A DNA stretch of 64,000 nt, from positions 315,126 to 379,125 of the forward strand of contig BCLD01000006.1 in NCBI GenBank assembly GCA_001600875.1, read 5' to 3'. Every line of letters starts with the position of its first letter. The first letter of the stretch is position 1. This DNA comes from Solicoccozyma terricola. Taxonomy: Eukaryota; Basidiomycota; Tremellomycetes; Filobasidiales; Piskurozymaceae. Below, piece by piece: positions 1 to 64,000 of this stretch. Under the pieces are notes generated by a model, which was not told the DNA's origin, did no database searches, and saw only the letters and a program-made list of their open reading frames with translations. Made by a program: the position numbers and the translations under genes.

Positions 1-81
1 ATCACGTTGGCAGAGATGAGGACGGAGATGAATGTGTTTGTGTTGAGGGATCTGCCGGGTGGTCCGCAGGGTGCTAGGTGA
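1..81 (+). CDS. 3' end of an unidentified gene (partial)
   Basis: The first 26 codons of the window are open and end in TGA at 79-81, reading ...NVFVLRDLPGGPQGAR. This could be the last exon of a gene that begins to the left. The fragment is too short to assign a family, and a chance open frame is not excluded. From 82 to 378 I see only A/T-mixed intergenic sequence, which would serve as the 3' region both for this fragment and for the convergent prefoldin gene. Confidence 0.35.
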   Translation: MTLAEMRTEMNVFVLRDLPGGPQGAR

Positions 82-378
82 GCGGGTTTCGAGGGAGATA
101 TGCGCGAAAAGGGCGGCGGCGTTATGTGCGACGAGAAGCTGATTGATTGTTCGCTGATTTCGTAGACACGACGAGTTCTTCGTTTAGTCCGTTCCCTTCT
201 ACGTTACGATATCACGATCCTATCACGTTCGTCCTTCTTGTCCTGATCAATATGAACCATCCTGCCCGATTCATAAGGCACTTTGAACGTTGAAGACGTC
301 CGTCCCCGTCACAAAAGTCGTAATTGGCTCGTTACATCGTATCATACACCTAGAGACGACCGCGGGCGCCTCTCCCCC

Positions 379-992
379 CTATGCAGCTGCTTTTGCTTGT
401 TCTCCTTGCATGGCAGTCTGGTAATCTCCCTGCAACTTGACGACCTAGCAAAGAAGGTTGACCGGAATCAGCCCGTTGTACCTCCACAACCACACATTCC
501 CAACACTAACCTCCATTTTCTTCGCTTGACTCTTCTCCTCAATCTCTTTTAATTGCTTCTCGATCCTCTCAATTTCTTTCTTGATAAATTCCAGCCTTTT
601 CTCGACAGTTTGAAGGGCTTCTGATTGATCTTGCTCGATGAGAGCGGGTCCGATCAACTTGTAAACTGTGTTGGAGGATGTGAGCAGTTTCATTTCCTGG
701 TTTGTGGTATTATCAACAGTGTCAGTGAACAGGATAGTGGCGCGGCGTGGCGCAGGATTGGCCGACACACACACACACACACACCTTTAAAACTCCCTCA
801 GACTCGTTGGATTGATAGTCCAGCTTCTGTCGAGCTTCCACCGTCACTGCCAGCTCTGGGATACCGGGACACGACCTTGTGTGAGCTTGGCGGACCCGTG
901 AATGCCTTGGGATGGAAGTGTGTGCACCCACCTCCCTGCAGTTTTTGAAACTCTCTAGTTGCTTTCTGCATCTTGGCTTCTATGTCTGCCAT
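379..992 (-). CDS. YKE2: Prefoldin subunit 6 (beta-type prefoldin)
   Basis: This encodes a subunit of the cytosolic hexameric prefoldin chaperone, which hands unfolded actin and tubulin to the CCT chaperonin. There are four exons: 992-932, 855-785, 696-511 and 444-379. Their phases join exactly to give 127 aa, close to the usual size of the family. The protein begins MADIEAKMQKATREFQKLQ, followed by ELAVTVEARQKL, a central NTVYKLIGPALIEQD hairpin region typical of beta prefoldins, and a long coiled coil rich in E/K that ends in VVKLQGDYQTAMQG. An in-frame upstream ATG at 1028 would add 12 residues (SSSNRPRPRPN), but the start at 992 matches the family better. The donor of intron 2 lies at the edge of a (GT)n microsatellite (see findings). 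Symbol by homology to yeast YKE2/PFDN6. Confidence 0.88.
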
Positions 993-1370
993 GTTGGGAC
1001 GGGGACGGGGACGGTTAGATGAGGACACTGAGCTGGGGGACTGGACTAGCTATCCACCATCCCCCCTCCCCCCTCTCCTCTGTTCGATTGAAATAAAATA
1101 ATACACGTCATATTATACTCACCCCATAATATAATACACGTCACGTCATGTTCCACTCATGAATAATACACGTCACACAACACTCACACTTACATAATAC
1201 ATAATACACGTCACACCAATGCTCACACCCACATCACCCCCGAGTTTGACATCGACGAGCTTGGATGCCATGGCATGATACCGTCTGACCACCACACCCA
1301 GCTCGCCCACGTATCCAAACACCTTGAACGTCTCTAGATCGCTTCTTGGAACATCGCCGGAACCGCCATC
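993..1370. promoter_or_regulatory. Divergent promoter region with four AATACACGTCA repeats
   Basis: This region separates the prefoldin 6 (minus) and NAA15 (plus) start codons. The 11-mer AATACACGTCA (reverse complement TGACGTGTATT) starts at 1100, 1133, 1165 and 1203, all in the same orientation and 32-38 bp apart; the second copy runs into another CGTCA. TGACGT is the core half-site of CRE/ATF-type bZIP factors. The even spacing and exact copies could reflect regulated sites or simply a small tandem duplication. The assignment to a factor is inference. Confidence 0.5.
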
Positions 1371-4300
1371 ATGCAGCACAATCAAGCAGCTCAGGCGGCT
1401 TACAAAGCTCGTCAGTTACCAGCGAAAGAGGCAGCTCTGTTCAAGGCGTTACTGGTATGTGTCCATTCTCATTGCTTGCTGAATGCGCTGATCAATTGAA
1501 CGGTCGTATATGTACTGATGGTACGCTTGGATGCACAGCAACAATATGAGCTGAAGCAACATAAAAAGGGCGTCAAAGCGGCCGATCAAATCCTAAAAAA
1601 GTTTCCCAATCATGGAGGTGAGGCCGCCTCGGACAGCCAGCTAGTTTCTTGGAAAAGCAGCTCGAACTAACTAACAACACCTTTTCTTGCTTCAGAAACA
1701 CTTGCGATCAAAGCACTCATCATCCACTCATCACTCCCACATAACCACCCGACTCCTTCTTCCCAACCTAAAGGAGAAGAGGCCGAACACCTCATTCAAC
1801 TCGCGCTCAAGAAAGATCCATACTCACACATCACCCACCATGTCCACTCGATCATAGCTCGAGCCAACAAGGACTGGGATACAGCTTCTTCTGCTCTAGA
1901 TAAAGCTCGAAAAATCGACGAGGATAATATCCCTCTCTTACGGGACTCGATCTCGTTACTTACTCATTTGAGGAAATATGACGCAGCGATCGAAGGTAGA
2001 CATCGTTTCTACCTCCTGCGCCCTCAGGGTCGATCACCCTGGATCGGTCTTGCAGTCGGTCATGAATTAGCAGGCAACTATGATGAAGCTATTCGCATCA
2101 TGGAGTCACTCAAGGAGGTGACAAAGACGGAAGGCGATGGGAGTCTGAACGCACAGATCGAGAAGAGAAATATGGAGATTTGGTTATGTACGCTGTACAT
2201 GAAAGCCGGAAGATTCAACGACGCTTTGGAAAAGCTGGAAGATGATTTTAGGGATAGGATCGTTGACTGTCAAGGAGAGGCGGCGGAGATGCAAGGTGAG
2301 TTTCGAATCACAAGTCATCGCACTCTCTGCGTTCGGAGCTGAACTGATACTTGCATGCACGATGTACAGCCGAGTTGTTGGCCAAGGTCGGTCATGTACA
2401 AGAAGCGGAAGATGCATATCGTGCATTGCTGGAAGCCAATCCGGACAAGATCGACTACTATCGAGCGTTGTTCAAATGCAAGAATCTGGATCTAGGTGTG
2501 TTTCCGTTGCATCCTCGACCTATTCTCAATAACCAGGGACCTCCGCTGACGTTTTTGTCTGCAACCGAACAGAATCTGCGCTTTCCACCGAGCAACGGAG
2601 CAAGATACTCTTCCTGCTAGACGGCTTTGCGTCTTCCTACCCTCGCGCATCCGTTCCCAAGCGTCTGGCATTGGACGTCGCAGAGGGAGAGGAATTCAAG
2701 TCTCGAGTGGCAGCTTACATCATCGCTGGACTAGAGAGAGGTGTTCCTAGTCTTTTCGTCGATATCAAGGGGTTGTATGTGAACGAGGACAAGTTGTTGG
2801 CCGTGGAAGAGGTTGTGAAAGGGTTGAGGCGGAAGCTAGAAACTGGAGAAGGACTGTCGGATGAAGGTGAGTCGGATTGGTCGATTGGTCTGGCCAAAAA
2901 GATACTCAGTCATATCTCTATTATAGTCGACGTTGGCTCTCCGCCAACAGCTCTTCTATGGCTGTACTACTTCCTTGCCTTGCACTTTGCGCATCCGTCC
3001 CACCCGTGTCCAGACTACTTGCAATCCCTGGGTCTCCTATCCCTTGCCGAAGCCCATACCCCAACGCTTCCTGAAATTTCAATGGCTCGTGCGTTGATCT
3101 ACAAACGAGCAGGTGATCCAGAGGCGGCAGCGAGGGCGATGGAAGACGCCAGGAGTTTGGACGGTCAAGATAGGTTTTTGAATGGCAAGGCCGGGAAATA
3201 TTGGCTGAGAGCTGGAGATGTGACAAGGGCTTCGGAAACTTTCGGCATGTTCACAAAGGTAGGAGACGTCTCTGCCTATGCTTTCAAGGATTGGGCGCTG
3301 AAACCTGGACTTTTTACACACGCAGAAGGATGCCACGTCGCCCGGAAACGATCTCACCGACATGCAGTGCACGTGGTACCTTCAAGAAGAAGGGGATGCG
3401 TTCAAGCGAGCTGGAAAATTGGGAAAGGCCCTCAAGCGATATAATCAGGTCATTACGGTTAGTATGATTTCACTTCTTCCTGTCGAGCGGTGACACTGAC
3501 AGGTCACATTCCACAGATCTTCCAAGACTATGATGATGACCAGTATGATTTCCACACCTATGCTCTTCGGAAAACGACGTTGGTTGCATATGACAAGTAT
3601 GTCTTTTTCATTTCTCTCTGGTTCCGTTATTTCTGCTCACCAGTATCCTACATTGCAGCTTGATGGCGTACGAAGACCGTCTGCGATCGGACACCAACTA
3701 CTTCAAAGCTGCCATGTCCGCCATTGATATCTTGCTGAGGATCCACGATCATCCAGAACTACGAGAACTCAAGCTTTGTAGGTGTAATGTTCCGCAAACC
3801 GTTGATCTGTAGCTCACGCGGTCCTTTCTACCAGCTGCCGAGGAGGAAGCTGAGCGGAAACGAGCGGCCAAGAAGGCTCAGAAAGCTGACAGCAAGGCCA
3901 AGAAAGGTAGGTGTGACCTCACCCGTTGGCATATCTCGCGCTGACATTGATAAACCCCTCAGCCGCTGTCACCGACCCTAAAAAGGAGGAGCAGAGTATT
4001 CCTGATCAAGATGCCGACGGCACGAAGCTGCTTAAGGACGTGGACGCTCTTGCGGAAATCGCAAAAGCTCTCGAACCATTACAACGTCTGTTGCCGCAGA
4101 CCATTGATGTCCATCTCGCGTCATTTGAGCTGTACTTCCGGCAGAGTGAGTCGATAGCATCGGGTTAACGATCAGTATCTAATTGGTCATCCGTTAGATG
4201 CACTTCTCCGAGCTCTGCAAGCGCTCTGCAGGGCATCCGCCATTAACGCCGAACATCCGCGATTGCACCGCCAGATTGTCCGGTTTAAATTAGCGTGTGA

Positions 4301-4818
4301 GTATGCAGAATCGAATTTGTCATTCCGACTATCCTGACCCTTTTTGGTCGGCCCCCACAGTTGATAAGTTGTCACCAGCTCCGCCTCACGCTGCGGTGAT
4401 CAAAGCCAAGCTCGACGACCTTATTCCCGAGTCTCAAAGTATTTTGCTATACAACTCTGACTTTGTGCAACGTCATCCTGCCTCGCCGCGGCACATTATC
4501 GCTGGCTGTCAGAGCTTGAGGGATATCCTGTGTGAGCAGTCGGAGACGGGCGAGATCGCTGCGGATGATAAAAAGCGACTGGAGCAAATGATCAACGAGA
4601 TGACTGGGTCTGAAGTCGCGGTGGACAATGAGGCTATCGATGACGCTATCATTCTCCTGCAAGACTTGAAGAGCGAGGACGTTGTTCTGCAGGCTTTCAA
4701 GGATGGAGCGAGGAAGCGGGCACCTCTTGCAATGAAGTTTGCATCGTCGGAGGAGCTTGAGGCGAGAAGGGCTAAGTGGGCGGCGGAGGGGAAGGACGTT
4801 CAGCCGAATGGAGTCTAA
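1371..4818 (+). CDS. NAA15: NatA auxiliary (ribosome-anchoring) subunit NAA15/Nat1
   Basis: This encodes the large TPR scaffold of N-terminal acetyltransferase A, which binds the catalytic NAA10 subunit and the ribosome and acetylates nascent chains after Met removal. It is a multi-exon gene. The first exons are 1371-1454, 1539-1617, 1696-2295 and 2370-2495; several short exons follow, and TAA is at 4816-4818. The N terminus reads QLPAKEAALFKALL then QQYELKQHKKGVKAADQILK, matching the family start. TPR-like helical pairs follow throughout, e.g. around RKYDAAIEGRHRFYLLRP and AELLAKVGHVQEAEDAYRALLEANP. The middle carries ALLWLYYFLALHF and CTWYLQEEGDAFKRAGKLGKALKRYNQ, and a Lys/Glu-rich linker near 3840-3990 precedes the C-terminal TPRs. 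The gene is transcribed divergently from prefoldin 6. The exact boundaries of the small internal exons (3.4-4.4 kb) were not all fixed. Confidence 0.9.
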
Positions 4819-5108
4819 ATGGTAGAAGAGGGAACGGGATGTAGATTTAACGAGGCGGCATGTTGATGATGACACTCATGCATACTTATTGCGGATCAAA
4901 CGTGGTCACATAAAATCAAAGTAATCACTTCACAACCGCTGTAAGGTAAATTAAAAGATGGAAAGAAAGAAAGGCAAAAAAGAAAAAAAAAGAGAACTAA
5001 TTCCAGAAACCCCGTTATTATCGCGCCACCTCGACACAAAACATTAAACGCATTCCCAAAGTCGCAGTCCACTTGAAAGCCCCCCTTTCCTCTACAACCC
5101 TCCCCTCC

Positions 5109-5624
5109 TCAAGCCTTGTCGGCCTTTCTCTTCCTGGGTTTCGCAACAGCAGCCGGTGCGGCAGCAGTTACTGCAGCTGCAGCTGCAGCAGCAGCATCCT
5201 TTTTCTTCTCCTTGGATGACGTTTTGCCGACTGGAGTGACTGGCGCAGCTGAAGCTGGAGCTGGAGCTGGCTTGGATGGAGCTGGAACTACAGCGGATTT
5301 GGTTGCAGACGTCTTGACTTTCTTCTGTGGTGGCATGGACGCGACGGTATCCTCGGATTCGGTTTCAGACTCGGAGGTCTCGGATCTGAGAAAGAAGGGG
5401 GGGGGGGGGGGGGGGGGGGGGGTTCTTTTCAGCTACCTTTTGGTCGGCGCAACACAAGACGGTGTATGAAACTCACTCGGAAGTGGCGTCGACATCCTCC
5501 ACAACAGGTGCAGTGACTTGCTCTGCAGCACTCTCTTCATCCGTCTCAGTCTCGTCCTCCTATTTTAACATGACAAGTGCGGGGATTTAGAATGTCTGTC
5601 TTTTTTTTTTTCGTTTCTTTTCCT

Positions 5625-5661
<37 letters not shown>

Positions 5662-6662
5662 CGAAACGACTGGGAGGTCGCTGCGGACTGACACTGGAAC
5701 TTGCCTCATTTATAGCTGCAGCCGCTGGAGCTGGTGCTTCGATCGCCTTCTTCTTCTTCGGTGCCTTGACTTTTGGTCTTTCATCTTCTGGGAGGGTCTG
5801 TGAATGTTTCAGGGAGGGGGTGGGGGGGGGGGNGGTTTGTTAGTGGTTGAAATGTGCGAAAAGCAAGGCTGGGGAGGGCTATTTACCTCATTATAAGCAT
5901 CGGTCCGCGTTCGCCATTGTGCATTGGCGATATCGTATTCTTCCTGGTACGGCTGTTGGTCGTGAGAAGGAGACGACGGAGGGCAATTTTGTAGGAACCA
6001 TTGTCAATAAGCCGGTTCGCTAATAGAAACTCAAACCCCGACCGTGGTCGTCCCCCCCCCCCCCCCCCCCACCCTCTCCCCACCCACCCACCTTCTTCTC
6101 CTCGTCAGTCATTGAAGCCCATCTCTCACCGGCGGCTACCATCAACACGATATTACCCATCGTTGGGTTAGTCTCTGCCATTTCTTTCCTGAAATCTTTC
6201 TGAAACAATAAGAATGGAGTTGCTGGTCGTTTAGGTTTAAGAGGATCTCTAGGTTTAGCTTCTTTTGCTTCCTTTTTCAAAGCAGCAAGTCTTCGTTTCT
6301 CCGCTGCACCGTTCAATTCGATTTCTGGAGCTGGAGCGACGAGAGGGATTGAGGAAGCAACTTCGGTGTAGTCTTGAATGAGAGAAGTACAGAGTGCCAT
6401 GGCAGCTCCGAGAGCTTTGAGGGAGTTGGTCATCTGCGTGTCAAGAAGGAAGGAGGGAGGGGGGAGGGAGGGGGCGGGGTATCATTGGATTTTGGTCAGT
6501 GAGATTTGTGGTTGGTGTCGGTCAAGAGAGAAGGGGGGGGGGGAGGGGATGAAAAAGAGGTGATTTATTTGAAAAATTACTCACAGCTTGACGTTTATGT
6601 TCCATTTCCTCCCATGTTGGAGCTGGAACACTGGGCTCTGCGACGACTGCTTTCTTGACCAT
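5109..6662 (-). CDS. HMG-box protein with Ala/Lys-rich C-terminal tail
   Basis: This is a DNA-bending, chromatin-type protein. It starts at 6662 (MVKKAVVAEPSVPAPTWEEM) and ends in TGA at 5109-5111. Exon 2 (from 6433) carries a helical segment, a basic KKEAKEAKPRDP linker and most of the HMG box (KPKRPATPFLLFQKDFRKEM ... ERWASMTDEEKK). The next exon completes the box with PYQEEYDIANAQW. Later exons are acidic and then low complexity, ending in a poly-Ala/Lys tail (PPQKKVKTSATKSAVV ... KPRKRKADKA). The single box resembles HMGB/Nhp6-type non-sequence-specific boxes; I do not assign an orthologue. Four of its introns contain long homopolymer tracts: 26 G at 5397-5422 (C in the mRNA sense, just before the last acceptor), a G run with an N at 5833, 19 C at 6052-6070, and G at 6533-6543. 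Confidence 0.8.
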
Positions 6663-7062
6663 GACTGACTGAGTGAGGATGGGACCGGGGGGGGAGAGAG
6701 AGGAGGTTAAGAACTGATGGAGAGACGCGTCGACTATGTAGATGAGGGTGGTTGCAGCGGAGATGGGATGGACCGCTGGATAGGATGGATGTGGGTGCAG
6801 GAGTGGAGTGGAGAGTGAACGGGGGGGGGGGGGGGGGATCTGACTTGTTACTGCTTTGAATCGGTGTTGATTTTGTTATGATGGGCTTGCAACTTTGAAC
6901 TGGGAAATGCGAATAACAGTGATGACACGTGATAGTAGGGAGGAGGGAGGGGAGGGGGAGGGAGGGGGGAGGAGTAGAGAGTAGAGAGTAGAGAGTAGAG
7001 AGTAGGGTCAGTCATCCAGTCACCCAGTCACCACCCACCACCCAGTCATTCAGTCACCCACA
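6663..7062. promoter_or_regulatory. Divergent intergenic region HMG-box / ICln
   Basis: This 400-bp region lies between two divergent start codons. It is purine/pyrimidine skewed, with a 17-nt G run at 6821-6837, GA-rich repeats at 6936-7004 (four AGAGTAG units) and CCACCCAGTCA direct repeats just before the ICln start. ACACGTGA at 6925-6932 is an E-box-like site about 130 bp upstream of the ICln ATG. Factor assignment is inference. Confidence 0.4.
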
Positions 7063-8537
7063 ATGCAGACAATCACAACACAACCCACGTTCATCTCCCA
7101 GGAAGAACACACAACCCTCACATCGTCCACCCCTTCATCGTTCACAGACATCCCACCGGTACTCAGACATGTCGAGGACGATGTAGAGATAGAACTAGAT
7201 CCTGCAGTTCCAGGCTTGGGAGAAGGCAGACTTAAAGGAAAATTGTGGATCACAGAGGGGTGGGTATTCTTCTTCTGTCTTTGCGGAGCGAAGACACAGG
7301 GCTCCCGTCAGGGAGCTCTGCGAGCGTAGCGAGCAATGTCGGCGAACGTAGTGAGCATTCTTGTCTTCGCGAGCGAAGCGAGCACTCTTCTCTTCTGTCT
7401 TCGCGGAGCGAAGACCATGCTCCCGTCAGGGAGCTCAGCGAGCTGAGCGAGCAATCTTGGCGAACGTAGTGAGCACTCTTCTCTTCGCGAGCGAAGCGAG
7501 CACTTTCCTCTTCGCGAACGTAGTGAGCACTTTCCTCTTCGCGAGCGAAGCGAGCACTCTTCTCTTCCCGAACGTAGTGAGCATTCTTCTCTTCGCGAAC
7601 GTAGTGAGCACTCTTCTCTTCGCGAGCGAAGCGAGCACTTTGTCTTCTGTCTTCGCGGAGCGAAGACCATGCTCCCGTTAGGGAGCTCAGCGAGCGAAGC
7701 GAGCACTCTTCTCTTCGCGAACGAAGCGAGCACTCTTCTCTTCGCGAACGAAGCGAGCACTCTTGTCTTCTGTCTTCTTCCCTTAGTGTCCCAATGCACA
7801 CAGACAAACTAATCAATCTCCAAATACGCTCTCCCCTCCATCAGTCAAATATCCTTCCTCCAGCCTTCCAACATCGGATTCGCACTAGATTACCCTCTAG
7901 TCACCCTCCATGCAATCTCCCCAGCCTCAGGATCAGATCCTGCCTTCCTGTATTGCCAATTGGAAGACTGTAAACCAAAGGAAAATGGTGTCGCCGCGGA
8001 GGACGACGAGGACGAAGACGATGACGAATCGATGAGGGAAATGAGGGTTTGGGTCAAGGATCCTTCTACTCGTTAGTCTCCACAACTCTGTCGTCACTCT
8101 TCATCCCGCACACTCCCTGACCCGTCATCTTCCGTCCCGGGCGTGGGGCGCTCAACCAGTGAACAAACTCTTCGATGCTCTCTCACACTGCGCTTCACTC
8201 CACAACACCACCACCGACTCGTCTCAAAACTTCTTCGGTCTACCTGTAGACGAAGACGACGGCGGGGAAGATGAAGATGACGAAGCGAATGGAGCATTCG
8301 AAGATGCAGCAGAAGAGGGAGATGGTGGTAGGGTGAGAGCAGATTTTCAAACTCCTGGTTCTAGATTCAGACCGTATTGAGAGTGAAGGGAACGGGTATG
8401 GTTGAGGGCGCCGCGTAACGGAGTAGGTAGGTAGGTAGGTAGAGGTGCTGGAATTTGTGGAAGGGTCGCGACGCAGAATGGAAAGGGAAAAGAAGACGTC
8501 GTAACGTCTTGAAGTTGGGGTTCGATGGGTGTATTGT

Positions 8538-8568
<31 letters not shown>

Positions 8569-8710
8569 AGAGGGGCACTGGCTGACATTACCCTCCCTAC
8601 TCTTCCACTCTCTTCTTCTCCGCCAGCATATCGACAGGCTCCTGAACAACATAGAATGGAATGGTGTCGCGAGACCAGAGGAATGGGAAGATGAGGCGGA
8701 GGATGTGTGA
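7063..8710 (+). CDS. pICln (CLNS1A) homologue, snRNP assembly chaperone
   Basis: ICln binds Sm proteins and delivers them to the PRMT5/SMN-type assembly machinery; fungi carry a homologue. My model has four exons, 7063-7259, 7845-8071, 8160-8332 and 8627-8710, giving 226 aa in consistent phase. The PH-like fold is visible as RLKGKLWITEG | QISFLQPSNIGFALDYP, then VTLHAISPASG and FLYCQLED, followed by the usual acidic stretch (AAEDDEDEDDDESMREMRVW) and LNKLFDALSHCASLH. The last exon (HIDRLLNNIEWNGVARPEEW) resembles the conserved C-terminal helix of animal ICln. If intron 3 is not spliced, the protein instead ends at TGA 8378-8380 (...DFQTPGSRFRPY). Intron 1 is 585 nt, far longer than its neighbours, and is filled by a tandem repeat array. 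Intron 3 holds a run of about 29 G. Confidence 0.8.
7262..7790. repeat. Tandem dyad-symmetric 27-bp repeat array inside ICln intron 1
   Basis: The array alternates two 27-bp unit types. Type A starts CTTCGCGAGCGAAGCGAGCA and type B starts CTTCGCGAACGTAGTGAGCA; both end in CTCTTCT or CTTTCCT. Clean units run head to tail from about 7480 to 7640, with more divergent copies to 7790. Longer insertions carrying GTCTTCGCGGAGCGAAGAC and CTCCCGTCAGGGAGCTC appear at about 7279, 7400 and 7650 and are themselves near-palindromes. CTTCGCGAGCGAAG is almost its own reverse complement, so each unit could fold into a hairpin. The same family occurs in inverted orientation at 22789-23010. No terminal repeats, target duplication or coding capacity was recognised. 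Confidence 0.9.
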
Positions 8711-9039
8711 ACCCCACGTCTCGGGGTTCGGTTTAACGTTGAAAAAAATCCCATCTTGGAGGGGGACAACATCTTCTGCTATTGGCATTTTGGATCTGGA
8801 TGATGGGGAGAAAAAACCCTTCAGGATGATGAGGGAATAAATGGATTTTTTAATTTGATGACCTTTGAGCAGCATCCTTGAAAGGTCCCCACTATCGTCG
8901 TTTATAATGAACAGTGAACGTTGGATAAACATCATTAGATCGTCATGCGACATCCTCTCTTCCGTACTCGTCCATCTGATCTGCCATTTTTCTCTCTTTA
9001 TTTTCATTCAAATTGGGAAAGAAAACGCACCACCAACAC
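8711..9039. other. Convergent 3' intergenic spacer ICln / MAM33
   Basis: About 330 bp between the ICln stop and the MAM33 stop. I see no gene, repeat or RNA here. It is presumably the two facing 3' untranslated regions. Confidence 0.6.
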
Positions 9040-10353
9040 TTATTTCTCAACAAAGTCTTTGACATTTCCAAGCCAAGTAACGTATTCCTATTTCAAATGC
9101 AAACGTCCCAATAAATGAGTTAGCTGGGGTTCATGCAGGAGAAACCCCCCACCAGAAGCTTGATTTTGACTCACCTTCTGCTCCTTGTACTCGCAATAAA
9201 GCGGGATGAAGGCAGCTATACGAGGGCCAGTGGGAGAACAGTTTGAAAACTTATCAACGTCTGGGAATCGATTTTCGACGGAAGAAAATGGTTGAAAAAA
9301 AAAACGCACCCAAAGCTTCATTGACCTCCCTCTCTTCCAAGAAATTCTCAAATTCGGTTTGAACAGCGACATCAAGATGGTCGAATCCTGTTCCCAGCGA
9401 CGGGAGAGAGGGTTGCACCGTTAGTATGTCATGGAATGTAGGAATTTTCCGCTTCGGCCCTGACGCGACCAATCATGGTTGTACCACGCAACACCCACTA
9501 GGTCCAATGTAAATCCCTCTCCTCTTCCAATCCCCTTCTGCACTCATATCCTCGGCCACTTTCTCATCCTTGTAGAAGCTGATATTGTCGATGACAAAGT
9601 CATCGTCCTCTACCAATAAATCCATCACCAGTGCGCCGGAAGAAGGTAGAGAAGGTTTGGTGATGTATAGCGAGCATCGAACAGGGAAAGAGGACTCCTC
9701 GTCGACGAGTGGTTCTTCAGTGTCCGAGGGAGTGGTGGATGGAGCAAGGTCGGAAGTGTCCGGTGGGTTATCGAGGTCAGAGATTGAGAATGTGATACGG
9801 AGCCTGAACGAAAGAGAGATTAAAATTCGTATCAGCAAACGGCGACGGGACGAGGACCCATCCCGAGGCAAAATAAGGGGCGAAACATACTTTTCGTCTC
9901 CAAACCTCCTCTCCAAACCAACCTCGTCCTCTCCTTCCTTATCTTTCACCTCCCAGACTCCATTCTGCTTGAATTCTTCCAACCATTCGGGGAGAGAACC
10001 GGCTGTTGCTGTTGCTGCATCCGTTTCGTATGTAAGTTCTTCACTAAGACGGGCTGATAATGATGCGTCCGCTGGAGGGGAAGGAGGTGATAGAGATCGT
10101 CAATGAGAGGATGCCAGAAGAGGTTACCGAGGACCGAGAACAGTATCTCACTTTGACCACCACCGAGCTTGGCAGCTGACATTGAGAACGCCTTCTTTCC
10201 CAGAGACTCCTGTTGAAGCAGAGACTTGCCGACTGTAACTCGGAGTGCGGAGGAAGAGATGAGGGTTCGTTGGAATCGAGCAGCTGGTGCGGCTGAGATT
10301 GGACCCCGGAGGAGGGCACGAGCGGATACGATAGATCTGAAACGAGATGCCAT
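9040..10353 (-). CDS. MAM33: Mitochondrial acidic matrix protein MAM33 (p32/C1QBP family)
   Basis: p32 proteins are doughnut-shaped acidic trimers of the mitochondrial matrix, involved in mitoribosome function and translation. The start at 10353 gives a basic, Arg/Ser/Ala-rich presequence (MASRFRSIVSARALLRGP) suited to mitochondrial import. The mature part reads LSARLSEELTYETDAA, WLEEFKQNGVWEVKDKEG, RRFGDEK, ITFSISDLD, an acidic D/E/S/T loop, PVRCSLYITKP, FVIDNISFYKD, YIGPS | GFDHLDVAVQTEFENFLEER and PRIAAFIPLYCEYKEQK. The last exon encodes EYVTWLGNVKDFVEK and ends in TAA at 9040-9042. The final exon and the GFDHLD...FENFLEER block are the signature that fixes the family. Five or more introns. 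It is divergent from POL5 across 219 bp. Confidence 0.87.
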
Positions 10354-10572
10354 GATGGATGATGGATGATGGATGATGGATGCAGCGTACCGGCTGGCTG
10401 GGCTACCCTCAGCTACCTCCCTCTGGCAGCAATAATTCGACCTCAGAATCCGAAAATCCGCGGTTTACTTTATTTACACCCGGATTGAATTTATTTCAAC
10501 AGTAGTCTTCGACATCCCTCCAGCTCGCGAAAACATCTTCTCATATCCTTCAGTCCATCTTCCCCCCCCAAG

Positions 10573-13500
10573 ATGGCAAACAACGTCCTCCCCCTCTTCT
10601 GGAACTTGTCCTCCACCAACAAGAAGGACAGACTGGATGCATCAGAACAGCTCATCTCGTCATTGGAGAAATTTCAGACCGACTTTCTGGCCACCCACTC
10701 GAATGTGAATGGCAACGAGGAAGCCGGCGATGGAGACAGCTCGGACGACGACGTTGAATCGGGAGTGGAAGTCAGCGATGATGAGGACGAGGATATGGAG
10801 CATAGGGAAGCAGCCGTTCACCCAGAGGCGAATGGCGAACAGGACGAGGAAGAAGTCGCTCGGATACGACAGATGGACAAGCGGTTCGAGTCAGTCAACT
10901 CCGAGGACGTCAAGTATTCGATCAAGCGTCTTATAAGAGGTCTGGGAAGTTCAAGAGATAGTAGTCGCTTGGGTTTCGCAGTGGCTTTGACTGAGGTGAG
11001 CGAAGATTGCATGATGGAGCAGCCACCCTTCCGATGCTAAATATTCCCATACTTCTCCTGCAGCTTCTCTCCCGTCTATCCGCCCTTCCTTCCCCACCGT
11101 CCGCGTCCCATATCCTCTCATTGATCTTCCGATCTTCATCCCCAGCCACCGGCCTCAAAGGTTCCGAAGAAAGAGACCTTCTCTTTGCCCGTCTCTTCGG
11201 TCTGAACGCCCTGGTTTCTTCGCAACTCTTGACATCCGGCCAAGGAGGCGGAGCTCGGACTTGGAATAGTTGTTGTGCCGCTCTGATCGCATTGGGTGAT
11301 AGAAAGGCTTGGTTGAGGGAAAGCGCCTGGTTCTCTTTGATCCGAGCAGTGAGGATACTGTTGGAAGGCGAAGGACCAGAGTGGAAAAGTGAAGCTGTGG
11401 AAGGGTTGCTCGAGACTATTTACAAGGCGGTCAATGAGGAGACAGGCAAGAGGGGGCTACCATGGACACAGGAGAAGTTGGCATTGACAATATTGTTGCA
11501 GCAGTTGCAGCCGGTGCGTTGTGGCCTTTTCTTGGGGGTATCTCAGAAGCTGACAACGATTGCATTTGCCAGAACTTGCAATGGCAATCGCTGCTTGCGC
11601 CAACCTTCAAAAACGAAAACATCTTGGCATCGCAGAACCTCCATGCACTTGGTCGGGTCCTGAAGGAGGCCGAGATTGAAATCGATGAATCAGCTCCATC
11701 TGGTGCTGCGACCGGTGGTGGAGGTACTGGTGGAACAGGGTCTTGGAGGCCTCAACCGCATTTCGTCTGGGACATTATCTTTGATGCCTATTTCCCACAG
11801 ACCTCTGCACCGGGTCTTGCTGGGAAGGTTTCTTTCCAAGAATTCTTCCGAGTAGTCGTAGATGGTCAGTCGGATCTTTCAAATCAAAGTCGTCTTGATT
11901 ATTAACACGTATTCCTACCGCAGAATCCCTTTTCTCCCCTACCTCTTCACCGTCCCGCAAGTTCTGGGGATTCGAAATCTTCTCAAAGACCCTTCCGCTC
12001 TTGCCAAAAACCGAACTTCCATTGGTCTTTACCCAAAACTTTATGCGAGTCTGGATGTCTCAGCTCAGTGGGCAGGATCGACTGTTACACAAGGCTGCTC
12101 TGCGAGTCGTGAGTAGATGTCGGCATCATGCCGTAAGAATAACAACCACTGACATTCTCCCTTGATTATTAAAAACAAAACAAAAAAAAAGGCCGAGCAA
12201 ATTCAGTCCGTCACCAAATCCAACCCGCTCGTCGGATTTACCCTCCTCTCCCAGCTTGTCGGTCGACATGGCTCTCACAACTTTGACCGACTGACTCAGA
12301 CCAAGACTGTCGAAGGAATCATGGGCAACCTCAGCGGTGATGCTGTCGGCGATTACGTTACGTATTTGAAGGGGTTGTTCTATGAGCAGGAGGAGGGCGA
12401 GCAGTGAGTGGTAGTGTCATTTGCATCTCCTTGAAGTCCGGCTAAATTTGCTACCACAGCCTCGACTTTGCGGACTTTGGCAAGGTCGAAGCTCGTCGTT
12501 CGTGGATCTTTGACCAGTTGCTCTCCCTTCTGCGCAACAGTAACATGGCCAAACAGGATGACTGGGTTTGGTCTATCCTCGAGTTCTTGCTCGTCCACGG
12601 CCTGTTTGTCATTAGTAAGGCCAACAAGAAGAGCGAGGTGTCAACTGTGAGTGTTGTGTGCTTACAACAAAACAGTTCAACGTCGGCTGACCGGATATTA
12701 TCACAGATCCACAAAACTGTCAAGCCTCCCCTCTCCGATAGCCTAGTAGCCGCCTGCAGGAGCAAGTTCTTCTCTTCTGTCATCGAGGCAACCGTTCAAA
12801 CGCGGGTCATCAAGGGCGATGATGACCGGTCTCGCAAATTGCACGGATCAGACAGCGCTGGCACCCTCTGGCTTGAGCGATGCCTCCAAACTGTCGATCA
12901 ATTGGAAGCCGACTCGAAGCACGTGTCACCCGCTATTGAGGTGGATGATGAGATCCGTGAGGCTCGCAAAATGGCAAAGGCCACCTTGACCTTGATCAAA
13001 AAAGTGGGTGAACAGGGTTGAACAGGGTTTTGTATGGTGTGCTTTTCTGACATCGTATCACCTCTCCGTAGAAGTCCAATGCGGACCAGGACGTGGCGCG
13101 TGGCGTTCAAGTTCTCTTGTCTTTCGCCTTGCTAAAATCGTATGACGATGACGTGAATGCGTACGAAACCTTGGAGGTGTGTTTTCTCAAGAGACTTGAT
13201 ACGCAACGGATGCCGACATTGACGATCCTATTTCCTTCAGGACGTCCATCAATGTGCTGAACGCATCTTTTCCTTCAAGTCCTCGCCTGCCGCCGGTGAT
13301 GATGATCTGCCCGCTGTCGATCTCCTCGTCGATGTCCTCATCGGTTACTTGGACCGAGCTTCGAGTGACCTGCGAGCTTTGGCTACTGCCGTATTTGGAT
13401 TGATATCGTCAAAGGCAACCTCCTCGACGATCGAGCATCTTATCGTTGTGAGTGAGGCGTCTTGCATGTTACTAGCGTAGTCCTGACCCCGACTCGGATT

Positions 13501-15063
13501 GACAGCAACTCGAAGCCACCGCGGGTGAAGCTGACGAGGACGACGAGGACAGCGATGATTCCGAAGACGAAGAGGATGCGGACGCGGACGAGGACGAATC
13601 CATGGATAGTGACGTGGAAGAGGACGACGACGACGATACCGCCCAAGTCGACCCGGAGTTCCGTCGCAAAGTCGCCGAGGCCCTGCAGGTAGCAGGAATG
13701 GCCAACGGGGAAGATGTCGAGGAGGACGTAGACGAGGATGATGTCGATTCCGACAGTGATGACGTCTCAATCTCCATGGATGACGACCAGATGTTGCAGC
13801 TCGATGAGAAACTCGGCGAGATCTTCAAGCAGCAGAAAGAGGGCAAGGGCACGGCGACTTGTGAGTGCCGAGGGCACCTTCTGTCGCAACACGGTACTGA
13901 CAAACCGCCCTCACATAGCATCTGCACAGGACTCAATCCACTTCAAAGCCCGTGTGCTCGACCTGGTCGAGGCGTTCATGAAGCGTCAACCTCAGAACGC
14001 GCTTCTACTTCCTCTGATCCCCATCCTCCTCCGGCTCAATCAAGAAATTGGTACTAAGGACAAGCAGCTCGGTTCCAAGGCAGGCGCGGTCCTGCAGAGT
14101 CGGGTCGTGAGTCATAAGGAGGTACCAGTGATCGAGACCAAAGACGTCGAGGTCGCTGGCGCAGCTCTGGAAGCCATCCACGAGATTGCTCGAGGTGCGG
14201 CTTCCAAAGAATTCCTCGCCTTGTGCAGTCATTGCAGTGTGTTCGTATCGAAGGCGCTTGCTCATGCAAACATGCCCTCATCTTCAAGCAAGACTGGTGC
14301 GCCGGTGGAAGTGGTGGCTCGAACATACGCAGCTTCTCTCAAAGAGGTGATGACGAAGAAGAACTCGAGGCTTCACACGTCGTTCATCTCGGATCTGGTC
14401 CAACGTCAACCCGAGCAGGCATGGTCTCTGCGCGATGATATCGTCAAATACGCCAATGGTGAAGGTGTGAATGACCATCAACAAGCCGACGCCTTCAACC
14501 TGATGTCCGCCATGGCCAAGCGTCTCACCGTCATCTCGCAAACCAACGATGTCGCGCAGGTCAAGGCTTGGATCATGTCCGCGCGCAAGGTGCTGTACGA
14601 TGTCCTGGAGAAGGAGAGCTCGGATTCTGGAACATGGCAAGCTCCTCGTATCAAGGACGTAATCAAGACTGCACTCCAGATCGCCCGATTCTCCAAGCCT
14701 GTTCTGGCGGATGAGTTTGCTGCTGCTTGGGGTGGCGATGCTGCTGCTGCGTTGGGTGAGAAGCTGTCCCAGACCAAGCGACTACAAAACAACGCATCCG
14801 TTCGCATGCTCTACGGCCAATTCGAGCTGTTCGTTAGTCCTTCAGCTCAAGCTGCTCAGCTGAAGCGTAAAGAGGAGAAGAAGAAACGGCGGAGGAATGA
14901 TGGGGAGACCACCAAGGGGGATGTGGTTGCGATGGACGTGGATGACAAGGTCGACGAGGTGACGCCGAAGAAGAAGGGGAAGGTCGGCAAGTCTACCAAG
15001 ACCAAGGGGGAGACAGTCGCCGAGGGGGCCAAAAAGACAAAGAAGAGGAAGGTTGTTGCATGA
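10573..15063 (+). CDS. POL5: POL5 / MYBBP1A-family nucleolar protein (DNA polymerase phi)
   Basis: Despite its name, Pol5 is a nucleolar HEAT/ARM-type protein needed for rRNA synthesis and large-subunit assembly. The start MANNVLPLFWNLSSTNKKDR is typical: the family begins with a short 'LFWxLas' segment. An acidic insert follows (GDGDSSDDDVESGVEVSDDE), then VKYSIKRLIRGLGSSRDSSRLGFAVALTE. About ten exons carry helical repeats, including GIRNLLKDPSALAKNRT or its spliced equivalent and FTLLSQLVGRHGSHNFD. A very acidic block near 13520-13800 (DDEDSDDSEDEEDADADEDE) precedes QMLQLDEKLGEIFKQQKEGK, a conserved family motif. The C terminus is Lys-rich (KRKEEKKKRRRNDGE; KKTKKRKVVA) and fits a nucleolar signal. 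Stop TGA is at 15061-15063. Some internal exon edges were not pinned down. Confidence 0.9.
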
Positions 15064-15189
15064 TTTAGACCGCTTTCCCGCATTGCTGTATGACATTTTT
15101 CTTTCCCCTATTTATTCCCACGTTTTCAAACTGTGGAATAACGGCGTGACACAATTCCAACTGCAAATTAAACTGGCCACGGCGACATC

Positions 15190-15787
15190 ATGTCAACCTC
15201 AAACTGGTACGACTCCCTTCCCACCCCTACCAGTACCCCAGCTCGAATTTCAGTCGAAGATGTCCACGCGATGATGGCCGATCAGGTCAAGGTAGCAGGA
15301 AGGGATTTCGTTATTGTTGATGTGCGACGGAATGACATTGAGGTGAGAGGAGGCTGTCTGCTCGATCTGGCGACGTGTGCATGGGGAACGGTAGCAGCGG
15401 CTGAATCGTTGACGATTCCACGCAGGATCCACTGAAGTTTATTCATCCAGCTGCGATCAATCTGCCTGCGCAATCGTTCTATCAGACTTTGCCTGTCCTC
15501 TATCCGATTTTATCCCGGTGCGTTTTGGTGATACGTAGTGGCATACATGGCCGCCCGCTTGGACAAAGCAAGGCTCACTGAGATAGAACCGTGAATGCAG
15601 CATACCTCTGGTGATTTTCCATTGCAACAGCAGTAATGGACGAGGGCCACGGTGCGCAGGATGGTATCAAGATCATGTAGATGGAGAGGCTCAACGAGGG
15701 AGTGATGTGAATACGCGGGCGATGGTACTTGATGGAGGTCTGAAGGCGTGGGCTGCGAGATATGGGGATGAGGTGGTGAGGGTGTGA
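15190..15787 (+). CDS. Small rhodanese-fold phosphatase (Ych1/Ibp1, Cdc25/Acr2-like)
   Basis: A single-domain rhodanese protein with a catalytic Cys in a phosphatase-type C-X5-R loop. Exons 15190-15342, 15426-15517 and 15601-15787 join in phase to give 143 aa. Visible elements are RISVEDVHAMM, the strand DFVIVDVRRNDIE, INLPAQSFYQTLPVL and the active-site loop IPLVIFHCNSSNGRGPR, where Cys and Arg are five residues apart (CNSSNGR), followed by GGLKAWAARYGDEVV. Family members act as protein phosphatases (Ibp1, Ych1) or arsenate reductases (Acr2). The sequence alone does not decide which, and the gene is not next to arsenic-resistance genes. Confidence 0.82.
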
Positions 15788-16155
15788 GAGTATGTATGGA
15801 TACGTACACATGAATACCAGACCACTCTACCATCTACGACCTACCCCATCTACCACCTATCCACCTACCCACCCACCCACACACACCATCTGCCATCTAC
15901 TACTGCGCCGAGAATAGCTCGCAGTAATACGCCGCAGAACAGTTGCCACGTGGGCGAAGAAAGGTACCGCCCCGCACGACTACTGGCTGGTATTCCAAAC
16001 AAGTCCCCCCTATCTCATACCATACAAACATGCCTCTCCATCTCACCACCCCCACACCCTCCCCCATCCTCGCATAACCGTCTGTCAACACTGCGTTCAA
16101 CATCCGGGTCGGCACGTTCAGTCTCCTTCTTTCCCTTTCACTGCGCAAAGCAATA
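15788..16155. other. Intergenic spacer before the OCH1-like gene
   Basis: This 368-bp spacer contains CCACC-rich repeats (15834-15890) and a CCACGTGG palindrome at 15946-15953, about 200 bp upstream of the next start. The pyrimidine-rich stretch just before 16156 is a plausible leader. I see no gene. Confidence 0.4.
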
Positions 16156-18056
16156 ATGAATTGGCATCTCTCCTCCGGCCCCAACCTCCTTCCTCAACCC
16201 GTCACACACCCCCTCTCCTCTCACCCATCCTCCACGCATTCCTCGTCCACGTTCATCAACGTCTTCAAGTCGAATCTCCGTCGTCGTATTCCACGCCGGC
16301 ATGTGATACAACGAATAATACTCGGTGCACTTTGCATCGTCGTCATCGTCTCGTTCGTCTGGTCAGAGAGAACGGATGTCACGAGAGCGAGACTGCTCGC
16401 CAAGGAACAAGAGGATCATGCGTGGTTGGCAGAGGAGGATGGAGATACGTTGCCATTCCAAAGTGTGATCAAAATGTCGCTCGCCAAGGATCCGGTATGG
16501 CCACCTACGAAGAACAGCGGATCTTGGTCGGGTGTCACCGCAGAAGAGCTGCTTGAAGGACTGGAAATCATGCCGACCAACCCCGCGCAAGCTCGGGCTC
16601 TGACATCTCTTGGCCTTGAAGCGGATGCTACGTTCAATCTCGGGGCACGGACAGTAAAGTCATATGTCAAATCACTCAGTTCTTTCATCACCACTTCCAT
16701 GCCGGAAAGTCTCCACCAACGTCTTCTTGCCGCCTTGGAAACATATACATCGACTGAAAAGGGGTATCTTTGGCGTACCTCTCAATTTGGCGGCGCGGAG
16801 GAGTCGGCAAATACCATATGGATGACGGATAGAGATAATGCAGAACATGCGGATGGAGATGCTGTCCAGTCGTGGAGGAACAACGGAGAAGGTTGGAAGT
16901 GGGAATTGTTGGATGATACGTGAGTGTAGCAGATCGATGCGCCGTGAGCAGATATTGACCGCGGTTTGTGTTTTCCCACCGGTTACCCCAGTGCCGCCAA
17001 CGCTTTCGCAAGCAAGTTGCTTGGAGATAGCAAGTTTGGCAAGGTCTGGAGGGTGTTGCCGAATGGGATCCTGGTGAGTGTGGTGTTGTTCAGCAATGGT
17101 ACTTGTGCGCACTTCTGAACCGCCTACTCTTTTACAGCACGCCGACACCCTCCGTTACCTCCTCCTGGCCGTCTCTGGCGGGATCTACAGCGATATCGAC
17201 ACGAAACGTCTCAAACCCATCTCCGAATGGAGTCGCCATGCCGAGCTTTGGAAGGACGGTAAAGGTTGGCTGTCAGCAGATGACCGTAAACGGATGGACG
17301 CAGAAGGTGGTCTTCCACCTCCAAGCGTGATCATAGGCATCGAAGCAGACGTCGGAGATCGCTATGACTGGCACGACTGGTGGCCGAGACCACTGCAGAT
17401 AGTGCAATGGACTTTGGCATCTGCACCTCATCACCCAATATTCATCGACGCGCTGATGATGATACAGCGACAAACGGCGCAAGGTTTGTCCTGGATGTCC
17501 GAAAGGCCGTTGGAAATAGCGAGACTGCATGCGGAGGAGAATGTAGAAGCTGCGAAGAAGTTGAGTGAAGCGACGATGGTCAGTGATCCGAAGGATGGTG
17601 GGCCGTTGGGGATAATGGAGTGGACAGGACCGGGTGCGTGGGATGACTAGCGCTAGAATACGGTTGGGGTGAGGATATTGACATGCCCACACCTAGGTTT
17701 GTGGACGGACTGCGTGCTGAGGTGAGGCACGTCCGTCCACCTTGGTCCTAGGACGATGACTGACAATGCAGAACATTTCTCCCCTCCAGATACCTTCGCA
17801 TCAAGTACGGCGTCCAATGGCCCGATCTGCGTGAACTTCGCAAACCACTGCGGATAGGAGACGTCCTTGTCCTACCAGTCACAGGATTCTCACCTGGTGT
17901 GGGATTATTTGGTGCTGGGACAGCTAGCGGTGAGCTGCGACGGCTGTGAGAGGCCTAACTGATGGATCGCTTAATGTCATTCATGACGATGCCACCTTAT
18001 CAGATCCACTGGCGATGGTGGAACATCAGTTCGCAGGCTCGTGGAAGAACGACTAG
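16156..18056 (+). CDS. OCH1-family alpha-1,6-mannosyltransferase-like (GT32) type II membrane protein
   Basis: Likely a Golgi glycosyltransferase of family GT32. The start ATG at 16156 gives a short cytosolic tail, then basic RRRIPRRHVIQR before a single membrane anchor (IILGALCIVVIVSFVW, about residues 54-70), the type II layout of Golgi enzymes. The catalytic part reads ANTIWMTDRDNAEH, then FGKVWRVLPNGILHADTLRYL, LLAVSGGIYSDIDTKRLKPI with the DXD metal-binding motif, and PSVIIGIEADVGDRYDWHDW. Small exons at about 17698-17721 and from 17791 restore GPG | LWTDCVLR | YLRIKYGVQW, the family's C-terminal signature; the last exon ends in TAG at 18054-18056. The substrate cannot be read from sequence: classic OCH1 starts the N-glycan outer chain, and paralogues differ. 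Confidence 0.83.
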
Positions 18057-18537
18057 ACGACGTAATAACGACAAATATGCAGGTTGATCGGTCGATGGGG
18101 CTTGGGAGAAGCTGGAGAAGCTGGAGAAGCTCTCAAGGAGGACACATTCGACCAGCATAAAGACGAGACGACCGACGACGGTTGCAAGACCGCTTGCATT
18201 CACGTATGGCTATTTCGCACTTTGGGTAGGCAATCGAGAGGAACTCGTACGCCAAATTGTTTGGCAAGTAGAAGAGCAAGGCATGTATGAATCGCCACTT
18301 GTAAGCGTATCAACGCCAAGCCGCATGGTTGTTTAGTAGGCCCTGTCCGGTCCATCCAAGGACATTCGTGTATTAGATGTCCTAGATGTAATGCAATGAC
18401 GAGGCCTATCCTATCGGTTCGGATGTCATGACAAAGCGTCCGCCATGCTAATCGATGTCATACTTTCAATCCCCCACTTCTAGACAGACAAACTTTTAAA
18501 CAAGGTTTCTAGAGAGGAATAGAATCGTCTCCATCTT
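18057..18537. other. Convergent spacer OCH1-like / ATP20
   Basis: 481 bp with no recognised gene. A short GCTGGAGAA direct repeat (3 copies near 18107-18128) is the only structure seen. Confidence 0.5.
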
Positions 18538-19163
18538 CTACTCTTTGAGGGAATAACCAACGAGGTTCCTGCGACCGATGATCTCACCGATCTTGAAGAT
18601 ACCGTATGCTTCGAGACCCTGTAGAAGAGATCGTCCGTGGTGAGCCACACTGGAATGACTAGGAACCTTCATCGTCATTTCTACGAGACTCACGTAGATC
18701 CCGACTTTTGCCCATTCACCGTTTTGAGCGATGGTTTTGTACCAAGCTGCGCTGGTTGCCCTGGACCAGATCTTGGCGTACGCGGTGGTCCATGCGGAGA
18801 GGTTGGTAGGTGGAGCGAGCCTTTCTGCGATGTAAACTTGTCGACAGAGGGAGGTGAAGACTTTGAAGTTGTACATGAGAGGATCGCGGTAGCCTGTGTT
18901 GGAGAAGAAGTGTAGTGATGAGTATTACTGGTACGAGCCGGAAGAAAACGTCCAGTCAACGCACCACCAAGCATGGCACCCGCACGGTCACCCAGTGGAC
19001 CTGCGACCCGCTTCGCACCGTTCATAGCCTGCTCATACGCCTTGGTAGCTCCCTCGACAGCGTTTTTTACCTGAGGGTTTTGTGTGACGGAGGAAGGGGA
19101 GGAGGAGGTGGATGCGAAGCGACGGAAGATGGCGCGGGTGGCTTGGAGGGTGGTGGGACGCAT
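18538..19163 (-). CDS. ATP20: Mitochondrial ATP synthase subunit g (ATP20)
   Basis: Subunit g sits in the inner-membrane Fo sector and helps form ATP synthase dimers and cristae. Exon 1 (from 19163) carries a presequence-like start (MRPTTLQATRAIFRRFASTS) and NAVEGATKAYEQAMNGAKR. Exon 2 reads GYRDPLMYNFKVFTSLCRQV, YIAERLAPP, YAKIWSRATSAAWYKT and WAKVGIY. Exon 3 reads GLEAYGIFKIGEIIGRRNLVGY, which holds the single C-terminal membrane helix with the GxxxG-type motif expected for dimer contacts. Stop TAG is at 18538-18540. Length and motif order match the family. Confidence 0.88.
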
Positions 19164-19466
19164 GGTGGGATGGTAGGAGGAGGAGAAGGAGGTGAAGGTG
19201 GTGGTGGTGGTGGTGGTGGTTAGGATAGGATAGGATAGAGTGAGAAGGGGAGGGGGGGGGTGGGGGGGGGGAGGGAGATGAGCGGGATAGGACGGAGGAA
19301 ACGGCGACGGACATCAGGGATGTCAGGGTCATGGATGTCCGCAGCCACACTCCAACTCCAACGTGGCCAGACGTGGCAATCGATAAAAAGTGCATCAACT
19401 GGCTCCAACAATCTCACTCACTCACCCCGCTCATCCCTCCCACGCCCACGCCCTCCTCACCACACC

Positions 19467-20632
19467 ATGAACGCTGCTGTGAGTGTCCATCCAGTTCCAC
19501 CACCCTTCATCTCCACACACGTCACCCAACACTTCCCCCATCTACCCCGTTCTCGAGACCCAAGCTCATACTCATCTCACGCGACCATGCCACAGTTCAC
19601 CAACCTAGCCTTCTCGCTCGGCGCCATGCAGCGTAAGTCCTGCTGCTTCAAACACTCCTCCCGAGAGTCTGTCAAGCTGACCACCCCACCGTCTCTACAG
19701 TCGCCAAGCGTCTCCCGCTTGAAGACCCAGTCTTCATAAACTACCTCCGGATAGCATATGTTGCTTCTCAGGTCTTGACTCTGGCCATCTACTTGTACAT
19801 TCAAATGAGGGTACGTGATGGGGGTGGAGCGGGAGGTAGCGTGGGAAACAGTGCTGATTGAAAAGGTCCTGTGACATACATACACATAGATCAAGAAGAA
19901 GAATGATCTGACGACGTTGAAATACGTTCAACCTGCTTCTCCAATGGTTAGTCGGGTTTTTGCTAGCCAGTCAGACGACTTCCGGCCATTGAGCACTTGT
20001 TCCCCCCCCCCCCGGCCCCTATCTTCTCTCTGTCTCTCACAGAGCCAAGAGGAAGGCGGTCTCGTCACTACCACGGTCAAAGATTACGATCTCACCGAGA
20101 CTGGTAAACTGATGCGTGGCGTCCTCATGGTAAGTCGATTGGAGGAATGTTGTTGGGACAATCGGTGTACATGTCAAAGCTCATCGAATCCGCGTCTCAT
20201 AGGGTGTTGCCTTTATGGCTTTCCTCCACATCTACATGAAGTACACTCAACCGTTGTTCATTCAAGCTATCATGACCATCAAGGGTGTTCTTGAGTGCGT
20301 GTGAACGCCTACGTCGTTGGATGACTCTCATGCGCTGACCGAGCGTGATCCCCTTCTCAACAGGTCTAAACCAGCCATGCTCCACTTGTACGGTAAAAAA
20401 GCCGAAGGTGATCTCGAAAGGCCATTCAAGGCCGGTGGTGGTCTTTTGGACCAACTCAGTGAGTGAAAAAAAAAATAGGTTGTTGTTGGAGTAGGAGCCG
20501 TATCTGATTTCATCCTACCTCTTCGCGTTGTTATCATCATCATCAGCTGGTGGTGGTGGTGGTGCAGCTACTGATGCTGCTTCCATCAAGGAGGCCGAGA
20601 AGCCATCCGGTGCATCCAAGAAGGATGAGTGA
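19467..20632 (+). CDS. PHO88: Pho88/SND3-like ER membrane protein
   Basis: Pho88 (Snd3) is an ER membrane component of the SRP-independent (SND) targeting route and affects phosphate transporter maturation. Seven or so short exons. If ATG 19467 is used, the protein starts MNAA | FTNLAFSLGAMQ | LAKRLPLEDPVFINYLRIAY, aligning with the conserved Pho88 N terminus; an alternative ATG at 19587 (MPQFTNLAF) is possible. It continues with VASQVLTLAIYLYIQMR (helix), NDLTTLKYVQP, LVTTTVKDYDLTETGKLMRG, VAFMAFLHIYMKYTQPLFIQ (helix), and SKPAMLHLYGKKAEGDLERP. The tail is Gly/Ala/Lys-rich and ends in TGA at 20630-20632. One intron has a C12 run (20003-20014) ahead of its acceptor. Confidence 0.88.
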
Positions 20633-21137
20633 ACGGTGTTTGAGTCAGCGCCATCGTGGTATTGGAAAAAAGGTGTGGGAAAATGTTAGCTGGCGGGGTA
20701 TTTATCTTTTTCCGGTTGGCTATGTATGTCGGGAGGTTAGAGCGCGGGGAGTGGGGGTTTTTCCCTATCACATATACGAGAAGAGAAATGGGCTATGGGT
20801 CCATCGTGCCCGATCTCCATTCGACCTACGTAACACTGGGTGCAGAGTCTCTGCACACAACCTGCAAGGGAGTGATCCAATGTCAATACAAAATCCACTT
20901 TGGAACAGTGCTAACAATCCCTTGAACTCCATTACTTGGTATCGTCTGCTAGGAGGGTGATGCCCGCGGGCTACGGTGACCGAGCCACGCGAGAGCGATC
21001 CCCTTGACAACTAGCCATATGAGCATAGCATCCTCCAACTATTCGCGAGGGCGTCTATCACATCCGCCTTCAACCCTTCATGCGCCGCAGTGCTCGCTTA
21101 ACACTAGTGCCATCTTCATCGGTGCATCGTCTTCAAC
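20633..21137. other. Intergenic spacer PHO88 / RAD51 paralogue
   Basis: About 500 bp. No tRNA-like cloverleaf, no gene and no repeat was recognised. It must contain the 3' end of PHO88 and the promoter of the next gene. Confidence 0.5.
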
Positions 21138-22010
21138 ATGCGCCTTCGAAGACTGGCGGCTTCGTTGTCGCCAGAAATCGCCGCGTTGATTCCTCCACTT
21201 GGTGGGGAATATTTCCCCCCCCCCCCCTTACGTCGCCTACATACGGGATATTTTACTGACTTTCAAAATTTCGCCCATTTGTCCCACCTCAGATCTCCTC
21301 GGCTACAAGTCGACGAATCAAATAGTTTTTACTCCACCAACGATTATACAAAAACACATCCTCAACTCTCCGTCCTCCACTCTCTTCACTTACTCCACAT
21401 TCACCACTCTCCGCGAGGCATGCATCGAAGCTGAAGCCGGGGAGGTGATCGAGGACGCGGGAGAAACTTTCCTTGATGACGAAGAGAAGATGAAAGATCT
21501 CCATTGGGATGGATTCGGAATCGATGGATTGGATGGGTTGATGGTGGGGTTTTGTGGGACAGGGGTTGTCGAGGTTTGTGGGTCGAAGAGCGTTGGAAAG
21601 AGTGTAAGCCCCGCTCCGGATCGAAAGGGGGGGGTTCCGCGAAACTGATTTGCCCCGTATTTTCTTATGATTCTACCTACCCTGGTTCGGAACGTCACCA
21701 GCTCCTCATCCTACATGTCGTTCTCCGACACGTCGTGCGTGATCCACTCGCCACTTGTACGTGGATCGACACTGAAGGCGCGTTCTCACCGGAGAGAGCT
21801 GCTGGTATTCTGGAAGCGTGGCATGTCACTGTATGTTTTTTGGCGGGACGGGTTTCATCGCGCCGTACAGATTTTGGCTGAACCGGTTCCTCGTGTACAG
21901 AACGTGGAGGAGGTCCTAGGCAGGATCGAACTTGTTACATGCTTCGAAGTCAACGAAGCGAGATCGGTTATTCAGACGATCGGCAGGGAGCTGTTGTTGC
22001 AGGTGAGGTG

Positions 22011-22052
<42 letters not shown>

Positions 22053-23093
22053 CGGGGGGACTGCGGGCGGGGAGTATCTCATCACGATCGCTCACCTCAC
22101 CCATTCAAATTACTCCCAGTCCGAGTCTGATCAGGCACAAGTCCTGGGTGAAGTCTCTGCTGATCAACGAACCAACGTCATTGTGGTTGATTGCGTGACG
22201 ACGTTGTTGGCTCCGTTGATTATCGGACATTCTGTTCAAGGTATGGAAAGCATTTCTTATACACACACACACGCCCCGTCTTCAACGAACCGAACGGCCC
22301 CCCCCCCCCCCGGTACTGACGATTGAAAAGGAGTTGGGCCCGAACAGGGTATTCACAAATGGTTGGATTCATGATGGAACTTGGGTCGATAGTCCGACAA
22401 TACAACCTTCTCTGCCTCGTACGTGTATTTCACTTTTCTCATATGTCCCTCTGACACTGAGTTCTTGGTCCTGGCCCCCCCCCCCCCCCCCCCCCCCGAC
22501 CCCGCACCCCCAGTTAACTCAATCAGTTACTCCATCTATCCCGTCAAATTCAACTTCTTCATTCTCAACAACCACGATCAAACCTTGCCTCGGCACGACA
22601 TTTGCATTGTACACGGATATAACACTCCTTGTTCAAATGACGAGGGATGTGTTTGTCATGGATGAAGAGGAGAAGAATACGGAGAGGAGAGTGGTAGAGG
22701 TTTTGAAATGGAAAGATGGGGTGAGTGTGGTTGGCCGTAAGAGTATTGTGTGGCTGCTTGTAAGAGTATACCTCGCCATGGTCGCGAAGAGTATTTCTCG
22801 CTTCGCTCGCGAAGAGATGAATGCTCACTACGTTCGCCGAGTATTTCTCGCTTCGCTCGCGAAGAGATGAATGCTCACTACGTTCGCCGAGTATTTCTCG
22901 CTTCGCTCGCGAAGAAATGAATGCTCACTACGTTCGCCAAGATTGCTCGCTTCGCTCGCGAAGACATGAATGCTCACTGCGTTCGCCATGAATGCTCACT
23001 ACGTTCGCAAAGCTGATGGGACTTGAACATGTCTGCGAATGATAGCCTGCAGGGACGTGGACGGTGTTTGATACTGTGAGTGAAGTGAAGTGA
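21138..23093 (+). CDS. RAD51 paralogue (RecA-fold recombination mediator, RAD51D/XRCC2-like)
   Basis: RAD51 paralogues help load RAD51 during homologous recombination. The model starts MRLRRLAASLSPEIAALIPP and continues in about eight exons. Visible core motifs are Walker A (VVEVCGSKSVGKS, then LLILHVVLRHVV after an intron), TCTWIDTEGAFSPERAAGIL, IELVTCFEVNEARSVIQTIG, Walker B (TNVIVVDCVTTLLAPLI), GYSQMVGFMMELGSIVRQYN, KPCLGTTFALYTDITLLVQM and RTWTVFDTVSEVK before TGA at 23091-23093. The last intron runs from a GTAAGA donor at 22737 to 23052, which reads GGC C|GG ACG in phase; it is 316 nt and filled by a repeat array. G36 (about 22017-22052) follows the donor at 22001, and C runs sit at about 22303 and 22477. 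The first exon is the least certain part. Assignment to one paralogue is not possible from this alone. Confidence 0.75.
22789..23010. repeat. 50-bp tandem repeat array in the last intron of the RAD51 paralogue
   Basis: A 50-bp unit beginning GAGTATTTCTCGCTTCGCTC starts at 22789, 22839 and 22889, followed by shorter degenerate copies to about 23010. It contains CGCTTCGCTCGCGAAG and GCTCACTACGTTCGCC, the reverse complements of the type A and type B cores of the 7262-7790 array. This is therefore the same repeat family in opposite orientation, again wholly inside an intron. Confidence 0.88.
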
Positions 23094-24480
23094 AGTGGAC
23101 GTCATGGTCCGCACGGGGATTGATGAATGTGGGGTGGGTGTCACCTTGAGAACAGGATGGAATACAATTATTCGACGTTATACCAGACGTGGCGATGAGA
23201 TGAGACGACTTGACGGCCGTTAACGTTGTATCACGACGTGCTATGTATAATAATGACTACTGTTGACTGTTTTCGGCGAGGTTACCGCCGGCAACTGGTC
23301 ACCCACCGCACTAAATCCCTGGAGGCGGGCCACCGTTCCCCCCCCCGTCCCCTCCACCCCCGTGTCCCCGTGTTGTCCCCACCGTGAGAAACCATTCGCC
23401 CCCCTTCTTACTCGCTTTTTCCGTTTTGGCTCAATCCGGGGCAACTCCCCCTTCCCCCCCTCCCCCACCCCATCCATCAACAACATCCCTCGCTCCCTCG
23501 TTGAAAATATCCATCCCCCCCCTCACGTCATATTCAACCAAACACGGTTATCACCGTACCATCACAAACCAACGAATGGAACATATCCAACTCGTTTGAT
23601 CACTACACCTCACACATTGTAACCCCCCCACCCCGCCGTCGTCGCACCAATCTTACGGGCAAACCACACCACCGAACCAACAACAAACAACACGGGGCAA
23701 TTTTTTTTCTCTCTTGACAGCGCGATTCTTTTCTTGCCACCGTTTCGATAACCCACGAAGACCCATTTTTCCCTCTTGTCAAGCTCCTTTTTTAGGGAGG
23801 AAAACAAACATTCTTCAACACCGATCTTGCACCATCTAGTAGGACTATTATAAACTGCCGCACGGTCTTGGATTAATAGGGAGAGAAAGGAAAGGAAAAA
23901 AAAAAAGGTGAGTGGTCGGGGATACGAGATTTGGGGGTTTGGGTAAAGACGAATGAATAGGAGAAAGCAAAAGAAAAAAAATTCTGGGGATTGCGGGGGG
24001 ATCCAGGTTGGAGATGGGAAAATGAAAACCGTGTTGTTTGGTTTTGTTTTTTTTCCCCTTCCCTCGAATTCCTCGGACGGTTGAGGTAGGGAGGATGAAG
24101 ATATTGGGATACCTTATCTATCCACACCTTGCAAAGATATGATGTACAGGTGGTACTCGGTGTCATGGCGCTCGGGTCTCCCAGGTGGTGACGACGGATC
24201 ATGTTCCGTGGGGTTTTCCCTTGAGCCAGAGCCAGTTCCAAAAATTGCAAGGAGTCTGTCGGAACAGTTACTGCGTGAGATATCGGCGTTGTGCTTTCTC
24301 CGAACATCGATAAATAACAAAAATAATAAAACGGGTCCGTCGACTGGCTTGCATATGCGGGAGATGTCAGGGTTGTGGTTAGTTTGACATTATGGGGATA
24401 ACGAAAACTGACGCGATATACCAAAAAAAAAAAAGAAAACTTCTTCTTTTTCTCCAGTTTCACGACACTTAACTCCCTAG
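23094..24480. other. Long upstream region of the Mig1-like gene
   Basis: About 1.4 kb without a recognised complete gene. From about 23330 to 23830 the plus strand is very C/T- and C/A-rich, as in a long transcribed leader. From 23880 to 24480 there are A runs and a stretch ending CTTAACTCCCTAG that looks like an intron 3' end. The first coding exon of the Mig1-like gene probably lies somewhere here, but no ATG joined in phase by a good donor could be fixed. The open frames of about 80-120 codons here are not convincing. Confidence 0.4.
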
Positions 24481-27862
<3,382 letters not shown>

Positions 27863-28047
27863 GAAATTTCCTAATATCAAATAGATGCGAAAAGAGTGGC
27901 AATGTATTGTGGGGACGGTTTGGATAGTAATATGCCATGTTTGACCTCTGTCTTTGTTTCTCATCTTCCTTTTGTTCTCCTTTTCCCCCTGTATGTTTAC
28001 ATATGCTTATAGAGATGTCTTTGATCCCTGAAGAACAAAAGTTGGTT

Positions 28048-29236
28048 TCATTTCCCGTCTGCCGACAGAGTGTGCGGGGAACCTCCACCAGGTATTAGGT
28101 GCAGAGGAGAGGGTTCGCGATGTCTAGGATGAAGGGGTTGCGGTGTGAGAGATGTTGTTGATGGCGGAGGGATGCGATGGAGAAGTCCGTAGCTGGTGGG
28201 CATCCAAAGAAAGCCATCAGTTTGGCTCTGGGAAGAACAAAATGGAGGGTGTACACACCCGACACCACAACCGAGGAGACCTTCACCACCCCACTGTCTA
28301 TTCGGCACCAGCACGATCTCTCTTAAATTACTGTGAAGACGGATGCCAGTCAATGGCAGTCACTTCTGGTGTGGGTGTTCTGACAACTCACTCTAGATCC
28401 GAAGAATAAACAAACAGTCTCAACGGTTTATCCAAGTGCTGTTTTTGCGATTCGTATCAGCGAGATTGTTTCCTTGCCTTGGCAGTCGCCGACCTCACCT
28501 CCTCTACGAGGTCATAGAAATCACTCTCAGAGTAGAGAGGCCCTTCGGAATATCCAATGATGTAGTCGCCGTATGGGACAAGACCTGGATGGGAGTGTTA
28601 GCTGGGTGGTGGATGAAGACCGTGTTGTATGCGCTCGGACAAACCTGCACTCTGCGAAAGGCAAGAGCAGAGAGATGAGTGCTCAGTCAACCAGCGCTCC
28701 AAACCACCCCCAACCACTCACCTCCGCTGGACTCCCTTCAAGAACCTCTAAAATATGCCAGACCTGTGACAAGGCCTCTGCAGGATCGCATAGTTTCAGC
28801 GAGAGTCCGAGTAACGACGGGCCAAGACGTGTGGATGAAGATGAGGACTGCCACTGGCGTGATGGAGTGATGGTGATGTCTGCGTGCGATGGAATTGTCA
28901 GTTGTACGCCCACCCACACTGATGTCGAGTCCTTCGGGACTCACATCGGATTCTCTGAACCTTTGAGTTGTACACCTGCAACCCGATTTCCCTCCCTTCA
29001 TGCTCTTCCAACACCCTGGCCAGCTCATCCGGCTCCAGACTCAGTCCTACCGGCTCTTCGTAGATCTGCTGACCACCTGGTCCCGCCGTTGACCGGAGAA
29101 GCTCGACGCCGACAAGGTAATCGAAGAACGGTTGGATTCCGGCATCGTATGCGGGAGAGTCTTCCTGGACGCGAAGACAGTGGAGAGCGGTACGGGGGAA
29201 CGGGATGGTGTTGTTGGAAGAGGAGCCTTGTCCCAT
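28048..29236 (-). CDS. GRH1: GRASP-family Golgi reassembly stacking protein (Grh1)
   Basis: GRASPs tether Golgi/ER-exit membranes and take part in unconventional secretion. The start at 29236 gives MGQGSSSN, with Gly2 and Ser6, an N-myristoylation-type start as in animal GRASPs. Two PDZ-like domains follow in about seven exons. The first reads [48 protein letters not shown] and [13 protein letters not shown]. The second reads [45 protein letters not shown] | [37 protein letters not shown] and YGLLHRIPP. The short C-terminal tail ends in TGA at 28048-28050. The [20 protein letters not shown] block is the family signature. It is divergent from RAD18 across 221 bp. Confidence 0.9.
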
Positions 29237-29457
29237 GATGGTGGTGGTGATGGTGAGGTCGCTGTCTCTGCTGTCGCTGCTGTCTCTGCTGCTCGATGAT
29301 GTTGAACGTCGTCGGTGACGAATGACGCGTGAGACGATCACGATGAGCTCGAGCAGCTTGAGCAGCTGGAGCCGGAATGATATGATATGATATGACGATA
29401 TCCAACATCCATCCCGTCTGGCTTCATCTCGCATCCACACCGGCACTCACCACAGCC

Positions 29458-29819
29458 ATGTCCTCCAATGCTATCGCAGGACCATCCTCCCCAGCTCGGT
29501 TCCAAACATCGACCCTCATCCGTCTCGATGCTGCAACCGAGTGTCCGATCTGCAAGAGTTCATACTCGTCGCCTGTTTCCATCGGATGTGGTCACTCGTT
29601 CTGCTCGAGAGTAGGTGTGATGCGGAGATTCGTGGTAGGAAGCTTAGCCAGCTGATGAGTAGTAACCCCCAACAAGTGTATCCGGGACGCTCTCCCAGTA
29701 CATAAGCGATGTCCTTCATGCAATGAGCCAGCAAAGGAGGGAGACATACGTAGAAATCGAGCGTTGGAAGAGATCGTTGATGCGTGGCAGGCAGCGAGGT
29801 GAGCATACCGTGGCTCTTG

Positions 29820-29908
<89 letters not shown>

Positions 29909-30970
29909 GCTCACTTGAGCGACATCCAGACCCGATATCATCAACCTCAACACAAAACCACGACCCAGCCTCAAACGCAAACCCACCTCTGCACACTCCG
30001 ACGGTCTCGTATCCATTCGTCGCCGCACTGCGCACAAGTCTCGCTCACCATCCAAGAATGCAAAAGATGCGGGAGGCGAGGAGGATTCTCCGATAGAGAT
30101 TGGAGAAAGCAGCGAGCACGGAGAGGAGGCGATGCTTGTGGAGTCTGAAGAGGAGGAAGAGGAGATCGAGTTGTTGGAAGAGCCGCCAGATTCGAGTGGG
30201 TCGTTTTCACGTCTCCAATTGCCTGGCATGAAGTCCTAACTCCGACATTTCAGACAAAGTACAGTGTCCCGTCTGCACGCAACTCGTTCCTATAGAAAGC
30301 GTCAATGCCCATCTGGATAGAGGCTGTAAAGACCCTCCGACGCAAGATGCCAAGAAAGATTGGAAGAAATTGTTCGGAGGGATGGCAGGCGGGAATAAGT
30401 GAGGTTTGGCGGCCCGTCCTTGTCAACCCGTCTAACCTTGGGGTTTCCTTCCCAGTGACGACTTGTCGAAACTGAAAAGAATCTCGAAACCAAACTATAA
30501 CCTCGCCAAGGAGAAGGAGCTTCGTTCTATGCTTGATGATCATCGTTTATCAAATGTCGGTGACAAGTCTGCGTTGACTGAGAGGCTGCAGTTGTGGATC
30601 TCTTTGTACAAGTAGGTCGGGTCGAGCTAGGGGGTGGAGTTTTTTCTTCTTCTGCTTGCTAACCCTCGTGTCCAGCTCCAACCTCGACTCCTCCCACCCT
30701 AAACCCATACATGCACTCCGCATCGAGCTCGACAAGCAGGAAAGGGCAAGGACTAGGGACCGCAAAGACGCCAAAGCAGCGAAAGAGCAGTTTACAGCCA
30801 CTGGAATACAGGAGAATGCGGTGAGTCTGTCTGGCAGGACAAAGTCCGCTCAATTTCGTCAACCGCTCATTGATTTCGCGCAGGAGGACGACGATGCCAT
30901 TTTCAGGAGGTTGACAGCGGATATTGTGGCGAGGAAGGAAAGGGCAGCGGAACAAGCGGCCAGGTCATGA
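29458..30970 (+). CDS. RAD18: RAD18-type E3 ubiquitin ligase (PCNA ubiquitination)
   Basis: Rad18 with Rad6 mono-ubiquitinates PCNA at stalled forks and opens translesion synthesis. The start at 29458 gives MSSNAIAGPSSPARFQTSTL. The RING follows: TECPICKSSYSSPVSIGCGH, SFCSR | CIRDALPVHKRCPSCNEPA. An acidic Ser/Glu linker precedes a UBZ4-type finger (KVQCPVCTQLVPIESVNAHL, DRGC) and a SAP-like motif (ELRSMLDDHRLSNVGDKSAL, TERLQLWISLYN), then the C-terminal helix DDDAIFRRLTADIVARKERA. RING, UBZ and SAP in this order is diagnostic. Stop TGA is at 30968-30970. The intron after residue WQAAR contains a long (CT)n tract. Confidence 0.92.
29822..29907. repeat. (CT)n microsatellite in RAD18 intron
   Basis: An almost pure CT dinucleotide run of about 86 nt lies inside a RAD18 intron, 25-30 nt before the acceptor CATCCAG. 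In the sense strand it is pyrimidine and could act as an oversized polypyrimidine tract. Confidence 0.93.
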
Positions 30971-31068
30971 GCTTGTTTACTGTCCGATGCATTATAATTC
31001 AACGCAAAATCCTTCGGTGATCAAGGGGGGTACAACGTCGCTACCTATACACATGCCCTCCGTCGAAC

Positions 31069-32609
31069 TCAAACCGATGAACCAAGGGGTTTACTTCCGA
31101 ATACGTCGTCATTCTCCCTCCCCTCAATGGATTCACGAGGGACCTCTAGTCCCGGGCTCATCAGCCTTTGTACACTTGCCGGACCGGGTGCTTTACCGTG
31201 ACTGGACGGTAATGGAGAGACGCTGGAGTCCGATCCCCACGTCGCCGGAATAGCTCGTGTGGGTCCTGGGGATTCCGCCGGCATCGCTGTCGACGAAATA
31301 GCGATCGACAGCTCTGAAGCACGACTAGCTGCTCTAGGACGTTGAGCTCGACCACCGGTTCCACCCAGGGAGTAAATGGATACAGTCTCGCTTGCTGACG
31401 TCCTTGCCCGTGGGCGGGTTAAAATCGGGCTTGACCCTGGTGGCAATTGAGGAGCGAGCATACCTGATCCATTGGCAACGATGCTCGGTCGCCTTCTGGA
31501 TCCCGGAGTTGAAGGTGGTAACGCTGAGCTGCCGAGACCGGGGGACGCAGAATTGGTTCTGTTCCCAATTTGGCTTTGCTTTTCTATATCGTTTGGCTGG
31601 TCCACCACCACGAGATTGTGTTCCGATTGAGAACCAAGGGCGAGGATTGCTATCAGTGGATTGGTCAGGATTCCAAGAATGAATCCGTATACAAGTTTGA
31701 TAACTTCGGGTGCCCATTTGTTTCCCATGTTGCCATTTCCATAGATCGGCCCACTTTGAGGACAGAGCAAAGTCGGTAAATGCCTTTGTGAAAAGTGTAT
31801 GCTACAAGATACAAACTCACAGGATAACGATTGCCAAACACCACAGAGGTAGGCCGAACACCACGCCAATCGCCAAACCTTGCACCACGGTCCAGACCAG
31901 CCTCTTCAGGAACACTTTAGGACCATGCCAGTCCAGTAGCATATTGTTCTCCGTTCCCTCGAAGACGAATCTGACCAGCGCTTTGCAAAAATTTGCAAAT
32001 GTGCGTTGGTGTCTCTCGTCAGATAGAGAAGACGGATCGCTTGTCTTTTCAGACGGCGAGGATGTGCGAACCAAGGGTAGGTAAGTAGTCGGTTCGGGAA
32101 GGTGTGACGTGTGTGGGTAGACGAAAGGAAGAGGTTTAATAGCAGAATAGTGGATATCCGTGTGGACGAGGGTGGAAGTTATGATCATCTTGGCACGGGC
32201 AGAGAGCGGTCAGGTCTGAAGATCGCATGCTGTTATGGAACTTGCTACTCACCGACAAGGCGCATTGTATCAGAGGGGTAACTCCAAGGTCTATCGTGGA
32301 GACATCAGTTACTCGGCAGGTGGTTGTGCTTGTCCATTCATGATGATTGAAAGCTCACCTCCGGCGATCGTGTTCTGATTGTCCAACCGGATCGGAGTGA
32401 ATTAGCATTCAGTAACAGGTACAGGTCTACAAAGCACTCACTTTGGAGAACACCCACATCGTTACAACTTCTTGCGAATGATACATGGCATAGGCGATTC
32501 CAAAGTTCGCACCGCCGTCAACTACACCCGCGATCAGACATTGGGCGCCAGCGAGATAGAGCCATTGACGAGGGGTGAGCGGTAGGGGCAGCGGCAAGAA
32601 AACGTTCAT
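31069..32609 (-). CDS. Uncharacterised fungal multi-pass membrane protein
   Basis: I do not recognise a named family with confidence. The start at 32609 gives MNVFLPLPLPLTPRQWLYLA, and the frame continues over about five exons. Hydrophobic segments are LYLAGAQCLIAGVVDGGANF, a second in YHSQEVVTMWVFSK | NTIAGD, PLIQCALSMIITSTLV, VWTVVQGLAIGVVFGLPLW with CLAIVIL, and VIKLVYGFILGILTNPLIAI, so about four to five membrane spans. The hydrophilic loop (PTTYLPLVRTSSPSEKTSDP) and the C-terminal 190 residues are Ser/Pro/Arg-rich (RRRPSIVANGSG; RPRARTSASETVS) and look disordered and phosphorylatable. Stop TGA is at 31069-31071, convergent with RAD18 and only 98 bp away. A further open stretch upstream of 32609 is taken as leader. 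Confidence 0.65.
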
Positions 32610-32829
32610 AGTGTGTATGGCAACGAGCCTGATGATTGAGATGGGATGATGTGCTCTTCGCCAACGATGCTGACCTGGTCCCGATGAGACGACGACGTCG
32701 TCGACGTCTACGTCGACTCGGGAAAAAATAAATACTACTGAGACAAAAATAAACTCAGGTACCAATCGTAAACAACAGCATCGAGCTCCCAACGAATGGT
32801 ATACAACTAACAGTCGGTTTCAGCGGTCT

Positions 32830-34108
32830 CTACCCAGCGATCTTGCACCGATCAGCCGTGAGCAGAGACGCATCAGGATTTCCCCACCAGTATGGAAAGT
32901 CGGCACCTTTGCCAGCCGCCCCGAAAACCGCAAAGTTGAGGATGAAGTAGATAACAGAAGAGCCACCATCCAAAGCTGCACTAAGCAGATAGTTGTACTG
33001 GGATTCCCGCCGCCAAGTACTGATGTCAGCTGTGCTTCGTGGTAGATGGGGGTACGCTTCTCTCACCTTGATAAACCAACGAGGGCGCCTTGTACAAGCC
33101 CACCATTGGGAAGAGACATACCGATGACGAATCCGGGCCACTACATTCCATTCACAGCGTACGGCAACCAACCCATATAGTTCGTGATGATGGGGATATT
33201 GAGGTAGCTCCAGATACGTTGTTGTGGAAAGAGCTTATGCATGACCCAGAACCGGATAGGAGCAGCGAGCCCTATTCCCAACGCCGCAGGAATGAACCAG
33301 TAAGGTCCCCCAGCTGCGTAGAGCTCTTTGCCGAGAGCACCCCATGTCAGAGCGCTAGAGTTGGTGGATTGGAGGTTCCATCCAGCCTGCAAGCATCCGA
33401 TTGGCTCAGTACCACAGTATAGGAGAGAGAGGACTAATGATACACTCACCCAAATACGGAAGGAAGTTCAGCGAGTTTCAGGTTGACTCTGGTGATGCTC
33501 TCACCATACCTGAAAAAGAGCTAAAACTGTGGCTCCCTGGGGCTGTCACAGCAACGTGATTAAGATGTGTATAACTCCCTAGTAATCTGTAGGAATGCCC
33601 CCCCCCCCCCCGACTTTGAAATACTATATCTCCGACAACACACTACCAAACGATGCGAGACCAGAACCCAGGAAGAAGACTCGGAAGGTCAAAGCAGGCA
33701 TCGAGGGATCGTCTTGGTTGTTGAAATGCGCGTTTGAAGCATCAATATGCGTAGCCTCTGCGGGTTATGAACGTTTGACCAACCTAACAATGACTGCACC
33801 GATATCGGCGGCATCCTTTACGACTATGGAAGCGAACTCATCTTCCCGCGAATCCCTTTCGCCACCTTCCACGTCGTAGACATTGACAGAGGTCTCGCCG
33901 GCGAATTTGCTCCTTCTTTTTCATCAGACGCCTTACTGGCACTGTCTGTCATTTGAGAAAGCTCGTGCTCGTGCACCGGGGCAATACCGGTGCTTCTCAG
34001 CTCCTCCAAAGGAAGCATGAACTTGTCCCTGAATCTTCTCATCGCCATCGTAGAGGGTTGGTATCGAGCGATGTCGTTTGGCCTGGATGAAAGAAGCCTG
34101 GAATCCAA
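32830..34108 (-). pseudogene. Degenerate OPT-family oligopeptide transporter
   Basis: Remains of an OPT transporter. The N-terminal part shows EATHIDASNAHFNNQDDPSM, PALTFRVFFLGSGLASFGSV and LSEI, then an in-frame TAG before YFK (about 33620-33640). The C-terminal part shows GWNLQSTNSSALTWGALGKE, GGPYWFIPAALGIGLAAPIR, the family-like WSYLNIPIITNYMGWLPYAV, RRPRWFIK | YNYLLSAALDGG, IYFILNFAVFGAAGKG and a terminal WWGNPDASL. Between them, several hundred residues that intact OPT proteins have (most of the membrane core) are missing. The NGM-WPGFVIG segment contains another in-frame TAG, and the reading frame shifts before RRPRWFIK. A C14 run at 33599-33612 interrupts the N-terminal part. The upstream open frame to 34108 (MDSRLLSSRPNDIARYQP) may be its original start. 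Undetected introns could explain one stop but not all lesions. Confidence 0.72.
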
Positions 34109-34529
34109 AGGTGTTGGAGGCTCTTTCTTTATGCGAACAAGGGCTGCAACTCAGCTAGCACAGAACTACCTATGGCTTATCACGCCCCAGCACGCCAAAC
34201 ACTTGGCCATTCGATGCTCGAATTGCTTGAGCAAGCGAAAGGCGTCGGTGACAGCGACGGTCCACGGCGGTTCTCTGGTGATATTTGGGCGCTGATAGGG
34301 AACGCGCTTGGGTGGCGGGATTCTCGTATCTGTCTGCTTGTTGAAGCGACCATCACGGCCGTCTTCCACCAATTAGGCTGCATCCTTCACTAAGGAACAG
34401 CTGATTGTCGGTGCTAGTCCGATAATGCTAACACCGCATGGTGCCCATTCACGAATAAGGGAATGTCAAATTGCAGATAGGACGGAAGAGACCGGTACCC
34501 GATGGACTGACAATAACTATCTCCGGCAT
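34109..34529. other. Spacer OPT pseudogene / DAO gene
   Basis: About 420 bp between the apparent OPT 5' end and the DAO stop codon. No gene was recognised. Short open frames on both strands show no family features. Confidence 0.45.
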
Positions 34530-36702
34530 TCAACATACAATGCAGCTCCAGCCCTTCCCGCGCTGCTCGCCTTTCTTCAAGGTCCCTTCGGCTTCTTTGC
34601 TGTCCGCTTGATTGTCTATCTCGACTTTCACCGCCCCGACACTTTTCGTAGGCTTGGCACTGGTAGCAGTGCAGTGCGTCTTGCTCGGATTGAACCAGTC
34701 GACCCCTTGCAGACCTTTCTCCACCCGAGCGACACGGTCGAAACGAGCTTGGGTGATTTCAAACGCACGAGGAAGGAGGCATCCGTCCCAATGACCTGTT
34801 TGCAGCTGCTTGGACAGTGCTCGGGCAACGGAGAAGATTCGAGACTAGGTCGACAAGGAACAGAGTCAGCATCTTGATGGCAGAGAGGTAGCGGCTGAGC
34901 TGAAAGCGTGCGTACCTGACCATGTCCGTGGAAGCTGTGAAAGGATGGGCGACACCATCTCAGCGTCTTTCCAACGGCGGAAAAAGCATTGAATCACTCA
35001 CCCTGCAGCAATAAACATGCCCTTCTGCTCTGGTATTTCCCCCACGACCGGAAGAAAATCCTTGACCGCACTGAGTATGCCTGACCAGACTCTCGTACAT
35101 CCTTCACCATATCCCTCCTTGCCCCAACCCTTGAAATGAGCTGGGCAATAGTCGGCAAGGACTGTGAATGACAAGTTCCATCTCAGTATGATCTCTCCAA
35201 CGGGACAATGGAGGGAATTGACTTACTCTTTGTCCACTCGTCGACTACGAAACTATCGTCCTCGTTCCCAAGCTTGGCAAGCGTACCTCTTCGCTCCATT
35301 TCCTCTGTCCCACCGCCTAAAACCATGCCTCCCATAGGTGTCTGGATAAGGTACCATTCCTCGGGCATGTTGTAAGTATGCTGAAGCGACTTGGAGCCAG
35401 AATATGTTTCCGGAGGGGTGATAAGCGCGCACTGTCGAAAGCGGGGTTGGATACTGCGTGGCCTTGCTTGTTAGCATAAAGTGAGCAGAATCTATAGATG
35501 GTCCTTACTGTGAATGCATCGGATGTTCCTTGGGGAAAAAGTTCTGACTATGCGCGTTTGTGCACAAAACGACTCGATTGGCTATGATGGAGCCTTTCCT
35601 AGTCTTGATCGTCCATCTATCCTCCTTGACACCTGATAGTTTTGAACTGTGCGGGGACATAGAATCGACGGGTGTCCAGGAGAATAGTTGGAAGTCTGAG
35701 TGTGAGGAGGCGAGAGCCGTCTGCATGAGTGAGGTGCAGAGCTTGTGGCTATTTGCGGATGTCAGCTTTCCAGCGCAATCTCCCATCAAACGTTGCGATA
35801 CACTTACGAATGAACAGAACCGGCAGGTCGAAGCTGGATCGACTCGACAGTGTTGAAGCGAGATATCTAATGTTCGTCGTAGGCGTCAATGTTAGAGGAT
35901 GTCCTTGTGAGTGTAGAAGGTGACGTACTCTCTGCGCCTCCTCCTTGTCCGTAATCAGCTTAGTGTCGTGGCTGCTCGTGTATCCATATTTCTGCCTCGC
36001 GTCTAACCATCCGTTGTATTGTTGCTGTGCCACCACAGCCTCCGCTTTGGTTTCGTGGACTGAAGAGAGTTTACGACATAAAGCCTCTTACTCGAAAGAT
36101 GGTATCACGCCGGCACTCACTCTCCACGAGCTCACCCCTCCAAAGATCGGCATCGAGTTCCTCCTTGTGTATGATATGGCATATGAGCTCAAGGTTGTCC
36201 CTCTCAGCTTGGATCACATGCACGGCTTCCTTGGGGTCAAGTCCAGCTCCGTGGGGAAGCGGCTTGAGGAGGTTGTAATACGATTCGGACGTGGCTGGAC
36301 CCAGACTGGCGATGGAGAATGATCAGAAATGTGTTCCCAACAGAGAAGGACGGCTGGCAGTACCTACTGGCCACCGTTTCGACCGGCTGCAGGACGGAGC
36401 ACACAGAAAAAGTCAGCAAGATGCCAAAGTCTTTACGCGGTCTTTTGTCTTCGACACTTACAAGCCCCGCTCGCTACGTCCTTGGCCTCAAGCAGCACCA
36501 CCCGCTTTCCCGCTCCTTCAGCACCGGCCCTGGTCAAGAAATAAGCGAGCGAAGCACCCATCGTCCCACCGCCGACGATGACAATGTCTGCGGTGTCTGG
36601 AAGAACGGCATCTGCACCATGTCCGTATAGGGAGGTGCTGCCTCGATTCGTTGCCTGCCAGTGGGAGGTGGAGGAGATGAAGGGCTGCGGGAATGTAGAC
36701 AT
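34530..36702 (-). CDS. FAD-dependent oxidoreductase of the DAO (D-amino-acid/sarcosine oxidase-like) family
   Basis: A flavoenzyme that probably oxidises an amine or amino-acid substrate. The start at 36702 leads to the FAD-binding Rossmann motif ADIVIVGGGTMGASLAYFL (GxGxxG) and KRVVLLEAKDVASGA. Small exons then rebuild ASGRNGGHLGPATSESYYNL, the conserved ASGxxGG(H) element of DAO proteins. Later blocks are ICHIIHKEELDADLWRGEL, AQQQYNGWLDARQKYGY, KLTSANSHKLCTSLMQTALA, IANRVVLCTNAHSQNFFP, LITPPETYSGSKSLQHTYNM, PEEWYLIQTPMGGMVLGGGT, TRVWSGILSAVKDFLPVVGE and GMFIAAGFHGHGMARI, the usual C-terminal FAD/substrate block, with a tail ending at 34530. No lesion was found across about nine exons. The neighbours (OPT remnant on one side, agmatinase remnant on the other) suggest nitrogen-compound catabolism; the substrate is unknown. 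Confidence 0.8.
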
Positions 36703-37018
36703 GGTGAGTAGTGCTGTCCCAGGAGTGACGCAGGATGATGGACCGACGTAGACGTCGATGCCAACTACATGCCAACTACCGCAATCTCTGTTTCAGATCG
36801 GTCAACTGGCGGTCGGAGCCGAAGCCGGCGCTTTCGCCGATAACCTTAAACTTCAATTCGCCACCCGTTCCTTATCTATCGGCCACGCCGAACATGGTTG
36901 CATAGTATCCATCCCACATCGCTTAGGCACTCTGGGTCGATAAGCTCAACAGACAGAGAGTGCCGCGGCGTGCTACCAGATTCGCAACTCGACCCTCATC
37001 ATCAACAGCATCATTACC

Positions 37019-37714
37019 ATGGGCGCCTCATCGTTGTTCCCGCCACTGGCACTCCTTACCACCGCCATCCTTGCATCGCCATCGCCTGCACCGCCACCTA
37101 TCCCCGCCAAGCGTCACTCCTACTCTCAATATCTAGCTGCTGGACGTCCTATTGATCCTGAGAATACTCCTCGTTATGGCTTTAAAAACGCTCTCTGTGC
37201 CGCTCATTATGACGAGAGGAATCCTGCTGGGGGAAAGAGTGTGACGTGGTTGGAGGAGATCTCCGCCAGAACCAAAGAGCCACAGAGCGAATCGCAGTGT
37301 ATGGGTGTTCTCTTTCACTTCTGTTGAACGGCGCATCGATCCCCAACCTTACAGTGGATTGCGGTGACTCCCCGCATGTCGTTCTACTCGAACGACATTC
37401 CCCTCAAAACGCTTGAGGACGATTACAAGATTCTCGTCAATCGAGAGGTAGCGACACAGTTTGCCGAGGGCACGCAGAGCGTAGCGCTTGACGGGAAACA
37501 TCATCCAAGGGTGAGACAGTGGCTTGAAATTGCAGTGAGAGTTGCTGCAGTATGAGAATATCCTGATGCCGTCTTCACCTTTTGATTCCAGGTGATGATG
37601 TTAGGTGGAGACCACACGTGAGATAGGTTGCTACTCTAGTTCTGGACCCACACTGATCATCCCATTGACCACAAAATCTTCCTCCCAGCGCTCCGAGGGA
37701 AGAAGATGATGTGA
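37019..37714 (+). pseudogene. Truncated agmatinase-like ureohydrolase with signal peptide
   Basis: The start at 37019 encodes a clear signal peptide (MGASSLFPPLALLTTAILAS). The family-specific part is IAVTPRMSFYSNDIPLKTLE, ALDGKHHPRVMMLGGDHT, which holds the GGDHT metal-ligand motif of ureohydrolases, then IFLPALRGKKMM and a stop at 37712-37714. Intact agmatinases continue for about 200 residues with further DAHxD and DxDxxDP metal-binding motifs; none is present downstream. The stretch between the signal peptide and the GGDHT block also lacks the PFDxxxxxRPGxRxGP segment expected here. It is best read as an internally deleted, 3'-truncated gene. It is divergent from the DAO gene across 316 bp. 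Confidence 0.68.
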
Positions 37715-37935
37715 CACGTGACAAGCGACAATATGCCGGTGGCGGTGGCAAAAACCCCCACGGGACCCCGCGTGAGAAATGCGGGGAACCAGGATGTAGT
37801 TAGCAATCTCAAGACACCAGCTTCGTCTCAATATCCCTCCTGTCCCGTCTAGTCATCCATACCGTCAGCCCCGCACTCGTGCTGCCGCTCCATCACTCCA
37901 ACCCCCACGCCATCGTCTCCATCTGCACACTGTAC

Positions 37936-39370
37936 ATGCCGACCAGCCCGATACGCATCGATCCGCAGTTCTCGTCTCCGCCGCCGCCTCTCGTCACCAC
38001 CTCCACCGCTCCCCCGCAATCTCACTCGCCGACGTCTCCTACCTCTCTCTTCCCAGGAGGTAAACTCACATCTTCTCATCTCCCGCCCACCTTTTCCTCG
38101 TCACCTACAACCTCCTCTTCATCCGGCTCCACCGCCTCGACTCCTTTTGCTGCGAGTCCTGTGGGGACTAGAGGTGGTGGTCTAGGGTACTTTGGGTTCT
38201 CTCCCGTAGTCGTCGACACCGCTGCCACCGGAGGATCTCCACCACCAACGACCGCGCTCGGTCCAGCCAGTAGGTGGTCTTTCTCAACTGGAAGTGGAGC
38301 GCAAGTTTTCGCGCCAAAGGAATTAAAGGAATTGAAGGATCTTAGAGAGTTGAAGTTGGACGACATCAACCCGCTAGTATCGCACGACACCACGATGTCC
38401 ACGTCGACCACGTTGCCTTCCGCTCAGCGCAGGCAATCATTCGCCGGTCTCTCCGTCCCAGCACCACCACCACCCACACTAGCCACTTCTCCTCCATACA
38501 TCAGCGCAATGTCCGGAACCGGTGGCCCGAGCTCGTTCTTGTCCAACACGTTGCCGTTGAGCAGGACCATCTCCGGTGGGACAGGTACGGCGGTCGGTGG
38601 AGTGAGTGCGGTAGAGGACAAGAATGCGAGAGGCAGGGGTGTCCTCCGGAGATTGAGTTTGAGTGGTATGGTGGGCGCTGGGACCTTCAAGGTGAGTGGG
38701 CGGTTGCGCAACCGGGTAAAAACGTACGTCTCCACAAAGACTAACATTCTTACTCGGGGAACAGCCGAACTTCATGCGATCACCCTCCAATGCACAAGTA
38801 TCCAACACGGATCCATTCTCGCCTGCGTCATCCCACACACCGCTGACCCCTCCATCCACGACACCGGGAGCCGGTCCAGCAACCAACCACGCGCGAACGA
38901 TCTCTTTCGGAGATCCGTTCTCCCAGGCGATTCATGAACACGACGAGCACGATCATGACGATCTCGCTCACTACCAAACGCAACAGAAGGTGCCGGTCAA
39001 GACCGTCGGGTTTGCTCCTGTTCCTCAAGACGAAGGTCGACGAGTCTCGGCTCCTGTTCCAAGCGCAAAAGCCAACGAACCCTTGCCAGGATCTCTAGGC
39101 CACTTGTTCTCTCGTCACTCCGTGGCCACCGCTTCTCCAACGCAACCCACTCATGCGGAAACGATGCCGGTTCACGCGACCCCGGATGGAGAGATCAGGA
39201 GAGGTGGTAGGCCAAGGAGGTTGAGTGAGAATGCTGGTAACAAGAAGAGGGGCGTCAGTCCTGTGAGTGGAAGGAAGGTGAAGAGATGTCTACTTGAGAT
39301 ATTTGCTCATACGTTATGTTATCCTTTACAGATGGGTGAACACATACTCAGGGGCATCCAACACTTTTAA
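37936..39370 (+). CDS. Disordered Ser/Thr/Pro-rich protein of unknown function
   Basis: I do not recognise this gene. The likely start is 37936 (MPTSPIRIDPQFSSPPPP); an in-frame ATG at 37879 is possible. Exon 1 ends near 38691, the second exon starts near 38765 (PNFMRSPSNAQVSNTDPFSP), and a small last exon (MGEHILRGIQHF) ends in TAA at 39368-39370. The protein is low complexity. It contains AGC-kinase/14-3-3-like sites (RRQSFAGLS, RRLSLSGMV, RRLSENAG), many S/T-P sites and an acidic-His patch (EHDEHDHDDLAHY). A short helical stretch (KELKELKDLRELKLDDINPL) is the only likely structured piece. No membrane segment or catalytic motif is visible. It may be a phosphoregulated adaptor, which is inference only. 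Confidence 0.6.
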
Positions 39371-40193
39371 GACGTGCCTCAACCGGACCAAGTGAACAAA
39401 AGATGTCATCAATCCTCTGTGACCACACCATCGGCAAGATCAAATTGCGAGACCCAGATCCGGCGGCTTCCAAATTTTCCTCGATTGCAACACCCCCCAC
39501 CCCCCACCCTCAAGAACATCATTTCCTTGCATCGAATGCGAACGACTTCGTCCAACTGACCCCGCCTCTCACAAGCACTTCTACTACCGTCAACACGAGA
39601 GGACTCATCTCCCGTGTCACCAGCTCGTCATCACCCTTTCCCGCTCGTTCCGATTCCTCACGACATAGTCTCATACCCAACCCACACCCACACCCATCCC
39701 CACACCCACACCCCCACCCACACCCACACCTACACCCACACCTACACCCACACCTACACCCACACCTACACCCACACCCTTTCGATCGAACATGTCACCG
39801 CGCCAAGACATCCAATCCGTTGTATAAGCAATTTTTATCTTCTCAAGAATATGGAACGAGATCGAGGAAACGAAAAAAATAAAGACCGTAAAACCAACAA
39901 AGCAGATCTCGCTACGGTGTGAATGGAAATGAATGTTCACGGGAACCTCGAATACGGCTTGCAAACTTGTATTTCCGAAATGTATATGAAATGGTGTGCC
40001 CGTGTCCGAACCCGTCTGGCGATGGGAGGAACACAGCCCGACGATGAGACAGACCAGCTGACGATCGCGTAGGCAGCAGCATGGCGGCATGGCAGCATGG
40101 CAGCATAGCATTTATGCCATACTCTCATCAACAACATCACCCACCCCCGACACAACATATCCTCATGGCAATCATATCCCATATCCTCTCACA
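39371..40193. other. Intergenic region with minisatellite and short open frame
   Basis: This 820-bp spacer contains the CA-rich minisatellite at 39679-39779. A 159-codon open frame at 39403-39882 spans it but is dominated by His-Pro codons and starts only 33 bp after the previous stop, so it is not called as a gene. The rest shows GGCAGCATGGC direct repeats near 40080-40106 and nothing else recognised. Confidence 0.45.
39679..39779. repeat. CACACCCACACCTA minisatellite
   Basis: A pyrimidine/A-rich tandem repeat of 6- and 12-bp units (ACCCAC and ACCTACACCCAC), strictly C/A plus T on the plus strand. It is perfect for four 12-bp units at about 39727-39774. It is not the TTAGGG-type fungal telomere repeat. 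Confidence 0.85.
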
Positions 40194-42491
40194 ATGAACA
40201 ACTCAAGACGCAACACCACATTCTACGACTCGGCACTGTCGATATATGACGCCTACGCTGCAGATTCACCTGATCAGCAGAGTAGCGATCGTCTGGAGAA
40301 CACAGTGGTGTCCAGACAGCCGTTGACGATGGCAAGGGATCCTGGATCAGACATGGGCAGGGACATAGGCATCGGCATCGGCATGGGAAGACCTCGATAC
40401 CAACTCCAGGATGTTGGACCGTCAACCGGCCATCAGTCTGGCTACTTGGAGGAACAGCTCGTCGCACCGTCACCCAATGTCCTCGACCACAGCATGACCG
40501 ACAGATACGGAGGTGTACCATCGATGGTACACCATCCAACGGACTCATCACCATCTCCATCACCATCATTTTCCTATCCCCAATCCCGAACCACCTCCTA
40601 CGCATCTCATTCCCCCGTTATGCTTCACCAATCACCACTCCAACGAGCACCACCCTCATCCAGTCTCACCTACCCCGCTTCCCAGCTGCACGCAACATGG
40701 CCATCATCATTACAGCGAGAGGAGGATGATGGCAATATGTCTGCCGAATCGCCGCCGCATGGAATTGGTGGTCATGACGAAGAATATGGTACAAAAACAG
40801 TACCCACTCACGGGAACGCAGCTGGTGACGAAGATCCTGCCGTCGATACCTTGCCGTATAGCGCCAGAGCGAGAAGAGACAATCAGGAGCGAGGGGTCAT
40901 GCGAACCACAGCGACTGGATGGCGGAAAGTTCGTTACCATAGCATTCTTCGTACTACATTCATGAAAGCTGATTCCTCCAAAACCCCCCACAGTTTTTCC
41001 CTCCCTCACTACCCATTCGCCTCTTCCTCCTTCTCGTCATCATAGAGACCGTCGTCAACCTCGGCATCCAGATTAATCTCCTCATCCGGTTCGACTCCGC
41101 AGAGAGCAGGGCAGGAACATCCGCGTTGAATGAGACGACTACCAGGACAATGCCGGTATATCTCTGTATCTTTGGATTGGCGCAGTGAGTTGGATTTGTG
41201 CTTTGTTGTGCGACAGCAGCGATTTACCTTACCACTTCAACAGTCTGTTCCAGCTGGTTCTGGCGTTCGATGCAACTGTAAATCGTAATACTATCCAAAT
41301 CATCGGTCTTTCCGTCTTCAATGCACTGTTCCTCGCATATGCTGTCATTCAGGTAGGTCCATGAGGGTGGGTGGACGTGCTGTGTTTCCTTCCGTTGACG
41401 CCCACATCGTCGTTAGATGTCCGAGATCAGAGCTACTCTTGGTCGCACGGCAGACGGCCAAGTGACCACCGGAGAAACCGCAAACTCGATCCTGCATGTC
41501 CCAGTAACCGTGCTCACCGGTATGATTTTGGGAATGATCGCGCTTGCCGAAGTCGGCTTTGTAGTCCTAAGTTGGTTCATTTACAAGGTGCGTGGGAAGC
41601 GTATGTGCGTCGTGTGTCGAGCATGCGTTAATGCATTTGGTGCAGACAGGAATTCGGCTGGGAGACATACAAAGGCAAGTGCCTGCGATCGATTGGGCGA
41701 CAGCACGCAGCTGAAGAGTCCTACATCCTCCAGTCTTAGGGGCGAACATTACCATTCATCGAATACACAGACAATATCAGATCTTTATAACGATGATCCG
41801 ATTCTCCGCGTTCTTTTTCGCTGGCTTTGGCATTCAAGTAGGTGCACATCCTGCGACCATGGTGGCGGTGCCTCAACGCTAACAACGATCCGCACGTCCA
41901 GCTGATCTTTCTGATCCTTCAAAAGACTGACGCGGAGTACTATGTTACCATCGCCATGTTACCCCTCTCCATCTTGATACTTATAGAAGGGTCGTTGGCT
42001 GCTCGTTTCGAGTGGCTCTGGGGAATGGTGAGTTGAGTGGAATGGATGTGATGGCCTGAGCTGATAGAACGCATATCGCAGGCATGCTTCATGTTCGGCC
42101 TGCTGGCAGGTTGCGGGTACTTTGCTTTCAAGCTATTTCGCATTGTTCAGCGGCAAGACACGACGTACACGAATGTTTTCAAGGTGAGGAAGAGGAAGTT
42201 GCAATCGCGACACAGTCTGACCCAGTGCTATTCCCACAGTCTCTCTCCGTCTTCGCCGCTCTGGCTCTCGTGATGCTAGTGCTTACATTCACCTGGTCGA
42301 TCATAGTCACCAACAACTTCAACAAAGGTCTCAAGCAACAACTTGAACGGGCACGCCAAAGACGACGTGCGGAGAGGGAGGGTGCGGGTGGTACTACGCC
42401 GATCAAGGGCGTTCCATGGACAGACGCCAAATCAACGGGGCATGATGACTTTGAGATGGGGGCCAAGGCTAGTCGGATGAGTATCGATTGA
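40194..42491 (+). CDS. UPF0658-family Golgi membrane protein
   Basis: A multi-pass protein similar to the fission-yeast UPF0658 Golgi apparatus membrane protein family, whose molecular role is not established. The start at 40194 (MNNSRRNTTFYDSALSIYDA) opens a roughly 240-residue disordered N terminus. Membrane segments are then spread over about eight short exons: ETVVNLGIQINLLIRF, LFQLVLAFDAT, TIQIIGLSVFNALFLAYAVI, VLTGMILGMIALAEVGFVVL, FSAFFFAGFGIQ | LIFLIL, DAEYYVTIAMLPLSILILIE, CFMFGLLAGCGYFAFKL and SVFAALALVMLVLTFTWSII. The blocks QKTDAEYYVTIAMLPLSILI and EGSLAARFEW are the family's most recognisable part. The C terminus is basic then mixed and ends in TGA at 42489-42491. Confidence 0.75.
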
Positions 42492-42659
42492 GAGGATCTC
42501 GACAGCTGGTAAAGTTTCATGTAAGGGTATTACAGGGTTGTACAACATTTCTAGACTGGCGGAGATCGCGAGTAGATCATATTGTGATGCAATGCATGTG
42601 CAGGAATCCTCCTAGTGTAGATGGGCGTCATTGTCATCCTCGCTGTTGCTGGCATCGCC

Positions 42660-44316
42660 TCAAGTATCCAACTCCATGTCCTCGTCCTCCTCGTCCTCCT
42701 TGACAGTCTTCTCGGGTAGCCACATCACTACTTCATGACCTCCACTCACAAACATACAGTGTCTGTAACAAGGAAGATCGATCAATATCTCACCCGTGTA
42801 CCTGCCACTCCTTCAATACCCACCTCGGATTGAACCCCACAACCCTGCTCGGACCACCTTTTTCGTTACCCTGATTGAACCTGGCAATAGGCTGTAATGC
42901 CTTTGCTGCTGTCCGCGGTGGTTTATCCGGGCCTTCCTGTTGAAAAGGAGGGATCCATTCTCGCAGACCCGTGTCTTGAGGTGGCTTGAGGTCCCAGACG
43001 AGGATTTCTCCGTTGTGCGAGCCTGAGGGAAATGGCAGTCAGCTCTTGGGAGGGATGCGGTAAACATCTCCCAGCCCCACCTGAAAAGACAAATTGAGAA
43101 TCCGGAGTAAACGAGACCTCGTGCCCACTTATGCCTTTCCTTGGCATTGCCGTATATTTGCCTTCTCTATCTCTTTCCAAACCTACGTGACCGACCAGCC
43201 TGACGACTACCGCTAACGAGAACGCTTCCAGCACATAATGAGTGTCACCGGACGTCCCTACCAGGATATATTTCCCGTTGTTCGAGAAAGTCAACGACGT
43301 CATCTGGATCCTCCGCGGTGGAGTCGATATTTTGGCAAGCTCAGGATCCACAACGTGCGAATAGCAAAACGGTTCAGAGTCGAACGAGTTAGAGGCGTAT
43401 AGGGCGATGGCGGATTCAGAGACGACTCCGACGGCAAAGCATGAACCGGTGCTGTCCCATGCCACAATGGTGGAGTCGCCGAGCTCTTTTAGTTTGCCCT
43501 GTATGCGGTGGGATGTCATTGAGGCGTAAGAGAGATCATGAGAGGAAGGCACCCACTCTTGCATTCTGAGCTCGGATATCCCACATCAGAACAGTTCCAT
43601 CATCTCCTCCACTCAGAAAGTTGTCATTGATAGGGTTCACGCTCAAAGAGTTGACTCTGCGCAACCCCAGAGCATTTGAGCGATGGTGTTCTCGTGAGCG
43701 GTGAATTCACAACACTCACCTCGCCTCATGGCCCTTGAAATATCTAATAAACTCGTTCTTTTGCGATGAATGATATCTGATGTCGTGATTCACTTTGGTG
43801 GATGTATGCAGGGTATTTCCTTGGATGTGGGTCGTAGCAACGTTGTCAACGCCGTATTTGTGGGCGTAATGGAACTTATGTTTCCTGAGGATTGAGAATG
43901 AGGTGGTCAGAGAGGACGGACTGCAGGCATGACGAGTCGACACACTTACTTGCCAGTCACGCAGTTCCAGAATGTCAACACTTCGTCCTCTCCTGATGTT
44001 ATGCAGTATTGCCCATCATCGTCGAAGGATAGACTGGTGATATTATTTCTCGGAGTGTCTTGCACTGCATCCCGGAAGACCTTGGCTGGTCTCATTGATG
44101 TCTATGAGGTAAAAGAGGTGTGTGGGGGGGGGGGGGAAGGGAGGGGAGCAGGTGTCAGTCGGCCAGTCAAACAGACGGTGCCGATTTGGGACTAACCACC
44201 TGCTGATTTGACAGCGGCAGCTTGTTGCTTCTGCCGATTGCATCTGGCAGCATACCAGTCCTGGACGCTGCATCCATGCTGCTCCGAGCGTCGCTGGGCA
44301 CCCTTGAGAAGGGCAT
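42660..44316 (-). CDS. SWD2: SWD2/WDR82 WD40 protein of COMPASS and the 3'-end processing machinery
   Basis: Swd2 is shared by the Set1/COMPASS H3K4 methyltransferase and the cleavage/polyadenylation-associated phosphatase module. WD repeats are read in order: MRPAKVFRDAVQDTPRNNIT, SLSFDDDGQYCITSGEDEVL, HKFHYAHKYGVDNVATTHIQ, DIRYHSSQKNEFIRYFKGHE, VNSLSVNPINDNFLSGGDDG, TVLMWDIRAQNA, WDSTGSCFAVGVVSESAIAL, MTSLTFSNNGKYILVGTSGD, THYVLEAFSL, GISGHEVSFTPDSQFVFSG, GEILVWDLKPPQ and HCMFVSGGHEVVMWLPE. The acidic tail ends in TGA at 42660-42662. The start is uncertain: MRPAKVF at 44096 is the family start, but a spliced upstream exon (44316-44197) is in frame and would add about 42 residues. A 13-nt G run at 44123-44135 lies in that intron. 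Confidence 0.88.
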
Positions 44317-44420
44317 GGCGAGGGAGCTGAGTGCTGTATGCTTCCTTGTCAGTCGATGCTGGGGACTAGTTGACTACTTGAACATCATCATCTCTCTCTC
44401 GCTCGGCGACGCGTTATTGA

Positions 44421-44428
44421 TCACGTGA
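44421..44428. promoter_or_regulatory. TCACGTGA palindrome upstream of SWD2
   Basis: An E-box/Cbf1-type octamer, palindromic, 105 bp upstream of the SWD2 start in the 44317-44685 spacer. The rest of that 369-bp spacer holds no recognised gene. Factor identity is inference. Confidence 0.5.
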
Positions 44429-44685
44429 TTAGCATTTACATGAGAACGACCATGTCCATCCATAACTACAGTAGGTGGTGTCGGAGCCAGACGGTCGTAG
44501 ATGCGATGGTGGGTGCAGAGTAAAGTATTAACCGTTGCTACATATAAGAGACACTCGTGAAGTTTTGCAGACAGGTTAAAGAGAGTCGTGAATTGATCGT
44601 CCGATATGGTGGTGGGTGCGTCGTGTAGTGGATGGATGGTGCAGTTTCTTGTACCGAGCACGCTATGCAGCCTGTCGGAAGGAGG

Positions 44686-47600
44686 TCAGCAAAGATGGTC
44701 AACGTCACAAGCCCATAAGAATCTTGTATTCACTATGCTCCGCGTCGTGGTGTACTGTCCAACTCGCGTCTTATGCGGAGTGTCCGTGTTCTGTCCAGCC
44801 TTCCTAGCCACCAACGGCGAAGGTCCCGATATCCTTTCCTTGAGGATATCTTGATGGATCGCTCTCGTCCTGTTCCCACTTGGAGAGCCGGCTACACCGC
44901 TTGACAGCCGCAACCCCGGTGCAGGACTCGCAATAAGATTCCGTCGAGGAGCAGTAATCCATGGATGCTTCAAGGCAGAGGATGGCTTGAGGCGCCGTTC
45001 CGGGTCCCATATTAGGCACTTGGAGATAAAGTCAACAAACTGCGGGTCGTCGCATTTGAGGACTTGGGACAGTGTCTTGGTGCCTGGTCGACGACGTTTT
45101 CCTTTAGAGTTGATGTGAAGTCGAGGTTCACCCGCTGAGTCTGTCAGAGGTGATGGTGCATCAGCTCCCAATCTGTAAATTCTTGAGCAGCAGCTCCCAC
45201 TTACCGAAGAACAATTTGGTCCGGGAACTCTTCTGCACAAACGCCTTGTCCGGAACCCCCAACACCTCCATGATGCAACTCAGCTGCTCCTGCTCGTTCT
45301 CGCCGGGAAAGATCGGGAAACCAGTGTAGAGCTCGGCGAGGATACAGCCTAGACTCCACATATCAATGGCCATATGATAGTTGCAGCCCAGGATGATTTC
45401 GGGAGAACGATAGAAACGAGACTGAATATACGTATACACTGAAAAAAAAGAGGTTCATTAGCGCGCCGAGGAAATCAAGAGCGGTCCCACTCGTTGCACT
45501 CACCCTTTTCATTCTCGAAGCAGCTACTCCCAAAGTCGATGACCTTGATTCGGCTCTTTCCAGGATGACAAAGCAAGATGTTCTGCGAATGCGATGTTGT
45601 CAAAAGGATTCCATTCGATGGCCCAACCCGGCGATTCGACTCACCTCCGGCTTGAGATCACAGTGTATAATTCGCTTCTTCCTCATGATATCCAGGGATG
45701 CCAACAACTGATGGGTGAATCGCCTAATCAAGGTCGTGCTGAATCCAACGAAGCTGTTCGCCTTGATCAGCTCGTAGAGGTTGATGCTCAGGAGTTCGGT
45801 GACGATGCAAAGATGACTACGGAAGAGGAAATTATCCGTAATCTTGATAAGGTGATGCTTGTCCTCGGGATCCTGTAGAAAACCAGTCAGTCTATCGGCA
45901 GAACATAGAACGATGAACGGCACATACCCATGCCACTAAATTCTGCAAGATCTTGACTTCAACCTGGGCCTGAGAGTGGAAGCGCTTCTTGTTCCGGATG
46001 ATTTTGATAGCGACGTACTGCCCGGTCTTGTGATCTCTGCACTGCAACACCTGTCCAAAAGAACCCTTGCCAAGCACTCCTTCGATCTCATATCGATATG
46101 CAAGGTGATCACCAGGGATAACCAGATAATCACCCCGCTCATCGTCGTAACCGTGATTATTCGCCGTCACTTCGGGAGTTGCGGCGGTCTTGGTGTGCCT
46201 TGTGCCCGAATAGAAGATCTCCTTGAAATCTACAATCTCACCCCGCTCGTATCTTGAGAGATGTTCGAAATTGGCTTTGATGAAAGCTGCATGGAGAGGA
46301 CGGGATTAGTCTAGGGCCCTTGACACGTTTCCAAACGGTCACTAACCATGCGGGGTCATCTCTGGAAGCCCCTCTCCGGGTTCGGGAAAGCAGAGTAAAT
46401 GGTCGATCTCGTCGGCTGGGGTGTCCTTGATCGTCCGCTTAGCCTTCTGTCGCTTGTAGAACAATGTCATCTCCTCGTCTGCTTGCAACTGATCATCGTC
46501 CAATTGCCCGCCTGGAGACTGCGAACGCGACGAGATGCTTTGCCGCAGAGAGCTAGGACGAGAGGATGGAAGCATGGGCTGGGAGCGTGACCCAGTCAGT
46601 GTGGTGTTTGACGGCAACGCAAGGCGGCTGACGGCAGGCAGCCTAGACGTGCTTGTTGGCGGGTCCATGCTCGTCAGCCCTCTCGAGTTCAGAGATATAC
46701 GCCGGCTGCTAGGGGACAGCGACCGTTCCTGCTGTGAAAGGTCTGGCTTAGCAGTGGCCGCAAGCGGACCAGTCGCGACCGGGGGGTTCGGCAGAGCCCT
46801 CCGTATATTTGCAGCAGCAGGGGCAGACACTTTGCGCAGTCCAGGGGTCATCCGCGGCACTTCACCGACAGTGGAAGGCGAGTCGTCAACCCTCGGCATC
46901 TCGTGATTGAGCTCTCTAGAAGATTTTCGAGGATCCTGCACTTGTCGGGATGAATCCGATGCGATCATTCCAAACTCATTGACAATCGTCGGTCTTGCGT
47001 CGGTAGTGAGTCGTCGATTCCCTGTAGACGAGATGCTATCGGTCCTACCTCCGACGATGACCGGTACCGACGATCGATTGACGCCGGGTCCATTTGGATG
47101 AGAGGGTGGGCCCATTGTGCCCATGGCAGTCACATTCGGTTCCGACATCTTGGAACGACTAGCCATCCTGGGAATCTTCGTGGGCGTGGCGGCTGCGGCG
47201 TTTCGCAGACCAGAAGACGATGCCGTAGAGGACGATGACATGATACCACCAGACTGCACGGCCGTTGAAGTTGACGCCGTGATAGTGGATACATTAGCAT
47301 GTGCGCTTTGCAGGGCCGCATAAGTAGCTGACCGCACCATACCACCCGTACGTTCCCCAGCGGTCTCTGACAACATGTTCGAGGATGCCGAGGCACGCAT
47401 TTTGGATGAGTTGTCCCAGCCAGAGAGCCTCTCATTCAAATTGCTGACCCTTTCAACAGCGGACAGCTCTTTCATTTGAATTGGCGGTAAAGCTTGCACT
47501 GGCTTTGGTGATGTCGAATCTACCGCATCGGAAAGCGTCTGCAGGAGGAAAGTTCGTAAGGGCTAACCGGATGACCCATTAAAGACGCGACTTACCTGGC

Positions 47601-50600
47601 CCCGCTTTCGACCTTGCCAGCCGAGAGTACTCTTTCGGTCATAGAACGCGGGCTCAGGTTGCACTTGAGTCCGAGGTACTTCTTCGGCTGTGCCAACGCG
47701 TACCGCTGCCAGGTTTCGCTTCGAGCTGCTACCCTTTAGTAGTGTTGGGATCCCAATGCCAAGCACAGACTTGCGCGAATTCAGGCTGGTCGCTGGTAGT
47801 CGAGTGGGCGGTGCCGAGTCGCGATGCTGTGGAGCACCCGAAACCTTTCCCGTAGATTGAGTGACCTGGGTCGAAATAGACGAGGAGGATGATCTGCGGA
47901 AGAATGGGATGGACGACGGTGTCATCCTCTTCGATGAAGAGGAAGGAGGTGGCAGAACAGCGTCTGTCGTATTGACCATCACCCGCTGCAGGGCGTGTGC
48001 GGTGCTAGTACTCGATTCAGAGCTAGAATTACGGCCGCCCGGTGGCCTCGCATGAAGCCCCGGCTGCGGTGTCTGCCCGTAGGAGGAACGACCTTCATTC
48101 CGAGAGGACCAGGAGGCCGATGCGGGGCTCAAAGCATCGCTAAATGAGGAAAAGGAGTCCTCCACGTTGATAGAAGGAGACGTCGGAGTTCCAGAGGTCG
48201 CGGAGCGCCCCTCTACAGATTTCTCCTTGTTGCCGAAGTTATTCAGGCCTAATGCAGAAGAGAAAGACCACTTCTTGCTCATGCGCCGGGGCTTTTGTGG
48301 TTCTATCGAAGGGGAGTCGGTCGACGTCGAAAGATAAGAATATGATGCAGCGCTCGGCAGCCCTGGGGATTTTTTGAAATCTTCCGAGCTCAAGATCGGC
48401 GATGATATTGAACTTGGGAATCGATTGCTCTCCGAGATAATTAAGGGAGTAAGAGACTGCTCGTCCTTGATCGGTACATAGGCTGTCGCCCTGGGAAATG
48501 CGACGTTGGCCGTGCTGTGTGATCGAGGAACATGTGACGATCTCATTGATTGGAAGTCCTTTGGCAGAGGAGGCACGGGTGGGACATTTCCCGGAAGATC
48601 TGAGTCCGACGTACCGCCATCAGACCCAGGTATGTCGCTACCCGTGCTTGTGCGACGTCCGTGGGGACTACTGGATGTTTTTCCCATCTGGAAGCCGCCG
48701 CTCGATGGATGGGCAGAGGTTGGTGCCGTTGACGCTCCCGATGTGATGGACGTCGATGTTCCTGCTGAGGTCGAGGAGGAAGATCCTCGTTTCTGGCCGC
48801 TGATGCCTTCGTCCCTCGAGGTATCCGGGGGCTGCCACGATTGATGATGTCCACGAGCCATTAACGAAGCTTGGTTGCTGGATATTGTTGGCATGGGAGG
48901 CGGCAGCTCGTCCTGTCGGTCTGTGGTCTCTTTGCCAACACTGTTCGTGCTTGCAGCCTTACGTAACTTCCTCACACCATCCTCCGCAGTCCGGTGTTTC
49001 ACTGGAGTCTTGCCCAGACCATCCAGCTTGCGAATGGCTTCCGCGGTCACTTTGTCAAGAGTCGAGTATGTCCCACGAGAGGATTTGGGATTTGCGAGTG
49101 TGGATGGCGGTGGTAGCCCAGTCACGGCGCCACTTGCCGAATGAGCGGAGTCTTGTGACGAACCTTGGTAAGGTGATCCTACCGGCGAGAATGAGTGCAC
49201 AGAAGGCGACTCCTTCAACATGAACTTGTTAATAGATGCAGTTGACGGCGATGGAGGAAGATGCGAAAAGTCTCTCGTCGACCCGAAGTGCCTGATGATG
49301 CTCTGGGCAGACGGAATTTCATTTGCATGTGGACTGTTCGGCATGCTGCTTCCACTTCCTGAGCCGAGCTTCTCGCGCTTGGAGGCGGACGTCGGCGTTT
49401 TACGTGGGTCCAGGTCACCCGACAGCTTTGATTGCAGAGGAGGTCGAGGGAGGCCCTCGACTGGACGTCCATCCGTCACGCAGGGTTGTTGCAAAGACCG
49501 CGACGGCGACCTCGTAATCGCCTCTCGTTCCTGCGTACTCAATGGGAAACCAGACAAGGTCGCTGAGGAGTCTTGACGTTGTCGTTCTTGTTGACGCTGT
49601 TGAAACGAAGCACGCGCCAGCGTCTGCCTCGTCTCATCTTCCCTCTCCTTGTCCGTGAGTGCCAACAGATCCGCGTGCACTTTAGGGGAGTATCTTCTGG
49701 AGGAGGTGAAGTTGCTCGAGCTGGTCCGAAACCGGGATCGAGTAGATGGCGGCGATTGCGAAGAGGGGAGAGGCGTCTCCGGTTCAATCTTCCGCTGGGA
49801 GTCTTGATCTTCCGAAAATGTTGGCTTGAATGGCGAAAACTCGCCCATCGACGGTAGTCGGGGCAACGTTGGGATTTCTTCGTCCTGTTTTGCGGAAGAT
49901 GACGCCTCAGGTTCCCCTCTCCGTCTCGGTGCCTCCGCTTGTCTTGGCCCACTGGGAACTCTCAGTCTAGGACCGCTGACGGTTCTAGAGCCTAATGGAG
50001 TTCCCTGGCCTCTTTTCCCTACAAATGACTCGTAGCTATTCTCCGTTGACATGGTCTGGGAAACGGATTGCCCTCGTCTGGTATGACCGTCATATCTTTC
50101 CCCAACAACCGGAGAAACCCATCGTGGAGTCGCTAGTTCTCCTACGCCGATTAAAGCGCGTCGATCGAGAGATGTAGGATCGATGGGTCCAGGAGTAGAC
50201 GGCGACTGTTGATAGGCGGCGGAGGATTTTGGTGGAGTCTGAGGTGAGAGCAAATCGTGCGAATCACGTTGGGGTGATGGTCGGCTGTAATATGAATCCA
50301 GTCTGTTGATGTTATATAAGCTATCAGCGCCGCCCTGGTCGGTCGATACGATCGCAGACCACTCACGAAAGTCTGCCTGACTCTTCCTCTGGTCCAGTGC
50401 TCCCTCTAATCACACTCAGCCTACTACCGGCCGCTCTGTCTACAGCCGTAAGCGCTGCAACATTTTGACTCAAACTCCGTGGGATGGGCGGTAGAGCCAA
50501 ACTGTTCGAACTGGAAGAAATGAATGAGGTGTTGAGATTTTCCGAGTACGATGCGGAATCTGTTGAAGATAGTAGTAGTGAAGGAGAGGGTCGGAGGTCG

Positions 50601-51184
50601 TATGGCAGGTTGGAGAGGTTTGGTGGTGGGCGTGGATGTTGACTGGAGAGTGTAGAGTATGGGGACGGGGTATAGGAGGACGTTGGGCCGTCGATGGGAG
50701 CTGATGAAACTGGGATGACCGACTGTAAAGGCGGGCCATTCAACGTCAGCCGCAGGCCGTCGACCATCCTGTCAAAATCTTGACCCACCGGATCTGTAAC
50801 GATTCTTCTACTTGAAGCTCGGCCCACTGTCTGAACAGCTACTGTCCGTTCGAGCGACCCGCCTCGTTCAGGACTTAACTCCAGTGGTATGGGAGGTCTT
50901 CTCCTCGTTCCCAATCTACTTATCGGACTGCGCAACCCAATACCAACAGGTTCAACACCACGAGGGCCGGAGCTGCTTCCCGAGCCACCAGACGGGCGAG
51001 TTTTTGAGGAATCAGCATCAGGGTATTGTGAGTATGGCCGGGAAGAAGTGATGGGTGATGAGATGTCCTCGACCACGGGCAGTTTCCGAGAAGATGATTC
51101 TGCGGGATGTTGTAATGTCGACCAAGTGGAATTGGCGGTTCTTGATGACAAGGAGGCGACGTCGTTTAGTTGATTCATGATCAT
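44686..51184 (-). CDS. Large DYRK-family protein kinase (Pom1-like)
   Basis: A cell-polarity/cell-cycle kinase by family. The start at 51184 ([20 protein letters not shown]) begins about 1550 residues of disordered, Ser/Pro/Arg-rich sequence coded mostly by three long exons (51184-50363, about 50253-47570 and 47540-46345). This region holds many RxxS and S/T-P sites. A DYRK-homology-like segment ([16 protein letters not shown]) precedes the kinase domain: [20 protein letters not shown] (Gly loop), [10 protein letters not shown] (catalytic Lys), [10 protein letters not shown] | [36 protein letters not shown] (the DYRK YxY activation loop), [17 protein letters not shown] and [17 protein letters not shown] is the tyrosine pair that DYRKs autophosphorylate. 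Pom1 also has a long disordered N terminus, which supports that name by architecture, not by proof. The last coding exon may have a different end. Confidence 0.87.
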
Positions 51185-52215
51185 GAGGCGGCGGCGGCAC
51201 GTACTCCCTTCCCCTTCACCAAGAAGACGCGAGATGCTTGGGAGGTATGTACGACTTTTGTTTGTTGTTGGATGTTTAAGAGGGGAATTTCAATGTTCGT
51301 TTTACTGAAACTGGTTGAACCCTTTGAAAGGAGGTTCTTGTATTGCGATCATCCGTGAACTCCTATCGTGGGTCGGTGTTGTCCTGCGATGTCTAACCTG
51401 TGCGTGCTTTTAACCGAGACGACTGTCCATACGGGCTATTGGCAGCTGTCAGGTCGAGGCTCCAGTCTGCACAAGAAGAGCTAACATGCACATGTACTCA
51501 CTCACTTGGGAAGGAACGGCCTTACAAACACACGTTCCGCGTTCTCTACGCGAGCTGGCGGGTTGATGAGGATGTGCGGCCGACAGGGGTGGCCATGGAC
51601 CAACTCGACCACTCCAGCACGATGTAGATGTACGATGGGACGTTGAGGTAAGCTGAGGATTTGTTTCTGTGTTGGGGGTGGTGGTGGTGGACAGGAAGCA
51701 AGCGGGGGATGATGCTGATGGAATTGTCACGGCGCGTCGAGCAGCGAGCAGCGAGCAGCAGGGCCGGCCGATGGCGGTGTGCTGAGGTGGTCTGGCGCTG
51801 GAGCGGTGGGCAGGAGGACGGTATGGCTGCCAGGGATGGAGCGTGGGGGCGAGGCTGGGAGCTGGCTAGACGGTCGCTGGGGCGATGAGTCCAACAAGCC
51901 AAGACCCCTTAGCTACGTCGGCCTGGAAAGGTGTCGAGGGCAAGGGGGGGGGGGNGGGNGGGTGCCGATGCCGGGCTTGCCACGTCATTAATAGATGCTG
52001 ACGTAGCAAATTGATAAGGGCATGGCCCGTCGCCACGTCATTAATAGCTGTTAATGACATCAAAATCAAATTGATAAGGGTCGACTGGCCGCCACGTCAT
52101 TACATTCCACGTGGACCAACTACCCCTCCAGTGATAAGCCTCCTCGCCACAACCACTCTTCAGTCCAAGTCCAAAGCCATCCATCGCATCCTCACATCCC
52201 TCCCATACTCACATC
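51185..52215. promoter_or_regulatory. 1-kb divergent region between the DYRK kinase and PRP28, with TGACGTGG repeats
   Basis: No convincing gene is present; minus-strand open frames of 90-120 codons at 51449-51902 are low complexity. A G run containing two N bases lies at 51942-51962. GCCACGTCATTAATAG occurs at about 51978 and 52033, and GCCACGTCATTA again at 52091, each in a roughly 55-60 bp direct repeat that also shares AAATTGATAAGGG. CCACGTGG lies at 52107-52114, about 100 bp before the PRP28 start. TGACGTGG is a CRE/ATF-like bZIP half-site. Function is inferred. Confidence 0.5.
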
Positions 52216-55200
52216 ATGGCCATCGCCTCCTCCTCCTCCTCCTCCTCCCCCTCCCTCACAGCGGCTGGTGCTTCCTCGCGCACGCCGCTGAGTGTCGAAG
52301 ATCTCTTGGCCAAACAAAAGGCCGACAAGGAAGCTGCGTCCAAAGTCTGTATCAGTCTCCCCTCCCTGCTTATCCCGCTTCTTCCTACTTTCGCTGACCA
52401 AACTGCCACTTGTCCCATTATGCAGCCTAAATTCCTGACAAAACAAGAACGAGCTGAACAAGCTCTTGCTCGTCGCAAGGAGGAGACGGAAGCTCAACTG
52501 GCGAGACAGGAACTGGACAAGCAAGAAAGGCAAAGGTTGGAGGCCGCTGCGAGAGAAGTCGGTATTGCACCTACTGCAGGTGGTAGTACCATGGCTGGTG
52601 GCGGAAATGCAAGAGGACACGGGCAAGGTGCTTACGGAAGTCAACAAGGGAGGTATGGTAATGCAAATGCTGGACAAGGATACGGGAATCAACCTGGATA
52701 TGGCAATCAAGGTGGGTATGGCGCTAACAGTGGACCTAATCGAGGTGAGTTTTTCCCATCCCCCGCCGCTCATTCGCAAGCTCCGCACTGAGATATAACA
52801 TCCATTATACCCTGGTCAGCGAACAACAACAACGCGCGACCCTATGGCAACCAAGGACCCGTTGGCATCCAGTCCAACGCACCATCTTCAGCTCCTCGTG
52901 GTCCTAGTGCGCAACGTGGACCTCCTACCGGCCCAAGAGGTCAGTACGCTTCATCACCTTTATCTCAGTCCAACGGTCCTGCCGCCGGTCTGCCGACCGG
53001 TCCCCGACTAGTCGAATCGAATGCGTATCCCAATGGTGGTCCGTCAAGGAATGGGAACAGCTCGACACCAGATTCGGCAGTACCACCCACCGACTTTGAG
53101 CTCGATGCCATACGAGCACGCTACCTTGGCGCATCTACAATGGCTGCCCTAAATCCCACTCAGGGACCGAAAAAACCCCGTGCACGCAAATTACAAGACA
53201 AGAAGTTTGTCTTTGATTGGGATGCATCTGATGATACGTCCTCTGCCGAGGTGGGATCTTGGAGAGAAACTCTGACCAGAGGTGAAGGAGTTGGGGCTGG
53301 CGCGAATGGCGGTGTGAATGGGGGAGTTGCTGGTGGTGGAACGACATTTGGAGGGAGGCTGGCAGGTTTCGATGAGGGTGGAAGGCGGAGAGGTGTCAAC
53401 AATGGGCCCGATGACAAGTGAGTACTCTAGAGTCGCTGAAATGAAGGTCCAACAATACTTACTTCGTCTGTACCGCTACAGAATGGCCGACTCTCTAGAA
53501 AGACGCCGAGCCGGTCGACACGGAATTGACGAGCGCCACTGGACAGAAAAGCCTCTGGAGGAGATGAAAGACCGAGATTGGCGTATCTTCCGAGAGGATT
53601 TCTCCATCTCTACCAAAGGTGGAAAGATACCTCACCCACTGCGAAGCTGGACGGAGAGTGCCATCCCACCAACAATCTTGCAGGTCATTGAGGAAATTGG
53701 GTACAAGGATCCTAGTCCAATTCAGAGACAGGCCATTCCGATCGGCCTGCAGAATAGGGATTTGGTTGGTATTGCTCAAACTGGTGGGTGGCACCCTTGA
53801 GTCTTTAGTTTTGCCGTACATTCCCGCTAAAGGTCTCTTAACGTCTTCACTCCAGGTTCCGGTAAGACTGCTGCATTCGTCATTCCCATGCTTGACTACA
53901 TTGGCCACCTCGAGCCTCTTACCGACGAGAACCGGCATCTAGGACCTTACGCCCTCATCCTCGCTCCGACTCGTGAGTTGGCACAACAGATCGAGAACGA
54001 GACGAAGCGTTTCGCAACTCCTCTCGGTTATAAGACGGTCTCTATCGTCGGAGGTCGTTCAGTCGATGAACAGCAATATGCTCTCCGAGATGGTGCGGAA
54101 ATTGTTATCGCAACTCCGGGTAGATTGAAAGATATTCTAGACCGCAGCATCCTTGTGCTCAGCCAATGTCGATACGTCGTTATGGACGAAGCCGATCGGA
54201 TGGTCGACCTCGGCTTTGAGTTGGATCTTACGGCAATCCTGGATGCTATGCCAGCGGATTACATCAAACCAGAGGGTGTTGAGGAGAGTATGGCGTTATC
54301 TGACGAGGAAGCCAAGTGGAAATACCGCGTTACTACCCTATTCTCTGCTACCATGCCCCCGGTGGTCGAACGTCTCACCAAGAAGTACCTCCGATCGGCA
54401 GCAACGGTCATCATCGGAAACGCAGGTGAAGCCGTCGACACCGTGGAACAGCGAGTCGAGTTTGTTCAAGGCCCAGACAAGCGGAAGACGAGGTTGCAAG
54501 AGATCCTGAGATCCATTGGTTTGCCACCACCGTTTATCGTCTTTGTCAACGAGAAGAAGACTGCGGACCAGGTTGTCAAGTATGTCCAAGCCGCGGGAGT
54601 AAGTAGTTTCCCTCGCCTCGTATGCCCGGTGTCAGAGCTGACGATTCCAACAATGTGTCTCGCAGCGTCGTGGTATCACGCTTCATTCTGGGAAAAACCA
54701 AGAGCAGCGAGAAGCCGCACTCCAAGCTCTGCGTGACGGTGACGTCGAAGTTCTGGTTGCGACCGATTTGGTGTGTGGAATGGTGTGGCTAATCAACCTG
54801 GATTGAGCGATAAATTGACTTCTCACTTACAGGCTGGTCGTGGTATTGACGTTCCTGATGTCACTTGCGTCATCAACTGGCAAATGGCATCTACCATCGA
54901 GAAATACGTCCATCGTATTGGTCGAACGGGTCGTGCGGGAAAGCAGGGTATTGCCATTACATTCTTGGGTAACGAGGATGAGGAGACCATGTACGATCTC
55001 AAGCAAGGTAGGTTGAGGCGTAATGTGATAATTCAATCGTATACTGACATCGATGGGATGGCCGGGCGATCAGAGATCAGCAAGAGCCCGATTTCGCAGA
55101 TGAACCCCGAGCTGGCGCACCATCAGGCCGCCAAGCAAAGGATAACAAGAGAAATGAAGGTGAGTTTTATCCGCCACCGGCTAGATTTGAATATTTTCAC

Positions 55201-55246
55201 TGATAACTTACGGGCTGAGCAGCGAAAGAGAGACGAGGACGAGTAG
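52216..55246 (+). CDS. PRP28: PRP28-type DEAD-box RNA helicase (U5 snRNP)
   Basis: Prp28 displaces U1 from the 5' splice site during spliceosome activation. The N-terminal 300 residues are Gln/Gly/Asn-rich after [20 protein letters not shown], a Prp28-typical segment; [20 protein letters not shown] precedes it. Family-specific blocks are [34 protein letters not shown] and [20 protein letters not shown]. Helicase motifs in order: Q motif [36 protein letters not shown], Ia [13 protein letters not shown], Ib [66 protein letters not shown] and [15 protein letters not shown]. Exons join in phase through EMK | RKRDEDE and TAG at 55244-55246. The family is clear and the protein looks intact. Confidence 0.93.
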
Positions 55247-55379
55247 ACAAGCAGAATGATGCCATACAAAGTATGAGAGCGGTGTTCACCTATGTTGACC
55301 ATCTATTGATGCATGTGTGTACAACTCATCTATGCAATATCTCTCACTGTAACACTGCTTTCTTGGGAAAGTCAAAAGC

Positions 55380-56564
55380 TTACGGCCGCTTGTAGAAATC
55401 GTTGATCCAACCGGCGACCTTGATTGCAATGAAGTCGGAGTGCGCTGCGTGAACCGGCGCTTTGCTCACTCAGAGCTTGACTATCTTAACCTTCAGCTGC
55501 ACCGTCTCACTCACCTAGACAGAACGCGTGGGGGACATTGTCAGTACAATCGACCACCTGCGATACTTCAGACGACTCTTCCTCAACATGACCTTCTGTC
55601 CCTCTCAGGACGACCTTCATGTCATCACCCTCTCTTCCGACCCATCCATCCCTAATTCCCCAGTAGGTCCAGATACGTTCACGATTCTTTCGGTACCAAG
55701 CCATATCAGGTTCCCCGATGGACTTCATTTCCGATGCGGCGAGACGTAGCACATGTGAGATCGTCCGGGGCGACAGCAGGAACGACAGGGTGGTTTCATT
55801 GGGCGCGTAGATTGATGAACTACCTTTGCAGACTTTCGCGACGATGAGAAAGGCGTAGAGGAGAGGCTGAATGAGAATGGATAGCCAAGGAAGGAACTGT
55901 AAGAGTGGGGCGTGGAAGAGGGGAGCAAGACGGACGGCATTGGGTGTTCGAGCTATATTAGATAGCGTCGGGAAGAGTAGGAAGAGCCCGAAAGCTGGCA
56001 ATGCCGAGGTAACAGTATCGGCAGCATCGCTGTAGCGGTCGTCTCGCAGCTTCCGATCCACTAAAACGGCGATCTCAGCTCCAACACTGTGACCTATCAG
56101 CCCAATGCGTCCAGGGTGGTAGTCTTCCTCTTCCTCCTGCACACGGAGTAGACTCAGCTCCTCCCATATGCTATTCAGGAACTCTACTTTGGCGTCGGCT
56201 TGTTCGTCAAGCGTGAGCGCTCGCTTAGGATGTGCAAGAGATGGGCAGTGACCGACGTGCGAGAGGGTGATGAGAGCGGTGGAAACGGGGATAAGTTTCC
56301 GAAGGGTCGTCAGAAATGGGATGTAGTAGCTAGCCAAGCCGGGATTGCCTGTGAAGACATAGTGAACCTTAGCATTTCCCTGTTACCGATACCGCACAGC
56401 CTCTTACCTGGAATGAACACCAAGACGTCCTTGGGTAACTTTTCATTCACTGGTGGAAAGTACAGAACTTCACTTTTCGCTTTGATAGGGACGACATGCT
56501 CGTAGATGTAGCGAACGAAAGGCTTGTATCCGGCGTTGCGGACTGTGAGGAAAGTGCAACGCAT
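55380..56564 (-). CDS. Lipid-droplet-associated serine hydrolase (LDAH family)
   Basis: An alpha/beta hydrolase of the LDAH/C2orf43 type, which binds lipid droplets. The start at 56564 gives MRCTFLTVRNAGYKPFVRYI. Key elements are DVLVFIPG | NPGLASYYIPFLTTLRK (the oxyanion/PGNPG region), LITLSHVGHCPS, LTLDEQADAKVEFLNSIWEE, RIGLIGHSVGAEIAVLV with the nucleophile Ser in GHSVG, and FLLFPTLSNIARTPN. A hydrophobic segment, APLLQFLPWLSILIQPLLYA with FLIVAKVC, is the likely lipid-droplet-binding stretch. Later come EPDMAWYRKNRERIWTYWGI and a last exon HSDFIAIKVAGWINDFYKRP, where the catalytic His is expected in the preceding HAFCL...HSD region. Stop TAA is at 55380-55382. Activity is by family only. 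Confidence 0.82.
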
Positions 56565-56659
56565 GCTAGATAGATGTGAGCAAGGTGAAGCTCGTTGAGG
56601 ATACAGGCAGCTGCGATGGGCGGGGGTGAGGGTGAGGGTGAGGGTGACGATGGACCCGG

Positions 56660-56667
56660 TCACGTGA
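56660..56667. promoter_or_regulatory. TCACGTGA palindrome upstream of the LDAH gene
   Basis: The palindromic E-box octamer lies 96 bp upstream of the LDAH start codon, in the 208-bp spacer before the EDC4 stop. Confidence 0.45.
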
Positions 56668-56772
56668 CTCATGATGGTGATCATCGATCATCGATCATCC
56701 ACCTCTGTTACATTGTATATTTCTCTGGTGCTCTCCTTGTATAATGTATAGACCATCAGCGTTGGGTCGAGC

Positions 56773-59700
56773 TTACGCCAAGATCGTCAGCACTTGTCCA
56801 ATTATTTCCCTGGCTGCAACAGCATGTCCGGCACCCGCGTCAGGGGCCATGTTCGCGGTGCGAATCGTCTCTAATAGTTGTTTGCGAACAGCTGAAAAGA
56901 TTGGTCCAAGATAAGCAGTCGTGGCGGGATCCTGTGGTGAGTGAGATGTGCGTGGTCAAGTTGGGATAGAAACAATGGAACCAAGTCAAGGAAAACAGCT
57001 TACCTGCCGGTCGATGAGACGAAGGGCTCGGAACACCCAGCTGAGACAGGCTTGGAATCCCTTAGTACCGGTCTCATTGCCTCGTAGACAGCTGGACAAC
57101 TGTCGGTGATAACGAGTTGTCAATTTACTGGCTTGGGCTTCGCCCGGTGCCACCACTCACCCTGTGTATCATCGTCAACAACACAGCCTGACTCAACGGC
57201 GACTCCTCTCCAGGATTTGGGAGATACCTCAGCGTATCCGCATACTTGTCGCAGACAAACTCCATCAGCTGTCCGTTGTTCATATTGGCGAAAGCAGCTA
57301 GGAATATATCCTCCATACTCTCGGTGGGTATTGGGGGTGCGCTGCCGTTGAAGGGTGGGTGATTGACGTCTTTAGGTGTTGATTGGGATGCTGCGACGGA
57401 GCGAGGCGGTTCTGAGGGTCTGGCGGAGTGTAGAGCTTGCACCTCGGCGGAAAGAGCTCGGACTTGGTCCGCGAGTAGGGAGATAGTCGCTGCCATAGAT
57501 TGAATGGTCTGTCGCGTTTGCTGAGCTTCCGTACTCTGCTCTCGAGCAATGCTTTGGTGTACGCTGGAATGTAAAGTAGTCTTAAACCAAGCGTCTCCAT
57601 GGGACAATGGAAACAAACTCACTTAATAATCTCTGATTTCATCGATCTACCGATGTCAGAGGAGATAGCTTGTACAGCAGTCGCAAATTGCGGTGCAACA
57701 ATCTGCTCCAACGCCTGCTGCATTTGATTCTCCACCTGCGATCATGATGGTGGTTGGAGATCAATTCGCGACATTTGCCTGACTTGGAAATCCACTCACC
57801 AGAGGCGTGATAGTCGTGCTAATCGAACGAGAAAGTTGAGGTGCGATCACGCGCTCCATTTGTTGGACCACGATCTGCATGGGGATTGTTTTCAGGTCTG
57901 CGCACTCTTTCAGACGCTAAACATGTACTAACATCATTGATTTCCCGCTCAACCGATGTGACAAGCTGCTTGACAACGATGTCTGAAACCGCCTTGCGGA
58001 TGATGGCTTCCATGTGAGGAAGGGGTCTTGCGAAGACAGCCATCAGGGTCGAATGTTGGTGGCGATGACTCGAAGCACTCACGAATTATCAAATTGAACT
58101 TGAACCGCCTGCGTTAGCGCAGTTTCTAATGATTTCGTTAGGTGCTGATGCTTCTCGGCGTTATCCGAACGCAACGTTTCGATTAGTGAGTCGACATGGG
58201 CGTCTGGTCGATGAAAGTCAGCAACCAGGCTTGAGGAGAAGATCGCAAAAGACTCACTTTGCTTCTCTGCCTGCTTGCTAAGTTCTCGATGCAGGCTCTT
58301 GTTGAACTTGTCGCTTACTCGCTCCTCTCCCTGTACGGCTGGAGATCAGCAAAAGTGAGTCCGGACATCGGAAACCAACACGCACCTTCTTCATAGCTGC
58401 AGTGATTTCGGCGGTGTTGCTCAGTGTTGCGACGCTAGATGAGGACTCTTTAATGGACACAGAGGGCTGCTCGATGATTGGCTTTGCCTCCTCGAGATCT
58501 CTTGTAGAAGTTGTCTCCTGATTCTGGCTTGGAGAATGTTCACCAGCGACGCCCGCCTGAACCTCTGGCCGCACCTCAGATGGAGCTGCGTCATCCCTCG
58601 TGGGAGAAGGGATCTCTTTCTGTCCCTCTTGCGATAAGGTCTCGTTGGTCTTCTCATCAAGTTCGATAGGTGCCTCGGGAGCAGAAGCAAATTCGGGAGC
58701 CGACTTCTGGCAAATTTGTTTGAAGAATTCGTGATCGAGGGTTGTTTGCGAGAAGCCTCGCGGAAACTTGTAGAAAATTTCCAGGTCATCGTTGCCGGTT
58801 AGAGATCTTGGACTGAGGGCGAAATCGCCCAGCGGTTCGAGAGGTATCTCCGTAAAGCACTCAAAAGCAACAGCGGCATTGACGCCCGCCAAACGGAAAG
58901 CGAACAGAGATGCCCTCACAAAGTGGGATATCCAAACGACCTCGTTTTCCGCGTCATAACGAGCTGCAGCTTGGCGGATGTCCGACGGGGCTTGACCGTC
59001 AGTCGGGACGGAAAATGTGATTGATCCCAACGATTGGCCCGTTTTGTCAATGAGGGCAAAGCACATTCCGTTATCGAACTCGACGAGGACCCGACCGGTA
59101 TCAATTGCGGTGATTGCGGTCGCTGCTTGCGCACCAGTGGGTCGCGAGGTCGAGGGCAAGTTCAACGTCCAGCCACCCTTCCTAGATGTCCCCATGTACA
59201 TGGAGATTGTATCGTCTTCTTGGAGAATCGCCAGTAGGTCGCTCTCGTCGTTGACATTGAAGTCAATCACGGGCTGTACCACGGTAGCGTGTCAAATTTG
59301 GAGCCCAGCGCTCACATCGGAAAAAAAAAAACTTACCTTGTTGGGCAAGCCGTACTCTATTATAGCAATGCTTTTCTTGATTCCCTGCCTATCGACATCA
59401 TAGTCCCCGTAGTTATCGGTTTCCTCGATTTCATAGTCCTCTGGGCCTACGGCAATCACGTACTTGTCCGTTGCCAACAGCATGCCGTAGTCGTCAATTA
59501 GATATTCCTCCTTGGAGAATGTTGGCTGTCGCCAGTGCACACGTTGAACTGGGCCGTATGACTCGGTGTCCAGTACTTTGGCGATCAATTTCACGTTGAG
59601 AGCATCGATTCCGGTGTCAATTTTCCAAATGCAGAATGAGTGGTCGTCCAAGACACCGGCGGCCCATCCTCCATCTACCACCCCAATATCTACGATCTTT

Positions 59701-60990
59701 CGCATCTGGCCTTGTTCCTCCACTGTAATCATTGTATTCAGCCCGGTGGATTGGTCTAGGATCCGCGCGCCACCTTTGCTCAGCAAATAAGCAACCATCG
59801 TCCTGCTGATAGCTAAACCTCTCCGTTTCGTCAACCCGGAAGACATGACGTCAGTCTTAACCGCCGATATTTTCCTCTCCACCAGCACCTGTTCGTGTGC
59901 CAAGCTATCCGCATTTGGTTTGCCGACATCGAAGATAACATCTCTTTGGCTCAGTGTTTTAATCAGGTTGCCTCGACCAGTTTGCACAAATTGCGCTGCC
60001 TTGTATGGCATTGATATCACCTCGGCGCCTTTACGAGACTTCTTCGCAACGGCAGCACTTGTTGAGGCTGGAGACGATGTAATACTGGCTGGACCAGTAA
60101 CGGGCATGTTGGCAGGAGTTGGTGGAGGTAGCTCTTCAGATCGAGGGCCATCCCGCTCGGCTGTCGTGGAGGATTGAAGAGTCGCCGGTCGACTGGTTGT
60201 TCGAATGGGTGGTTCAGTCTGCTTCTGCTCTTGAGGGACAGTCGAAGGAACAGGAGAGCGATGTCTGCTAGCCATCTTCGTCACCGCAGGGGTGGACTTC
60301 TTCTTCGCTGGTTGCGTAACAGGCTTCTTTTGAGATGGAGGTGGTGGTGGTGGAATATCGTCGAACGCATCGAATGGACTGACGAAGGCGAATTTGGAAG
60401 GTTGGGTCGGCGGTGGTGGTGGTGGTGGTGGTGGTGGTGGTGGTGAAGAACTTGGAGTTGCAGCACTTGCGTCCGGCAATGTGAATCCTGGAGGCTGAGT
60501 AGGCGAAGAGGAATGGTTTATAAGAGGTTCAGTATGTGGAACGGGATGCGCGAGCTGACCCGTCCCTGGCATGCTGATTCTGTTTCATACGTTAAGGAGT
60601 CAGTGAGCCGCTATAAAGAGCGTGTGGAACCGAAACAACTCACTGGCCCATCAACGAAGCCAACATCTGGTGTGCTCTTTCATCCTGAGGTGATGCAGCT
60701 CTACCTTCCGTCGGTGGCAGCGTGACGCTCGCCGCCTCCGGAGTAGAAGATGATCCTTGCAGCAAGCCGAGCAATTGAGCTTGACGACCAGGTTGTATGT
60801 GCGATGTCTGTGATGGAGGCGGCGGGGAATATGGGTGGGACTGGGGAGAGGTGAGGGAGGCGAAGAGCTGGTCAAGCGTCTGGGAGCCGGGACGTGGACC
60901 GTTCTGACTCTGCGGCTGCGATGACTGCGGTTGCACGGGTTGCGGAGTACGACTGGCAGCATTCTGCAGCATGCTCAAGAGGGGATCCAT
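56773..60990 (-). CDS. EDC4/Ge-1-like mRNA decapping scaffold
   Basis: EDC4 links Dcp2 and its activators in P-bodies. The start at 60990 gives MDPLLSMLQNAASRTPQPVQ and a Gln/Pro/Ser-rich N terminus with a poly-Pro tract (60400-60450) and PSKFAFVSPFDAFDDIPPPP. The WD40-like part includes KAAQFVQTGRGNLIKTLSQR, SRTMVAYLLSKGGARILDQS, DHSFCIWKIDTGIDALNVKL and VIDFNVNDESDLLAILQEDD. After an acidic Ser/Glu linker, several small exons encode amphipathic helices (VSDKFNKSLHRELSKQAEKQ, KSLETALTQAVQ, EREINDV) and the C-terminal alpha domain, ending ARDIIGQ-like in AAREIIGQVLTILA with TAA at 56773-56775. Architecture (WD40, linker, C-terminal helical oligomerisation domain) fits EDC4. The order of the small helical exons is partly inferred. 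Confidence 0.82.
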
Positions 60991-61078
60991 CCTGACGTTG
61001 TTGATCTTGGAACGGTGTGAACGGTGTGCTCATGAGACGGAAGAGGCTGTTGGGACTGTATCCACCGGTTGAATCGCA

Positions 61079-61086
61079 TCACGTGA
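61079..61086. promoter_or_regulatory. TCACGTGA palindrome upstream of EDC4
   Basis: The palindromic octamer lies about 90 bp upstream of the EDC4 start, in the 167-bp spacer between EDC4 and the SFT2 stop. Confidence 0.45.
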
Positions 61087-61157
61087 CATGTGAAAACAGC
61101 CCATCCTCAAGGACAGCAGCACCTAACAGCAGCACCTGACAGCACCACCTAACCTAA

Positions 61158-62350
61158 CTACCAGACTTCATAAAGCTAGGCAGGAAGCTCTTGACCAGCT
61201 GCGGGTAGGGGTACATGTGAGAAGCTGACAAGACGCTCAGCCGAGTGAAAGGGGCTAAACTTACCGTGCGGGCGTACGGGATGTATGACAGCGAATACCT
61301 GCCATTCCCCAACAATTTAGTTGGCACCTCCACTCTCTCATGTGTTCTCAACCAAGCATGGAAAACAGAGCACTCACCAGATGTAAGCTAAATACTCGAC
61401 AATGACCATGATCAGACACAGCAATGCATTATCTGTTGATTTGACTTTCACTGAGCGTCTGCCTTTGGAGCATTCAAGACCAAATGATGACCCTTACTGA
61501 GCAGGAAAGCACCCATGAATGCCATAGCTATGGCCCCTAGCAGCACTATTGTGGCTACCACTCGAACCGGTTTGAACATCTGTCCAGGATACCGTACATC
61601 ATCATACGTTGAGGAGCCCCAATCAGGGTCAGCTGCGAATGAAGGTAGACAGGTAGAGCAAGTTCCTGGTCAGCTCACGGTCGTAAGTTGTCTTTGAAAG
61701 CCTCTGTAGGGAGGAAAGCGATCGATGAGGATGGAGGGTGTAGGCGGATTTCAGCTTGGCACAGAATGCATAGGGACAATCGCCCTCGACGCACATCAAG
61801 AATCCCGTTCCGACCAGACTGATGATGATGCCGACACTAAAAAGTACTGTCAAGCGAGCAAAGCTCAAATCAGTCTGGGTCAAGAAGTTCGACCTGAGTG
61901 TTGCTATTCCCACCTGCGAATTCAATGAGACCCCCTATGAATAGCAATATGGCACCCAATATGGAGCAAACGAATCCAGCTACAAAGCCTGAGTCGACCG
62001 AATGACAGGCACATCATCAGACATATCTCATCGTATGGTTTTTGTCCGAGACCATCCCAGGCTCTGCGACTAAACTCACACGCAGCAAATCCATAAAGCC
62101 TCTGAGTCCTCGTCAATCCAAACTTGGAGAAAGCTGATTGCTCCTGATCAGTCAAATTACGAGCCGCGAAATGTCAGCTGGTGTCGTAGACAAGAGGTGG
62201 AGAGCATGCCACATACCCCTCCAAAGATCTCATCTGAGCTTCCCTCGATATCTACGTGGGAACAGGATGCGTCGAAAGGTTAGCCCTTCGAGTCAACAAG
62301 ACGTGGACAAGGATATGTAGGGGAGACTGACTCAACCATCCTGGAGGCAT
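61158..62350 (-). CDS. SFT2: SFT2-type Golgi membrane transport protein
   Basis: Sft2 is a four-helix protein of the late Golgi involved in fusion of endosome-derived vesicles. It is encoded by about eight very short exons: MPPGWL | NIEGSSDEIFGG | EQSAFSKFGLTRTQRLYGFA, then the first helix pair region (GFVCSILGAILLFIGGLIEF), AVLFSVGIIISLVGTGFLM, MFKPVRVVATIVLLGAIAMA, FMGAFLLSK, NALLCLIMVIVEYLAYIW | YSLSYIPYART | LVKSFLPSFMKSG, ending in TAG at 61158-61160. LGLTRTQRLYGF, the FLMxxxxxxxKxMFxPVR element and the terminal YSLSYIPYAR are diagnostic. The start at 62350 depends on a GTCAGT donor that keeps phase. Confidence 0.85.
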
Positions 62351-62490
62351 GTTTGCGGTAGGTACGTTAGGAGTCTATGCACGGTGCTGCAGTCTCCGAG
62401 TATGCTGAACAGAAATGAAGTAAGACTTGGGATAACCAATGGATGCGGATGGTGGTGGTGGCCTTCAGCTTGATGCTGCTCATGGAAATG

Positions 62491-62498
62491 TCACGTGA
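62491..62498. promoter_or_regulatory. TCACGTGA palindrome upstream of SFT2
   Basis: The octamer lies 141 bp upstream of the SFT2 start codon and just downstream of the PPR gene stop. Confidence 0.45.
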
Positions 62499-62553
62499 TC
62501 TACACTCGCGGGAAGGGTCTCCGACGTCTCCTTCGTCTCCCCTCGTCTCCCCT

Positions 62554-64000
62554 TTACTGATCTGACCTCCTCCCTCCTCCACCTCTGCCCCTCCCTGTCT
62601 TCGCATCATCCTCTCCTCCCCGTGCAGGTCTACCTTCCAGATACCGTTGAATGTTGTCGTACAATCTCTTGCTTGGCCGATACCCTCCTGCCCGCATCTC
62701 CTCCAAGACGAGCTTGAATCGCTGGTCACCGGAGCTGACGCATTTATTAACCAACGCCTCGTACACCTCGAGGGGAGGCCTATAATTGGCATCCTTCATT
62801 TTCTCCAGGTAAAAGAAGGCTTCCTCGTAAGATGGTTGGCTCAAAGCCAGGCGGATGAGTTTCGTGTAGGTTGTCAGGTCCATAGGAATCGGGACAGGAT
62901 CCTGCTGATCGCCAGGTAGCTTCTTCGGTGACTGCATCTCCTTGATCAAGAGATCTCCCTGTGGCTTCGCTTTCTTCGCTATACAAGCTCCTAGCAACGA
63001 GTTGTAGGTCTCTGTGTTCGGTCGCACGCCCAACTTCTCGGCTTGCTGATAGACGGCCACTGCTCGTCCTAGATCACCCAGTTTCTCCGCTGCCGCAATC
63101 ACCGCATTGAACGCTGACACGTCCACCCTCTTCCCGCTCGATTTCAGGGTCTCGAGCGCGAAATATGCCCCATCAAAGAGACCAGTGTCCTGTCCGATAA
63201 TCTTCACGATCGGCGCAGCGGTGTGTAGATTCGGATCGATACCCGCCGTCGTCCGCATGACGTCCAACACTTCCATAGCGTCCGTTAGCATTCCCCTCAC
63301 ACAGAACGCTTCGAGTAATGGTGCGAGATGGTGTTCTTGTGGTTGAATGGAGAGAGGTCCGAGTTCTGCGATAGCAGATGCAGCGAGGTCGGGATCACCG
63401 AATCGTCCTGCTACATGGAGGACAAGGAGGATGAGGCCTTCGTCTGGGGCGAACTTCTTTTCCACGACTGATCGTTCCCACGCTACACGAGTGCCGTCGA
63501 GCTGTAGGTCAAGGACAATTGCGTCAACATGCCATTCGGTTGTCTACAATCCGTGACTTAGGACCTCACATGATGATTCTCGGCACTAGACCGTAATATG
63601 TCCACCCAAACATGCCACGAGACCCCTCTGACCTCTCCTCGCTCGGCTTGTTCTGCCAATTCCATCGCCAACCTGGGTACCCCCATCTCACAACACAGTG
63701 CGATGACTTGGGGTGTCCGATTGGCAGGTGGTGATATGTCGCGCTTGCGCATTTCCGCGTAGAGCTGGAGGACTCGCTCGAGGTTGGAGGTCGCTAAAGG
63801 TTGTTGGAGGAGAAACGAGTAGGTTGTTGTCGTTGCGGACGACGAGAGGGATGCATGACGTCGTAGCTCAGACAGCAGAGCATCAAATATGAGAGGGTGA
63901 GGTTGTGAAGCTCGAAGTAGAAGATCAAAGCCCTCGATCCCGAGATCTATTCCACCTTCAATAGCGTCTCTCCAAGCACACCAAGCTATTTTCCAACCGA
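62554..64000 (-). CDS. Pentatricopeptide-repeat (PPR) protein, 3' part, continues past right edge
   Basis: A helical-repeat RNA-binding protein, most likely mitochondrial. The frame is open from the window edge, through an intron near 63545-63585, to TAA at 62554-62556. PPR-like 35-residue units are visible: NLERVLQLYAEMRKRDISPP, TDAMEVLDVMRTTAGIDPNL, DVSAFNAVIAAAEKLGDLGR, AVAVYQQAEKLGVRPNTETY, NSLLGACIAKKAKPQGDLLI, EEAFFYLEKMKDANYRPPLE and VYEALVNKCVSSGDQRFKLV. The final 30 residues are Gly/Arg-rich (KTGRGRGGGGRRSDQ). The N terminus and any targeting sequence lie outside the window, so the family member cannot be named. Confidence 0.83.

Follow-up and report, generated by a model that had tools for sequence, protein, structure and literature searches.

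Introns of the basidiomycete Solicoccozyma terricola carry a dispersed family of tandem hairpin repeats. Most of the arrays examined read in sense and, where GTRAGT is present, typically begin 8-21 nt (median 11) past the 5' splice site. On average they are better preserved near the donor than far from it, and the 3' parts of their introns are otherwise private. We consider it probable that these are intron-resident repeats, which colonised pre-existing short introns in the sense orientation near the donor and entered or grew beside it, most simply by copying. The family was recognised from intron 1 of the ICln gene in a window of 64,000 nt (the whole stretch of contig BCLD01000006.1 that was analysed), where an earlier note had described a hairpin-forming repeat array. 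The interpretation in that note is partly supported. It missed that the arrays are mostly sense, tied to the vicinity of the 5' splice site and concentrated at divergent gene pairs, and that the unit is a specific mini-hairpin with a GNA loop and G.A pairs.

The array in intron 1 of ICln

The array filling ICln intron 1 is real, and the intron is exactly 585 nt long (7260-7844; Table 1). It is far longer than ordinary introns, as the note had said: short introns have a median of 70 nt in a survey of the window and 20 loci that yielded 33 candidates with GTRAGT donors and was blind to introns longer than about 125 nt. The joined reading ...KLWITEG, continued across the junction by QISFLQPSNIGF..., gives a Pfam Voldacs (ICln) match that spans the junction. 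The sequence GAGCGAAGCGAGC occurs 12 times in the window at up to one mismatch against 0.13 expected, and the array is well beyond chance. Tandem Repeats Finder (TRF) periods in it are 27, 54, 81 and 118. The longer palindromic modules GTCTTCGCGGAGCGAAGAC and CTCCCGTCAGGGAG reported earlier are present; exact GTCTTCGC... copies lie at 7397-7415 and 7649-7667, and the GCTCCCGTCAGGGAGC module has two more copies downstream, one with a GTTA loop.

Table 1. Features of the array-bearing introns, with positions in the window
Feature	Position	Strand	Basis or context
ICln exon 1 (coding)	7063..7259	+	Sequence; spliced peptide matches Pfam Voldacs and basidiomycete ICln proteins
ICln intron 1, 585 nt, phase 2, donor GTGGGT, acceptor CATCAG	7260..7844	+	Frame and Pfam match across junction
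Tandem hairpin array, sense	7271..7775 (ends approximate)	+	Within ICln intron 1; nearly the whole intron up to 7775 is repeat
Module GTCTTTGCGGAGCGAAGAC, 8-bp stem, GGA loop	7277..7295	+	ICln intron 1
Module GCTCCCGTCAGGGAGC, 6-bp stem, GTCA loop	7301..7316	+	ICln intron 1
G-C form of the 15-nt unit, GCGAGCGTAGCGAGC	7320-7334	+	ICln intron 1
Example of the 15-nt unit, GCGAACGTAGTGAGC	7342..7356	+	ICln intron 1
Private 3' part of ICln intron 1	7776..7844	+	Acceptor CAG; branch-point-like CTAAT at 7809-7813
Array-bearing stretch, probable 332-nt intron at the end of a Rad51-family gene	22721..23052	+	Putative; upstream exon peptide; junction frame ambiguous

The frames that the note saw open through the array are indeed open, though a protein search with one of them returned 1307 candidates and none at E 0.01 or better, and translation of the array as protein was rejected. 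No Rfam match was found in the window at the gathering threshold. The predicted fold of the complete ICln intron is not unusually stable (z = -0.92; 16 of 100 shuffles fold as well), and exceptional whole-intron stability was rejected.

A dispersed family

The ICln array has at least 64 BLAST places in the 23.9-Mb genome. Three forms of the unit pattern have 131, 261 and 807 exact copies genome-wide against 0, 12 and 16 for the reversed controls, the highest count being that of GCGARCGNAGYGAGC. A unit confined to ICln is thus contradicted by a wide margin, and the proposed dispersed intronic repeat of hairpin units is borne out. Among the matches listed, the family occupies at least 163 places, some with a single unit. 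The arrays described below are a sample of 60 from the window and fetched loci, the loci being taken from repeat listings with splice sites ignored in the choice. The 27-bp unit length is the main register and not the sole spacing: in arrays with gene models the commonest spacings are 27 (101), 28 (58), 22 (33) and 23 (32). Array length varies widely between the introns examined. Very long G or C runs were also seen in the window (22010-22059 and 8540-8568) and at locus L005, some of them inside introns.

Tandem repetition of a unit of 10-100 nt, the hallmark of minisatellites, is found here, and single introns contain higher-order repeats as well. It is nevertheless very improbable that the arrays are independent minisatellites, each grown in place by slippage. 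Identical complex modules are common to arrays in many unrelated genes, and independent origin therefore fails as the sole cause. In-place expansion after arrival is likely.

Position, orientation and splicing

Of the 59 arrays whose flank could be read, 39 have a sense GTRAGT no more than 60 nt upstream, compared with 3 on the opposite strand beyond the other end, 0 at 235-300 nt upstream and 0 for the reverse complement upstream. The distances of 8 and 21 nt given above are the quartiles from GT to the first unit in these 39 arrays. Fourteen further arrays, which are weaker cases, have a donor-like sequence by eye: one has GTGAGT at the array start, four have it 62-93 nt upstream, and nine have other forms such as GTGGGT, GTAGGT, GTGCGT and GTTAGT. 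Altogether, the 60 arrays comprise 53 in sense with a donor or donor-like sequence, 2 antisense, 1 after a stop codon, 3 unresolved and 1 unreadable. Genome-wide, the pattern GTGAGTN{0,30}unit has 57 sense matches (54 distinct donors, three counted twice) against 4 antisense matches, one of which lies at the tail of a sense array in a TOM40-like gene. The arrays thus share with introners the sense orientation and gene bias (57 against 4; 39 of 59 against 3, 0 and 0), and also the multiple similar copies in introns of unrelated genes.

Reading frames indicate that the array introns are probably spliced out. Twenty peptides were compared with Pfam, 16 of them joined across the array intron (across two introns in NBP35) and 4 consisting of upstream exons alone (Rad51-like, RPS23-like, PIG-S and one unnamed). 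A match at E 0.001 was obtained for 17 of the 20, DEAD and RGS among them lying below the curated cut-off; all 10 of the first set and 7 of the 10 in the second matched, leaving 3 of the second set without a Pfam match. In 12 sense introns the Pfam domain spans the array junction: ICln, NBP35 (second junction), a CCT subunit, a xanthine/uracil permease, an RRM protein, a porin-family (TOM40-like) protein, a clathrin-adaptor small chain, a UBA protein, LipB, RGS, ThuA and NmrA. A domain also spans the junction of one intron with an antisense array, in MAF. Automatic gene models are heuristic; those of ICln and the second of NBP35 were set by eye, as were the NmrA and MAF junctions. Spliced across both array introns, the NBP35 protein aligns to four relatives with no gap at the two junctions. 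Among its named relatives, Naganishia cerealis (89% over 98% of the query) and Cryptococcus decagattii (85%) score best, and the highest-scoring match overall is a cluster at 87%. The two arrays of NBP35 lie in consecutive introns, the first fresh and the second more decayed with a different unit mix.

In short fungal introns the space between donor and branch point is narrow, so that part of the donor anchoring may merely mark where insertions are tolerated.

The two antisense arrays lie in the Rad51-family gene (about 22782-23014, head beside CTGAT) and in a 545-nt intron of the MAF gene, where the head is directly beside a branch-point-like GCTAAC. One of the longer modules reads CTAAC/CTGAC in antisense, which is branch-point-like; this reading comes from a search whose matches mostly fell inside sense arrays. 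The module is present in 30 of the 60 arrays and in neither of the two antisense arrays, which, with two cases, is only a hint of selection against antisense. Since the 15-nt unit is not predicted to fold in antisense and this module reads CTAAC/CTGAC, antisense arrays may be selected against. The sole array found clearly outside an intron (1 of 60, locus L051) lies between a stop codon and a tRNA-like sequence.

The 15-nt unit

The 15-nt unit has a hairpin pattern on the sense strand, GC-GA-RC-(GNA)-GY-GA-GC, in which tandem G.A mismatches are conserved. Units are joined by pyrimidine-rich linkers, and two longer hairpin modules occur besides. The core CGAACGTAGTGAG, earlier described as dyad-symmetric, is so only when its stem may contain tandem G.A mismatches.

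Covariation was examined in 508 units selected on the central 11-mer with at most one mismatch, the outer pairs not being selected on. The R-Y pair is G-C in 327 units, A-T in 145, A-C in 16, G-T in 13 and other in 7, so that it is Watson-Crick in a fraction of 0.93 against 0.56 when shuffled. The two outer pairs are Watson-Crick in 0.89 and 0.85 against 0.79 and 0.76 when shuffled, and pairing ends exactly at the 15-mer, with none beyond. The R-Y covariation partly reflects two ancestral unit types and not many independent changes. Both tandem G.A mismatches, which were not selected on, are intact in 291 of 307 units. Among the units in twelve listed loop triplets, 291 of 328 have GNA loops (GTA 126, GAA 110, GCA 30, GGA 25, others 37). 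In 19 of 373 units the outer stem is CT..AG instead of GC..GC. Where the outer stem is anything but GC..GC (82 units), both outer pairs are Watson-Crick in 21. For the two longer modules no excess of compensatory change was found, double changes that pair and do not pair numbering 3 vs 13 and 2 vs 10. Compensatory change was not supported for these modules (3 of 16 and 2 of 12 double changes pair) and for the register of CTTCGCGAGCGAAG, the other dyad proposed earlier, which has no sign of it (28 of 105).

In the RNA model the 15-nt unit folds and its complement does not, whereas the two longer modules are predicted to fold on both strands. Predicted energies of single units are small, -2.1 and -0.2 kcal/mol for RNA and about 0 for DNA, and a change of GA to AG leaves the RNA model energy at -2.1. 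The sequence d(GCGAAGC) and GNA loops are the classic case of a DNA mini-hairpin, and tandem G.A pairs are stable in the CGAG context.

Decay, private 3' ends and divergent pairs

Comparison of the last third of each array with the first found the last third more decayed in 24 of 39 arrays, less decayed in 7 and tied in 8 (Wilcoxon p = 0.003). In 17 array introns, several with heuristic acceptors, the first 70 nt share 6.93 8-mers per pair against 0.12 when shuffled, whereas the last 70 nt share 0.23 against 0.15, and any 8-mer is shared there in only 15 of 136 intron pairs. Because units decay toward the 3' end and the last 70 nt are essentially private, the repeats seem to have colonised introns, not made them.

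The same comparison bears on classical introners, or introner-like elements, in which each insertion created its host intron. The arrays resemble them in being gene-restricted and mostly sense, and fungal introners are described as gene-biased, without target-site duplications or terminal inverted repeats, in the portion of PMC9860276 consulted. However, introners are defined by similarity over the complete width, according to the excerpt of PMC12403724, and full-width similarity including both splice sites was absent from the 17 introns (several acceptors heuristic), as the private last 70 nt indicate. In addition, the exon ends beside the donors vary and all three intron phases occur, according to heuristic models. 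An origin of the introns themselves by such insertions is accordingly unlikely. 

Among the matches listed, the array pairs within 3 kb comprise 12 divergent, no convergent and 5 same-strand pairs, against chance expectations of about 1.0, 0.9 and 1.8 from a simulation that used guessed lengths for some contigs. Out to 10 kb the listed matches give 16 divergent, 5 convergent and 10 same-strand pairs, and the divergent excess shrinks. That close opposite-strand pairs are divergent and none convergent suggests that array introns are promoter-proximal, as does the fact that several arrays follow an exon that reads by eye as a first exon. At five loci (L003, L042, L047, L056 and L064) both genes of a divergent pair have an early-intron array, about 1 kb apart. 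Of five divergent pairs compared for array kinship, one is clearly close (top 0.5% of all pairs) and one fairly close (top 3.5%); of the other three, one is the closest partner from one side only and two are not close. Local copying between divergent neighbours was rejected on these five pairs, as paired arrays are not consistently each other's nearest relatives.

Inverted pairs would also be expected if the arrays were terminal repeats of DNA transposon or foldback remains, and among the matches listed 10 of the 12 inverted pairs within 3 kb lie within 1.5 kb. But the interiors of the four inverted pairs and one same-strand pair examined match other loci in short stretches only (about 25-90 nt, mostly simple-looking, or array units), and by eye they look like first exons and intergenic sequence. 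Among the matches listed, most arrays stand alone, with no other array within 3 kb. Terminal inverted repeats around a conserved interior, as in a DNA transposon or MITE, were thus not found in the four inverted pairs; arrays as transposon ends were rejected, and such an origin is highly improbable. No target-site duplications were seen by eye, the array ends being decayed. The 'miniature mobile repeat' of the earlier note is still a possible description, with the unrelated interiors of inverted pairs, the lack of target-site duplications by eye and the single clearly non-intronic array among 60 counting against it.

The arrays might instead be kept for a function, compacting long introns or serving as promoter-proximal (first-intron) regulatory elements. 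The covarying R-Y pair, the conserved G.A pairs, the strand asymmetry of the unit and the divergent pairing of arrays agree with this, whereas the wide variation in array length between the introns examined, the unexceptional whole-intron folding and the decay of units away from the donor do not. We regard function as an improbable explanation.

Proposed spread of the repeats

We return to intron-resident repeats that would spread near the donor, and propose the following course from sequence patterns. The repeats would have colonised ordinary short introns rather than created them, and new copies may enter or grow next to the donor. In the simplest route, one transcribed intron would be copied into another, with the GTGAGT that they have in common as the contact point, which would explain orientation, position and gene restriction together. 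The copying might run through RNA or on sense DNA that is single-stranded in an R-loop. The hairpins could promote expansion, and they may keep the intron compact and decoy splice signals hidden. Copies outside introns are scarce in the sample, and purging by itself does not account for this. Tentatively, and with less confidence than in colonisation near the donor as such, the arrays could represent a selfish repeat class, undescribed so far, that colonises existing introns at 5' splice sites and uses its sense-strand-only mini-hairpins as the substrate for copying and expansion.

The usual account of intron lengthening and repeat entry is random insertion plus selection. In the arrays examined, the family is nearly confined to introns, in one orientation, adjacent to the donor and with its hairpin pattern kept. 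Such arrays make it possible to ask if the landing sites of repeats are guided by transcription or splicing as such. Longer introns track genome size in Kwoniella, the sister genus of Cryptococcus, according to the part of PMC11185503 consulted; elements of this kind could therefore matter for genome growth.

Comparison with known systems

The arrays point to an unfamiliar kind of repeat spreading inside introns, and no description of such a family was found in open-access titles and abstract beginnings on intronic tandem arrays or introners in fungi or basidiomycetes. Like fungal introners and introner-like elements, as described in the excerpts of PMC9860276 and PMC4457414, the arrays are present as many similar, gene-biased copies in introns of unrelated genes. 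They differ in that only the donor-side part is shared, with acceptor and branch point private, and in their tandem hairpin units of variable number. The host also differs: among fungi, the excerpted introner survey names only Pezizomycotina/ascomycetes, whereas the arrays are in a basidiomycete.

The [D1,2] stwintrons of Xylariales, in which an internal intron splits the donor after its first nucleotide, are likewise sequence-similar intron insertions linked to the 5' donor, and their RNA pairs near its termini, in the account excerpted from PMC12403724. The arrays, unlike stwintrons, are tandem, and inspection of the sequence of 17 introns by eye showed neither a nested intron nor a split donor. 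With intronic minisatellites the arrays have in common tandem units of about 27 nt and a copy number differing between loci, but they are shared, dispersed, and strand- and position-specific across many loci.

At the level of the unit, GCGAAG-type mini-hairpins such as CGCGAAGCG are described as extraordinarily stable in the part of PMC10527192 consulted, and the centre of the array unit, GC-GNA-GC, is that motif. The array unit differs in adding tandem G.A pairs and an outer stem, and in occurring hundreds of times in introns.
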